DNA from: a virus
DNA length: 43,016 bases
Reading direction: 5' to 3' (one strand)
IMG/VR virus record: IMGVR_UViG_3300046642_000839
Location: 1-43,016 of that record
Under the pieces are notes generated by a model. The model was not told where the DNA came from and did not search any database. It was given only the letters and a program-made list of their open reading frames with translations. A program made the position numbers and the translations under genes. Of this stretch, positions 1 through 43,016 are shown one piece after another; positions within the stretch are counted from its first letter, which is position 1, and every line of letters begins with the position of its first letter.

Positions 1-224
1 ATGATGGCGCCGATCTCGTCGTTGCTGAGGCCCTTGGTGAGTCGGTAGCTCTCTCGCCAGTAGTCGGCTTCCGTGTACTGGTCGTCGGCGTCGGTGCGGG
101 CGCGCTTGGCCTCGGCGAGGAGTTCGCGGATGTCGTCGACTGATGCGCCGGCGGGGCTGTTCACGGCTGCTTCGATGGCGGCGAGGCGTTCGGCGGTCAT
201 GGGCTCGGTGGTCTGGTTCTGCAT
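1..224 (-). CDS. Hypothetical protein, C-terminus cut by window edge
   Basis: Seventy-four codons are visible, starting at ATG 224 with an AAAGGA ribosome site about 7 bases upstream. The peptide begins MQNQTTEPMTAERLAAIEAA and is rich in Ala, Glu and Arg, with a predicted helical stretch around DDIRELLAEAKRARTDADDQ. It resembles the short helical proteins common in Streptomyces phages, but I cannot name a family. It lies 11 bases downstream of the DUF6011-like gene and is probably co-transcribed from the promoter near 608-636. Confidence 0.75.
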   Translation of the reverse strand, partial: MQNQTTEPMTAERLAAIEAAVNSPAGASVDDIRELLAEAKRARTDADDQYTEADYWRESYRLTKGLSNDEIGAI

Positions 225-235
225 GGCCGTTCCTT

Positions 236-577
236 TCAGGCTGCGAGCAGCAGGCGGGCGGCGAGCTGGTGGTAGCAGCGCGAGCCCTTGGTGCCGGCGG
301 GGCAGGTGCAGGCGGTGGGGGCGGTCTTGTAGGTCTCGGTGCCGTCGGTGCTGACGGCGATGAAGATGACGGAGCGGAGGGGGATGATCGCGCCGTCTTC
401 GATCAGCTCGCGGGCGGAGGCGACCTGGTGGGCCTTGTAGTCGGTGGTGTCGACGGCCGCGTTGCGGATCTTCTTGGCACAGCGGGGGCCGTAGCCGAGG
501 GCGATGGACTTCGCCGAGGTGAGGATGCGGTGGCAGTGGAGGCAGCGGGCCTGCTCGGTGGTGGTGGTGTTCTGCAT
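236..577 (-). CDS. DUF6011-like protein with SWIM-type zinc motif
   Basis: This is a 113-residue protein. Near the N-terminus (about residues 11-35) it has CLHCHRIL and a GYGPRCAKK segment, the pattern of DUF6011 proteins. The C-terminus carries C-x-C-x8-C-x-H (CTCPAGTKGSRCYH), a SWIM-type zinc-binding pattern, so a nucleic-acid or protein-binding role is plausible; no enzyme activity is implied. ATG 577 is chosen over upstream codons because a GAGGGGG ribosome site precedes it and because the upstream extension would run through the operator/promoter region. It is the first gene of a leftward transcript. Confidence 0.8.
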   Translation of the reverse strand: MQNTTTTEQARCLHCHRILTSAKSIALGYGPRCAKKIRNAAVDTTDYKAHQVASARELIEDGAIIPLRSVIFIAVSTDGTETYKTAPTACTCPAGTKGSRCYHQLAARLLLAA

Positions 578-607
578 TGCTGCCCCCTCGTTCGTGGTGA
601 TAGCTCC

Positions 608-669
608 ATCATGAGGCCTACGCGTAGCCCTGTCAATAGGGCTACGCGTAGCTCTTACGGTAGGGCTAC
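608..669. promoter_or_regulatory. Divergent control region: minus promoter inside a 34-bp inverted repeat
   Basis: Two 14-bp arms (618-631 and 638-651), each CTACGCGTAGCCCT or its exact complement, flank a 6-base centre. On the minus strand a perfect -35 TTGACA (636-631) lies in that centre. It is followed after 17 bases by CATGAT (613-608), placing transcription about 25 bases upstream of the gene starting at 577. A third GGGCTAC half site occurs at 663-669, just before the plus-strand gene at 691. This looks like a repressor operator controlling both directions. A plus-strand -10 (TACGGT, 656-661) is possible but has no convincing -35. Confidence 0.7.
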
Positions 670-690
670 CTGTTGTGCCAGACTGGAGGC

Positions 691-972
691 ATGCCGAAGG
701 ACTACACGCCACCCACAGACGCAGCCGCGACGTTCGCCCGCTACAAAGCGCACTACGAAGGTGAGCGCGAACTGAAGCCCGACATGCTGGAGTTCGCCGA
801 CCGCGAGCTGAAGGCCGGCGCCACCGTCGGGCAGCTCGCCGCGTGGACCGGGCTCACACCCGAGGTGTTCCGACGCCGGGCCCGGGCGCTTGGCGTGGAG
901 CGGAAGCGGCCACCGACCGTGGGCAAGCTCGCACCGGAGCGCCCGGTGAGCAGCGAGGAGAAGAACGCATGA
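691..972 (+). CDS. Small HTH-like protein
   Basis: This 93-residue basic protein has a central segment KAGATVGQLAAWTGLTPEVF followed by RRRARALGVER, which reads like a helix-turn-helix. It may be a regulator, and the operator repeats just upstream would suit autoregulation; that is inference. ATG 691 has a GGAGG at 685-689 that is unusually close (one base), so the in-frame TTG at 673 cannot be excluded. It overlaps the next gene by four bases (ATGA). Confidence 0.7.
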   Translation: MPKDYTPPTDAAATFARYKAHYEGERELKPDMLEFADRELKAGATVGQLAAWTGLTPEVFRRRARALGVERKRPPTVGKLAPERPVSSEEKNA

Positions 973-1148
973 GCGAAGAGCCCACCGCCGTAGACACGCT
1001 GTATCTGGACGCCGAGCACTTCGCGCTCACCGGCGAAGCGCAACCACCGCTGGAGCCGAGGGAGCACGTCCGGCCCGTCGGCCGCCCCTTCCCTGGCCTG
1101 CTGCCGCGCGTGGGCCCGGTGTGTCCGGGCGAGGAGCCGACAACGTGA
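969..1148 (+). CDS. Hypothetical 59-residue protein
   Basis: It begins with ATGA overlapping the stop of the preceding gene, which supports translational coupling. The product (MSEEPTAVDTLYLDAEHFAL...) is acidic at the N-terminus and Pro/Gly-rich at the C-terminus. I recognise no motif or family. Confidence 0.55.
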   Translation: MSEEPTAVDTLYLDAEHFALTGEAQPPLEPREHVRPVGRPFPGLLPRVGPVCPGEEPTT

Positions 1149-1163
1149 CGCGGAGGGTGACGC

Positions 1164-1334
1164 ATGCCTGACTACACGCGCTGGAGCTACCGGCTCAAGG
1201 AAGCCTTTGGGGTACTGCTGAGGAGAGCGGCGTACTGCCTGATTCTTCCCGTCGCTTTCGTATTGCTCGTCGACTTTGTGTTCCTACGCGGAACGCTCAC
1301 CATCACCCTCTTGACGTGGCCTTTGAGACCTTGA
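1164..1334 (+). CDS. Small single-span membrane protein
   Basis: The product is 56 residues with a basic N-terminus (MPDYTRWSYRLKEAFGVLLRR) and one hydrophobic span (about residues 23-41, AAYCLILPVAFVLLVDFVF). A strong GGAGGG ribosome site at 1152-1157 precedes ATG 1164 at good spacing. It is the third gene of the short plus-strand transcript from 691 and ends before the bidirectional hairpin at 1370-1400. Function unknown. Confidence 0.6.
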   Translation: MPDYTRWSYRLKEAFGVLLRRAAYCLILPVAFVLLVDFVFLRGTLTITLLTWPLRP

Positions 1335-1369
1335 GGTAGCGGCTGCATCGCGTCCAACCACATGACGAA

Positions 1370-1400
1370 GGCCCCGCCCGGAACCCTCCCGGACGGGGCC
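1370..1400. terminator. Bidirectional hairpin between convergent genes
   Basis: A 12-bp stem (1370-1381 with 1389-1400, one mismatch) around a 7-base loop separates the plus transcript ending at 1334 from the minus transcript ending at 1409. No long T-run follows, as is usual in Streptomyces. Confidence 0.7.
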
Positions 1401-1408
1401 TCGCCATG

Positions 1409-1666
1409 TCACTGGTAGTCGTCCCCCAGGACTTCCCGCCGCGCCGCCTGCGCCTTCCGGTTGAGCGCGCCCGTCATCCGGAACAGCGCGACGGTGAGCG
1501 CCACGAACACGACCACGAGCAACACCTGCGTGACCACCGACACGACCGCAACGTTCTTCGTGGCGTTCGCGATCATCAACATGATGACGTTCCCCGCCAG
1601 CCACGCCAGCCAGATCCGGAACTTCTCAACCCGCACGGCTTTCTGCACATCGCTGTAACTCGACAC
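1409..1666 (-). CDS. Small two-span membrane protein
   Basis: An 85-residue protein with a short soluble N-terminus (SSYSDVQKAVRVEKF), two hydrophobic segments (about residues 17-38 and 42-67) and a basic C-terminal tail (NRKAQAARREVLGDDYQ). GTG 1666 is chosen because a purine-rich GGGGGGA ribosome site lies just upstream and hydrophobic coding sequence begins soon after. It is the last gene of the leftward membrane-protein cassette. Not recognised. Confidence 0.65.
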   Translation of the reverse strand: MSSYSDVQKAVRVEKFRIWLAWLAGNVIMLMIANATKNVAVVSVVTQVLLVVVFVALTVALFRMTGALNRKAQAARREVLGDDYQ

Positions 1667-1740
1667 CAGGTCCCCCCAAGGACTGACGGATGGTGGCCCG
1701 GATCGTAGCGCCGGCCACCAACAACCGGCGACGGAATGGC

Positions 1741-1779
1741 GAAGGCCCCGCCGACGGGGGGGATTGCGGCGAGGCCTTC
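1741..1779 (-). terminator. Hairpin after the gene ending at 1833
   Basis: GAAGGCCCCGCCG (1741-1753) pairs with CGGCGAGGCCTTC (1767-1779) with one mismatch. It lies between two minus-strand genes and may terminate or attenuate the cassette before the gene starting at 1666. Confidence 0.6.
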
Positions 1780-1832
1780 TCCGGGGGTGCCGGGCGTTAC
1801 CCGGCGCGCAGCTTCCAGTGTGGCAGGCGCGG

Positions 1833-2030
1833 TCAGTCGTCGTCCTCGTCCATTGCGATTTCAACCTGCTTGATCTTGCCGCTCGTTGACAGCTCCGCGC
1901 GGATCGGGTTGTCCCGCGGCACGCCGGCCTTCCGGGCTGCGTCGACGAACGCGGCGAGCTCGTCGAGCGTCATGTCCTTGTCTTCCCCGGTGAACTTCAG
2001 CGCGGCAGGCATGAGCTCAGGATGGCGCAC
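1833..2030 (-). CDS. Hypothetical acidic protein
   Basis: A 65-residue protein with a helical core (DMTLDELAAFVDAARKAGV), a short beta-like segment (IRAELSTSGKIKQVEIAM) and an acidic DEDDD C-terminus. It resembles small phage and plasmid accessory proteins, but no family is recognisable. The start is uncertain: GTG 2030 has only weak upstream purines, and ATG 2012 would shorten it by six residues. Confidence 0.65.
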   Translation of the reverse strand: MRHPELMPAALKFTGEDKDMTLDELAAFVDAARKAGVPRDNPIRAELSTSGKIKQVEIAMDEDDD

Positions 2031-2077
2031 GAATGCCCCGCCGCGGGAGAGTTCGCGACGGGGCCGAGGAGGTTCTG

Positions 2078-2743
2078 CTACTTGCCGACCTGGTGGTGGC
2101 GGACAGCGTCAGCCGGGTTGTGGATGACGGTCCCGGCCTGACCGATGGGCTCTACACGCAACCCCTTCTCCGGGGTTGTCGCCGAGGCGTTGTTGTTGTC
2201 GTTGTTGGCGGGCTGACCTGCACCAACAACACCCCCCAGGGTCGATCGGGGAGTGGGGAGAGCATCGCCCTTCACGCCCGTGGATGAGCCCCTGCCCTGC
2301 ATACGTACGCCCTCCACCTGGACGCCGCACGCGTCGAGGGCCTCCCGCACCCGCTCGGGCGTCGTGCCCAAGTCGTGGGCGAGGACGGCGATGTGCGCGT
2401 GTGGCGTACCCACGCGAGCGCGGGACTCGCACAACTCGTGGAACGTCGGCACGCGCCACGTTTCGGCGGCACCAGCCACGGTCTCGTCGGCCTCTGGCTC
2501 GCCCGCTCCGTCCTCGTCGTCGCCGCGCCGGCCGATCCATCCGCGGGTCTTCTGCCAGCCTCGGCACGCCATGATCCCGGCGACGAAGTAGGCGACGTAG
2601 GGGAACACGATGACGATCGCGGCCAGGGCCGCAAGGGCGATGGAGGCGAGGATGAGCTTGGCGGTGCGCTCGCTCATCCCGGCCGACTCCCCCGGGCCTT
2701 CGACCTCCTCGGCCTCGGTCTCCGGGGCCTCGTCGGTGCTCAC
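2078..2743 (-). CDS. Membrane protein with C-terminal HTH-like region (SpdB-like context)
   Basis: 221 residues. An acidic N-terminus (STDEAPETEAEEVEGPGE) is followed by one or two hydrophobic spans (about residues 28-57). A cytoplasmic domain follows, with HAHIAVLAHDLGTTPERVRE, a likely helix-turn-helix, and an Asn-rich low-complexity tail (GQPANNDNNN). GTG 2743 overlaps the upstream stop by four bases. Membrane proteins with cytoplasmic tails next to a DUF2637 gene are typical of the spread (spd) clusters of Streptomyces plasmids and integrative elements. The assignment rests on context. Confidence 0.6.
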   Translation of the reverse strand: MSTDEAPETEAEEVEGPGESAGMSERTAKLILASIALAALAAIVIVFPYVAYFVAGIMACRGWQKTRGWIGRRGDDEDGAGEPEADETVAGAAETWRVPTFHELCESRARVGTPHAHIAVLAHDLGTTPERVREALDACGVQVEGVRMQGRGSSTGVKGDALPTPRSTLGGVVGAGQPANNDNNNASATTPEKGLRVEPIGQAGTVIHNPADAVRHHQVGK

Positions 2744-3246
2744 CCGAACACCCCGGTGAACCCGACGCCGGTGAGGTTCACGCCGCTGCCCAGCGGGATC
2801 GCCGCGACTCCGGCGACGTTGCCCGACAGGGCCACCAGGATCCCGGCCATGCACCCCAGGAGGATCTTGCTCTTGGACTGCTTCGGCCCCCACTTCAGCA
2901 GGGCCAGCAGCACGATCGTCAGCAGGAACACGACCGCGTACCCGCCGGGCGTCAACGCCAGCTGGTGGGCGCGGGTCACGTCCGGTGCGGTGCCGCCGAT
3001 GCCCCAGACGAGCGCGGTGTATCCGGCGACGTTGCCCGCCCACAGGGCAATCCACGTGGCCATGCCGAGGACGGAGAACGCGCCGAGCGCGGCGAGGGCG
3101 GCCAGCATCCCGTAGAGCAGGGCGAGAACGAAGGGGACGAGGGCGCCCCACCGCTTCTTCTCCTTCAGGTACCAGCGCATGAGGAACGCGAGGACGATGC
3201 CGACCCCGAGGGTAACGCCTCCGAGGTTGATGGCCATGTACGGCAT
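2740..3246 (-). CDS. Polytopic membrane protein (Spd-like)
   Basis: 168 residues made almost wholly of hydrophobic segments; five or six spans are visible between residues 4 and 160 (for example VTLGVGIVLAFLMRWYL and GGYAVVFLLTIVLLALL). ATG 3246 has a GGAG site and lies one base after the stop of the small upstream gene; the longer upstream reading frame is antisense-like, Pro/Ser-rich shadow. It sits in a chain of overlapping membrane genes downstream of DUF2637. A role in a membrane complex is inferred; no enzyme motif is visible. Confidence 0.65.
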   Translation of the reverse strand: MPYMAINLGGVTLGVGIVLAFLMRWYLKEKKRWGALVPFVLALLYGMLAALAALGAFSVLGMATWIALWAGNVAGYTALVWGIGGTAPDVTRAHQLALTPGGYAVVFLLTIVLLALLKWGPKQSKSKILLGCMAGILVALSGNVAGVAAIPLGSGVNLTGVGFTGVFG

Positions 3247-3247
3247 T

Positions 3248-3412
3248 TCAGTGGCTCCAGATCGTGGCGACGTACGCGGTAGGCAGGGCGAGGAGGATGA
3301 CGGTGCAGGCGGCCGGCCACAGGTAGAGGCCGGGGGCGCGGCGGGGCGCAATGCGGTGGAGGCCGACCGCGGCGAGGAGCGCGGCCAGCGGGCAGAAGAC
3401 GGTGAGGATCAC
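3248..3412 (-). CDS. Very small two-span membrane protein
   Basis: A 54-residue gene starting at GTG 3412, whose GTGA overlaps the stop of the DUF2637 gene, and ending one base before the next start. Two hydrophobic segments (ILTVFCPLAALLAAVGL and LYLWPAACTVILLALPTAY) are joined by a basic loop (HRIAPRRAPG), a typical helical hairpin. Position, coupling and membrane character all support it as a true member of the cassette. Confidence 0.65.
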   Translation of the reverse strand: MILTVFCPLAALLAAVGLHRIAPRRAPGLYLWPAACTVILLALPTAYVATIWSH

Positions 3413-4539
3413 GGGTAGAACCCCGTCCCGTCGCTGAGCCGTCCGTGCGCAGCCTTGAGCCGACGGCCCGCGGTGGCCGGGCTCACGCCGAGGATTTGAG
3501 CCGCGGTGTCCTTCGTGAGCCGCTCCCCGTCCCTGAGCCGGGACGCGAGGGTGACGATCTGCTGCTCGATCCGGTCGCCTTCGGGCTCAGGGTCCGGCTC
3601 ACTCGGCTCAGGGCGGCTCACGAGGGTGGGCTCAGCCGGGCTCAAGACGGGCTCACGTGATCCCTGCTGGTCAACGGGCTGTGCGGGCAGCGGAGTCGAG
3701 GGCAGTACGGGCTCGGGTGCGGCGACGGTGAGCGCGGTCTGCACGGTCGTCTCAAAGCCCGGCTCACGGGCGGGCTCACGGTCTGAGCCGGGCTCAGGCT
3801 CGCGGATCACCGGCTCAGCCGGGGGCAGTACAGGCTGAGCCGGGGCGTGCTCGATGTCGAGGACACCTGAGACCGGAGCCAAGGCCCGCCCGTAGCGAGT
3901 CAGGCGCAGCGCCATAACCGCCGACACCGGAGCCTTGCTCCTCCAGCGCCGTCCGTACCGGGACCGCAGCCGGGCCCGCTCGACGAGCCGGGACTGCTCC
4001 AGCTTGATCACCTGGTCGTAGGAGCGCAGCTCCCACAGCTTCATACGGCGCCACAGCCGGAACGTGGAGATCGGGTCGAGGAACCAGCGCGCCATGCGGA
4101 CGGAGTCCATGTGACGTCCGGCCGTGATGTCGGCGGTCCGGCCGATCGCGTGGCGGGCCGCCTCGACGACAACAACGAACAGGACCGGGATCACGGCGTG
4201 CATGCCGGTGCCGATGGGGTCGGGCCAGGCGGCTGCGGCGTTGAACGCGATCGTCGCGGCGGTGAGGAGCCATGCGGTGTGGCGGAGCATGGCGAGCGGC
4301 ATGCGCAGCCACGTGAGGAGGAGGTCGAGGGCGAGCAGGACGAGGATTCCGGCGTCGATGCCGATGGGGAAGGCGTGCGCGAAGGCGCCGAAGCCCTTGG
4401 CCCGGGCGAGCTTGGCGACTGCGGCGTAGGAGCCGACGAAGCCGATCGCCGCGATCGCGGCGGCTCCGGTGGCGACGGCGATGATGAGTCGGCGCTGCAA
4501 GGTCGTGAGCTTGGGGCGGTCGCCGTTGGGCGTCTTCAC
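3409..4539 (-). CDS. DUF2637-family membrane protein with C-terminal HTH
   Basis: 376 residues. The N-terminal half has four spans (roughly residues 17-44, 58-80, 88-105, 112-130), the DUF2637 arrangement found in Streptomyces plasmids, integrative conjugative elements and some phages. A basic segment (about 150-210) is followed by a long Pro/Glu linker. The C-terminus contains RLTKDTAAQILGVSPATAGR, a helix-turn-helix that could bind DNA. In conjugative elements such proteins are often called spread proteins; the role in a phage is unknown. GTG 4539 has a GGAG site. The linker coding region carries an extreme density of TGAGCC hexamers (separate entry). Confidence 0.75.
   Translation of the reverse strand: MKTPNGDRPKLTTLQRRLIIAVATGAAAIAAIGFVGSYAAVAKLARAKGFGAFAHAFPIGIDAGILVLLALDLLLTWLRMPLAMLRHTAWLLTAATIAFNAAAAWPDPIGTGMHAVIPVLFVVVVEAARHAIGRTADITAGRHMDSVRMARWFLDPISTFRLWRRMKLWELRSYDQVIKLEQSRLVERARLRSRYGRRWRSKAPVSAVMALRLTRYGRALAPVSGVLDIEHAPAQPVLPPAEPVIREPEPGSDREPAREPGFETTVQTALTVAAPEPVLPSTPLPAQPVDQQGSREPVLSPAEPTLVSRPEPSEPDPEPEGDRIEQQIVTLASRLRDGERLTKDTAAQILGVSPATAGRRLKAAHGRLSDGTGFYP
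3435..3841. repeat. Array of 19 TGAGCC/GGCTCA hexamers
   Basis: Seven TGAGCC and twelve GGCTCA copies lie in 407 bases, for example at 3435, 3456, 3480, 3497, 3516, 3534, 3584, 3596, 3605, 3615, 3629, 3639, 3650, 3761, 3773, 3784, 3791, 3812 and 3836. Chance would give fewer than one. Copies occur in both orientations and in more than one codon phase of the DUF2637 gene (Glu-Pro in one phase, Ser in another), so protein composition alone does not easily explain them. Confidence 0.7.
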
Positions 4540-4576
4540 GAGGGTCTCCGGGTGGCGGGGAGAGGGGTGGTGCGGG

Positions 4577-4909
4577 TTAGCGCTGCGCGCACTTCGCTTC
4601 GACGAGGACGGCAGCTCTGTCCCAGTCGACGGACTCGTTGCCGGCGCCGATGCGCATCTGCTCGGCCGCCCATCTGGTGCCGAACATCGCGATGCCGCCG
4701 CACATGGCGTTCTTGTCGGCTTCGGTCTGCTGGTCCCAACTGAGGTCGACGATGGTTTGCGTCATGTCGTCGGCGGCCGGGGCGGCGTCCGCGGTTTCCG
4801 TGACGGTGGTGGTCGCCGGGTTGTCGACGCTGTTGGGTGTCGACGTGCAGGCGGTAAGGGCGAGCACAGCGCCGGTGAGTATCGCGGCAAGGGCGTGGCG
4901 GGCGTTCAT
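4577..4909 (-). CDS. Small secreted lipoprotein
   Basis: 110 residues with a clear lipoprotein signal: basic MNARH, a hydrophobic stretch (ALAAILTGAVLA) and a lipobox LTAC with the acylated Cys at about residue 21, then a Thr/Ala-rich linker. The mature part has two Cys (MCGGIAM and VEAKCAQR) that could form a disulphide outside the cell. ATG 4909 follows a GGAG. It lies just upstream of the DUF2637 gene. A phage-encoded lipoprotein may change the lysogen surface, for example in superinfection exclusion; this is inference. Confidence 0.7.
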   Translation of the reverse strand: MNARHALAAILTGAVLALTACTSTPNSVDNPATTTVTETADAAPAADDMTQTIVDLSWDQQTEADKNAMCGGIAMFGTRWAAEQMRIGAGNESVDWDRAAVLVEAKCAQR

Positions 4910-4935
4910 GAGCGTGGGTCTCCGAAAGGGAAGGG

Positions 4936-4971
4936 CCGGGCCGCGCGCTGGGGGATGTACGCGCGGCCCGG
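4936..4971 (-). terminator. Perfect 12-bp hairpin between operon segments
   Basis: CCGGGCCGCGCG (4936-4947) pairs exactly with CGCGCGGCCCGG (4960-4971) around a 12-base loop. It falls after the small gene ending at 4986 and before the lipoprotein start at 4909, so it may end or attenuate the short transcript that begins near 5716. Confidence 0.65.
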
Positions 4972-4985
4972 CGGTCTGGGGTAGA

Positions 4986-5072
4986 TCAGTGGGTGGTCAT
5001 CCAGGCGACGGCGAAGATGCCGGACGCGATGCTCGCGACGATGCCGAGGAGGTACCAGGGGCTGCCTCGCAT
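4986..5072 (-). CDS. 28-residue single-span membrane peptide
   Basis: A tiny reading frame (MRGSPWYLLGIVASIASGIF...) starts at ATG 5072 within TGATG, sharing one base with the preceding stop. The product is one hydrophobic span with a short polar end. It is the fourth member of a chain linked by TGATG junctions (5415, 5275, 5072), which is the main reason to accept it. Confidence 0.5.
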   Translation of the reverse strand: MRGSPWYLLGIVASIASGIFAVAWMTTH

Positions 5073-5275
5073 CAGCGGCCCCTCCGTTCGCGTCGGCCGG
5101 TTTCGCGCTCGCGTTCGGCGGTCTCCCACGCCTGGCCAGCGCGGGCCGTCTTGGTGACGTTCTTCCGGTAGTTCTGCCGGCGTTTCCGTGCCGCGGTGTC
5201 GCTGGCCGACTCGCGGCCGGGACGAGCAGCTGCGCGCTCGTGGTCGTTGCCGAGGAGACGATCGAGGAAGCCCAT
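5072..5275 (-). CDS. Highly basic small protein
   Basis: 67 residues with a short amphipathic N-terminus (MGFLDRLLGNDHERAA) followed by an Arg/Lys-rich tail, which may bind nucleic acid or membrane surfaces. It is translationally coupled to both neighbours through TGATG junctions. No family recognised. Confidence 0.6.
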   Translation of the reverse strand: MGFLDRLLGNDHERAAARPGRESASDTAARKRRQNYRKNVTKTARAGQAWETAERERETGRRERRGR

Positions 5276-5415
5276 CAGTCGTCGCTCCCCTCGGACGCGT
5301 CGACGTGGGCCTGCATGAGCTCGGCCTCGACGTCGAAGGCGGGTTCGTCGGGGTCGACGATGCGGGCGTACACCTGGTCGCTGGCGGCGTTCATGCGCGC
5401 CTGGAAGTCGCCCAT
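5275..5415 (-). CDS. 46-residue acidic protein
   Basis: Starts at ATG 5415 and stops at 5275, joined by TGATG to both neighbours. The product (MGDFQARMNAASDQVYARIV...) is acidic, with a helix-forming core and EGSDD at the C-terminus. It might balance the very basic protein encoded next; I see no known motif. Confidence 0.55.
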   Translation of the reverse strand: MGDFQARMNAASDQVYARIVDPDEPAFDVEAELMQAHVDASEGSDD

Positions 5416-5600
5416 CAGTGGGTACCGCCCGGCAGGACTCCCTGACGCTGACCGGTGCCGCCTTGGGCCTGCTGCGTGCGGGTGGCGGCTTGCTGGCCGG
5501 TGTAGTCGGCGTGGGCGCGGGCGAGGAGTTGCGTGGGGGTGGCGTTCAGGTCGTCGGCCACGGGGGTGGGCTGCTCAGGGGCGCATTGCGTAGGCTTCAC
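5415..5600 (-). CDS. Hypothetical protein, first gene of a TGATG-linked operon
   Basis: A 61-residue Gln/Thr/Pro-rich protein with one helical segment (ATPTQLLARAHADYTGQQAA). GTG 5600 is chosen because AGAGG lies 7 bases upstream; the longer frame to 5645 would start inside the leader hairpin. Transcription probably starts near 5716 from the operator-controlled promoter. Function unknown. Confidence 0.6.
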   Translation of the reverse strand: MKPTQCAPEQPTPVADDLNATPTQLLARAHADYTGQQAATRTQQAQGGTGQRQGVLPGGTH

Positions 5601-5632
5601 GTGCCTGCCTCTTCGTGGAGTTGAAGGTGGGC

Positions 5633-5673
5633 GCCCCCGGCCCATATGGCGTTCGCAGCGCCGGGCCGGGGGC
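5633..5673. terminator. Strong hairpin in the leader of the leftward operon
   Basis: GCCCCCGGCCC (5633-5643) and GGGCCGGGGGC (5663-5673) form a perfect 11-bp stem. In the plus direction it is followed by a T-rich tract (CTTTGTTGTTG), so it can stop plus-strand readthrough. In the minus direction it sits in the 5' leader of the operon starting at 5600 and could act as an attenuator. Confidence 0.55.
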
Positions 5674-5712
5674 TTTGTTGTTGATCACGGTTGAGGGGGG
5701 TCCCTCGCGCCG

Positions 5713-5752
5713 TTGTGTAGTCACGCTACACGCGTGTAGGCTTCCTACACAA
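5713..5752. promoter_or_regulatory. Twin operators with two face-to-face promoters
   Basis: Two copies of GTGTAG-N5-CTACAC (5715-5731 and 5734-5750) are separated by two bases. On the plus strand TTGTGT (5713-5718) and TAGGCT (5737-5742) are 18 bases apart and point to the gene at 5798. On the minus strand TTGTGT (5752-5747) and TAGCGT (5728-5723) are also 18 apart and point to the operon at 5600. The whole element is nearly symmetrical, so one dimeric regulator could close both promoters. The HTH protein at 5798 is a candidate for that regulator. Confidence 0.75.
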
Positions 5753-5797
5753 GACGGCACGTAAGGATCCGCCTCCCAGCCCTGGGAAGGAACGGAC

Positions 5798-6073
5798 ATG
5801 GACGACCGGGCGGAGGAGGTGCAGCGCGTGCGCGAAGCCATCGCCGCTGTAGCGGTAGACACGCCGCCAGCGGAGAGGGCCCGTCGGCTGGATGCAGCCA
5901 TGGACGCGGCCACGTTGGAGTGGAGACGCCGCCGGAAGGAAGCCGTTCAGGAGATGAAGGACGGCGGGATGACACTCCGGGCGATCGGCAAGGAGATGGG
6001 GATCAGCTTCGGACGTGTCCGGCAGATCCTCGCCGAGGACACCGAGCCGTCTGAGGAGGCGTCGGATGGATGA
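5798..6073 (+). CDS. Small regulator with sigma-region-4-like HTH
   Basis: 91 residues. The N-terminal half is helical and charged. The C-terminal segment MTLRAIGKEMGISFGRVRQI is a clear helix-turn-helix of the sigma-70 region 4 type, preceded by KEAVQEMKDGG. It could control its own twin-operator promoter. ATG 5798 follows an AAGGAA site. The gene overlaps the next by eight bases. Confidence 0.75.
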   Translation: MDDRAEEVQRVREAIAAVAVDTPPAERARRLDAAMDAATLEWRRRRKEAVQEMKDGGMTLRAIGKEMGISFGRVRQILAEDTEPSEEASDG

Positions 6074-6446
6074 CCTCGTGCAGTGGCTGCGCGACCAACT
6101 CGACGAGGACGAACGGATCGCGCGGAGGGCAGGTGACAGCTTCCGGCAGATCGGCGAGACCGGCGTCATCGTCGCCACGGAAGGTGACCGCGCGGAAGAG
6201 TGCGCCTCCGCCAACTGGGCTGGCGTTGCCGAGCACATCGTTGCGCATGATCCAGCTCGGGTGCTGCGGGAGATCGACGCCAAGCGGCGGATCGTCGAAC
6301 GGTACGAACGCGCGATGGAAAACCGGCGCGCCCACCCGGACGACCTCGCGTCCGCTGGCGCGCTCCTCGCGCTACATGGTGCTGTCAACCTGCTCGCGCT
6401 GCCGTACGTGGACCGGCCCGGCTACCGCGAGGAGTGGGCGCCGTGA
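6066..6446 (+). CDS. DUF6221-family protein
   Basis: 126 residues opening with MDDLVQWLRDQLDEDERIAR and carrying the AEHIVAHDPARVLREIDAKR segment and a terminal WAP, the pattern of the DUF6221 family of Streptomyces chromosomes and phages. The function of the family is not known to me. ATG 6066 lies inside the end of the preceding gene; the nearby ATG 6070 opens a different, non-conserved frame. Confidence 0.8.
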   Translation: MDDLVQWLRDQLDEDERIARRAGDSFRQIGETGVIVATEGDRAEECASANWAGVAEHIVAHDPARVLREIDAKRRIVERYERAMENRRAHPDDLASAGALLALHGAVNLLALPYVDRPGYREEWAP

Positions 6447-6481
6447 GCGACACCACCTGGGACTGACACCCCACACCACCC

Positions 6482-6515
6482 GAGCCCCCGCTCTGCGCGC
6501 CGCAGCCGGGGGCTC
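6482..6515 (+). terminator. Hairpin after the DUF6221 gene
   Basis: GAGCCCCCG (6482-6490) and CGGGGGCTC (6507-6515) form a perfect 9-bp stem. It ends the transcript from 5798 just before the leaderless promoter at 6531. Confidence 0.75.
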
Positions 6516-6530
6516 CGGCACGTCCCGGCC

Positions 6531-6536
6531 TACACT
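6531..6536 (+). promoter_or_regulatory. -10 element of a leaderless promoter
   Basis: TACACT lies six bases before the GTG at 6543, so transcription would begin at or very near the start codon. There is no Shine-Dalgarno sequence and no clear -35. Leaderless messages are common in actinobacteria. Confidence 0.55.
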
Positions 6537-6542
6537 CCCGCA

Positions 6543-6779
6543 GTGAACATTCCCGATGATCTGATCAACCTGGAACGCGCCGCCGAAGAAGCACGGGCCC
6601 AGCTCGCTGGCCTGGTCGGGGCGGAGTATGAGGAGCAGTGGCGGGCGTGGCGTGACGCGTCCGAGGCGGTGCAGGCCGCGATCACCGAGTACGCCGGCGC
6701 GGCTGGTGAGAACCGGTATGAGGTGGAGCAGGCGGTGAAGACGGCGGTGCGGCATGCGGATGAGGATCCGGCCGGCTGA
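6543..6779 (+). CDS. Small helical protein, leaderless
   Basis: 78 residues beginning MNIPDDLINLERAAEEARAQ (GTG start). It is acidic and strongly helical, with Ala/Glu heptad-like spacing suggesting a coiled coil. No family is recognised. It is isolated between a terminator and a convergent gene, which implies its own promoter. Confidence 0.7.
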   Translation: MNIPDDLINLERAAEEARAQLAGLVGAEYEEQWRAWRDASEAVQAAITEYAGAAGENRYEVEQAVKTAVRHADEDPAG

Positions 6780-6781
6780 GG

Positions 6782-7006
6782 TCAGGTGAGGCGGATGCCG
6801 CGCGCTGATCGGGGTGTGCGCACGATCGCGTGCTTGGCTTCCAGCTCGGTGAGCTGGTAGTGGACTGATGCGCGGCTGCGCATGCCTACGCATTGCCCGA
6901 TCTCGGCGACGGTGGGGGCTTCACCGCGGTCGGCGATGGCGTCGCGGATGCAGCGGAGGATGCGTTCTTGGGTGGCGGTGAGGTGGTCGACCTTGTAGTG
7001 GCCCAT
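6782..7006 (-). CDS. LexA-like winged-helix DNA-binding protein without peptidase
   Basis: 74 residues closely matching the LexA N-terminal domain: LTATQERILRCIRDAIADRG, then APTVAEIGQCVGMRSRASVH, then Q-LTELE and the wing TPRSARGIRL. There is no Ser/Lys peptidase domain, so it cannot be SOS-cleaved. It may be a phage repressor or an anti-SOS regulator. ATG 7006 fits the family start; the longer upstream frame reads through a hairpin. It is convergent with the gene ending at 6779. Confidence 0.8.
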   Translation of the reverse strand: MGHYKVDHLTATQERILRCIRDAIADRGEAPTVAEIGQCVGMRSRASVHYQLTELEAKHAIVRTPRSARGIRLT

Positions 7007-7121
7007 GGATTCAGTAGAGCGCGTGTTCGAATTATGGGGCAAGTCGACACCTACCCCTTCCCGCACCTGGGACCTCGGGCGTAGCGTCTGTGGTCCCCGG
7101 GAGGGGTGCCCTTCGAGGCGC

Positions 7122-7160
7122 GCGGCCCGCTGTCCGTAGGGGTACTGGGCAGCGGGCCGC
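7122..7160 (-). terminator. Terminator of the long leftward small-gene operon
   Basis: GCGGCCCGCTG (7122-7132) and CAGCGGGCCGC (7150-7160) make a perfect 11-bp stem 15 bases beyond the stop at 7175, at the end of 14 overlapping minus-strand genes. Confidence 0.75.
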
Positions 7161-7174
7161 GGCATGCCACGGTG

Positions 7175-7450
7175 TCAGGCCGGGCGCTGCCACGTCGTCA
7201 ACGGAGGCTCAACCTCCCGCATCGGACACTCGGCACAACCCTCGTCACGGGCCTGCTGGCAGAGTTCGAGGGACCTGCGGCCGGAGGCGAAGCTGGGCCC
7301 GGGGAAGTCCTTGTCGTCGTCGCGGGCGACGATCCAGTCCGGGCCGACGGCTTCGATACGGACGCAGTTGTAGTGGTCGCGGCCGAAGGCTCCATGGGCG
7401 AAGCCGTGGATGACGTCTCCGGGCGCGAGGGGGCGGCGGGGTTCAGGCAC
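7175..7450 (-). CDS. Hypothetical protein with two Cys near C-terminus
   Basis: 91 residues. The N-terminus (PEPRRPLAPGDVIHGFAHGA) leads into a beta-rich core (RIEAVGPDWIVARDDD), then helix and CAECPMREVE. It resembles small Streptomyces phage proteins with a GDV/IxGF opening, but the function is unknown. GTG 7450 is chosen because AAGGA lies 8 bases upstream and it overlaps the previous gene by eight bases. Confidence 0.65.
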   Translation of the reverse strand: MPEPRRPLAPGDVIHGFAHGAFGRDHYNCVRIEAVGPDWIVARDDDKDFPGPSFASGRRSLELCQQARDEGCAECPMREVEPPLTTWQRPA

Positions 7451-7676
7451 CGGTCGGTTCCTTCTGGTCGAGTGCGCGGATGGTGGGGCACGGGGACCGC
7501 ACGAGGTTGCCATCCGGCCCGGTGCACTCGGCGCAGGACCCGTAGTCCTCCCGGTGCAGCTCCCGGATGCGGCGGACTCGGGTGCTGGCCGCGGCGAGCA
7601 TTTCGGCGAGTTGGAGTTCGTCGAACGCGGCGAGGAGCGCGCGGGCGGGCTCGCTGACGTCGGCGTAGGCGGTCAC
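7443..7676 (-). CDS. Small Cys-motif protein (CxxC...PCPT)
   Basis: 77 residues. The N-terminal helix region (PARALLAAFDELQLAEMLAA) is followed by SCAECTGPDGN and then RSPCPTIRAL. The CxxC...PCxT pattern recurs in several neighbours and may bind zinc. GTG 7676 overlaps the preceding stop by four bases. Confidence 0.65.
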   Translation of the reverse strand: MTAYADVSEPARALLAAFDELQLAEMLAAASTRVRRIRELHREDYGSCAECTGPDGNLVRSPCPTIRALDQKEPTGA

Positions 7677-7897
7677 GGGGTTGCCTTCCAGTTGGGGCCG
7701 CGCAGTGCCGGCGGTACCTCCGACATCGGGGTGATCTTCCGGCCGAGAGTCTTGCTGAGCTCGGCCGCGAAGTACTCGTCCATCCATTCGATCTCTTCGT
7801 CCATCTGCGCGCAGGTGATCCCGGGGTGGTGGATGTGGCGGCCGGTGTCGCAGGCGGGGACGAGGGCGGTCAGCTTCCGGGCGTAAAGGTCAGGCAC
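7673..7897 (-). CDS. Hypothetical 74-residue protein
   Basis: The product (PDLYARKLTALVPACDTGRH...) has two Cys and a helical acidic middle (MDEEIEWMDEYFAAELSKTL). GTG 7897 is set by a perfect AAGGAGG five bases upstream. It overlaps both neighbours. Not recognised. Confidence 0.65.
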   Translation of the reverse strand: MPDLYARKLTALVPACDTGRHIHHPGITCAQMDEEIEWMDEYFAAELSKTLGRKITPMSEVPPALRGPNWKATP

Positions 7898-8093
7898 GCG
7901 TGCCTCCTTGAGCAGCGACGGCATCGAGCGCTTCGACGATCGACTGCAACGTCGGGGGGGTCAGGGCGTGTTCGGGTTGGGACGGCCAGCCGTGCGGGCA
8001 GGACGGGGGTGGGGTGCTGCGCCACCAGGGGGCGTGAGTTTGGCCGCAGACGCAGTTCCATGGGGTCATGGTCCAGCCGTGCAGGTCAGGCAC
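7890..8093 (-). CDS. Hypothetical 67-residue Cys/Trp-rich protein
   Basis: It begins PDLHGWTMTPWNCVCGQTHA and has a CxC pair, several Trp and a later Cys and His (SCPHGW), so a small metal site is possible. A helix (LQSIVEALDAVAAQ) closes it. GTG 8093 has AGGAG upstream and overlaps the preceding stop by eight bases, the same junction as at 7450. Confidence 0.6.
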   Translation of the reverse strand: MPDLHGWTMTPWNCVCGQTHAPWWRSTPPPSCPHGWPSQPEHALTPPTLQSIVEALDAVAAQGGTRA

Positions 8094-8517
8094 CGGGCTG
8101 CTCCTGTCCGTCGAGGGCGCGGACCGTGTCGCACGGGTACGGCACCGCGTAGGTCGGGTAGTCGCGGGCCGAGCAGTACTCGCACTCCCCGGTGTTCACG
8201 TTCCGAGGGTGCAGTGCCCGCACGCGGTCGGCTGCGGCGAGGAGCTGCTCGCGGGTCGGCTTCTCGTACGGCTCGAACCAGGCCGGCGGCTCGGCCACGA
8301 GCGGCACGGTGTGGATCTCGTAGGCATCCCCGCCGCGAGGGTCCATCACCTTCGCGCCGTCCTTCTGCACGAACGTCTCATACCGGATGACCTGGCCGTG
8401 CTCGGTGTCGACGATGGTGAGGTCCCCGTCGATGGGCACGGTGTTGGGCTCGATGCCGTTCGCGGTGAGCCAGTCGCAGAGTTCGGTGCGTCGGGACCAG
8501 TCGGTTTGGATGGCCAT
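8086..8517 (-). CDS. Hypothetical protein with C-terminal CxxC...PCDT motif
   Basis: 143 residues. The N-terminal domain (RTELCDWLTANGIEPNTVPI) with following strands (GDLTIVDTEHGQVIRYETFV) is a pattern seen in Streptomyces phage proteins of unknown function. The C-terminus has NVNTGECEYCSARDY...PYPCDTVRAL, the shared Cys motif. ATG 8517 is joined to the previous stop by TGATG. Confidence 0.7.
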   Translation of the reverse strand: MAIQTDWSRRTELCDWLTANGIEPNTVPIDGDLTIVDTEHGQVIRYETFVQKDGAKVMDPRGGDAYEIHTVPLVAEPPAWFEPYEKPTREQLLAAADRVRALHPRNVNTGECEYCSARDYPTYAVPYPCDTVRALDGQEQPGA

Positions 8518-9401
8518 CAGTGCTGCTTCCTAGGGTCGGTGCCGTAGTCGCCGGCGGCGAGGCGTTCGGGCTGCTTGCAGACGTTCCAGTCGCAGGGGGT
8601 GCCGGGCTCGGTGTGCCAGCACTGCACGGGCGGGTCGTCTTGGTCGGCGTCCGCCTGCCGTACGGGCTCGGTCGCTTCGGTCGCTGCCGCAGCGTCGGGT
8701 TCCGGCACCCCGTCGAGGGCAGCCCGGATCCGGGCCAAGGAAGTGCCGCCGATCCCGGGGACGGCGAGGAGTTCGGCGTAGGTCATGGTCCGTACGGCGT
8801 TCAGGGTGTGGCCGTGGACGGTGAGGGTGTGGGCGATGGTTTGGGCGGTGCGGTCGCCGCCGAGGGCGTGTACGAGGTTCTGCTCCTCGGTCGCTTGGGT
8901 CGCTGCCGGGCCGGACGACACAGGCGCGCCGCCGCCGTTGACCAGACGGGCATCGATCGCTTCAAGGACGCGCATCACCACCCAGTCGACGGCGGCGCTG
9001 TGGCCTTGGTCTCCTGCCTTCACGGAGGCGCAGGCCTTGCGGACGCGGGCTAGTGCGGCCTCGGCGCGCCCCGGGCTCGCGGTCAGCCTCCGCAGCCGCG
9101 CGTACTTCTCCTCCGTCGTGTGCCCGTCCCACACGTTGTGCACGGCTGGCACGAGGCGTACGTGCTCGAACAGGTCGCGGTCGCGTTCGGCGATGTGCCA
9201 GCTCATCTGACCCGTCGGGGTCTCGATGGTCACCACAAGCCAGTCGATGGCGGCGGGGTCGGTGTAGCCGATGTGGGAGGGGTGGAGCGCGGCGATGTAG
9301 GCGACGAGGTGGGCGCGTTCGCGGTACGCCCCGTCGAGCCCGTCGTACAGCTGGTCGAGTGCGTCGTCGTTGATCGTGTCGGCGGTGTAGCGGTCGGTCA
9401 C
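8517..9401 (-). CDS. Hypothetical phage protein with HhH-like segment
   Basis: 294 residues. The N-terminal half includes VHNVWDGHTTEEKYARLRRL, a segment I associate with Streptomyces phage proteins. A middle stretch LLAVPGIGGTSLARIRAAL reads like a helix-hairpin-helix, which often binds DNA without sequence specificity. The C-terminus has several Cys (VQCWHTEPGTPCDWNVC) that may bind a metal. GTG 9401 overlaps the preceding stop (GTGA). A DNA-related role is inferred. Confidence 0.7.
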   Translation of the reverse strand: MTDRYTADTINDDALDQLYDGLDGAYRERAHLVAYIAALHPSHIGYTDPAAIDWLVVTIETPTGQMSWHIAERDRDLFEHVRLVPAVHNVWDGHTTEEKYARLRRLTASPGRAEAALARVRKACASVKAGDQGHSAAVDWVVMRVLEAIDARLVNGGGAPVSSGPAATQATEEQNLVHALGGDRTAQTIAHTLTVHGHTLNAVRTMTYAELLAVPGIGGTSLARIRAALDGVPEPDAAAATEATEPVRQADADQDDPPVQCWHTEPGTPCDWNVCKQPERLAAGDYGTDPRKQH

Positions 9402-9631
9402 TTGTTCCTCCGTGCTGCGCGCTGCATGGCGCGCCGGGTGGCGCGGTTCGGTCGGGGCGGGACCGGGTCGTTCAGCTCCGGGGTGGGTGGGTCAAGGTCG
9501 CGGGAGGCAAAGCGGGGCGTGTCGCCAGACCTGTCGATGAGGATCTCGCCGTGCAGGATGAGCTGCGCTTCCCAGTTGGTGCCCGGGGCGGGCGTGTGCT
9601 CGCCCCGGGGTGTACGGCTCGGCCCGGTCAT
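9398..9631 (-). CDS. Hypothetical 77-residue protein
   Basis: ATG 9631 lies in an ATGA junction with the upstream stop. The product has a central strand pair (NWEAQLILHGEILIDRSGDT) and a very basic C-terminus (RATRRAMQRAARRNK). The much longer upstream frame is an Arg/Pro-rich shadow and is not used. Confidence 0.6.
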   Translation of the reverse strand: MTGPSRTPRGEHTPAPGTNWEAQLILHGEILIDRSGDTPRFASRDLDPPTPELNDPVPPRPNRATRRAMQRAARRNK

Positions 9632-9930
9632 GCCGCGTCGTCCATGCCGAGCCCAGCCACCAGCTCGTCGAAGACGGCGCGTTCGGCCTGGCTGATCACG
9701 GGCCGGACAACCGCGGGCCGGGCCGCACGCTCCAGCTCGACGCGCAGTGCCCGGAGTTCGTCCGCGTGAGTGGATTCGCGGAGGCCGGCGCAGATCGGGG
9801 CGATGGAGGCGGCGGCCATGGTGATGCTGGTCCACAGGGGGACGTGGCCCCAGGTTTGGACGGTGCACCAGGTGATCCAGAGGGTGACTGCGGTGTAGAG
9901 GGTGCAGAGGGCGCGGCCGTGCCAGGTCAT
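9628..9930 (-). CDS. Two-span membrane protein
   Basis: 100 residues: two hydrophobic spans (about 7-27 and 30-53) and a cytoplasmic helical tail (ELRALRVELERAARPAVVRP). ATG 9930 overlaps the upstream stop (ATGA). Function unknown. Confidence 0.65.
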   Translation of the reverse strand: MTWHGRALCTLYTAVTLWITWCTVQTWGHVPLWTSITMAAASIAPICAGLRESTHADELRALRVELERAARPAVVRPVISQAERAVFDELVAGLGMDDAA

Positions 9931-10337
9931 CGCTGCGCCTCCGGGTCGTCGTCGGCCGGGTCCCAAGTCGCAAGCGGGTCACGGTCGGTGGTGGCCCACA
10001 CGCGGGTCGGACACGGATACCGCTGCTCGCACTCGACGCAGAGGCCGCTGACCAGGCCGCCGGGGAACTGCTCCGGGACGTGCGCGTCGGCGATGCGGGC
10101 GAGGCGCGCCTCGGGGCTGTCGAGGAGGACGATGCGGGTGGCGCCGCCGTGCCCGTGGACGCCCTTGACGGAGACGATTCCCTCGGGGTGGGGGGTGGTG
10201 GTGGGCCAGCGTCCGAGCCAGTGGACGGCGGCGTGGCCGTCGCTGAAGATGACGCCGTCGGCGACGTGCCCGGTGCCGCTGACTCCGGAGATGTCGGTGT
10301 CGCGGTGGAGTTGGAAGTGGCGGGGCGGCGTGGTCAT
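9927..10337 (-). CDS. Hypothetical phage protein with CxxC...YPCPT motif
   Basis: 136 residues. The opening RHFQLHRDTDISGVSGTGHV, followed by DGVIFSDGHAAVHWLGRWPT, matches a beta-rich family found in Streptomyces and its phages whose function I do not know. The C-terminus carries GLCVECEQRYPCPTRV, the Cys motif shared with the genes at 7443 and 8086. ATG 10337 overlaps its upstream neighbour by four bases. Confidence 0.7.
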   Translation of the reverse strand: MTTPPRHFQLHRDTDISGVSGTGHVADGVIFSDGHAAVHWLGRWPTTTPHPEGIVSVKGVHGHGGATRIVLLDSPEARLARIADAHVPEQFPGGLVSGLCVECEQRYPCPTRVWATTDRDPLATWDPADDDPEAQR

Positions 10338-10468
10338 CGGGTCCTCCGTGTGTGGATGTGGGTGGTGAGGGCGCGCCCGCCCCGCCGGATGGCGAGGAGG
10401 GCGCAGAACGCGAAGGGCCAGCAGATGACGGTGATGCCGAGGACCCAGCCCCAGTCGACGCGGCTCAC
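10334..10468 (-). CDS. 44-residue single-span membrane protein
   Basis: GTG 10468 overlaps the upstream stop by four bases (GTGA). The product is one hydrophobic span (WVLGITVICWPFAFCALLAI) and a basic tail ending HIHTRRTR. Its place in a chain of overlapping genes supports it. Confidence 0.55.
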   Translation of the reverse strand: MSRVDWGWVLGITVICWPFAFCALLAIRRGGRALTTHIHTRRTR

Positions 10469-10914
10469 GAGGCCTCCCAGAGGGTCCGCGGGATGGCCTC
10501 CATGCCGGTGGTCGCGCGCGGTCGGCTCGGCCGGTCCCAGCCGGGGTGCGCCGGGCGTTCGGCGATGACGCGCCATCCGGCCGCGCGGAGGCTGGCGCCG
10601 GTCTCTCCGGCCTGCGTGTACGTAATCAGTCGCGTGTAGCCGAGGGCCTTGGCTGCGCGCCAGGCTGCGCCGTACAGCATCGAGTTGCAGTTGGCGGTGC
10701 CGTCGGTGGCGGTGCGGTTGACCTCCAGGGTCTGGCCGTTGTCGTAGAGCCGGGCGATGGGGCGGCCGACGATGGCGACGCCGTGGAGCACGCCAGTCTC
10801 ATCGGCGGCGCCGACCGCGAAGATCATGCCGACGGGAGCCGTGTGGTGGCGGTGCCACATCGTGACGAAGGCTGCGGCGTCCCGGAAGCGGACGGGAACG
10901 AGGTTGAGGTCCAT
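10465..10914 (-). CDS. XF1762-family protein (acetyltransferase-like)
   Basis: 149 residues. The order of motifs, AAAFVTMWHRHHTAPVGMIF, GVLHGVAIVGRPIARLYDNG, LEVNRTATDGT and ITYTQAGETGASLRAAGWRV, matches the XF1762 family of phage and plasmid proteins, which has GNAT-like character. The substrate is unknown; modification of a host protein is possible. ATG 10914 follows the upstream stop by one base. I am confident of the family, not of the activity. Confidence 0.85.
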   Translation of the reverse strand: MDLNLVPVRFRDAAAFVTMWHRHHTAPVGMIFAVGAADETGVLHGVAIVGRPIARLYDNGQTLEVNRTATDGTANCNSMLYGAAWRAAKALGYTRLITYTQAGETGASLRAAGWRVIAERPAHPGWDRPSRPRATTGMEAIPRTLWEAS

Positions 10915-10915
10915 G

Positions 10916-11086
10916 TCAGGTCTCCCGGGCCGTGGGGTTGAGGCGCTGGTCGGCTTCCTCGATCAGCAGTCGGAGTTGGTGCGTGTGCGTGCCGGACGCT
11001 GCGGCCAGAGCGGCGACTTCCTCGGCGTCCAGTTCGATGTGGACGCGCTTCTCGCCTTCGCGCCGGTTGGTGTAGACGATCTCCAT
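10916..11086 (-). CDS. 56-residue protein, possible DNA-binding or antitoxin-like
   Basis: ATG 11086 sits in a TGATG junction with AGGAGG upstream. The product starts MEIVYTNRREGEKRVHIELD, a beta strand, followed by two helices (AEEVAALAAASGTHTHQLRL). The strand-helix-helix plan recalls small ribbon-helix-helix proteins, but this is only suggestive. Confidence 0.6.
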   Translation of the reverse strand: MEIVYTNRREGEKRVHIELDAEEVAALAAASGTHTHQLRLLIEEADQRLNPTARET

Positions 11087-11376
11087 CACGCTGCCTCCTG
11101 GTACCCGGGGACGTCTGTAGGCTCGTTGTGGCGCGTGCGGTGCCTGCGTGCGTGGATTCGGGCGCGGAGCCTCCCGCGTCGCCACGACGGGCCCGTGGCG
11201 CCCCGTGTGACGGCCTGCCAGGCTGCACGGCCCACCCGCCAAGTAAGACGGCACACGGTCCACGCGGTCACGAGCAGCGTGTACAGGGCGAGCGTGGTGG
11301 CGGCTGCGGTGAGGATGATCCAGGCGACGATGGCCCAGCCGATGGAGACAGCGGTGTCGATGGCCTCAGCAATCAC
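11086..11376 (-). CDS. Membrane protein with basic tail
   Basis: 96 residues with one long or two short hydrophobic spans (about 10-45) and an Arg-rich cytoplasmic tail (SWRRGRLRARIHARRHRTRH). GTG 11376 overlaps the preceding stop (GTGA). Unknown function. Confidence 0.6.
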   Translation of the reverse strand: MIAEAIDTAVSIGWAIVAWIILTAAATTLALYTLLVTAWTVCRLTWRVGRAAWQAVTRGATGPSWRRGRLRARIHARRHRTRHNEPTDVPGYQEAA

Positions 11377-12569
11377 TGGGTGGCCTCCTTGCCGGGCTGG
11401 GACACGGCGGCGGGCCACTCGCCACGCTCCTTCTGCTCCACTCGGGCCTGCCGCAGGCTGATCAGCCACTCGACCCGCAGATGCCAGCGGCGCAGCTGCG
11501 AGCGGGCTCGCCGAAGCTGGACGTCGATCGACTCGACGCTGGCGTGTTCGGTGAACTCGGGGCGCATGCGGTCGATGCGCGCCGGGTCCTCGGCGGGCAG
11601 CGTCTCGTCCTGTCGCGTCCCGTCGGCCTTGCGGCGGGGGCTGGCAGCCTGCTCATCCTCGGCGGTGGGGGCGTCGATGCGGAGCGCACGCAGGACAGCG
11701 TTGAGGACGGTGCCCGGGTCCGCGCCGGGATCGCCAGCAGCGCCTTCGATGGCGTGCCAGGCCCGGTCGTGCTCGTTCGGTGTGAGGACCCGCCGCGCGG
11801 CCTGCGTCTCGGGCTGCTGCGCCTCGCCGGCGGGCTGCTCGTCGTAGTCGCATGTGGCATTGCAGGCGTGGCACCACGGGCGGCGGGGCACGGTGGGCGA
11901 CGGCGTGTGGTCCTTGCGGTCGCTGTGGTCGCCCTTCGGGTGGGTGCAGTGGGCGCAGCGCGGAGTGTCCGGCCGGGGCTCGGACTGCTGCGTCTCAACA
12001 GCCTGGTGGGCTGCGCAGTGGTGTTTGCATCCCTCGCAGTCGCAGGTGCAGCGGTTGGGCGTGGTCTCGTATCCGGGGCACGCGGGCTGCTGCGCCTCGG
12101 CGGCCATGCGGCGCAGCTCGCGGGCGACGTCCTCGCCGCCGATCGCGTAGGAGCAGTCCGGTCCGTACCGCTCATCCATCAGCCGGTCGGCGATGTCGGC
12201 GGCCTCCCGCAGGATCGCGCCCCGGTCGGCGGGCTCGGGCAGCGCGGCCAGCACCACGGCGGCCTGGCGCAGGTAGCGCTGATACGTCGGGCTTTGGGAC
12301 TTGTCGAACCCGGGGGGCCACTGCCACCCCTCCGCGGCGGCCAGCGCGGCGGCAATGCGGTCGCGGAGCGCGGTCTGGTCGGCGGGCGCAGACGGCGCGG
12401 CGGCCATGCGGATCGCGGTCCGGCCCTCAACGGCGGTCTCTAGGGCGGCGATCAGCGCGCGCACTCGGTCCGCCTCGGGCGCGGCCAGGAAGGTCAGGGA
12501 CCCATGGACGGCGCCCCGGGCTTCGGCGACAAGCCGTTCGGCTGCACGGGCGTCGGTGGTCTCGGTCAT
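11373..12569 (-). CDS. Large hypothetical protein with Streptomyces-type helical and Cys-rich regions
   Basis: 398 residues. The N-terminal third is helical and includes RDRIAAALAAAEGWQWPPGF and DRGAILREAADIADRLMDER, sequences I associate with Streptomyces proteins of unknown role. A middle region is Cys/His-rich (RCTCDCEGCKHHCAAHQ, RCAHCTHPKGDH, WCHACNATC), likely holding one or more zinc ions. The C-terminal third is charged and helical (VQLRRARSQLRRWHLRVEWL). ATG 12569 has AAGGAG upstream. First gene of the 14-gene chain. Confidence 0.75.
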   Translation of the reverse strand: MTETTDARAAERLVAEARGAVHGSLTFLAAPEADRVRALIAALETAVEGRTAIRMAAAPSAPADQTALRDRIAAALAAAEGWQWPPGFDKSQSPTYQRYLRQAAVVLAALPEPADRGAILREAADIADRLMDERYGPDCSYAIGGEDVARELRRMAAEAQQPACPGYETTPNRCTCDCEGCKHHCAAHQAVETQQSEPRPDTPRCAHCTHPKGDHSDRKDHTPSPTVPRRPWCHACNATCDYDEQPAGEAQQPETQAARRVLTPNEHDRAWHAIEGAAGDPGADPGTVLNAVLRALRIDAPTAEDEQAASPRRKADGTRQDETLPAEDPARIDRMRPEFTEHASVESIDVQLRRARSQLRRWHLRVEWLISLRQARVEQKERGEWPAAVSQPGKEATQ

Positions 12570-12602
12570 GGTGCTCCTTGATCGTGCGAGAGGATGTCCG
12601 GG

Positions 12603-12633
12603 CCGGCCGCCCCGAGTCCCGCGGGGCGGCCGG
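12603..12633 (-). terminator. Perfect 12-bp hairpin
   Basis: CCGGCCGCCCCG (12603-12614) pairs with CGGGGCGGCCGG (12622-12633) around 7 bases, between the gene ending at 12645 and the next start at 12569. It probably ends the transcript that begins near 13292. Confidence 0.7.
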
Positions 12634-12644
12634 TGCTGTGCGGG

Positions 12645-13292
12645 TCAGGCGCAGATGACGCACCGGTGATCAGCGCTCTCGTTGTCGTGGCAGCGGTCGA
12701 CGCAGCCGCAGCAGTACGGCGTCAGGTAGTGGCGGGCCTGTCCGTCGAACCGGGTGTCGGCCGGGTCGAACGGCTGCTTGCACTTGCCGCACGCCTCGGA
12801 CGCGTCGACGGCCGGCTGCTCCTCGGCGGGCGGTCCGGCCAAGTCCTGCCGCAACACGGCGGCCCGCTCCAGATCCAGCTCCAACCAGTACGGCTCACCG
12901 CCGGGCCCGGACAGGAGCACGGTCACGGTGTCGTCGTCGCCCCACAGCACGTCGTTGAGGCCCCAGCGGAGCGGTGTCGGATTGTCGGCTGCCGCAAGGT
13001 CCTCGGTGCGGCGCTCCGACTCGGCACGCAGACGGCGGACTTCGGCGAGTAGCGCGGGCACGTCGGTCCGGGCGGCGGCCACGAACTCGGCGTCGCTGCT
13101 GTCCTGCTCCGGGCTGGTCGTACCGCGGCAGGTCTCGCCGATCCACATCGAGATGCCGGGCTCGTACTCGGTGCCCTGGTAGATCTCCCAGCTGTCGGTG
13201 CACCACGGGCCGGGGGTGGCGGCGTTGGCGCGGGTCTCGATGTCGGCGAGCTGCTGCTCGGTGAGCGGGTCGGGGGTGTTGTTGCTGGTCAC
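12645..13292 (-). CDS. Ea22-like phage protein with C-terminal zinc-type cysteines
   Basis: 215 residues. The N-terminus (LTEQQLADIETRANAATPGP, then W) and the segment DAEFVAAARTDVPALLAEVR are the hallmarks of the Ea22-like/ead family, whose function is unclear. The C-terminal 50 residues hold several CxxC-like pairs (CGKCKQPFD, YCCGCVDRCHD, HRCVIC) resembling a zinc ribbon or treble clef. GTG 13292 has AGGAG upstream. Two direct-repeat operators precede it. Confidence 0.75.
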   Translation of the reverse strand: MTSNNTPDPLTEQQLADIETRANAATPGPWCTDSWEIYQGTEYEPGISMWIGETCRGTTSPEQDSSDAEFVAAARTDVPALLAEVRRLRAESERRTEDLAAADNPTPLRWGLNDVLWGDDDTVTVLLSGPGGEPYWLELDLERAAVLRQDLAGPPAEEQPAVDASEACGKCKQPFDPADTRFDGQARHYLTPYCCGCVDRCHDNESADHRCVICA

Positions 13293-13303
13293 GGGTGCTG
13301 CTC

Positions 13304-13354
13304 CTGACTCGTTGTTCAGTACGGGCGGTGGTGTTACTGACCGGTTGTTCAGTA
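13304..13354 (-). promoter_or_regulatory. Two 18-bp direct repeats upstream of the Ea22-like gene
   Basis: CTGACTCGTTGTTCAGTA (13304-13321) and CTGACCGGTTGTTCAGTA (13337-13354) match at 16 of 18 positions with a 33-bp period, about three helical turns. Each contains a CTGA...TCAG dyad. Their place just before the ribosome site of the gene starting at 13292 suggests a repressor or activator binding region. No clear -10/-35 pair is visible. Confidence 0.65.
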
Positions 13355-13421
13355 GTGGACGGGGCTTGGTGGCGGGCCGGTGGGCTGTGTGTGGGGGGTT
13401 GCGTGTGCGCGGGGTACGCGG

Positions 13422-13613
13422 TCAAGCGGTGGCGTCCGGGTCGCAGCGTGTCGCGTGGTCTGCCGCGGGATCGGTGCTCGTGAACTTCGCGACCTCGGTA
13501 CGCCCGGTGACGCGTTTGTGGGCGAGGCAGCGTCCGCAGAGGAAGTCGGCGACCGGGGTTTCGCCGCGGTCGAGGCCTCGGATGTGGAGGCCGGCGGTCC
13601 ATGGGCTGGTCAT
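13422..13613 (-). CDS. Small CxxC protein next to WhiB
   Basis: 63 residues, with FLCGRCLAHKRVTGRTEVAK and a later Cys (ATRCDPD), a likely metal-binding fold of Streptomyces type. ATG 13613 overlaps the WhiB stop by four bases. Last gene of the cassette from 16182. Confidence 0.65.
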   Translation of the reverse strand: MTSPWTAGLHIRGLDRGETPVADFLCGRCLAHKRVTGRTEVAKFTSTDPAADHATRCDPDATA

Positions 13614-13939
13614 ACCGCGGGCTTCCGTCGGCCCGGGGCATTAATCCCAGCTCCCCTGCCTGTGTCCTTGCGGCTTCGGCCGTGCTTGGCGCGCCGTTCC
13701 CACTCGGTGAGACCGCCCCACGTACCGCGGTCTTCCTGATTGCGGAACGCGTACTCCAGACAGCGCTGGATCACGGGGCAGGTCCAGCAGACCTTCCGGG
13801 CTTCGGCGATGGCCTTTTTGTCGGAGCGGTCGGGGAAGAACAGTTCCTTGTCGACGTCGTCCTTGCGGCAGACCGCGTCGTCTTGCCATACGGGGTCACG
13901 GCGCTTGGTGTTGGGGACGGCTCCGGTGTACTGGCTCAT
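13610..13939 (-). CDS. whiB-like: WhiB-family iron-sulphur regulator
   Basis: 109 residues. The four conserved Cys are present: C24, then C51-x2-C54-x5-C60 in VCWTCPVIQRC, binding a [4Fe-4S] cluster. The GTWGG turn (about 72-76) and a basic C-terminus (ERRAKHGRSRK) follow. WhiB proteins bind the sigma factor and control transcription, and phage-borne members such as that of mycobacteriophage TM4 alter host division and superinfection. The effect here is inferred. It overlaps the methyltransferase by four bases. Confidence 0.9.
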   Translation of the reverse strand: MSQYTGAVPNTKRRDPVWQDDAVCRKDDVDKELFFPDRSDKKAIAEARKVCWTCPVIQRCLEYAFRNQEDRGTWGGLTEWERRAKHGRSRKDTGRGAGINAPGRRKPAV

Positions 13940-14928
13940 GCCGCCACCGCCCCATCGAAGGCGCGCGCGGCCAACAGCCGGATCGCGGCGGCCGCCTGCT
14001 GCGGGACGACCCCGTTACCGAGGGCCTTCAGCTGCTGGGTGCGGGTGAGGTCGGGCACCGCGGTGACATGGCCGGCGGGCAGGCCCATCATCCACTCGAC
14101 GAACGCGGGGCTCAGCCTGCTTCGATCGTCAGTTGCCCAGGGAGCGGGGCGGCCCGTCGCTTCTTCCCACCGCGCGATGGCTGGGGCGTACCGGTCCCAA
14201 GCAGGTCCGTCATCGAGTGCAGTGACGGCCTGGTCGTGGCCCCGTCCGTCGGTGATCGATTGCTCGGCCACGTGGCTACGGCTGGAGTTGGCAACAGCGC
14301 AATGGCTGTCCGCAGGTCCGGTCCGCCCTCCCCGTGTTCCCCGGTTCCGTTCGTGTCCGACGTGCGGGGCGTCGGCAGCAAAGCCACCACGTTCGGGAGC
14401 GCGTCCTCGAAGCCCTTGCCGCGGGAGTCCCGGGCCCTCGGTGTCGGAAGGCCAGGCGAGGAACAGGAGCCGCTTGCGCTGGTGGGGAGCGCCGACCTCG
14501 TCCGCTCGTACAAGGCACCACTCCGCATCGAACCCGATTTCGGCAAGGTCGCGGAGGACAGTGTCGAAGCCGAGTCGAAGGTGGTTCGCGACGTTTTCAA
14601 AGATCGCGACTCGGGGTCGAAGTACCCCAAGGGCACCGGCAATGAAGGGCCAGAGGTGCCGGGCATCGTCGGTTCCTTTCCTCTTGCCGGCGGTGGAGAA
14701 CGGCTGGCACGGGTAGCCGCCGCAGACGATGTCGACGGGCTCGACGTCCTCCCACCGGGCGGTGGTGAGGTCGCCGATGTTCGGTGTGGTCGGCCACCGG
14801 TGGGCGAGGATCTTGTTCGCGCCGGGGTCGACGTCGGACACCCACGCGGTGGTGCCGCCGAAGACCTCCTCGACGGCCATGTCGAGGCCCCGGTAGCCGG
14901 AGCAGAGGGAGCCGATGGTCAGCGTCAC
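13936..14928 (-). CDS. dcm-like: DNA (cytosine-5-)-methyltransferase
   Basis: 330 residues with the ordered C5 methylase motifs: I, SLCSGYRGLDMA (7-18) for S-adenosylmethionine; IV, GGYPCQPFS with catalytic Cys about 74; VI, ENVANH (about 111); VIII, QRKRLLFLAW (about 150); X, LGNGVVPQQ (about 302). A short variable region lies between VIII and X, so the recognition sequence is probably short; it cannot be read from the gene. No cognate restriction enzyme is evident apart from the nearby HNH protein. It may protect phage DNA from host restriction. GTG 14928 overlaps the resolvase stop by four bases. Confidence 0.93.
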   Translation of the reverse strand: MTLTIGSLCSGYRGLDMAVEEVFGGTTAWVSDVDPGANKILAHRWPTTPNIGDLTTARWEDVEPVDIVCGGYPCQPFSTAGKRKGTDDARHLWPFIAGALGVLRPRVAIFENVANHLRLGFDTVLRDLAEIGFDAEWCLVRADEVGAPHQRKRLLFLAWPSDTEGPGLPRQGLRGRAPERGGFAADAPHVGHERNRGTRGGRTGPADSHCAVANSSRSHVAEQSITDGRGHDQAVTALDDGPAWDRYAPAIARWEEATGRPAPWATDDRSRLSPAFVEWMMGLPAGHVTAVPDLTRTQQLKALGNGVVPQQAAAAIRLLAARAFDGAVAA

Positions 14929-15380
14929 GACGCCACCGCCGCAGTGTGCTGGGCCGGCCACTGGAATGCGGCGTGGGTGACGGGTGTGATCTCTTGAATG
15001 ACGAGGGTGAGTTGGCCGCCCTTGACGATGGGGCCGATGCGCATGTCGGGTCCGACGACGCGGGTGTGGTCGTCGTCTTCCAACACGCCCGCGTCGACGA
15101 GGCCGTCGACCGCGGCCTTGAAGGACGGGTAGAAGTTCGCGGGGTCGATCCGTCGCCGGGATCCCGGGTGGATGACGCCGAGGATGTACGCGTGCTGGAG
15201 GAGCGGCTGGTCGCCGGCGAGAACGAGGGCGGCGCGCATGATCGGGTCTTCGGAGCAGGCCACCATCGAAGCGCTGCGTAGCGCCCTGACGTACTCGGCC
15301 TTGCGACGGTGGTGGAGGGTCTGGTTCGCGTTGAGGAGCTTGAGCCCCGCAGGCAGCGTCAGGGTGAAGAGTTGCGTCAT
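14925..15380 (-). CDS. rusA-like: RusA-like Holliday junction resolvase
   Basis: 151 residues. Features of RusA are visible: LNANQTLHHRRKAEYVRALR near the N-terminus, then SRRRIDPANFYPSFKAAVDG with an acidic residue at about 79 and another at 92, and AGVLEDDDHTRVVG with the acidic cluster at 101-104. These acidic residues would bind Mg2+ and cleave four-way junctions during phage recombination or before packaging. ATG 15380 is preferred; the longer frame is shadow. Confidence 0.8.
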   Translation of the reverse strand: MTQLFTLTLPAGLKLLNANQTLHHRRKAEYVRALRSASMVACSEDPIMRAALVLAGDQPLLQHAYILGVIHPGSRRRIDPANFYPSFKAAVDGLVDAGVLEDDDHTRVVGPDMRIGPIVKGGQLTLVIQEITPVTHAAFQWPAQHTAAVAS

Positions 15381-15382
15381 GG

Positions 15383-15838
15383 CTACAGGCCCTTTCGTGC
15401 GGCGTCGTAGCGTGCTTGACGGGTTCGGTGGCAGGTCTTGCAGCGGCGCTTGAGGCGCGGGGCCGGGCGGACGATGGTCACGTTGTCGCCTGTGAGCGGG
15501 TGACCCTGCGGGCAGATGCCAGTCCGCGCTGCGATGGCGGACGGGCTGTTGCCGCGACGGATGTTCTCTCCGGGGGTGACCGCTTCGAGGTGGTGGGGAT
15601 TCACGCAGAGCGGTGTGCGACACAGGTGGTCGAGGTGCAGCCCGCTGGGGATGGGGCGGCCGGTGCTCTGCTCGTAGGCGAAGACGTGGGCGCCGATAAC
15701 GGTGTGGCCGTTCCAGGTCATTCCGTAGCCGGAGCTGGATTTGGCGGCGGTCCAGATCCGGCACGGCCCGAGGTGGCGTGTCGGGCAGGGCGTCTCTCGG
15801 GTCTTGCTGAGGAAGCTTTCGGGGAGTGCTGTGGTCAC
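15383..15838 (-). CDS. HNH endonuclease with C-terminal zinc site
   Basis: 151 residues. The HNH core is LHLDHLCRTPLCVNPHHLEA (about 67-86): His71 in LDH, Asn80 and the His pair 82-83, with ENIRRG after it. Two further Cys pairs (GICPQGHPL and RRCKTCHRTR) would hold a second zinc. Domains of this type occur in homing and phage endonucleases. It sits beside a resolvase and a methylase, so it may act in phage DNA processing or be a mobile nuclease. GTG 15838 overlaps the upstream stop. Confidence 0.85.
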   Translation of the reverse strand: MTTALPESFLSKTRETPCPTRHLGPCRIWTAAKSSSGYGMTWNGHTVIGAHVFAYEQSTGRPIPSGLHLDHLCRTPLCVNPHHLEAVTPGENIRRGNSPSAIAARTGICPQGHPLTGDNVTIVRPAPRLKRRCKTCHRTRQARYDAARKGL

Positions 15839-16182
15839 AGAAGGACTCCTTGTACTGGGTGTGGTGGGCAGTGGTGGTCGGCGAGTACGGGGTGCTTGGG
15901 CGGTCCGGCGCGGATGTGGAACTGGTCGCGCCAGGTGATGCGCTGAACCCCGAGCGGGCTGGTGGTGAGGTGCCAGGTGAGTCGTCCGTTGACGCGGGCG
16001 AGGATCTCGGTGATCGGGTCGATCGGGTCTGGATCGGCGATCACGTCGAGCGCGGCGATACGTCCGGCGCGGGCGCGGAGTACGGGGTGGCCGCAGAGGT
16101 TGCAGGTTCCGGGGCGTGCGTGGTCTGCGGCGGCTGCGATCTGTTCGGTGAGCCACGCGGGCCGGGAGGGCGCTTCGGTCAT
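15835..16182 (-). CDS. Small zinc-type protein
   Basis: 115 residues. GTCNLCGHPVLRARAGRIAA looks like half of a zinc ribbon; further His and Cys (ADHHCPPH) lie near the C-terminus. The middle (DPITEILARVNGRLTWHLTT) may be a small alpha/beta domain. ATG 16182 is the first start downstream of the repeat array, so this gene probably opens the DNA-processing cassette. Confidence 0.7.
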   Translation of the reverse strand: MTEAPSRPAWLTEQIAAAADHARPGTCNLCGHPVLRARAGRIAALDVIADPDPIDPITEILARVNGRLTWHLTTSPLGVQRITWRDQFHIRAGPPKHPVLADHHCPPHPVQGVLL

Positions 16183-16228
16183 GGGCGACCACGACCTTGG
16201 CTGTCACGCTGCGTGACGCTGCTGGGCT

Positions 16229-16583
16229 TGCGGGGACTTGCGGGTACTAGAAACCGCGCTGCTGCTCTTACATGCGTTTCAACCCGTACAGAAACTGCAT
16301 GTGTAAAGACCGGGAAATAGTCCCCGCAGGTACCCGCAAGTACCCGCACGGTGTCGTTGACCTGGTTGTTTACAAGATCGAACCTGCGGGGACTAGACGC
16401 ATTCCGCTTTCTGGTAGTCCCCGCAAGACCCCGCGCAGTCCCCGCGGGTCCCGCTGCCCCGTGACCTGTCCGTGATGAAACGGGGCTCTTCCGAACACCC
16501 ATACGCGGGGACTGGCCGCACTGCCGGGACCTAGTCCCCGCAGTGCGGGTACCTGCGGGGACTAGCCAGGGCCAGTACCCGCA
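16229..16583. repeat. Iteron-like array, proposed phage replication origin
   Basis: About a dozen copies of the 10-mer TGCGGGKACT (K = G or T) occur in both orientations, several back to back: 16229-16238 and 16239-16248; 16319-16328, 16329-16338 and 16339-16348; 16385-16394; 16416-16425, 16426-16435 and 16437-16446 (diverged); 16504-16513; 16533-16542; 16544-16553; 16554-16563; 16574-16583. Copies at 16531-16543 and 16553-16565 form a perfect 13-bp inverted repeat. A less G+C-rich stretch with an imperfect hairpin (16268-16306) and TTGACCTGGTTGTTTACAAG lies between. The array directly follows the primase-polymerase gene. Origin function is inferred. Confidence 0.7.
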
Positions 16584-16609
16584 TCGACGCAGCGTGAGAA
16601 TAGGGGTCA

Positions 16610-19240
16610 TCAGGCTGCCCTCCAGTGCTGCTCTGATGACTCCTGCGCGGCCTCGATGACCGTGCGCTCGACGAGGTAGAACCAGACCTTGGAGTGCTCG
16701 TCCTTCCGCGCCCGCAGCACGTACTCGCCGAAGAAGCGGTCGCGCCGGCTGGCGAGCATCATGCCGAGCCCCTTCGCGGTCGGAAGCCGCCCGTCGGATC
16801 GCGTGATGAACGTCCCGGCCCACGGGTCGGGCAGGTCGAACCCGGGCATCGTCTGCGCGGTGCCAAGCAGGTCCGACGCGGTCATCGCCGTTGTCGGGTA
16901 CCGCTGCTGCCAGGCCGCAAGGAATCCCGCCCACTGGCTGGCCTCGTCGTCCTGGTTCTCCAGCTCGGAGGTGTTGGTCAGGAACCCGTCGACCTCGTGG
17001 AAGGCGAGGAATCCGCCCATCGCTCTCGCCCACCTGCGGAAGGACCGCATCGCGTGGTCTGCCTTCGGGGCGCCGGCCACGATCCAGGCCCGTGCGAGGA
17101 CCAGGAGCGCGCGCAGCAGTGCGGCCCGGTTGTCTTCCGACTCCAGCCACTCGTCGAGGTCGGGGATACGGAATCCGGTGCGGAGATCGGGGCGCGGGCA
17201 GTTCGGGTTCAGGTGGACCAGCGCGGTGCGCTGTGCGATGTCCCCGCCGAAGCGGATGTTGTTCCCGGTGACCAGCCACAGCCGGTCGTTGACGAGGCGG
17301 GCTTCCTCGCTGCGTCCTAGCAGCCGGTCATCCCATGCGGGGCTGGTGAGGAGTTTCGCCAGCGACGGCGCGTCTACGGACTCGTACTCGCTGACGTTGT
17401 CGAAGACGATGACGGCGCTGGAGTTCATGAGCGTCGCGGTGATTGCCTTGCGGAGCTCGTCGTCGTCGCCGACCCACGGCCGGACGGTCGCCCCGTACAG
17501 CGTGCCGATGATGTCTGCGAGGAGAGTCTTTCCGGATCCGCGGTCGGCTGCGCTGATCGCCCCGAGGGGGATGAGCCCTCCGATGTAGGGGCGCAGGATC
17601 GGGGAGAGCAGGAGTGCGATGAAGTTCGCCCGGTCCCCGGGGGTGGCCCAGGGGAAGTCGCCGAGGACGTAGTCGAAGACGAACTCGCGTGCGTGCTGCA
17701 CGTCGATGATGTCCGGGACGTTCGGGATCTGCGGAACGTTGATCTGCGGCGCATAGAACAGCCCGGTGCCCAGGTCGTATCCGGGCTCCTGGAGCACGGT
17801 TCCGTCCGGGCGGAGCACCGGTGCCGCGATGAGGTTGACGAGCACGGGCAGTCCGGGCCAGCTCGTCGCGGAGAGCACTGCCTTGCACACTGCGATCGCG
17901 GGGCTGCTCGGGATGACGACGGAGCCGCCGGCCTTGGTGGTCCGCGTCTTGTACACCTCGACGTGCTCGGCGAGCAGTCGGCGCATGCTGTCCGGGGTGA
18001 TCGGGTGGACTTCCTTGTCCGCGGCCAGGGGTTGTGTGGCGAGCGTGCTGCCGCTGACGTCGGCGACCTGGACGAGCTGGCCGCCGCGGACGTACGTCTC
18101 GGGGAGGTGTCCGTCGCGGACGGTCTGGGTGAGGGAGAGGATGGCCGCGGGCTCGTGGTCGATGCAGATGCTGGGCTGCTCAAGGCTGGTCGGCGCCGCG
18201 GTGCCCGCGGGGGTGGTGGCTTCTTCCTCCTGCGGCGCCGGGTCAGGGTCCGCGATGAGCGCCTCGTAGCTCTCGCGGGAGTGGTCTTCGCGGGGCAGCC
18301 GCACTTCCAGGCTCTGCCGCGTCGCTTCGATATCGGCGGGCTGCAACTGGCCGATGGACCAGGCGAGTACGCCCATGAACTCGGAGCGTGCGCTCTGCGG
18401 GCTGCGGGTCCGCTCGACTCCGTCGCGGCTGGCGGACATCACCTCGGTGAACGCGGTGAGCATCCGCCGGGCCATGTCCGCGGCCGGGTACATGCCGGCC
18501 GCAGTCTCGCGGACCGCGCCCGCGAGGCTGAGGACGAGGGCTTCGTGCCGGGAGGTTCCGGTGGCTACGGCGTCGGCGAACTGGGTGAGGATCCCAGAGA
18601 GCAGCGCCGGACGGGCGGACGCGGTGTGCGCGGCGAGGAAGGTGCGGACCTCGTTGTCGGTGGCCGCGTCGGAGCTGTCCCCGGTGTCACGGAGCAGCCC
18701 GGCGACCGCATCGGGGAGGATGGGGACGGGACCGCTGGTTTCCCACAGGTAGCGGGCGCCCTGGTCTTCTTTCTCGTGGACGCTGGGGGCGACGATGATG
18801 ATTCCGTTGAGGCCGCGGACGTCGCCCCAGCCTTTGCCGAGTCCTCCGGTTCCGTTGCCGAGCCGGCGTCCCTCGGGCACGGTGAATACGTAGTGGCCGC
18901 GTCCGGGGATGTTCGCCCGGGTGGATTGGTACGGGGGCTGGGCCTGGATGATCGCGGTGGAGAGCACCTCGGGCGTGTGCTCCGGGTGGTCGATGTCGAA
19001 GGCGATTGCGCCGGACCGGCCGACGTGCAGGGCGAGGCTGTCGTTCGATCCGGCGAACCAGGACACGATGTCCTCGGCGTCGCGGCTCGACTTCGCCGGC
19101 CAGCCCTTCCCGAGGACGGACCCCGCGTGCTTGGTGGCCCTGTCCACGGGGAGGACGTACCAGCCCGCGGCAGCGTACTTGAGGCCGGCGGCGAGGTTGT
19201 CGTCTTCCTCGGTGATCTGAGGAATGCGCAGCTCGGTCAC
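16610..19240 (-). CDS. Primase-polymerase / ATPase replication protein
   Basis: 876 residues. The N-terminal part reads as an archaeo-eukaryotic prim-pol domain: GWYVLPV (26-32), WPAKSS, the metal-binding FDID (81-84) and GRGHYVF (113-119). The C-terminal half is an AAA-type ATPase with Walker A AADRGSGKT (about 564-572) and Walker B AVIVFDN (about 609). Together they would prime and unwind phage DNA, probably at the adjacent repeat array. GTG 19240 overlaps the preceding stop by four bases; an earlier ATG would add Arg/Pro-rich shadow sequence. Confidence 0.88.
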   Translation of the reverse strand: MTELRIPQITEEDDNLAAGLKYAAAGWYVLPVDRATKHAGSVLGKGWPAKSSRDAEDIVSWFAGSNDSLALHVGRSGAIAFDIDHPEHTPEVLSTAIIQAQPPYQSTRANIPGRGHYVFTVPEGRRLGNGTGGLGKGWGDVRGLNGIIIVAPSVHEKEDQGARYLWETSGPVPILPDAVAGLLRDTGDSSDAATDNEVRTFLAAHTASARPALLSGILTQFADAVATGTSRHEALVLSLAGAVRETAAGMYPAADMARRMLTAFTEVMSASRDGVERTRSPQSARSEFMGVLAWSIGQLQPADIEATRQSLEVRLPREDHSRESYEALIADPDPAPQEEEATTPAGTAAPTSLEQPSICIDHEPAAILSLTQTVRDGHLPETYVRGGQLVQVADVSGSTLATQPLAADKEVHPITPDSMRRLLAEHVEVYKTRTTKAGGSVVIPSSPAIAVCKAVLSATSWPGLPVLVNLIAAPVLRPDGTVLQEPGYDLGTGLFYAPQINVPQIPNVPDIIDVQHAREFVFDYVLGDFPWATPGDRANFIALLLSPILRPYIGGLIPLGAISAADRGSGKTLLADIIGTLYGATVRPWVGDDDELRKAITATLMNSSAVIVFDNVSEYESVDAPSLAKLLTSPAWDDRLLGRSEEARLVNDRLWLVTGNNIRFGGDIAQRTALVHLNPNCPRPDLRTGFRIPDLDEWLESEDNRAALLRALLVLARAWIVAGAPKADHAMRSFRRWARAMGGFLAFHEVDGFLTNTSELENQDDEASQWAGFLAAWQQRYPTTAMTASDLLGTAQTMPGFDLPDPWAGTFITRSDGRLPTAKGLGMMLASRRDRFFGEYVLRARKDEHSKVWFYLVERTVIEAAQESSEQHWRAA

Positions 19241-19854
19241 GCGCCACTCTCCCCGTGCTCGAAGCGGGCGGAGCGGGCGGCCGTGTATGCGGCGAGGATC
19301 GATGGGTCGTGCTCGCTGGAGTAGCGCGTGGGGCGGGTTTTGTTGCACGAGCATGGGATCCGGTCTCCGTACCCCATGAAGTGGATGCCGTAGTGCTGTC
19401 CTGTACGGCACACGCACCACGCTTGGTAGTTGTCCCAGCTCCCTTCGCCGTCCACCGGATTGCGCCCGTCGTACAACTCCATCCAGAAGTGGCCCGTTGA
19501 CGTCTCGGCGACGGTGAACTGCCGCGGGTCGGGGATACTGCCGACCGCGAGGATCAGGCGCGTGTGCAGCTGGCCTGTGAAGGCCGACAGCATGCGCTGG
19601 TAGTTCTCATCTGGCGCCACTCCTTTGACTTCGAAGTGGGTCTCCAGCCCGGGCAGATGGAAGTCGGGAAGGTAGGTGCTCTCGCGGAGCGTGAGGCCAG
19701 CGTCGGTGACGTCGGTCGGGTACGGGCCGACGTGGTATCCCTGCGCCTCGTACTCCCACGGGATGTTGAGCGCGTTGAAGAACACGGCCCATCGGGCTTC
19801 CAGTCGGGACCGGAAGCGGCACCCGGCGTACCGGGTCTCAATAGCCTTGATCAT
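19237..19854 (-). CDS. PD-(D/E)XK-type nuclease
   Basis: 205 residues. The opening MIKAIETRYAGCRFRSRLEA with RWAVFFN, and the YLPDFHLPGLETHFEVKG segment (about 87-104), give the E...PD...ExK pattern of restriction and resolvase-like nucleases. The C-terminal half has a Cys group (WCVCRTG, CSCNKTR) that may bind zinc or a cluster. ATG 19854 has AAGGAG six bases upstream. Directly before the primase-polymerase, it probably acts in replication or recombination. The substrate is unknown. Confidence 0.78.
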   Translation of the reverse strand: MIKAIETRYAGCRFRSRLEARWAVFFNALNIPWEYEAQGYHVGPYPTDVTDAGLTLRESTYLPDFHLPGLETHFEVKGVAPDENYQRMLSAFTGQLHTRLILAVGSIPDPRQFTVAETSTGHFWMELYDGRNPVDGEGSWDNYQAWCVCRTGQHYGIHFMGYGDRIPCSCNKTRPTRYSSEHDPSILAAYTAARSARFEHGESGA

Positions 19855-19900
19855 CGAGCGCTCCTTGCGTGTCGTGCTGTTGGCCAGAAGACGGGGGAGT

Positions 19901-19973
19901 ACCTCGGGCGGGATTCGATCCCGCGGCGTCACGCCGGGTCCGAGACGGTTGGCCCGCCCACGGCTGCCGAGAT
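19901..19973 (-). ncRNA. tRNA-like fold of doubtful function
   Basis: In this 73-base stretch the ends ATCTCGG and CCGAGGT pair over seven positions (one G-T), and GCGGG-ATCGAAT-CCCGC next to the 3' end is a good T-arm with 7-base loop. The anticodon arm is poor (only three internal pairs around a possible CGG), base 8 is C instead of T, and no CCA is encoded. It lies in an otherwise empty 159-base gap. It may be a decayed tRNA or chance. Confidence 0.25.
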
Positions 19974-20013
19974 GGGGAAGCAGGCAGCCGCGGGCGGTGC
20001 TGGAGGGGTGGAG

Positions 20014-20697
20014 TTAGAACTGCGGGACGTCAGCCGCAGCGGTGGGCGCGTGTCCGGCAGCGGCGGCCGCGGCCTGCTGCTGCTGGAGGAGCGCCGCGGT
20101 GGCCGGGTTGGCCATCGCGGCCTGGAGCTGCTCCGGGGTGAGGCCCGGGATATGCGCCACCGGGGCGGCCGCGGGCGCCGGCGCCGCGTACTGCTGGACC
20201 GGGGGCGCGGCGTACTGCTGCTGCGGTGCGGTGCCCGGGTCCGGGGTGTGCAGTGCGTTCGTTGCCGCAGGGATGTACTGCGCGGTGAAGAGCTTCGGCG
20301 CGTTGAACTTCGGGTTCTTCTTCTCTCCGTCCTGCGTGTACGTGACGGAGAGGGTGCCGCCGATTTCCAGGCCGCGGGCGCCGGCGGCGCGGACGGCTCC
20401 GGCGACCGCGTTCTTCATGTAGCCCTTGACGTACAGGCGGCGGGCTCCGTCGTCCTCCGGGTTCTCCGGGTCGCGCTCGTTGGTGGCGAGGGTGACGACG
20501 AGCTGCATCATGGGCTTTCCGTCGTCCCAGAACTTGAGCTTGTCGTCCTCGTAGTTCCGCTGCTGCTCGACGGTGGGCTGCTCGGTGATGCGGCCGGACA
20601 CGGTGTGGCCGAGCACGGGGAACTTCGCGGAGGGGACGCCTCCGCCCATGAGGAAGTCGTCAGCGCTCGGGGCCTGGTACTGCTGCGGGGTCGTCAT
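20014..20697 (-). CDS. SSB-like / OB-fold replication accessory protein
   Basis: 227 residues. A beta-rich N-terminal domain (about 25-150, for example FPVLGHTVSGRITEQPTVEQ and MMQLVVTLATNERDPENPED) is followed by a long Gln/Ala/Pro-rich linker and an acidic-aromatic tip ADVPQF, similar to the tails by which single-strand binding proteins recruit partners. Its place between a Cas4-like nuclease and a replication nuclease agrees. ATG 20697 has AAGGAG upstream. The fold is inferred from composition and position. Confidence 0.65.
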   Translation of the reverse strand: MTTPQQYQAPSADDFLMGGGVPSAKFPVLGHTVSGRITEQPTVEQQRNYEDDKLKFWDDGKPMMQLVVTLATNERDPENPEDDGARRLYVKGYMKNAVAGAVRAAGARGLEIGGTLSVTYTQDGEKKNPKFNAPKLFTAQYIPAATNALHTPDPGTAPQQQYAAPPVQQYAAPAPAAAPVAHIPGLTPEQLQAAMANPATAALLQQQQAAAAAAGHAPTAAADVPQF

Positions 20698-20758
20698 TGC
20701 GGTTGTGCTCCTTGGGTGATGAGTGCTTCGAGCTGGTTGCTCTTGGCTTTTGTGGGGT

Positions 20759-20777
20759 GCCAGCCGGTTTGGCTGGC
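20759..20777 (-). terminator. Short hairpin after the Cas4-like gene
   Basis: GCCAGCC (20759-20765) pairs with GGCTGGC (20771-20777) around GGTTT, 12 bases past the stop at 20789. It may weaken readthrough into the SSB-like gene. Confidence 0.5.
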
Positions 20778-20788
20778 GGGTCTGTGGG

Positions 20789-21595
20789 TCAGGCGATGAG
20801 GGCTTGGAGGGAGGCGCCTGCGTTCGCGGACTGCACCCCGGGGCAGCCTTGGGAGAGGTCGGGGCTTCCGGGCTTGAGGTAGGCGCAGAACCGGCAGTTC
20901 GGCTTGTCCGGGGTGGGGAACTGGAGCCAGCGCTCCGGGTACTGCTCCGGGTCGAGGGCGAGCCACTTGTCGCGGATGCGGTCCAGGCGGGCGAGCGCGG
21001 TCTCGGCGATGGTCCGGTCGTACGGTTCGGACCACACGTGGACTTTGAGCTCGTGGTAGCGGGCGACGAAGACGATGACGACGCGGTCGACCTGCTCGCC
21101 TGCGTTCTCTTGGCCGAGTCCGTAGAGGTGGGCCTGCACCCTGTACTTCTCCCCGGGGCCCTGCCTGCGGTACTTGTCGTGGCTGGACTGTCCGACGAGC
21201 TTCCAGTCGAGGTTGGCGCGGATCAGCCGGTCGTACAGGTCCGCGCTCCCGGTGAGGCGCGCCGTCTCGATGGGGCTGTCCCGTACGGTGACGCGGGTCT
21301 CGACCTTGTAGCGGGAGGGCTGCCCGCCGAGCGCGGTGTTGCGCGCCTCGAACTTCTCCCCGATCCACAGGTGGAATCCGGTCCCGATGATCGCGGCGAT
21401 CGGGTCGCGGGCGTCGTTCGACTCGGGCCAGTCGGCGATCTTGTAGGCGAGTTGGCGCTCGCAGGGTTCGCCGACTTCGGACGGGCCGATGGCCTTCTGC
21501 ACGGTGCGTGCGCTGTTCGCGTCCGCGTCGATGATGAACTGTCCGATGCGTTCGGCGAGGACTTGGCTGAACTCGTCGTTCCCGGTGGCGATCAC
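20789..21595 (-). CDS. Cas4/RecB-like PD-(D/E)XK exonuclease
   Basis: 268 residues. GPSEVGEPCERQLAYKIADW gives an N-terminal Cys; GSADLYDRLIRANLDWKLVG holds the catalytic D...DxK core; the C-terminus has PNCRFCAYLKPG and LSQGCPG. Four Cys placed this way bind a [4Fe-4S] cluster in Cas4 and AddB-type nucleases. No CRISPR array or other cas gene is present, so it is most likely a phage recombination exonuclease acting with the SSB-like protein. GTG 21595 overlaps the upstream stop. Confidence 0.85.
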   Translation of the reverse strand: MIATGNDEFSQVLAERIGQFIIDADANSARTVQKAIGPSEVGEPCERQLAYKIADWPESNDARDPIAAIIGTGFHLWIGEKFEARNTALGGQPSRYKVETRVTVRDSPIETARLTGSADLYDRLIRANLDWKLVGQSSHDKYRRQGPGEKYRVQAHLYGLGQENAGEQVDRVVIVFVARYHELKVHVWSEPYDRTIAETALARLDRIRDKWLALDPEQYPERWLQFPTPDKPNCRFCAYLKPGSPDLSQGCPGVQSANAGASLQALIA

Positions 21596-21732
21596 TTGTC
21601 CTCCTCTCTCTTCTCGTGCGTGGGCTGCGGAGTGGTGCGTCTGCGGTGCCGGCCGGTGGGCGCGACGATCGCGAGGAGCTTTCTCGCGCGGCTGGGCTGG
21701 CGTGGTCTCTCGCACGCGGCCGTCGTTGTCAT
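21592..21732 (-). CDS. 46-residue basic protein
   Basis: ATG 21732 lies in an ATGA junction and the stop overlaps the next GTG. The product (MTTTAACERPRQPSRARKLL...) is strongly basic with an acidic end (KREEDK). Its exact fit between overlapping genes is the main support. Confidence 0.5.
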   Translation of the reverse strand: MTTTAACERPRQPSRARKLLAIVAPTGRHRRRTTPQPTHEKREEDK

Positions 21733-21935
21733 CTGGCCTTGTCCTTGCTGGTCGGGAAGGCGAGGGAGTCGGCGAGCGCCGTGGTGATGAGCGCGGCGAC
21801 GGCCGCGACGGGCAGCCACACCGCGGTCACGGCCGGCCCGTGGAACGGGAGGCTCGCGGCGGTCGCGGTGACGCAGGTGATGGCGGCGGCGATCGTGTAG
21901 CAGGCGGTCGCGGTGAGGACCTGGCGCGGGGTCAC
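21729..21935 (-). CDS. Two-span membrane protein
   Basis: 68 residues with two hydrophobic spans (about 6-29 and 37-55) and a short polar end. GTG 21935 overlaps the preceding stop (GTGA). Unknown. Confidence 0.6.
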   Translation of the reverse strand: MTPRQVLTATACYTIAAAITCVTATAASLPFHGPAVTAVWLPVAAVAALITTALADSLAFPTSKDKAR

Positions 21936-22597
21936 GAGTGGCCGTCCTTCCGGGTGGCGAGGGTGTAGAAGCGGCGCCCCTTGTCCTCGTGGAGGACGAG
22001 GTGGCCCCACGCGTGGAGATCACGGAGGTCGCCGCGGGCCACGTGGCGGAGTCGTCCACCGGGTGCGTTCGGTGGGGAGAGCGGCGACTGGCGGTAGAGG
22101 TCTTGGACGCGTTTGGTGGTCCATTCGCCGCGGTGGATGCGGATGGCGTCGAGGAGTTGAGCGAGGCGTCCGGTGGGCCCGGGAGTGGCCGTCGCCGACT
22201 GCGCGTCGGTGGCCTTCTCCCGGGTCTCCTCGTGGTCAGTCAGGAGCCACTGCACTTGCGCCATGTCGCCCTTGCGGAGGGCCGCGACCCGGAGTCCGAG
22301 GACCAGCGCCCGCAGCCGCTGCAACTCCCCGGGGTACGCCTCGTCGTCCGGGGTCTGGTACTCGGCGATCTCTTCCAGCACGGTGATCGCGGAGTTCCAG
22401 CCGTCGCCGTACCAGACGGGCCCGGTGAGGGCGGTGCAGGTGACGGGGACGGCGCGGAGACGACCGATGGCCTTGGCGATCACCTCGGTGCGGTGGGCGT
22501 CGACCAGCTGCTCCGCGTGGGCGACGTCGTCAAGGGTGGCGATTCCGCCCATGCTGTCCTCGGACAGTGCGGCGATGATCTGACGGCGGGCGCTCAT
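21932..22597 (-). CDS. Hypothetical protein with winged-helix-like C-terminus
   Basis: 221 residues starting MSARRQIIAALSEDSMGGIA. The C-terminal part (RLAQLLDAIRIHRGEWTTKR through RDLHAWGHLVLHEDKGRRFY) reads like a winged helix: helix, helix, then a two-stranded wing. A DNA-binding role is possible. ATG 22597 overlaps the preceding stop by four bases; the upstream frame is Arg/Pro shadow. Confidence 0.65.
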   Translation of the reverse strand: MSARRQIIAALSEDSMGGIATLDDVAHAEQLVDAHRTEVIAKAIGRLRAVPVTCTALTGPVWYGDGWNSAITVLEEIAEYQTPDDEAYPGELQRLRALVLGLRVAALRKGDMAQVQWLLTDHEETREKATDAQSATATPGPTGRLAQLLDAIRIHRGEWTTKRVQDLYRQSPLSPPNAPGGRLRHVARGDLRDLHAWGHLVLHEDKGRRFYTLATRKDGHS

Positions 22598-23028
22598 GCC
22601 GTCCTCCGGTCCTGCTGCTCCGGAAGCGGGCTCTTCGCGAGGTGCACACGCGTCGCCCTCATCGCCGGGTGCCGGATCTCCGACGCACCCTTCGACCCGA
22701 ACCGGAACAGGACCCGGGCCACCTCGCCGAGCTCGGCCAGCAAACGCCGGACATCCGACATGCGGACCTCGACCTGCGCCGTGTCCATCCCCGCGACGTC
22801 CTCGACCTGCTCGACGGCCGCGTCCAACTCGCCCTCGCGGGCCACCCCGGTGACGACTGCGGCGAGTTTGTCGAGCGCGGCAATCACGTCGTCGCGGGTG
22901 TCTTCGTCGCCCCACCCGGCGACGAGCTGCACGAGGTCGTCGGTGCGGATCTGGTCGACGCGGAGGACACCGTGGAGGTGGTTGGCGCCGAGGCTGAACG
23001 ACAGCCCGGGCTTCTGGGAGTGGTTCAT
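22594..23028 (-). CDS. Hypothetical helical protein
   Basis: 144 residues (MNHSQKPGLSFSLGANHLHG...) with two long helices (about 45-65 and 85-105). It is coupled to both neighbours by 4-base overlaps. No known family. Confidence 0.65.
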   Translation of the reverse strand: MNHSQKPGLSFSLGANHLHGVLRVDQIRTDDLVQLVAGWGDEDTRDDVIAALDKLAAVVTGVAREGELDAAVEQVEDVAGMDTAQVEVRMSDVRRLLAELGEVARVLFRFGSKGASEIRHPAMRATRVHLAKSPLPEQQDRRTA

Positions 23029-23222
23029 CGGAGTGCGCCCTTCGTCGGAGCGGTGAGGAGCATGAGGAGCGCTGCCGCCGACAGCGGCGCTTGGCGCAGG
23101 CACTTCGGCGTGAGGTGCTCGGAGTTGACCAGCAGGAAGAACGGGACCAGCGACGTCCCGAACAGGCCGACCGCGAGGAGCAGGCAGGCGAACACGTCAT
23201 CCGCCGAGCTCTGGCAGCTCAC
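23025..23222 (-). CDS. Small two-span membrane protein
   Basis: 65 residues with spans about 8-32 (ADDVFACLLLAVGLFGTSLV and following) and about 46-58. GTG 23222 overlaps the upstream stop, and its own stop overlaps the next ATG. Unknown. Confidence 0.6.
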   Translation of the reverse strand: MSCQSSADDVFACLLLAVGLFGTSLVPFFLLVNSEHLTPKCLRQAPLSAAALLMLLTAPTKGALR

Positions 23223-24319
23223 TGGCCACCGCCCATCTCGGGTAGGTCCCGGCCGAGCCGCCAGTTGTGGTGGAGAGGCGAGTCGTGCGGGTCCTCACGC
23301 AGCGCGTGCAACGGGGCGATCCGCTGGGTGATCCCATCCGGCGACCCGGTCAGTGCCGCCCTCAGCTCCCGCATGTCCGGAGAGGCCGAGCCCACCGCAG
23401 GGAGGACCGCGTCGTACGGGCCCGGAGCGTCCGCCTGCGGGCAGTCCACGTCATGCGGCTCGCCACGGCCCGTGTCCGGGCACGTGCACCCGTCCTCGTC
23501 GGCCAGGTCGTCCGGGTCCTCGCCCGTGAAATCCGGGGGGCACGTGCACGGGGCTCCGGCCTGCACGACGGCGGCACAGTCGGGGTGGTGCTTGCGGATA
23601 CGAGGCGGCTCGGACTCGGCGCGGTCCGCGCGGAGGGCCTGCACCGCGTCGTCGAGCGCCTCGTTCGTCGAGTGCCGCTCCGCCAACAACTCCGCGACCT
23701 GGGAGCGCAGCTGTTCCAGCTCACCCCTGTCCTTGATCAGCGCGTCACGCCACCGCTTACGGCTCGACTCGGTGATCTCATAGAGCCCGCGCGCCTCGCG
23801 CCGCCCACGCTTCGCCGAGGCGAGCGCCAGCCGCAACCGCGCGTTCTCCTGCTCCTCTTCCCAACGCGCCAGGTTCGCCCCGGTCAGATCCTCCAAGACC
23901 TGGTCCAACTCCGGAGTCGCAGGCAGCGGAGACCGCGCCACACGACGCGCCAACATCCGCGCCTTCACCTGCTCGTCCGACGGGCGCTCCCACGCATGCC
24001 CCCCGACACCGCTGATGTACCGGCGGCCATGCGAACGCTTCGCCTCACCGCAGTGCGCGCAGCCGTTCGGCTCCGACACCCGCTCCCGCATCAGGTCCCG
24101 CTCGCGGCGGGCACGAGCCGCGTCGTTCCTGTGCTCAGACATGGCGTTCTGCAGCTCGACGACCTGAGACGCCAGCCGCTCCAACTCCGCCGCGGTCTCC
24201 GGCGACATCAGCAACTGAGCCGACTCCAACGCCAGCGCGATCCCCGTCGCCGTCCGACGGCCCTGCTCCATCGCGGCCTGCACCACACCGGCCGCCGAGT
24301 TCACCGACCGCGCGTTCAA
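23219..24319 (-). CDS. Coiled-coil protein with zinc-type Cys motifs
   Basis: About 366 residues. The N-terminal helix is followed by NGCAHCGEAKRSHGRRYISG, a Cys/His site seen in Streptomyces phage proteins. A long charged coiled coil (about 150-250) includes LARWEEEQENARLRLALASA, then CTCPPDFTGE and CTCPDTGRGE pairs. The start is uncertain: TTG 24319 overlaps the upstream stop (TTGA), while GTG 24304 is a second choice. No enzyme motif is visible. Confidence 0.65.
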   Translation of the reverse strand: MNARSVNSAAGVVQAAMEQGRRTATGIALALESAQLLMSPETAAELERLASQVVELQNAMSEHRNDAARARRERDLMRERVSEPNGCAHCGEAKRSHGRRYISGVGGHAWERPSDEQVKARMLARRVARSPLPATPELDQVLEDLTGANLARWEEEQENARLRLALASAKRGRREARGLYEITESSRKRWRDALIKDRGELEQLRSQVAELLAERHSTNEALDDAVQALRADRAESEPPRIRKHHPDCAAVVQAGAPCTCPPDFTGEDPDDLADEDGCTCPDTGRGEPHDVDCPQADAPGPYDAVLPAVGSASPDMRELRAALTGSPDGITQRIAPLHALREDPHDSPLHHNWRLGRDLPEMGGGQ

Positions 24320-24684
24320 CGGGTCACCGCCGCGGCGATCTCGTGCATGACCGAGGCGTCCGACGACTGGACCACCGTCACGAACACCGGCACGACCGGG
24401 AAGCGCGGCGAGTCCGACCACGTCCGAGTGGCCAGCGTCCACACCGTCTGACCCGACGGCAGGTCAACCGTCGTGACCTTCCCGCCCATCACGTACAGCC
24501 ACTCGCCGAGGACATCCATGTCCGTCGCCGTCACCAACACCGCGGTGGCCGTGGCCTGGTGCGCAACGTGCCCCGACGAGGGGAGCTCCTTGAAGTCGAC
24601 GGTCGTGCGGTACGAGAAGTCGTTCCGCTCCCGCAAGCCCTGCGCCTCACGGAAGGTGGTGGGTTCTGTAATCTGAGCGGTCAT
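24316..24684 (-). CDS. Hypothetical beta-rich protein
   Basis: 122 residues. ATG 24684 is preferred because GAGG lies five bases upstream, while the earlier ATG 24720 has none. The sequence alternates strands (VLVTATDMDVLGEWLYVMGG, KVTTVDLPSGQTVWTLATRT) and ends with a Val-rich segment. Function unknown. Confidence 0.65.
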   Translation of the reverse strand: MTAQITEPTTFREAQGLRERNDFSYRTTVDFKELPSSGHVAHQATATAVLVTATDMDVLGEWLYVMGGKVTTVDLPSGQTVWTLATRTWSDSPRFPVVPVFVTVVQSSDASVMHEIAAAVTR

Positions 24685-24772
24685 GGCCGCCTCACTTTCT
24701 GAGTTGGTGGGGTGCGCCATAGAGGGGTCGTCCGGGCCGGGAAGTCGGGACGGCCCTTCGGCGCGTGATGGG

Positions 24773-24964
24773 TCAGGCGGCGTTGGCCGCGGGCCGGACG
24801 TCTTCCGCCGGCCGGGGCGCCGGGATCTCGCCCGCGGGGTTGGTCATGATCCGGCGGAGTTTCTCGACGACTTCGTCGGTCGGCTCTGGTGCGAGTGCCA
24901 CTCGGGCGCGGATCGCCGCGACGGTCTCGGGGCCGAGGATCGCGAGGCGCTCTTCGCGGGTCAT
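24773..24964 (-). CDS. Small early protein after the Cro-like gene
   Basis: 63 residues: a helical N-terminal half (MTREERLAILGPETVAAIRA) and a Pro/Ala-rich tail. ATG 24964 overlaps the HTH gene stop (ATGA), so it is the second gene of the early transcript. The 88-base gap to the next gene contains an imperfect hairpin (24726-24757). Confidence 0.65.
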   Translation of the reverse strand: MTREERLAILGPETVAAIRARVALAPEPTDEVVEKLRRIMTNPAGEIPAPRPAEDVRPAANAA

Positions 24965-25185
24965 GCGGCAACCTCGATGGCGACTCGCTTGATGACCGTG
25001 CGCAGGTCAACGTCATATGCCTCGGCGAGGCGCATGGCCGAGTTCAAGTCAGGCTGCGTCTCGCCGTTGAGGATCCGGTACACGGACGATTCGGCGATTC
25101 CGGTGCGTCGGAAGATTTTGGCGCCGGTGTCGTCGCCGTGGGCCTTGGCGGCCTCGACGAGCTTGGGGATGTCCAAGCGGTACAC
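24961..25185 (-). CDS. Cro-like HTH regulator, first early gene
   Basis: 74 residues. The segment TGAKIFRRTGIAESSVYRIL, then NGETQPDLNSAMRLAEAYDV and DLRTVI, is an Xre-type helix-turn-helix. A near-perfect AAGGAGGT lies six bases before GTG 25185. It heads the early operon and faces the plus-strand HTH gene at 25443, whose recognition region is related. That arrangement recalls a cI/cro switch. Confidence 0.82.
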   Translation of the reverse strand: MYRLDIPKLVEAAKAHGDDTGAKIFRRTGIAESSVYRILNGETQPDLNSAMRLAEAYDVDLRTVIKRVAIEVAA

Positions 25186-25242
25186 GTAGTCACCTCCTTC
25201 GTGGGGTGGTTGGCAGGGGTCGTCGCTGGTGGAAGGCGATTC

Positions 25243-25427
25243 CTTGCTCACGAGGGAGACTCTGTCATGAAACACCCTCCCTCGCAAGGGAGAGTTCTGT
25301 CTGTAAGGTATGAATTTTTGCTAGAACGCGCATTCGAATACGGGTGTGAGCTGTGTTAATGCAGGTCAATGACTTGATCGCGACTCTTGCGCGGGAGGGA
25401 ATTTCTGGCTACTCCCTAACTAGGGAG
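25243..25427. promoter_or_regulatory. Lysogeny switch: CTCCCT-N4-AGGGAG operators
   Basis: Two perfect dyads, 25277-25292 (centre CGCA) and 25412-25427 (centre TAAC... read as AACT within a perfect TA-extended arm), plus a diverged copy at 25243-25258, lie between two divergent HTH genes. The interval is noticeably richer in A+T (25305-25345). I cannot assign -10/-35 elements with confidence. Confidence 0.72.
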
Positions 25428-25442
25428 GTAAAGTTCCGGGAC

Positions 25443-25889
25443 ATGACCGATGCGACCCCCACGCGCGCACAACGATTCGCTGCCATCGTCGTGCCAGCCG
25501 CCGAACACGCCGGCTACACCGGCCACGGCGCCAAAGCGCGCTTCGCGCGGGACACCGGCATGACCGACAGCAGCGTCACCCGCCTGTGGCAAGGAACCGC
25601 CCTTCCCGAGGCGCGGTTCTACGAAGCCATCGCCACCGCAACAGGCATCGACCTCAGAACTCTCCTCGTGGAAGGTGGCGTTCTGTCACCTGAATCTCTT
25701 CAGTCACTGTCCGAAACGGATCGATCGCAGGTAGGCTCTGGCCTCACGCCGGAGGAAGCGGCTGATCGGCTAGGGATCCGGGACGAAGTGGGGCGCCAGC
25801 TTTTCTACGCAACCATCGAGCGTCTTAAGCGTTTGCAAGACGACCCCGCCGATCACGCTGAGCCCGGAGGGAAAGCGGCACAGATGTGA
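25443..25889 (+). CDS. HTH protein, candidate immunity repressor
   Basis: 148 residues. The N-terminal domain has GHGAKARFARDTGMTDSSVT, then RLWQGTALPEARFYEAIATA and GIDLRTLL, closely parallel to the Cro-like protein at 24961. The C-terminal half (LTPEEAADRLGIRDEVGRQL) is helical and may allow dimerisation. ATG 25443 is preferred because the operator at 25412-25427 would otherwise lie inside the gene. It probably maintains lysogeny; this is inference from arrangement. Confidence 0.75.
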   Translation: MTDATPTRAQRFAAIVVPAAEHAGYTGHGAKARFARDTGMTDSSVTRLWQGTALPEARFYEAIATATGIDLRTLLVEGGVLSPESLQSLSETDRSQVGSGLTPEEAADRLGIRDEVGRQLFYATIERLKRLQDDPADHAEPGGKAAQM

Positions 25890-25902
25890 GGCGAGGGTGC
25901 GT

Positions 25903-26451
25903 ATGAATCTCACTGGCGGCAGACAGGCCACAGGAACAGCAGCACTGGCGGCCGTCGGGGGACTTGCACTCACCGTCCACGGACTCACGGGCGATCGGCC
26001 ACTGTGCTCTTTCAGCGGAGTCACCCTCGTCATGGTCGCGTTGACCGCCATCATCTTGATCGTGATCCGAAAATGGGTCACCGATACCAGTGATGAACGG
26101 CGTCTCCTCGCCGCATCCCAGCGTGAAGCCCAGGCTGAACGGGGCCGCTACCTCGCCGCGAAGGCGGCCCTCGTCAACGAACAAGCGCGCATGAGCAAGG
26201 ACATAGCCGCTGAACGCGCGGCACTCACCGCCCGGCTCAAGAGCGAACGTGAAGCGATGCAAGCCGAGTTCGATGCGGCCCTTGGTGAAGCTTCGGCCGA
26301 TGCGATGAACATCGCGATGTCCTGGGTTCATGGTGGAAAGTTCGCCCCGCCGCAGCCCCAGCAGGGCAACCTCATCCAGTTCCCTCACCAGCAGCCGCAA
26401 GGCCAGCCGCAGCGTGAGCGGTCGCTGGAGCACGGAGTCGTCCGGCCCTGA
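25903..26451 (+). CDS. Membrane-anchored coiled-coil protein
   Basis: 182 residues with two hydrophobic spans (about 10-27 and 38-57), then a long charged helix (SDERRLLAASQREAQAERGR onward) likely to form a coiled coil, and a Gln/Pro-rich tail. ATG 25903 has GAGGG five bases upstream, better than the GTG at 25897. Its 3' end overlaps the integrase 3' end by 80 bases, tail to tail. It may be expressed in the lysogen with the repressor. Confidence 0.72.
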   Translation: MNLTGGRQATGTAALAAVGGLALTVHGLTGDRPLCSFSGVTLVMVALTAIILIVIRKWVTDTSDERRLLAASQREAQAERGRYLAAKAALVNEQARMSKDIAAERAALTARLKSEREAMQAEFDAALGEASADAMNIAMSWVHGGKFAPPQPQQGNLIQFPHQQPQGQPQRERSLEHGVVRP

Positions 26452-28018
26452 ACCCCGGCTCCCCCAAGAACGCCAGCCGGATCCGCCCATCGTCCAACGC
26501 GCGCCGGCCGGAAGCCTGCGCCTTGTACAGCCGCACCGTCACGATCGTCTTGATGACCTCGCGCCTCTGGTCCAGCGTGAGCGCCCGCACCGCTGGCTGA
26601 CCCTCGGCCTCAGGGCGCCCGTTCCACACCACGTCAGGGTCGTCAGCCTCCAACAAGCGGAGCACCAGCGGCGAAACCCCCGTGAAGCTCCGCAACTTCG
26701 CCCGCGCGGCCTCCAGTTTCGGCTCCAGCTCCGACTCCATCGACGCAAGCGAGACGGCCGACAGCTTGAAGCGCCCCGCCTCCGCGTCGAACTCCCGCGA
26801 CATGCGGCGTGCTTCGGAGAGCTGTTCCTCGTACGCGTTGATCAGCTTCTGTGCCGAGGCGGCCATCTCCTTCACCTTGTCGTCCGCCGGGATCAGCGCG
26901 GACCGGGACTTGGCCTTGTCGCTGAACCAGTCGATGATCGCCTCTTCGACGTAGGCGTCGAGGCGGGCCTCCACGATGGAGGTGTCGTTCTTCTCGTCGC
27001 AGCACAGCCCGGGCTTCCGCTTCGCGTTCGGGGCGAGGTAGCGGAGGACCGCGTGGTCGCCGCACTCTCCACACAGGGCGAGGTACGACAGGAGGTGCGC
27101 CACTTCCGATCCGCGCTGCATCAACCGCGACGGGCTGGTGAGCATGGCAGTCACCCGGTTGAACATGGCCCGGCCTGCCGGGGTCTCCAACCCCTTGATC
27201 GGAGCCCACACGGCCTTGACGTAGGCACCCTTGTGGATCCGCTCCCCGAGGTACGCCCGGTTCAGAAGCATCGACCGGGCGAATGCGTCCGTCCACGGTT
27301 TGCCGTCGGGCCGCGCCGCGTCCGGCTCGGAGTTGAGCCAGCGCGTGAGCGCCCTCAGGGACTGCCCCATGTCGATGCGCTGCAACGCCTCGAACACGAA
27401 CGGCCCGCGGACGGGATCCTCGTCCTGCCCGGTGCAGCGCCGGCGCCCGGAAACGGTCTGATACGTGCGCACGTACCCGTACAGCAGCTTCCCGTGCGGG
27501 AGCCCGGCCTGCGCCTGCGAGCTGGCCGCGCGGAGGTTGCCATCCCGGATGCCCTCGGCTTCATCCTCGGCGTCGACGGCGTGCATGGCCGTGGCCTTGA
27601 GGTCGTCCCGGCGGGAGAGGTCGTAGACCTGCCCGTTGTAGCAGAGCAGGGTGTTCGTGTCGCGGAGCACCTTGCGGAGACGGACGTACGCTTCGAGGTC
27701 GCGGTAGTAGCGGCTGGCCTGGAAGGCGACGACGATCCGGCGCGTGCCCGACGGCACGGGTTCCGTGGCGATAGTGTCGATCAGCGCTTCGAAGTCATCG
27801 CGGACCTTGCGTCCGTGCCTGCTTGCGGAGATGTCGGTGTCGCTGAACTCGCGTGTCACGTGCCATTTGTGGCTGTCGCACAGCCTGCGGCCGGTTGCGA
27901 GTTGGTCGATGACGGAGCTGCCCTCGCCGATGGCGTCGTCGGAGTTGCGGCCGTAGAGCATGGCTTCGAACTGGACGCCGGGGATGACCAGGTGCAGGTA
28001 TTCGGGCGCGTAGGGCAT
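26372..28018 (-). CDS. int: Large serine recombinase (phage integrase)
   Basis: 548 residues. The catalytic domain has MLYGRNSDD (nucleophile Ser about 26), the DQ of SVIDQLATGRRLC, DISASRHGRKVRDDF and the SRYYRD arginine motif (about 105-110). The recombinase domain follows. A zinc ribbon (LCGECGDHAVLRYLAPNAKR through LCCDEKND, about 320-350) and a coiled coil (AQKLINAYEEQLSEARRMSR) follow. It would join attP to a host attB without supercoiling, and would need a directionality factor for excision. A -10 element seven bases before ATG 28018 suggests a leaderless message. Confidence 0.92.
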   Translation of the reverse strand: MPYAPEYLHLVIPGVQFEAMLYGRNSDDAIGEGSSVIDQLATGRRLCDSHKWHVTREFSDTDISASRHGRKVRDDFEALIDTIATEPVPSGTRRIVVAFQASRYYRDLEAYVRLRKVLRDTNTLLCYNGQVYDLSRRDDLKATAMHAVDAEDEAEGIRDGNLRAASSQAQAGLPHGKLLYGYVRTYQTVSGRRRCTGQDEDPVRGPFVFEALQRIDMGQSLRALTRWLNSEPDAARPDGKPWTDAFARSMLLNRAYLGERIHKGAYVKAVWAPIKGLETPAGRAMFNRVTAMLTSPSRLMQRGSEVAHLLSYLALCGECGDHAVLRYLAPNAKRKPGLCCDEKNDTSIVEARLDAYVEEAIIDWFSDKAKSRSALIPADDKVKEMAASAQKLINAYEEQLSEARRMSREFDAEAGRFKLSAVSLASMESELEPKLEAARAKLRSFTGVSPLVLRLLEADDPDVVWNGRPEAEGQPAVRALTLDQRREVIKTIVTVRLYKAQASGRRALDDGRIRLAFLGEPGFRAGRLRAPATAHAAAGLAAAGEGTG

Positions 28019-28024
28019 GCGCCG

Positions 28025-28030
28025 ATGCTA
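28025..28030 (-). promoter_or_regulatory. Likely -10 of the integrase promoter
   Basis: TAGCAT (28030-28025 on the minus strand) is placed so that transcription would start at the A of ATG 28018; there is no Shine-Dalgarno sequence. The -35 position falls inside the left arm of attP, so integrase bound to attP could shut its own promoter. Confidence 0.5.
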
Positions 28031-28040
28031 GCGAACTACT

Positions 28041-28088
28041 GCCATCCCTAAACAGACTTGTGGGTCCACAAAGTGGTTTAGGGGTGGC
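28041..28088. other. attP: Candidate attP with central GT
   Basis: An imperfect 48-bp dyad: left arm 28041-28063 and right arm 28066-28088 around GT (28064-28065). The inner blocks CTTGTGG / CCACAAAG and the outer blocks CCCTAAAC / GTTTAGGG match, and GCCA / TGGC extends them. Size, dyad symmetry, a two-base core and position 23 bases upstream of the integrase start are all typical of serine-integrase attP sites. Confidence 0.8.
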
Positions 28089-28321
28089 TATTGGTTTGGG
28101 TCCGGCTGGCCAAGAGGAGGGGCGTCGCAGACCTCGTCGACGAGCTCCAGCATCTCGTAGAGGCGGATGCGTAGCTGTTCGACGATCAGGATCAGGGACG
28201 CTGGATCCAGCTGTGCAAGGTCCTCGGCCCGGAAGGTTTCCAGGTCGCGACGTGCGTAGTCGATCTGGGCCTTCTGGATGTCGGTCAGGCGCGCTGGTGG
28301 GCGTGGGGGGTCTTCGTGCAT
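28088..28321 (-). CDS. Small helical protein beside attP
   Basis: 77 residues (MHEDPPRPPARLTDIQKAQI...) with two helices (YARRDLETFRAEDLAQLD and LILIVEQLRIRLYEMLELVD). ATG 28321 has AGGTG nine bases upstream; GTG 28333 is an alternative. Its stop codon is the last bases of the attP right arm. Directionality factors of serine integrases are small and diverse, and this is a possible candidate, but nothing in the sequence proves it. Confidence 0.65.
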   Translation of the reverse strand: MHEDPPRPPARLTDIQKAQIDYARRDLETFRAEDLAQLDPASLILIVEQLRIRLYEMLELVDEVCDAPPLGQPDPNQ

Positions 28322-28388
28322 GGGGGCTTTCACCTGATGCTGGGCGCGGGAGGGTGGGGCGCGCCAGGGTGGGCGGCCTACGCATGGG

Positions 28389-28524
28389 TGGTACAGGTAA
28401 TTGTGCGTTCAATATTTGCACACGCGCAATGACAGTTAACTCACATCACTCGAACGAGTGTTTTATTCGAAGTTGGTTGCGTTCTGGCCGGAACGCGATC
28501 TCGCAAATGTACCAACGATGGTAC
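28389..28524. promoter_or_regulatory. Intergenic control region with TGGTAC operators
   Basis: This A+T-richer interval separates the gene at 28321 from the Xre gene at 28559. It has a perfect dyad GTACCA-ACGA-TGGTAC (28509-28524, T/A extended on both sides), a half site TGGTAC (28389-28394), and a second dyad CACTCG-AA-CGAGTG (28447-28460). It probably binds the small Xre protein and controls both directions. Confidence 0.65.
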
Positions 28525-28558
28525 AGACAATGATCACGCCCGCCACCAGCGTGTATGC

Positions 28559-28792
28559 GTGCCCACCGATCCCCTGCCCGCCCGGGTACTCGCCCGCCGA
28601 CAGGCCATCGGAGACCACATCCGCGCCGCCCGGACTGAGCGGAAGCTCACACAGGAAAAGCTCGGCGAGGCGACGGGCCTGGACCGCAAGACAATCAACC
28701 GGATCGAGAACGGCGCGTACGCGACGAGCATCGACCACCTGCTCCTCATCGCCGACGCCCTCGACATCCCGCTCGCCGACCTCGTGAGGTGA
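28559..28792 (+). CDS. Small Xre-family repressor
   Basis: 77 residues with a complete five-helix Xre domain: GDHIRAARTERKLTQEKLGE, ATGLDRKTINRIENGAYATS, IDHLLLIADALDIPLADLVR. GTG 28559 has no strong Shine-Dalgarno. The palindromic operator 35 bases upstream suggests autoregulation. It could be a second immunity gene or control the neighbouring zinc-ribbon operon. Confidence 0.82.
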   Translation: MPTDPLPARVLARRQAIGDHIRAARTERKLTQEKLGEATGLDRKTINRIENGAYATSIDHLLLIADALDIPLADLVR

Positions 28793-28829
28793 CCCGCCGC
28801 AGCCCCAGAAGAACAACTGCGACGGGTCA
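28790..28829 (+). terminator. Hairpin that includes the Xre stop codon
   Basis: TGACCCGCCGCAG (28790-28802) pairs with CTGCGACGGGTCA (28817-28829) with one mismatch. The stem begins with the stop codon of the Xre gene. The region 28830-28933 beyond holds no gene I can support. Confidence 0.65.
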
Positions 28830-28933
28830 CGATGGCCACCCCGCCAGGCGGCCGTCCTCATCCCACGACCGGGTCTGCGACGGTCCCGGCCGGGCTTGCC
28901 CCCTCCGATGGGAACGAGGGGTGCTTCTGTACG

Positions 28934-29155
28934 TCAGCGACTCGGATAGTCCGGATCGTCTTCGGCCCGCGGAAGAACGGTGTCCCCCTGCGACCAGTGG
29001 TTGACCCAGCCGCAGAGCCCGCAGGCGTAGCGCCCGTTCAGGCCGTGCACCTGCGCACCGCACTCACGGCATTCCGTCGCCGTGATCTCGGAGCCGCCCT
29101 GCGCTGCGGCCGTGTCAGTGCGCGGCACGGCTTCCGGTGGCCATTCCTGCTTCAT
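28934..29155 (-). CDS. Zinc-ribbon protein (third of three)
   Basis: 73 residues; ATECRECGAQVHGLNGRYAC followed by GLCGWVNHW gives two CxxC knuckles 13 residues apart. ATG 29155 overlaps the stop of the 76-residue gene (ATGA). The fold may bind DNA, RNA or protein. It shares the C..CGA...C..CGW pattern with its neighbours. Confidence 0.65.
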   Translation of the reverse strand: MKQEWPPEAVPRTDTAAAQGGSEITATECRECGAQVHGLNGRYACGLCGWVNHWSQGDTVLPRAEDDPDYPSR

Positions 29156-29270
29156 GCGGCGAGACTACCCGCGGGGCGGGCGCGCACCCGCTTTGCCATC
29201 CGCAGTTGCCGCACGACCAGCCTCCGCCCGGCCCCTGCGAGGTTGCCGCGCCACAGTTCGGACAGTTCAT
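29115..29270 (-). CDS. Zinc-ribbon protein (second of three), nested in another frame
   Basis: 51 residues: MNCPNCGAATSQGPGGGWSC then GNCGWQSG. A perfect AGGAGG lies five bases before ATG 29270. Its frame overlaps the longer preceding gene by 119 bases and the following gene by 41 bases. The protein pattern and ribosome site argue it is real. Confidence 0.55.
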   Translation of the reverse strand: MNCPNCGAATSQGPGGGWSCGNCGWQSGCAPAPRVVSPHEAGMATGSRAAH

Positions 29271-29382
29271 ATCTGCCTCCTAACCCCGGGGCGATCCCGG
29301 TTTCCCAACCGCAATGGTTGGAGCAGATCCACCGGCCACGGTTGTCCTGGTAGGCCCAAGCCCCACAGTTCGGACAGTTCAT
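29152..29382 (-). CDS. Zinc-ribbon protein (first of three)
   Basis: 76 residues; residues 1-28 are MNCPNCGAWAYQDNRGRWIC followed by SNHCGWET, a zinc ribbon nearly identical in plan to the nested gene at 29270. The rest (YELSELWRGNLAGAGRRLVV...) overlaps that gene in another phase and may be a readthrough tail left by duplication. GGAGG lies eight bases before ATG 29382. Confidence 0.55.
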   Translation of the reverse strand: MNCPNCGAWAYQDNRGRWICSNHCGWETGIAPGLGGRYELSELWRGNLAGAGRRLVVRQLRMAKRVRARPAGSLAA

Positions 29383-29396
29383 TGGTCAGTCCTCCG

Positions 29397-29588
29397 TCAT
29401 CGCTTTCGTGGACAGTGGGGAGCGCAGGCGAACACCTCGACATCAAGGACGTGGACGCCCAACGATCCGCGGGCTATGCCCGCGCTCTTCGCGCGTTTCC
29501 ACAGCGGGCTGCCGCACCAGACGCAGGCGTGCCCGTCGTGCTGTGCGCGCGTGAGATCCCGGGCGGGCGGGAGTTTGCGGCGGGTCAT
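29397..29588 (-). CDS. Small Cys-motif protein
   Basis: 63 residues: a basic N-terminus (MTRRKLPPARDLTRAQ), then HACVWCGSPLWKRAKSAGIA, and CAPHCPRKR at the end, giving two Cys pairs for a zinc site. ATG 29588 overlaps the preceding stop (ATGA). Confidence 0.68.
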   Translation of the reverse strand: MTRRKLPPARDLTRAQHDGHACVWCGSPLWKRAKSAGIARGSLGVHVLDVEVFACAPHCPRKR

Positions 29589-29800
29589 CGTCGTGCGGTG
29601 GCCGTACGGTTCCCGTGGGCGGGGTGGCTGCGCATCTCCTGCTCGCACGTCGTGGCCTGCCGGATGTCGCCCCGACCCTCGGCTGTCGTGCGCTGCCGGT
29701 CCAGGGCCGCGCACACGTCGCACCCCACCGCAGGCTTCGGCGGCCGCGTCGGATCGGGCAGCGTGACGGGGCGCTCTTCGGGTGTCGTCTGCTGCTTCAT
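29585..29800 (-). CDS. Small Streptomyces-type Cys protein
   Basis: 71 residues with PAVGCDVCAALDRQRTTAEG and IRQATTCEQEMRSHP, a pattern I associate with small Streptomyces proteins of unknown function. ATG 29800 has GGAGG seven bases upstream. First gene of the leftward zinc-ribbon operon. Confidence 0.72.
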   Translation of the reverse strand: MKQQTTPEERPVTLPDPTRPPKPAVGCDVCAALDRQRTTAEGRGDIRQATTCEQEMRSHPAHGNRTATARR

Positions 29801-29812
29801 CGGCTGGCCTCC

Positions 29813-29847
29813 ACGGTCACGGTGATCCGTCTCACACACGTGACCGT
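29813..29847 (-). promoter_or_regulatory. Inverted repeat before the zinc-ribbon operon
   Basis: ACGGTCACG (29813-29821) and CGTGACCGT (29839-29847) are exact complements separated by 17 bases, just upstream of the ribosome site of the gene at 29800. The spacing fits an operator for a dimer on one face of the helix. Confidence 0.5.
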
Positions 29848-29869
29848 AAGAGCGCCCCAGCCCGACCGA

Positions 29870-29886
29870 GGACCGGAATCCGGTCC
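29870..29886 (-). terminator. Hairpin after the large HTH gene
   Basis: GGACCGGA (29870-29877) and TCCGGTCC (29879-29886) are exact complements around one base, a few bases past the stop at 29892. Confidence 0.5.
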
Positions 29887-29891
29887 CCTCC

Positions 29892-31142
29892 CTACGCCGC
29901 CAGAATGCCGATCTCCACCGCCAGCTCCGACGCGCGCCGCCGGCGGTCAGCCACTTTCGACTCCGCCTCCTCGAGGATGATCCGCCTGGCGTACCCGTTG
30001 TACTTGATCGTCTCCGAGGCTGCCTCGTAAGCCTTCGCCAGCGTCGCGATCGCCACGTCCGGCTGTCCGTCCAGCTGGTAGGCGCGCGCTTCTTCGATCC
30101 GGTGCCGGGCCCGCCTCGGACGCGACTTGATCGTCATCGTGTCCGCTCGAGCAGCCTGCCGCACCGACTCACCGCCCTGGTGCAGCTCGACGGCCACCGT
30201 GACCGCGTGCGCGCCCATGATGGCCCGCGAGAACGACGTCACCGGGTGGTAGTAGTCGGCGGGCAGCTTCTTCGCTGTCTTCTCTGCCTTGTCCCACCAC
30301 CCCCACGCCGTCCCGGTCTCCCGCCGGCGGGCCGCGGTATAGCCGAGCTCGAACTCGAGCGCCCCGGCGATGGCGAGGACGTCGTCGCTCGCGTCGGGTA
30401 GGAGCGGCTCGAGGAAGCGGACCGCCTCGAGGTTCACTGCGTCGGCCGCGTCGAAGTGGCGTGGGCCTGAGTCGCGGTGGGCTTGGGCCATGAGCCATGC
30501 GGCGACGCCGATGGTGTGCGGGTCCTCGGATTCCTGCGCGGCGATCATGCCGCGTTCGGCGACGCGCCACAGCAGGCTTGAGTCGGGCTGGTAGGCGATG
30601 AAGAACTGCGACAGGGAGTACGACTGTGCGAGGAGCCCCTGCGCGGTCCGCCGCTCGAGCGCGGAGTCTGCCTGCCGCACGAGGGCCTGCGCGTCACGGA
30701 TCAGGTCCGGGAGCAGCTTCCCGATGACCTCACGGTGGTTGGGCGCCTCGTGGCGGGCCGTCCACGCCCGGTCGAGGCGGGCCTGCAAGTGTGCGACAGG
30801 CGGCGCCTCGATGCTCGAGGTGAGGGGGAAGGAGTCGATCGCCGCCTTCACCTCGGCAAGACGCGGATGCCCGGGACCGATGAACAGATCGACGTGCGCC
30901 TCGGGGAGGCCGGTGAGGTCGGCGAGATCACGCACCCGCAAAGCTTCCGCGATCCGCATCACCATCTCGAGCCCGGGGGCCTGCTGCTGCCCGTTCTCGA
31001 TCTTCTTGAGGGTGTGCGGTGATACGCCGACGAGGCCGGCGAGTTGTACTCGAGTCATGCCGCGGCGCTCGCGGAGGATCTGCACCCGCTGGCCGAACTT
31101 CAACGGGTCGGCATACGGGTCGGGGGTAGCATCTGAAGGCAC
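29892..31142 (-). CDS. Xre-type regulator with TPR-like sensor region
   Basis: 416 residues. The N-terminal domain has GQRVQILRERRGMTRVQLAG, LVGVSPHTLKKIENGQ and a following helix pair, a clear Xre HTH. The remaining 300 residues are helical with tetratricopeptide-like pairs (TAQGLLAQSYSLSQFFIAYQ, HTIGVAAWLMAQAHRD). Proteins of this plan are common in Streptomyces chromosomes, where many act with small peptides or in development. It may be a cargo gene expressed in the lysogen. GTG 31142 is preferred; ATG 31202 is possible. Confidence 0.78.
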   Translation of the reverse strand: MPSDATPDPYADPLKFGQRVQILRERRGMTRVQLAGLVGVSPHTLKKIENGQQQAPGLEMVMRIAEALRVRDLADLTGLPEAHVDLFIGPGHPRLAEVKAAIDSFPLTSSIEAPPVAHLQARLDRAWTARHEAPNHREVIGKLLPDLIRDAQALVRQADSALERRTAQGLLAQSYSLSQFFIAYQPDSSLLWRVAERGMIAAQESEDPHTIGVAAWLMAQAHRDSGPRHFDAADAVNLEAVRFLEPLLPDASDDVLAIAGALEFELGYTAARRRETGTAWGWWDKAEKTAKKLPADYYHPVTSFSRAIMGAHAVTVAVELHQGGESVRQAARADTMTIKSRPRRARHRIEEARAYQLDGQPDVAIATLAKAYEAASETIKYNGYARRIILEEAESKVADRRRRASELAVEIGILAA

Positions 31143-31271
31143 GGTCTCGCCCCTCTCTGAACAGCTCGTCACTGCCAGGGTATGGGGCGGGACCTTTTCC
31201 ATGTGAGGGCTCGGGGCAGGCCGCTACGGTGGTCGTGTTGAGGTTGTGCCTTGGTGGGTCCACCCAACGAT

Positions 31272-31294
31272 GCCCCCGGGTGGTGCCCGGGGGC
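31272..31294 (-). terminator. Terminator of the late operon
   Basis: GCCCCCGGG (31272-31280) and CCCGGGGGC (31286-31294) form a perfect 9-bp stem around TGGTG, directly after the collagen-like gene. A second small dyad lies at 31255-31266. Confidence 0.85.
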
Positions 31295-31298
31295 TGTT

Positions 31299-31949
31299 TC
31301 ACAGGTACTTGCGGCGCGGGTCGAGGCCTGCGGCAAGCGGGGGCGGGGTGTCGCTGCTGCTCGGATCAGGAGCGCCGTCGCGGCGGCACACCAGCGCGTC
31401 AGGGTCGCCAGCGGGAGGCTGGAGGCTGTACCCGTCCGGGCAGGTCTGCCCATCCTGCCCATCACGGCCGTCCGCGCCGTCCTGCCCCGCAGGTCCAGCA
31501 GGCCCGGCAGGACCCTGCTCGCCCTGAGGTCCAGCGGGCCCGGTCGGGCCGGCCGCCCCGGGCGCACCGCTCGCGCCCGAGCTGCCCGTCGCACCGGCCT
31601 TCCCTGGGGAACCGGACGGCCCCGGGCTTCCGGCGGGCCCCTGCGGTCCGGGGATCGGTACCGGGACCTCCGCCCGTGCTGACAGACTGGGCACGGCCTT
31701 GCTCGGGTCCGGAGCCACCGGAGTCCCGCCCCTCGCCTTGACCTGCGCCCGCAGCGCCCGCACATCTCCCGCGAGCAAGCTGACCGCGTTGCCGCGCTTG
31801 TTCGCCTCGGCCGCGGCCGCCGCGTAGTTGCGGTCCGACTCATCCACGCGATGCCACGTCGCCCACGCGATGCCGAACAGAGCGACGATCGCGCACAGGA
31901 CCGCGATGCCGCGCCAGTGGTGCACGATCGTGCGCTCAGTGCGGGTCAT
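31299..31949 (-). CDS. Membrane-anchored collagen-like protein
   Basis: 216 residues. A basic start and one span (about 14-33) are followed by a helical part and then about 80 residues of Gly-X-Y repeats (from IPGPQGPAGSPGPSGSPGKA), typical of collagen triple helices. The C-terminus has a Cys pair (TCPDGYSLQPP, VCRRDG). Phage collagen repeats usually belong to fibres; here the N-terminal anchor and position after the holin suggest a surface protein of the infected cell or a lysis accessory. It overlaps the gene upstream by four bases. Confidence 0.8.
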   Translation of the reverse strand: MTRTERTIVHHWRGIAVLCAIVALFGIAWATWHRVDESDRNYAAAAAEANKRGNAVSLLAGDVRALRAQVKARGGTPVAPDPSKAVPSLSARAEVPVPIPGPQGPAGSPGPSGSPGKAGATGSSGASGAPGAAGPTGPAGPQGEQGPAGPAGPAGQDGADGRDGQDGQTCPDGYSLQPPAGDPDALVCRRDGAPDPSSSDTPPPLAAGLDPRRKYL

Positions 31950-32206
31950 GGGGTGGGGTTTCCTCCGAGTCGAATGTTCTCTATCTCAAGCTGGGTGATC
32001 CTCACGAGGTACTCACGACGCTGCTGCTGCAACGCCGTGACCTCGGCTTGCGCCGTGGCCAGCTCAGTGCGCTTGGCGGTCAGTTCCTCTTGGAGCTGGT
32101 CCGTGAGCGAGTTGCGGGTCTCGCCCCGCTTCCCGATGTACGCCACCACCGAGCCGGACAGCACGCCCACGCAGGCGAGGACCGCGCCAAGGGTGGTGGC
32201 GTCCAA
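31946..32206 (-). CDS. Small membrane coiled-coil protein in lysis cassette
   Basis: 86 residues: one span (about 6-24), then a long heptad helix (SLTDQLQEELTAKRTELATA onward). The start is TTG 32206, a rare codon, fixed by a perfect AGGAGG five bases upstream. Size, topology and place after the holin suit a second holin, antiholin or spanin-like role; unproven. Confidence 0.7.
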   Translation of the reverse strand: MDATTLGAVLACVGVLSGSVVAYIGKRGETRNSLTDQLQEELTAKRTELATAQAEVTALQQQRREYLVRITQLEIENIRLGGNPTP

Positions 32207-32229
32207 CAGGGCCTCCTATATGGACGCGG

Positions 32230-32538
32230 TCAGGCCGCCTTGACGAACGAGTCCTGCGCCTTGGCGCTGACACCCACCGGCTTCCAGAACCCGAAGTGGC
32301 TGAGCACGCCCGTGCCGAAGGAGACGAGGGCGAGCACCGCGGCGGTGCCCACGCTGTACCCGGCGTCGTGCGGGCCCGCGTACTCCGTGACGAACCCGGT
32401 CGCCGTGCTGAGCGCGAGGAGCAGCACCGCCTTTATGCCCGCGTTGGTGACTCTCGTCGTGACCAGGCCGACGAGGACCGGGAGGACGACGGAGACGAGC
32501 AGGCCGAGCCAGTACGCCTTGTCGAGGTTGACGTTCAT
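32230..32538 (-). CDS. Holin
   Basis: 102 residues with three hydrophobic spans (about 9-28, 34-53, 60-84), a short polar N-terminus (MNVNLDKAY) and a charged end. ATG 32538 has AGGGA upstream. Holins of this size lie beside endolysins and form the membrane lesion that lets the amidase reach the wall. The neighbourhood is the main support. Confidence 0.8.
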   Translation of the reverse strand: MNVNLDKAYWLGLLVSVVLPVLVGLVTTRVTNAGIKAVLLLALSTATGFVTEYAGPHDAGYSVGTAAVLALVSFGTGVLSHFGFWKPVGVSAKAQDSFVKAA

Positions 32539-32549
32539 GGGCGGGTTCC

Positions 32550-33098
32550 CTACTTCCGTGTTTGTTCGGCGAGCCAGCGCCGGACGACTTGGTTGTGGCG
32601 GGCGTCGGCGAGCGCGTTGTGCTCGCCGGTCTCCTGCTTGGGCAGGTCGTTCCAGCCGAAGCCGAGACGGCGGGCTTCCTGCTGGACGTCGTTGGTGAAC
32701 ATCGGGACGCCCTCGGGCAGCGCGGCCATCGGGCCCCACAGCTGCGCAAGCGCGACGTGGTCGTAGGCCCCGTAGTTCGCCCAGAGCTGGACGTCGGGGC
32801 CTGCAGCGCGGATGAACTCGGCGACCTCGGAGGCGATGGTCGCCCGGTGCTTCACCCGGTGGTCGGCGTAGTGGAAGAGCCAGCGCTTCGGCATGTGGAT
32901 TCGCTGGTCTCCGTGGCCCTTCGGGAGTCCCGGGACCACGTTCTCCATCAGCCACTGGTGCTTCCGGATGCGCCGCACCGGCATGTCGCGATTGACGGCG
33001 TAGTACTCGCGACCGTCGTCGCACACCATCCCGATGGAGATCAGCTCGATGGTGCAGCCGTCCTCCAGGAACTCTAGGTCATAGTCGATCATGCTCAT
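32550..33098 (-). CDS. DEDD-type 3'-5' exoribonuclease-like protein
   Basis: 182 residues. MIDYDLEFLEDGCTIELISI gives the first acidic pair (D7-x-E9), LWANYGAYDHVALAQLW the second acidic site, and HNALADARHN the His...Asp of the third motif, the DEDD pattern of the small exoribonuclease family related to oligoribonuclease and RNase T. It could trim or recycle RNA late in infection. It overlaps the amidase gene by four bases (ATGA). The target is unknown. Confidence 0.78.
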   Translation of the reverse strand: MSMIDYDLEFLEDGCTIELISIGMVCDDGREYYAVNRDMPVRRIRKHQWLMENVVPGLPKGHGDQRIHMPKRWLFHYADHRVKHRATIASEVAEFIRAAGPDVQLWANYGAYDHVALAQLWGPMAALPEGVPMFTNDVQQEARRLGFGWNDLPKQETGEHNALADARHNQVVRRWLAEQTRK

Positions 33099-33859
33099 AC
33101 GTTCGGCACCTTCAGCAGGTCCCAGGTGGTCTTGCCAGGCGGCCAGTCCCCCGGGTAGCCGCACTTGCGCTGCCAGGCCTCGTAGCTGGCCTTGTCGCCG
33201 GAGCCGATGACGTCCTTGTTCGCCGAGGACTGGTAGTGGTTGCAGCCGACGGCGACGAGCCGGTTGTGCATGGCCGTGACGATCGGCGATCGGCGACCCA
33301 TCGAGAACCAGTCGGCGCCAGGGAACGGCTCGTACTTCGCGCTCGGCTTGACGGGCACGATCCCGAGAATCGCCTTGGCCCGCGCGATGATCGCGGGCCG
33401 TTGGGCCTTGATCGCGTCGCCGGGGCAGCCGGTGTGCCCGCCCCAGGCGGCGCCGCCCATACCGTGCCAGCCGAGCCCCTTCCCGTTCGGGTCGTCGGTG
33501 GACTGCAACGGCACCTGGTACGTCTTGTGCAGCCACGCAAGCAGCTGCGCGGCGTTCTCCACCTGCGATGCGGTTAGGGCGGCAGGAACGAAGCCCTCGT
33601 TCTCGATGGAGACCCAGTGGGCGTTGCCGTCGGCCTCGGCCCACGCGCGGTCCTTGGTGTCGACGAGCTGCCGCAGGCCGCCCGTTTTCGGGTTGAGGAA
33701 GTGGCTGGACGCCTGCGAGGCGGGGTTCTTGAACCAGGACTCCGAGCCCGCCTCGGTGCCCTGCTGGATGTGGAGGACGAGGCCGCGGACCTCGACCATG
33801 CCGTCCGTGCGCTTGTTCGGGGTGGGGCCTATGTAGGTGGCCCCAGGCATGAGTGCCAT
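33095..33859 (-). CDS. Endolysin, N-acetylmuramoyl-L-alanine amidase
   Basis: 254 residues. The Amidase_2/PGRP fold shows its zinc ligands: His30 in GLVLH, His142 in GHTGCPGD, with Cys145 nearby, and a catalytic Glu in SIENEG. It cuts the bond between muramic acid and the peptide. The C-terminal 70 residues (SPIVTAMHNRLVAVGCNHYQ and following) resemble a wall-binding domain. ATG 33859 has GGAG seven bases upstream. Confidence 0.9.
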   Translation of the reverse strand: MALMPGATYIGPTPNKRTDGMVEVRGLVLHIQQGTEAGSESWFKNPASQASSHFLNPKTGGLRQLVDTKDRAWAEADGNAHWVSIENEGFVPAALTASQVENAAQLLAWLHKTYQVPLQSTDDPNGKGLGWHGMGGAAWGGHTGCPGDAIKAQRPAIIARAKAILGIVPVKPSAKYEPFPGADWFSMGRRSPIVTAMHNRLVAVGCNHYQSSANKDVIGSGDKASYEAWQRKCGYPGDWPPGKTTWDLLKVPNV

Positions 33860-33861
33860 GG

Positions 33862-34695
33862 TCAGACTCCGTTCTTGGTGAGCAGGGCGCGGATGTCGGC
33901 GCCGAGTTGGGCGACCGTGACCACGGGCGCCGGGGTGGGAGCGGTCGCCCACGCGGGGACGGTGACGTCGCCCTGCTGCGACAGGAGCCACGCCAGATCG
34001 GCCGTGGCGAAGTAGCCGCAGCCCTTCGCGCCCCAGCCGGTGCCCCACGAGTTGGTGATCCAGTACTCGCCCGCCGCCGCGTCGTACCGATTGAGCTCGA
34101 TCTCGTGGCCGCCCGCGACACCCGACGACCGGTCCACGAGGATCCGGCCGTCGGTGGCCGTGTCGAACATGCTGTTGAGCCACTCGATGCCGATCATCAC
34201 CGGCCCGGACTGGAGTGCCGAGTTGAGCGCGGCCATCGAGAACGCGTGCGTGTACGAGGTCGCCAGCCCCAGAGCCTTCAGGGCCTTCGCCACCCCGATC
34301 CCCGAGGAACCCGTGTCGTCCGGCGGATACGTGCCGGACACCCCGTCGAGGACGGTGGCCAGCGCGTACAGCGAAATTGCGAACGCCTCGTCCAGCGGGT
34401 GAACCCCCTCCGTGAACGCGCCGTGCGACGCGGCGGCCGCGGCCGGTGTGATGGTGACCGAGGTCCACCCGGTCCGGCCGGCAGAGTCCGTGCCCAGCAG
34501 GCCAGTACCGGCGTTGCCCGTGCACGAGCCGAGTTGCCCCTGATCGAGGATCGGGGTCCGCCGCTGCCACTCGACGGTCTTGATCGCCGACTCGGGCAGG
34601 ACGCCGTGCGCAAAGTAGAGGGACCGTGGATCGTGCTCGACGTGCCGGCCGAGGCGGAACGGGCCGCGCTGCTCGGGGATGTGGTGGATGGTCAT
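33862..34695 (-). CDS. Papain-like (C1) cysteine peptidase
   Basis: 277 residues. The catalytic order is Q...C in [15 protein letters not shown] (Cys58), His197 in [14 protein letters not shown], and Asn215 in [15 protein letters not shown]. No signal peptide is visible. A C1 peptidase in a phage lysis or structural cluster is uncommon; it may cleave peptide cross-bridges or process a virion protein. The C-terminus has a Pro/Ala linker and a short helix. ATG 34695 has AGGAG upstream. Confidence 0.87.
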
Positions 34696-34731
34696 GAGGC
34701 TCCTCGGACGGCGGGTTCCTGCTCGCTATAG

Positions 34732-34751
34732 GAGACGATACGGTTCGTCTC
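34732..34751 (-). promoter_or_regulatory. Hairpin and possible promoter before the lysis genes
   Basis: GAGACGA (34732-34738) and TCGTCTC (34745-34751) are exact complements. On the minus strand TTGGCG precedes it and TATAGC follows, about 20 bases apart, a weak promoter-like pair. The 106-base gap 34696-34801 is the only real break in the late region. Confidence 0.4.
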
Positions 34752-34801
34752 GCCAATCTGGCTGAGTGGTCTCGGTGTGGACTTCCTGAGAAACCGGCGC
34801 G

Positions 34802-34999
34802 TCAGACCGTGGTGATGACCTGCTCGTACTTCTGCGCCACCACCGAGAACACCCCAACCGTCCCAGCAATGAACGCACGGGTGGCGTTCACGACGTCGAC
34901 CTCATCAACGACAGGCGGCTCCTGGCTTATTGCGTCGATGGTCACCGACAGCACCGGCTCGCCCGACTTGTTGCGTCCCGTGATCACATAACTTGCCAT
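34802..34999 (-). CDS. Small phage structural or late protein
   Basis: 65 residues with two beta strands (YVITGRNKSGEPVLSVTID) and a helix (VDVVNATRAFIAGTVGVFSV). No family is recognised. ATG 34999 follows AAGGGG. Its position suggests a tail accessory role. Confidence 0.65.
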   Translation of the reverse strand: MASYVITGRNKSGEPVLSVTIDAISQEPPVVDEVDVVNATRAFIAGTVGVFSVVAQKYEQVITTV

Positions 35000-35014
35000 A
35001 TCAGAAAGGCCCCT

Positions 35015-35569
35015 TCAGGCAATGCGCTGAGAAGAAATAAAGCTGTCCGTGAAAACAGTAGTAGCGGTAGCACTCGACACACTCTGAGCCCACACCATGC
35101 CCCACGTACCGCCCGTGGAACCGATACGAAACATCCCCGAAAGAAGAACCGTCAGCGCATTCCCTGCACCAAGCCCGCCATACGTGCGCGTATTTGAGAG
35201 GTCGGTCCACTCGGTGCGAACGGTGTAACCCCACGTCGACCCGGAGTTCTGCTGGGTGCCGCCGGCACCCGTTCCGGAAATGATGGTGGTACCGGCACCG
35301 GATCCGACCCATGCACCGAGCGACCCGGACGGCGCGGTGAAACCGAGGACGATGTCCGCGGTGAGGTCCGCGTCGAATTTCACCCAGCCGTTCCACGCGT
35401 ACACCGCGCCCGCTACCGCAGGGAATTGGATGTGCGGGTCCAGTGTGGCCGTGGTCGTCGAGGCACGCGGGGTGTCGGCGGTCTTGCGGGCGACCTGGGG
35501 CTGCATCGACCGCAACAGGGCTGCGGTGAGCCGCTGCCCGGCAAGCGGGGTGGGATAGGCCTCGGGCAT
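35015..35569 (-). CDS. Tail fibre-like structural protein
   Basis: 184 residues. The N-terminus (MPEAYPTPLAGQRLTAALLR) and a body of alternating strands with Trp, Gly and Thr (AVAGAVYAWNGWVKFDADLT, GSTWGYTVRTEWTDL) are typical of phage minor tail or fibre proteins. It directly follows the tail-tip gene. The receptor target is unknown. Confidence 0.72.
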   Translation of the reverse strand: MPEAYPTPLAGQRLTAALLRSMQPQVARKTADTPRASTTTATLDPHIQFPAVAGAVYAWNGWVKFDADLTADIVLGFTAPSGSLGAWVGSGAGTTIISGTGAGGTQQNSGSTWGYTVRTEWTDLSNTRTYGGLGAGNALTVLLSGMFRIGSTGGTWGMVWAQSVSSATATTVFTDSFISSQRIA

Positions 35570-35579
35570 GACAGCCTCC

Positions 35580-38500
35580 TTACTCGGCGAGGATCGTCGG
35601 ATAGGCGAGACGGACGTCTTCGCCAGCGGAGTGTGATTTGACGACGCCGTTTATGGAGCGGGTCACGGTGAACGTCTGCGGGTTCAAAACCTGGAAATTG
35701 TCGTAGGAGTATGTGACGGGCAGCGTGTTCGTGTTCGTGCCGTCTAGCGTCGACCGCACACCCACCTGCCCGGCGCCCGTAAGAGAGGAATCCGTGACGG
35801 TCGCCTGCCAATCCAGCTCGACACTCCCGACCGGCCACGCCTTCGCCCGCAGGGTCGCCCCCTGCACTTGGAGCCGCAGGGTGAATAGCGTGTTGGCCGC
35901 GTGGGTTCCTGGGATCGACACCGTGGCGAGATCGGTCTGCGTTCCGCCGACCCGCTTTTGCAGCGTGAGTTGCAGCGTCTGGCTGGTGTTGAAAGAGACC
36001 CGGGCCGCATACAGGTTATTGGCATCCGTGTATCGGGCCACCACATGCGCGTACTGCGGGCCGCCCACGGCAAGAGCACTGGTGGCCACGTCCACCCGCA
36101 GATCGACGTCGGCTGTCGCCGGCGGCGTCAGCACGCTGTAGCGGGAGGCGTTCACCGAGGCGACCGAGTGCACGCCCTGGGTGCCGGAGGTCGAGAATTC
36201 GGAGGCCGTGCCCACCACTGTCCACGCATGGCCGGTGTCTGATGTTCCCCAGCCGTTCGCCACGGTGCGGGTGAACGTGTCCAGCACTGCGGGCGTGATG
36301 GCGCCCGCCCGCATCACCTCGCCGCCCACACGGATGTCGAAGGGAAAGTCGTCGTTGGTGGTGTCGCCCGCGCTGCGGAAAATGATCTCGTCGGCGTAGA
36401 GAACATTTGAGGACGGCGGGAAACTCGGCACGGTCGGCGACAAGTTCGCGTATACGGCGCCCCCGGGAGGCGTCACCGTCTGCTGGAAATACGTCCACGT
36501 GTTCGCCGTGACCTGCTGGTCGTTGGCCGTGGTCGACAGGTACGCGTGAGCTCCGTCGAACCAGTTGATGTTCAGGTCAACGTTGCGGGACACCGTGCAC
36601 AGCAGCCACCCGGACAGCACGTACTGCTGGCCCACGGTCACCGCGATCTGCTCGGAGCCCGCGTTCGGGAACTGGCTCACCCCGTCCGGGGTGATCTGCA
36701 TTGACCACTGGCCGCCGAACGAGGGGGTTCCAGGGGTGGCCACGCGGGCGAGCGTGGCCCCGCTTCCGGTCCAGTTGGACAGGTCCACCTCGAAGTTGCG
36801 GTTCGTGTTGAGCTGCCCGGACTGAACCCAGCCCGGGCCCGAGGTGGTGGCCACGGTGATGCTGGTCGTAGTCGAGTCGAGGTCAGCGCCGAGTTGGCTG
36901 CCGTCTGTGTCGATCCGGGCTGTCGTGGTGTCGAGGTAGCCGATCATGTTGTACGGGCTCGCGGGAGCACAGGTGAACGTGATCCGGTGCTGGAAATGGG
37001 TGATGGACTCCTCGAACCCGAGGACGAGTTGGTCGATCGTGTCCCCACCCAGCCACGCCGGCGGGTTGATGACCTGCACCCGGTCGCCCATCCGCAGGCC
37101 GAGAATCGCCCGCCGCATCTCCGGGGTAATGCTCGGGTGGGCCAAGTTGACGCTGATCTGCGGGTACCTGGCCTCGTCCACGGTGCCCAAGTGAACGCGC
37201 CACGCCGCCTGGTCCAGCAATGTCGGCGTGTCCGAAGTGGCCAAGTTGAGGGCGAGCGCCGATTCCGCGTTCGGCCCATAGACTCCGACCCCGGTTGGTG
37301 GGGGCGCCGTCGACAGCGGTCCGGCTGTCTCCTCGTAAGTCGCGGTGACCCCGTTCACCGACACGGTGACGCGGTTGGCGAGGTACCTGTCGTCCTCCAC
37401 CGGGGTCGGGATCTCGGCCAAGTTGAAGCCCGTGTACGACAGGATCAGCGCAGGATCCTGGTTGTAGAGGCTGGCCCGGGTCCGGTAGCCGAGTCCGAGC
37501 ACCGCCAAGTTCTCGAAGAGCAGGCCGTCGTCGGCGAGCACGGCCTCCTGCATCAGGGTCAGCGGATTCTGCTTACCTTGCGCCCCCATGTCCACGGTGT
37601 CGTCAAGGTCGCCCACCCAGTCGAACGGAATGCCCTCCTCGCCGCACAGTCGCTGAATCCGCCGGCCCGCAGCCTCACCGATCGGGTTGAGGCGCACGCC
37701 GAGGACGTTCGTGGCGGTGACCGCGTTCTCCACCGTGACGTGCCCGATCGCGACTCCTGGCAGGTTCGCCGTGCCGAACGGGCCGACCACGCTACGGCTG
37801 GCCACCCCGAACTGGACCTGGGTGACTCGGGAGAGCGCCGCGGCAGCGACATCGGAGACGCTGTACACCGCCCCCGTGGTGACGTCGGTGAGCCGGATCG
37901 CCCGGTTGAGGCTCGCACCGTTCTCCGCGAACTCGACACTGACGTACATCTGGCGGCCGCGGACATCGAGGGTGTGGACGAGATCGACGCCGAGGTTGGC
38001 TCCGTCGTCCGCGCACATGCGCAGGGTCAGGCTCTTGGAGGTGGCGCTGTAGTACAGCTCCCAGAACTGGTTGGCGCCGGGAGAGTAGTCGACCTGGTCG
38101 ATTGCGCAGATCGTCTTGCCGTCCGACAGCCCGGCAGCCGGGATGAAACACAGGAAGCGGACCTGCGTCGCGGTCGGCTCGTCGTAGGCCACCACCCCGC
38201 CAGACAGCGTGCTGGACGTGAGGTCGGGCAGCGGATCTGATGCGCCGAACCCTGTGTAGCTCGACAGGGTCGGGGTTCCGGAGATCGTCATCGGGGAGCC
38301 GCTGACAAGCGCGGACGCAATCTTCGTCGAATCCGACGGGTCCTCACACGGCCAGTACGCGACCACGCTGGACGGCAGCGGGTCCGTGACCGCGTTGTAG
38401 ATCACCGACCGTTCCGGGGCCGGGCCCTGCGCCAACCTCTGCAAGGGCCCGTTCACGCTCACGTCGACCCACACGTCCGACCCCGTCGGATCCCACGACG

Positions 38501-38897
38501 CCGGCCACCGCGGAATCTCACCCCAGACGCGGTACGACTTGCCGCCCATCCCGTCCGGAACGCTGATCCGAATCGGCTGGTTGCGGCCGATCTGCCTATA
38601 CCAGACGCCCATGGGGTTGCGCGGGGTGAAGCGGCCGTCCGGGTTTTTCAGCGGCAGGCTGGCGGTGGCCTGTTCGGTCTGGTTGCCCTCGTCGCGGATG
38701 CCCTTGGTGAGGGTGATCTGCCCCTGGTCGTCGCGGACCATGACGTACGAGGTGATGTCCACCCATACACCGTTGACGAGCAGTTCCACCGTCACAGGGG
38801 CGCCCGTCGAGGCCGCCCCGGACGCGCCGAGGGGACCAGCCGCGGCGCGCATACGCCGCTGCCAGCCCATTACATGAGCTGCGAGACCTCCAGGCAT
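35580..38897 (-). CDS. Large tail-tip protein with lectin-like and CBM-like regions
   Basis: 1105 residues. The N-terminus (VELLVNGVWVDITSYVMVRD, then RDEGNQTEQATASLPLKNPD) is the pattern of siphovirus minor tail proteins. Residues about 170-400 look like a LamG/concanavalin fold (SVVAYWPCEDPSDSTKIASA). The C-terminal third has a carbohydrate-binding-like module (NRNFEVDLSNWTGSGATLAR) and a second jelly-roll region. It probably forms the tail tip that contacts the host surface. The start could be ATG 38897 or a few codons later. Confidence 0.82.
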   Translation of the reverse strand: MPGGLAAHVMGWQRRMRAAAGPLGASGAASTGAPVTVELLVNGVWVDITSYVMVRDDQGQITLTKGIRDEGNQTEQATASLPLKNPDGRFTPRNPMGVWYRQIGRNQPIRISVPDGMGGKSYRVWGEIPRWPASWDPTGSDVWVDVSVNGPLQRLAQGPAPERSVIYNAVTDPLPSSVVAYWPCEDPSDSTKIASALVSGSPMTISGTPTLSSYTGFGASDPLPDLTSSTLSGGVVAYDEPTATQVRFLCFIPAAGLSDGKTICAIDQVDYSPGANQFWELYYSATSKSLTLRMCADDGANLGVDLVHTLDVRGRQMYVSVEFAENGASLNRAIRLTDVTTGAVYSVSDVAAAALSRVTQVQFGVASRSVVGPFGTANLPGVAIGHVTVENAVTATNVLGVRLNPIGEAAGRRIQRLCGEEGIPFDWVGDLDDTVDMGAQGKQNPLTLMQEAVLADDGLLFENLAVLGLGYRTRASLYNQDPALILSYTGFNLAEIPTPVEDDRYLANRVTVSVNGVTATYEETAGPLSTAPPPTGVGVYGPNAESALALNLATSDTPTLLDQAAWRVHLGTVDEARYPQISVNLAHPSITPEMRRAILGLRMGDRVQVINPPAWLGGDTIDQLVLGFEESITHFQHRITFTCAPASPYNMIGYLDTTTARIDTDGSQLGADLDSTTTSITVATTSGPGWVQSGQLNTNRNFEVDLSNWTGSGATLARVATPGTPSFGGQWSMQITPDGVSQFPNAGSEQIAVTVGQQYVLSGWLLCTVSRNVDLNINWFDGAHAYLSTTANDQQVTANTWTYFQQTVTPPGGAVYANLSPTVPSFPPSSNVLYADEIIFRSAGDTTNDDFPFDIRVGGEVMRAGAITPAVLDTFTRTVANGWGTSDTGHAWTVVGTASEFSTSGTQGVHSVASVNASRYSVLTPPATADVDLRVDVATSALAVGGPQYAHVVARYTDANNLYAARVSFNTSQTLQLTLQKRVGGTQTDLATVSIPGTHAANTLFTLRLQVQGATLRAKAWPVGSVELDWQATVTDSSLTGAGQVGVRSTLDGTNTNTLPVTYSYDNFQVLNPQTFTVTRSINGVVKSHSAGEDVRLAYPTILAE

Positions 38898-38900
38898 CGA

Positions 38901-39407
38901 TCACTCGTCCCAAACGATCCAGCACGTCATGTTGACCGCGGCGCCGAACGTCGCCCGTACTCGCAGAAACTTGGATACGGCGATGATGGGCCGCTCGTCC
39001 GGCATCCACTGGTACGTGTAGTTGATGTCCGTGGCACCGGCGGTCGGCGGAACGAGGTTCGCGTCGAACGTGCGGGTGGCGGTGGTGGCGCCTTCCGTGG
39101 TGAAGGTGTAGCCCGTCAGCGCTGCGCCGAGCTGGACGAGGGAAGCCGGGGCATTCGGGTCCAGCGGCTGCACACCCGCGGCGACATGCGCTGTACCGGT
39201 CGAAGCAGCCACGTCGGTCTGAATGAGCTCGACCTGCCCGGCGGACCCGGGAACTCCGTCCAGGGTGAAACCCCAGCTGATGAGTTGCATCTGCCGCGTC
39301 GACGGCGGGGCGATCTGCAGCATGGTCTTGATCGTTGTGCCGGTCGTCACCTTCTGCTGTGCCGCCGTTGTCGGCGCAGGCCCGTTGAAGCACTTGTAGC
39401 GATGCAT
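38901..39407 (-). CDS. Tail protein
   Basis: 168 residues. MHRYKCFNGPAPTTAAQQKV is followed by beta-rich sequence (IKTMLQIAPPSTRQMQLISW, RTFDANLVPP, RVRATFGAAVNMTCWIVWDE). Similar proteins lie between the tape measure and tail tip in Streptomyces phages. AAGGAG four bases before ATG 39407 fixes the start. Confidence 0.72.
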   Translation of the reverse strand: MHRYKCFNGPAPTTAAQQKVTTGTTIKTMLQIAPPSTRQMQLISWGFTLDGVPGSAGQVELIQTDVAASTGTAHVAAGVQPLDPNAPASLVQLGAALTGYTFTTEGATTATRTFDANLVPPTAGATDINYTYQWMPDERPIIAVSKFLRVRATFGAAVNMTCWIVWDE

Positions 39408-39415
39408 CTCTCTCC

Positions 39416-42400
39416 TTATGCCGGTCGGCCCATGAGGGCGACCTGAACGTTGCCGCCACGGACACGAACGAACTGGCGCAACTCCCTGGCCAAGAACTCG
39501 TCGTAGCGGGAGGAACCGCTGGAGCGAATCTCCAGCTCCACCCGCACCACTCCGCCGCCTCCGCCGGCCATGCGGCGCGAGTCCGGACCGGACCACACCC
39601 GGGAGCCGACCGGGAGATCGAGGAGCTCGGGTTCGTGCTCGCCCACCCACGTCAGACCCCCGCGCAGGCCACCCGACGCCGCGGCGCCGACGATGCCGCC
39701 CGAGGCTTTCCCCTTGACCGCCTTCGCGAGGGCTTTCTCCATCACTTTCGCGAGATTGCTCATGGCTTTTTCGAGCTTGTCCTGCTGCTTGGTCAGCGAG
39801 GTGACGAGCTTCTCCTGCGCCTTGATCGCGGCCCCGTACACCGCGTCCGCTGTCGTCTTCCCAGCCGAGGACGCGGCCTTCCCGATCTGTCCCTGAAGGC
39901 TGTTGATCGACGAGATCTCCGAGGACGACGCCCCCAGCAGCGCGCCCGCGGTCTCTAGGCCGCCGCCGTTGACACCAGCTTCGGCGATCTGCTGGATCAA
40001 CCCCTTGTCGAGGCCCTTCGACTTCAGGCCCTTCAACGCGTCCGCGAACGCCGACGCCTTATCCCTCGACTGGGTGAGCCCGCCCATGAGGGAGGCGACG
40101 GTGACGGTGCTCCCGGCAGAGACGCCCTGGGTGATGCTCGACGACGACAGGACGTTCGACTTCACCGAGTCGGACAACTGCGAGGCCGAGTTCTTCAGCC
40201 CGTCGAGTTTCGTCTTCGCGCTGTCGAGGCTCCGGGTGACGCCGTTCAGCTGCTTGTCGTACCGGATCAAAGACTTGCCGACCGAGTCGAGCTCCTTCTC
40301 CAACCGCCGCTCGGTGCGGCCGCTGAACGCGGCCCGGATCTGCCCTGCGGCCTCGTTCAACGCCTGCGTCAGACTGCCCAGATCAGCAGGGCTCCCGAGA
40401 GACCGCTCGAACGGAGTCGTGTGGTAGCCAGCCATCCGGCCGAAGTGGGAGATGCCGAACTGTCCAGACAGTGCAGAGCGGGCGCTCTTCTCCGCCGCGG
40501 TGACGCCTCCCTTCGCGAAGTGCGGCACCCTGTCCTCGTTGATCGCCTCCAGCATGGAGCGGTACTTGGCAGTCTGCCTCTTGTTGACGATGAACTCCCC
40601 GCCCATCGCGAGCAGGGGCACATCGTCCTCGACACCGGAGCCACCCGTGATGTGGCCGCCGGTCGCGTACTTTGACACACCGCCCTGGCCCTGCGCGGGC
40701 CGGCCGATCGTGGAGTACTTCGCGATCGTTTCCCGAACGGTCGTGACGGTGACCGTCTTGCTGCGGAGCGCGTTGATCGCCGCTTGGATCGCACGCGCCG
40801 CCGCGCTGGCCCGGTCCCGCGCCGAAAGGGTGATGGACTTGTCCTTCAGGCCGTCACGGGCCCGCTGCACCGCGCCGATTGCGTCCCTTGCAGGCTTCCC
40901 GTTCGCGGTGACCTGGAAGCGACCGTCCTTCAACCTGGTCACCTTCAGCCCCAGGTCGCGCAGCATCGACACCGCATCGTCCGTCAGCGCGGACACCTTG
41001 ACGCTCTTCGCGTTCGGAGTCTTCTTCAGCGCGGACAGCACCGAGTCGAGGCCGCTCACCGCATCCTCGGTCCGCATCTCCAGCTTCGTCGACTTCTTGT
41101 CCGGGATCCGCAGGATCTGGTCGGCGAGCTGGCCAGCCTCTGCTTTGGTCAGGCCCATGGCCCGCGCCGATTTGACCAGCTCGGACCGGCCCCTGGAATA
41201 GATCCCGTTGACGGTCTCCCACGACGAGCCCGACTCCCGCGCGCTGGTGGCGGCCGAGTCGGTCTTGTCCGCGAGGTCCTGCAAGGCGCTGGCCGCGTTC
41301 CGTGCCTTCTCCGAGTTAAGGTCGAGGACCCCGTGACTCATGCTGAGCGCGCCCGCGTTGTCCTTCGCGGCCTTTGATGCCGCGTCGATGGCCGACTCGA
41401 AGCCGATCATGCCGCCGAGGCCCTGCCTCTGCACGTCGTTGAGGGCCTGGATTGCGCCGCGCAGCCCGTCGGCCGACGCCTTCTGATGTTCCAGCTTCGC
41501 GGCCGTGTCCTGCGCCGCCTGCCCGAACAGGCCCTGCGACTCGGCGGCCAGCTTCTGCTCCAGCGCCTGGTCCGCCAGCGCCGACTTGTAATCGTCGAGT
41601 TGAGACGTCACCTCCTTCGAGGTGAACCCCTGCTTCTTCAGGCTCTTGATCGTGTCGTCAAGAGCCTGCTTGGCCATGTCGGCTTTGCCGCCCTTGACCA
41701 TGTTGGCCAGAGCCTTGTCGATGCCGTCGAAGTCTTCCTTGGCCTTCTTCACCGGGGTCGAGTCCATGCCGACCAGCGAGGTGAGGAACTGCTGGGTCTT
41801 GTCGAGATTTGACGGGCGCGCCAGGGTGCGCAGCGAGTCGCCGAGACCGCTCAGATCCTTGCCGTAGGAGCGTGCGGCCTCCCCGGACACCTTGCCTGTG
41901 CGGGCAAGATTGCCGAGGGCCGTCGTCATCTTGTCGACGTCCGGCGGGGCTTTCTTCCCCATGTCCGACAGCTTCGAGAACACCACCGCGACCGCAGCGA
42001 TCCCCGCGACGATCACGCCCGCCTTCGCCGCAGTTCCCAGCGACATGAACGCGGCCCGCAGGCCCGCCATCCCGCCGCCCGCCGCAGCCGACGCCGCAGT
42101 CAGCCCCGTGATAGCTGTCCGGAGGGACGTGATGCCCTCCGCGGCCACACCGATCCCCGCACCCGCCAGCTTGATCAGCTTGAACGCCGCGTACACCTGC
42201 ATCAAGTTGCCGACCAACGACGGGGGCACCGCCGCCACCAGCTTCGCGAACGCGTTGACCAACGACAGCATCCCCGGGCCCGCCTGCGACGCGCCCTGAA
42301 GCAGGTTGCTGACAGCCTTGGTCACGTTCGTCAGCAGTTCCTTGACGGCCGGCCCCTGCGCTTTGGCGTAGGCGAAGAACGACGCGATCGGGCCGGACGA

Positions 42401-43016
42401 CTTCCCCTCCGACATAACCCGCATGAAGTGGATCGCGCCGTCCGTGGCGTTCTTCAGGCTCTTGTTCGCGAAGTCCGACACCCTCGACGACAAGGCGTTG
42501 AACCCGGACGTGTTGATCGCGCCGCCCGCGACTGTCACGAGCCGGTCCAGCTGCGTCGACGCGCCCCGAGCCATCGGGGTGAGTTTCGGCAGGATCTGTC
42601 CGAGGACCGCGAAGCTCTTCTCGACGGGAGCCATCGTGAACTTCGCGTTGCTGTCGGAAAACGCCTGGAACTTGTCCCGCAGATTCGAGTACGCGGCAGA
42701 CGCCTGCTGCGTCGCCTTCGGCATCCCCGACAGCGTGTCCGCGACGACCTGCTGTGCCGCCATGGCCTGCTTCGACTGCGCCCCGTATTTCGTGACGGCC
42801 TGCGTGTACTTGTCCTGCGCGCCGGCCGCGTCCTTCAGATTCCCGATCTGCGGGATCACCGCAGCGCCGAACGCCGCGACCGCCAGCCCGGCCGCGCCCG
42901 CGTGCACTGCGATCGGGGCGAGGGAGACAGCGACCGGGATCGCGGCCGGGGCGAGGGACAGCATCGTCGCCCGCATGTCGACCATGGCCCGGTCTGCCTT
43001 CGACGACGACTGCTGG
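39416..43016 (-). CDS. Tape-measure protein, N-terminus beyond window
   Basis: About 1200 visible residues; the frame is open to the edge, so the true start lies further right. It is long, Ala/Lys/Ser-rich and helical, with hydrophobic segments (about the first 45 visible residues; AAKAGVIVAGIAAVAVVFSK) and coiled-coil stretches. ATGGHITGGSGVEDDVPLLA and ASGGIVGAAASGGLRG are Gly-rich motifs common in tape measures. It sets tail length and helps DNA cross the membrane. Two small helper genes usually lie just upstream, outside this window. Confidence 0.9.
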   Translation of the reverse strand, partial: QQSSSKADRAMVDMRATMLSLAPAAIPVAVSLAPIAVHAGAAGLAVAAFGAAVIPQIGNLKDAAGAQDKYTQAVTKYGAQSKQAMAAQQVVADTLSGMPKATQQASAAYSNLRDKFQAFSDSNAKFTMAPVEKSFAVLGQILPKLTPMARGASTQLDRLVTVAGGAINTSGFNALSSRVSDFANKSLKNATDGAIHFMRVMSEGKSSGPIASFFAYAKAQGPAVKELLTNVTKAVSNLLQGASQAGPGMLSLVNAFAKLVAAVPPSLVGNLMQVYAAFKLIKLAGAGIGVAAEGITSLRTAITGLTAASAAAGGGMAGLRAAFMSLGTAAKAGVIVAGIAAVAVVFSKLSDMGKKAPPDVDKMTTALGNLARTGKVSGEAARSYGKDLSGLGDSLRTLARPSNLDKTQQFLTSLVGMDSTPVKKAKEDFDGIDKALANMVKGGKADMAKQALDDTIKSLKKQGFTSKEVTSQLDDYKSALADQALEQKLAAESQGLFGQAAQDTAAKLEHQKASADGLRGAIQALNDVQRQGLGGMIGFESAIDAASKAAKDNAGALSMSHGVLDLNSEKARNAASALQDLADKTDSAATSARESGSSWETVNGIYSRGRSELVKSARAMGLTKAEAGQLADQILRIPDKKSTKLEMRTEDAVSGLDSVLSALKKTPNAKSVKVSALTDDAVSMLRDLGLKVTRLKDGRFQVTANGKPARDAIGAVQRARDGLKDKSITLSARDRASAAARAIQAAINALRSKTVTVTTVRETIAKYSTIGRPAQGQGGVSKYATGGHITGGSGVEDDVPLLAMGGEFIVNKRQTAKYRSMLEAINEDRVPHFAKGGVTAAEKSARSALSGQFGISHFGRMAGYHTTPFERSLGSPADLGSLTQALNEAAGQIRAAFSGRTERRLEKELDSVGKSLIRYDKQLNGVTRSLDSAKTKLDGLKNSASQLSDSVKSNVLSSSSITQGVSAGSTVTVASLMGGLTQSRDKASAFADALKGLKSKGLDKGLIQQIAEAGVNGGGLETAGALLGASSSEISSINSLQGQIGKAASSAGKTTADAVYGAAIKAQEKLVTSLTKQQDKLEKAMSNLAKVMEKALAKAVKGKASGGIVGAAASGGLRGGLTWVGEHEPELLDLPVGSRVWSGPDSRRMAGGGGGVVRVELEIRSSGSSRYDEFLARELRQFVRVRGGNVQVALMGRPA

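Follow-up and report, generated by a model that had tools for sequence, protein, structure and literature searches.

The window (the whole stretch of DNA that was analysed, 43,016 nucleotides) is a linear record with no end repeats, and the site of interest lies directly upstream of a serine integrase gene. To the left of the site is a DNA polymerase/primase, and to the right are gene X, a small HTH regulator, a larger HTH protein, tail genes and a tape measure. The features in the immediate vicinity are the following.

26372 to 28018, minus strand: P0001, a large serine integrase of 548 aa (Pfam, PHROG_95 and fold matches; YGRxS motif)
26460 to 28065, minus strand: core-P'-integrase cassette, about 75% identical in DNA to the viral contig L043, with an AC versus a CT core; the rest is very similar
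28025 to 28030, minus strand: TAGCAT, a hexamer resembling a -10 box, 6 nt upstream of the integrase start codon, present as TAGCAT or TAACAT in 10 of 10 aligned free relatives
28041 to 28088, minus strand: predicted attP, a 48-bp imperfect dyad (18/23 pairs) with arms kept upstream of related integrases and split at the centre in prophages
28041 to 28063, minus strand: P' arm, integrase-proximal, which stays in attL of prophages
28064 to 28065, plus strand: predicted crossover dinucleotide GT, read as AC on the integrase strand and placed by the attL/attR alignment limits of the LUP30 prophage, with AC in both
28066 to 28088, minus strand: P arm, integrase-distal, which stays in attR of prophages
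28088 to 28333, minus strand: gene X, small and conserved (81 aa), terminating at the outer edge of attP; in prophages it lies at the attR end

P0001 has the layout of a large serine recombinase, with an N-terminal catalytic domain, a Recombinase domain and a long C-terminal region. It has Pfam matches to Resolvase (4e-8) and Recombinase (9e-5), is assigned to the PHROG_95 integrase family, and its predicted fold matches the Bxb1, LI/A118 and phiC31 integrases. The catalytic Y-x-R-x-S motif (Y22, R24 and S26) is invariant across 12 aligned sequences, and long helices predicted at residues 380-408 and 421-446 correspond to a coiled-coil insertion (model pLDDT 77, pTM 0.39). At the zinc-ribbon positions C316, C319 and C340 are present, with C319 replaced by His in two distant relatives. 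Residue 345, at the position of the fourth zinc-ribbon ligand, is Asp or His clade-wide and Cys in none. The top isolate-phage integrase among the matches listed is 31.5% identical to P0001; closer integrases are carried by metagenomic viral contigs (97%, 83%, 77%, 74% and lower), and Streptomyces genomes carry integrases that are 77%, 63%, 61% and lower identical. In an evenly drawn set of Streptomyces genomes, a relative of the integrase (E <= 1e-80) is found in 11 of 393.

Adjoining this gene, positions 28041-28088 read GCCATCCCTAAACAGACTTGTGG-GT-CCACAAAGTGGTTTAGGGGTGGC, in which 18 of 23 pairs are complementary around the GT at 28064-28065. The first-pass annotation had described such a 48-bp imperfect dyad around GT upstream of the integrase, and this is indeed what lies there; only the gap has to be corrected: the integrase starts with an ATG at 28018 on the minus strand, and the dyad edge is 22 bases from it, not 23. 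When 43-kb sequences were simulated 100 times with a first-order Markov model that keeps the dinucleotide statistics of the window, 18/23 was reached by 0.06 sites per simulated window, or about 1e-4 per 100 positions beside the integrase. It is worth noting that an equal 18/23 dyad is present in the window at about position 634, and because of this, symmetry by itself is not decisive for attP. More weight is carried by conservation at a fixed place in relatives and by splitting at the core in prophages. The inverted repeat around 634 lies within 600-670 and has CTACGCGTAG in each arm.

The region upstream of the integrase was aligned between the window and nine other free relatives. In these ten sequences the TAA and TGTGG columns of the outer arm and the ACAA of the inner arm are invariant. 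The arms and their distance to the integrase are constant and the dyad centre is variable. A CTAGCAT-like box before the integrase ATG is also conserved in all ten, and the TAGCAT hexamer is probably a leaderless integrase promoter that overlaps the P' side. Gene X, which sits between the regulator gene and attP, gave no match among phage isolates and is a candidate regulator or directionality factor. The regulator gene (28559-28793, plus strand) is divergent from gene X and the integrase, and its product, a 77-aa Cro/CI-type HTH protein, is a likely lysogeny regulator.

Integrated relatives keep only the integrase-proximal arm beside the integrase, and host DNA starts at the core. The nearest of them is in Streptomyces sp. 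LUP30 (contig NZ_MJAJ01000017.1, 143,793 bp), where the integrase is 77% identical; no integrated phage with an integrase more than 77% identical to P0001 was found. On the attL side of LUP30 the left flank of the window and the P' arm align up to window position 28068, and on the attR side, at the other end of that contig, the right flank aligns from 28064. The two alignments overlap on the window only in the core plus its immediate neighbours. The cores are found at contig positions 18492 and 91547, 73,055 bp apart, with AC at each: attL reads ..CCGGCGATCTGG-AC-TCTCAAACCTGTTTAGGG and attR reads ..GGTAAACAACTTTGTGG-AC-GCGACCGGCCG. The window shares the AC core, and its arms are near-identical to those of LUP30. 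A prophage had been expected from the first-pass annotation to split the site into attL and attR with host DNA beside them, and the Streptomyces relatives are split in this way, at the exact core; LUP30 crosses over within 28064-28068 and not at another sequence.

The gene interrupted in LUP30 encodes a secreted chitinase with carbohydrate-binding and fn3 domains, and its catalytic part matches an exochitinase in the PDB. In 19 other Streptomyces this gene is intact and reads ..ATCTGG-AC.. through the junction (the empty site, without phage); the site is widespread in the genus. To our knowledge, chitinase is not among the known targets of Streptomyces serine integrases. The LUP30 prophage itself is damaged, with 34 integrase residues missing in frame (L015 10001-11530); at attR the chitinase gene lacks about 62 bp to the right of the core (L083, about 1048). 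Because of these two losses it is probably stranded, and because of the damage its attB was deduced from attL together with the empty-site genomes.

The comparison of attL and attR, which had been proposed as a way to deduce attB, was also run on other relatives and gave two clean attB sites. In L017 the target is a GH43-like gene with a GG core, and once its flanks are joined they can be aligned across the junction to 13 other Streptomyces. In L016 the core is CC (integrase strand) and the joined flanks align with 16 other Streptomyces, so crossover at these two sites loses no bases. The L016 target gene is unclassified; it had been considered as a GH5 enzyme, but there is no credible Pfam or PDB match (the telomerase matches were taken as chance), and from an FDPYNEP-like motif alone it is possibly a glycoside hydrolase. 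In two further relatives attR is readable, and the targets are a small membrane protein (L018) and an MFS transporter with a GC core (L019). The contigs L018, L019 and L051, two of them from named Streptomyces genomes, begin within one base of the attP core, a pattern compatible with integrated and excised forms side by side in the cultures that were sequenced. No matching P arm was found at the opposite end of the L051 contig (56 kb).

In all five types of target with a TGG-core sequence, TGG is read in frame as Trp, and the codon that follows (Thr, Gly, Gly, Gly and Ala) takes its first two bases from the core. Of the TGG triplets in long ORFs of the fetched loci, 19% are in frame; the pattern was noticed post hoc, in five cases. 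It falls short of the whole family because L020 (58%) and L022 (53%), both with solvable junctions, do not have a TGG core. The literature searched held nothing relevant on attB sites in chitinase genes or on a rule involving Trp codons.

The chitinase site is probably the target of the window integrase as well, a prediction based on a single relative, LUP30, whose core is the same and whose arms are nearly identical. The target is not transferable with certainty, as related integrases with other cores use other genes. Relatives at 58-64% integrase identity have other cores and go into the GH43-like gene, the possible glycoside hydrolase, the MFS transporter and the small membrane protein, and the core and integrase move as a cassette. 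That the site is attP but that the window phage uses a gene other than the chitinase is a less likely alternative, given the AC core and arms shared with LUP30 and the many Streptomyces that offer the chitinase site.

The cassette is best seen against the viral contig L043. Between this contig and the window, DNA identity is mostly 90-100% at about 28,080-28,800 and about 25,350-26,460, and the two have the same outer P arm. In the stretch that runs from the core into the integrase gene and covers most of it, identity drops to about 75%, and neither core base is shared. L002 shows the opposite pattern: its integrase is about 95% identical and its P side about 80%. These patterns together mean that core and integrase travel together, either by homologous recombination or by site-specific exchange at attP. 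A tentative and rather doubtful extension of this is that the clade switches its integration address by exchanging a cassette that starts at the core, in which core, P' and integrase are replaced and the outer arm is kept, and that it may favour in-frame Trp TGG sites where the core supplies the opening two bases of a four-fold codon. If true, conservation of the protein at such sites would hold the attB DNA constant.

Both flanks of the site had been called phage-like, and gene content and relatives bear this out. The larger HTH gene on the right has 80% DNA identity to one of the Streptomyces phage OnionKnight, which has a tyrosine integrase near the corresponding place. The window is also similar to other Streptomyces phages and encodes a tape measure and collagen-like tail proteins. 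No host DNA is seen on either side of the site. L002, L003 and L043 are contiguous across it, which rules out a split or hybrid contig, and with an OnionKnight-like right flank the two sides do not come from different replicons. Since both flanks are phage and contiguous in relatives, the junction was not integrated, and was neither attL nor attR when sequenced. The record being linear and incomplete, the claim of a non-integrated phage genome holds for the molecule read at the junction. Neither a terminase nor a capsid gene could be recognised in the 30 ORFs tested, as is expected of such a fragment. An excised circle, virion DNA, a phage-plasmid and a tandem prophage look alike at this point. 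In Streptomyces sp. NBC_01177 an integrase 41% identical to P0001 is found in the same layout with an intact 16/23 dyad on a 51.7-kb circular plasmid, and this, together with the linear fragment and the absence of terminase and capsid among the ORFs tested, would allow the intact attP to come from tandem-integrated or plasmid-like copies instead of a virion or excised circle. Such an origin is nevertheless improbable given the tape measure and other tail genes, the likeness to the tailed phage OnionKnight and the lack of host DNA on either side. The part of the plasmid record with the integrase and attP-like dyad is NZ_CP108596.1 20352-24824 (L137), and the record is possibly an excised phage or a phage-plasmid.

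A hairpin serving as operator or terminator in the gap from gene X to the integrase, with no attachment role, could be suspected from a palindrome in an intergenic gap, the conserved -10-like element next to it and the equally good dyad at 634, but this reading is rejected as highly improbable because prophages cut the sequence at its exact centre and join it to host genes, and because the arms are kept while the centre changes between relatives. A double role for the dyad, as attP and as operator or promoter, is possible.

The site has the properties of an attP: a pseudo-palindrome of about 50 bp with a central dinucleotide and an adjacent integrase, and a core that is split in relatives and shared with the host site. 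We take 28041-28088 to be, almost certainly, the attP for the adjacent serine integrase, in a temperate soil phage whose host is very probably Streptomyces. The dyad and the integrase, the conservation, the precise splitting in relatives and the sites without phage are all read from sequence. The chemistry is that known for the family, where dimers bound to attP and attB come together in a synapse and make their cuts at the 2-bp core before the halves rotate and are joined again (PMC3783163). In this case an integrase dimer would bind the two inverted arms of attP and synapse with a second dimer on a chromosomal attB with the same central dinucleotide, most likely ATC-TGG-AC|N in the secreted chitinase gene as in the closest integrated relative. 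After cleavage of all four strands at the 2-bp core, rotation and religation of the halves would leave attL (B-AC-P') next to the integrase, with attR (P-AC-B') at the opposite end.

Several known systems are close enough to be compared. Bxb1 attP is a pseudo-palindrome of roughly 48 bp with a GT core and an adjacent integrase, and the site described here is alike in size, symmetry, core and position. The Bxb1 integrase (Mycobacterium phage, PDB 9iu2) is also the best PDB match to P0001, both by sequence profile (1e-13) and by fold. However, identity in the structural alignment is 18%, the arms, host and target are all different, and the window clade carries Asp or His, not Cys, where the fourth zinc ligand would be. 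The LI/A118 integrase is another fold match, with a pseudo-palindromic attP and a central dinucleotide as in the window and with different arms. The paper on its structure with an attP half-site (PDB 4kis; PMC3783163) describes a zinc-domain motif that is shifted 5 bp between attP and attB; such a shift is not evident by eye at the window site. Host genus and chemistry are shared with the serine integrases of Streptomyces, which include phiC31, phiBT1, TG1, R4, SV1, phiJoe, phiOZJ, phiWTR and Samy (PMC12924846). The Samy attP is, like that of the window, intergenic and upstream of its own integrase, and its target is a protein-coding gene (PMC12924846).

It is plausible that the integrase and attP form a pair new in specificity. 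The window supplies an integrase that is far in sequence from those of current Streptomyces vectors, together with its attP and a deduced attB. As an element it is of an ordinary kind, and the clade is useful for studying how an integration address changes: it has conserved arms, natural cores AC, CT, GG, CC and GC and several solved targets. Because attP and attB need to have matching cores, this amounts to a natural experiment on target-site change by serine integrases. The prophage integrases of LUP30, L016 and L017 share with the window their clade, attP architecture and crossover point, whereas core dinucleotides and target genes differ in most members. More unusual are a central dinucleotide that differs between phages near-identical outside an integrase cassette of about 75% identity, and the in-frame Trp codon found at TGG in the five TGG-core target types.
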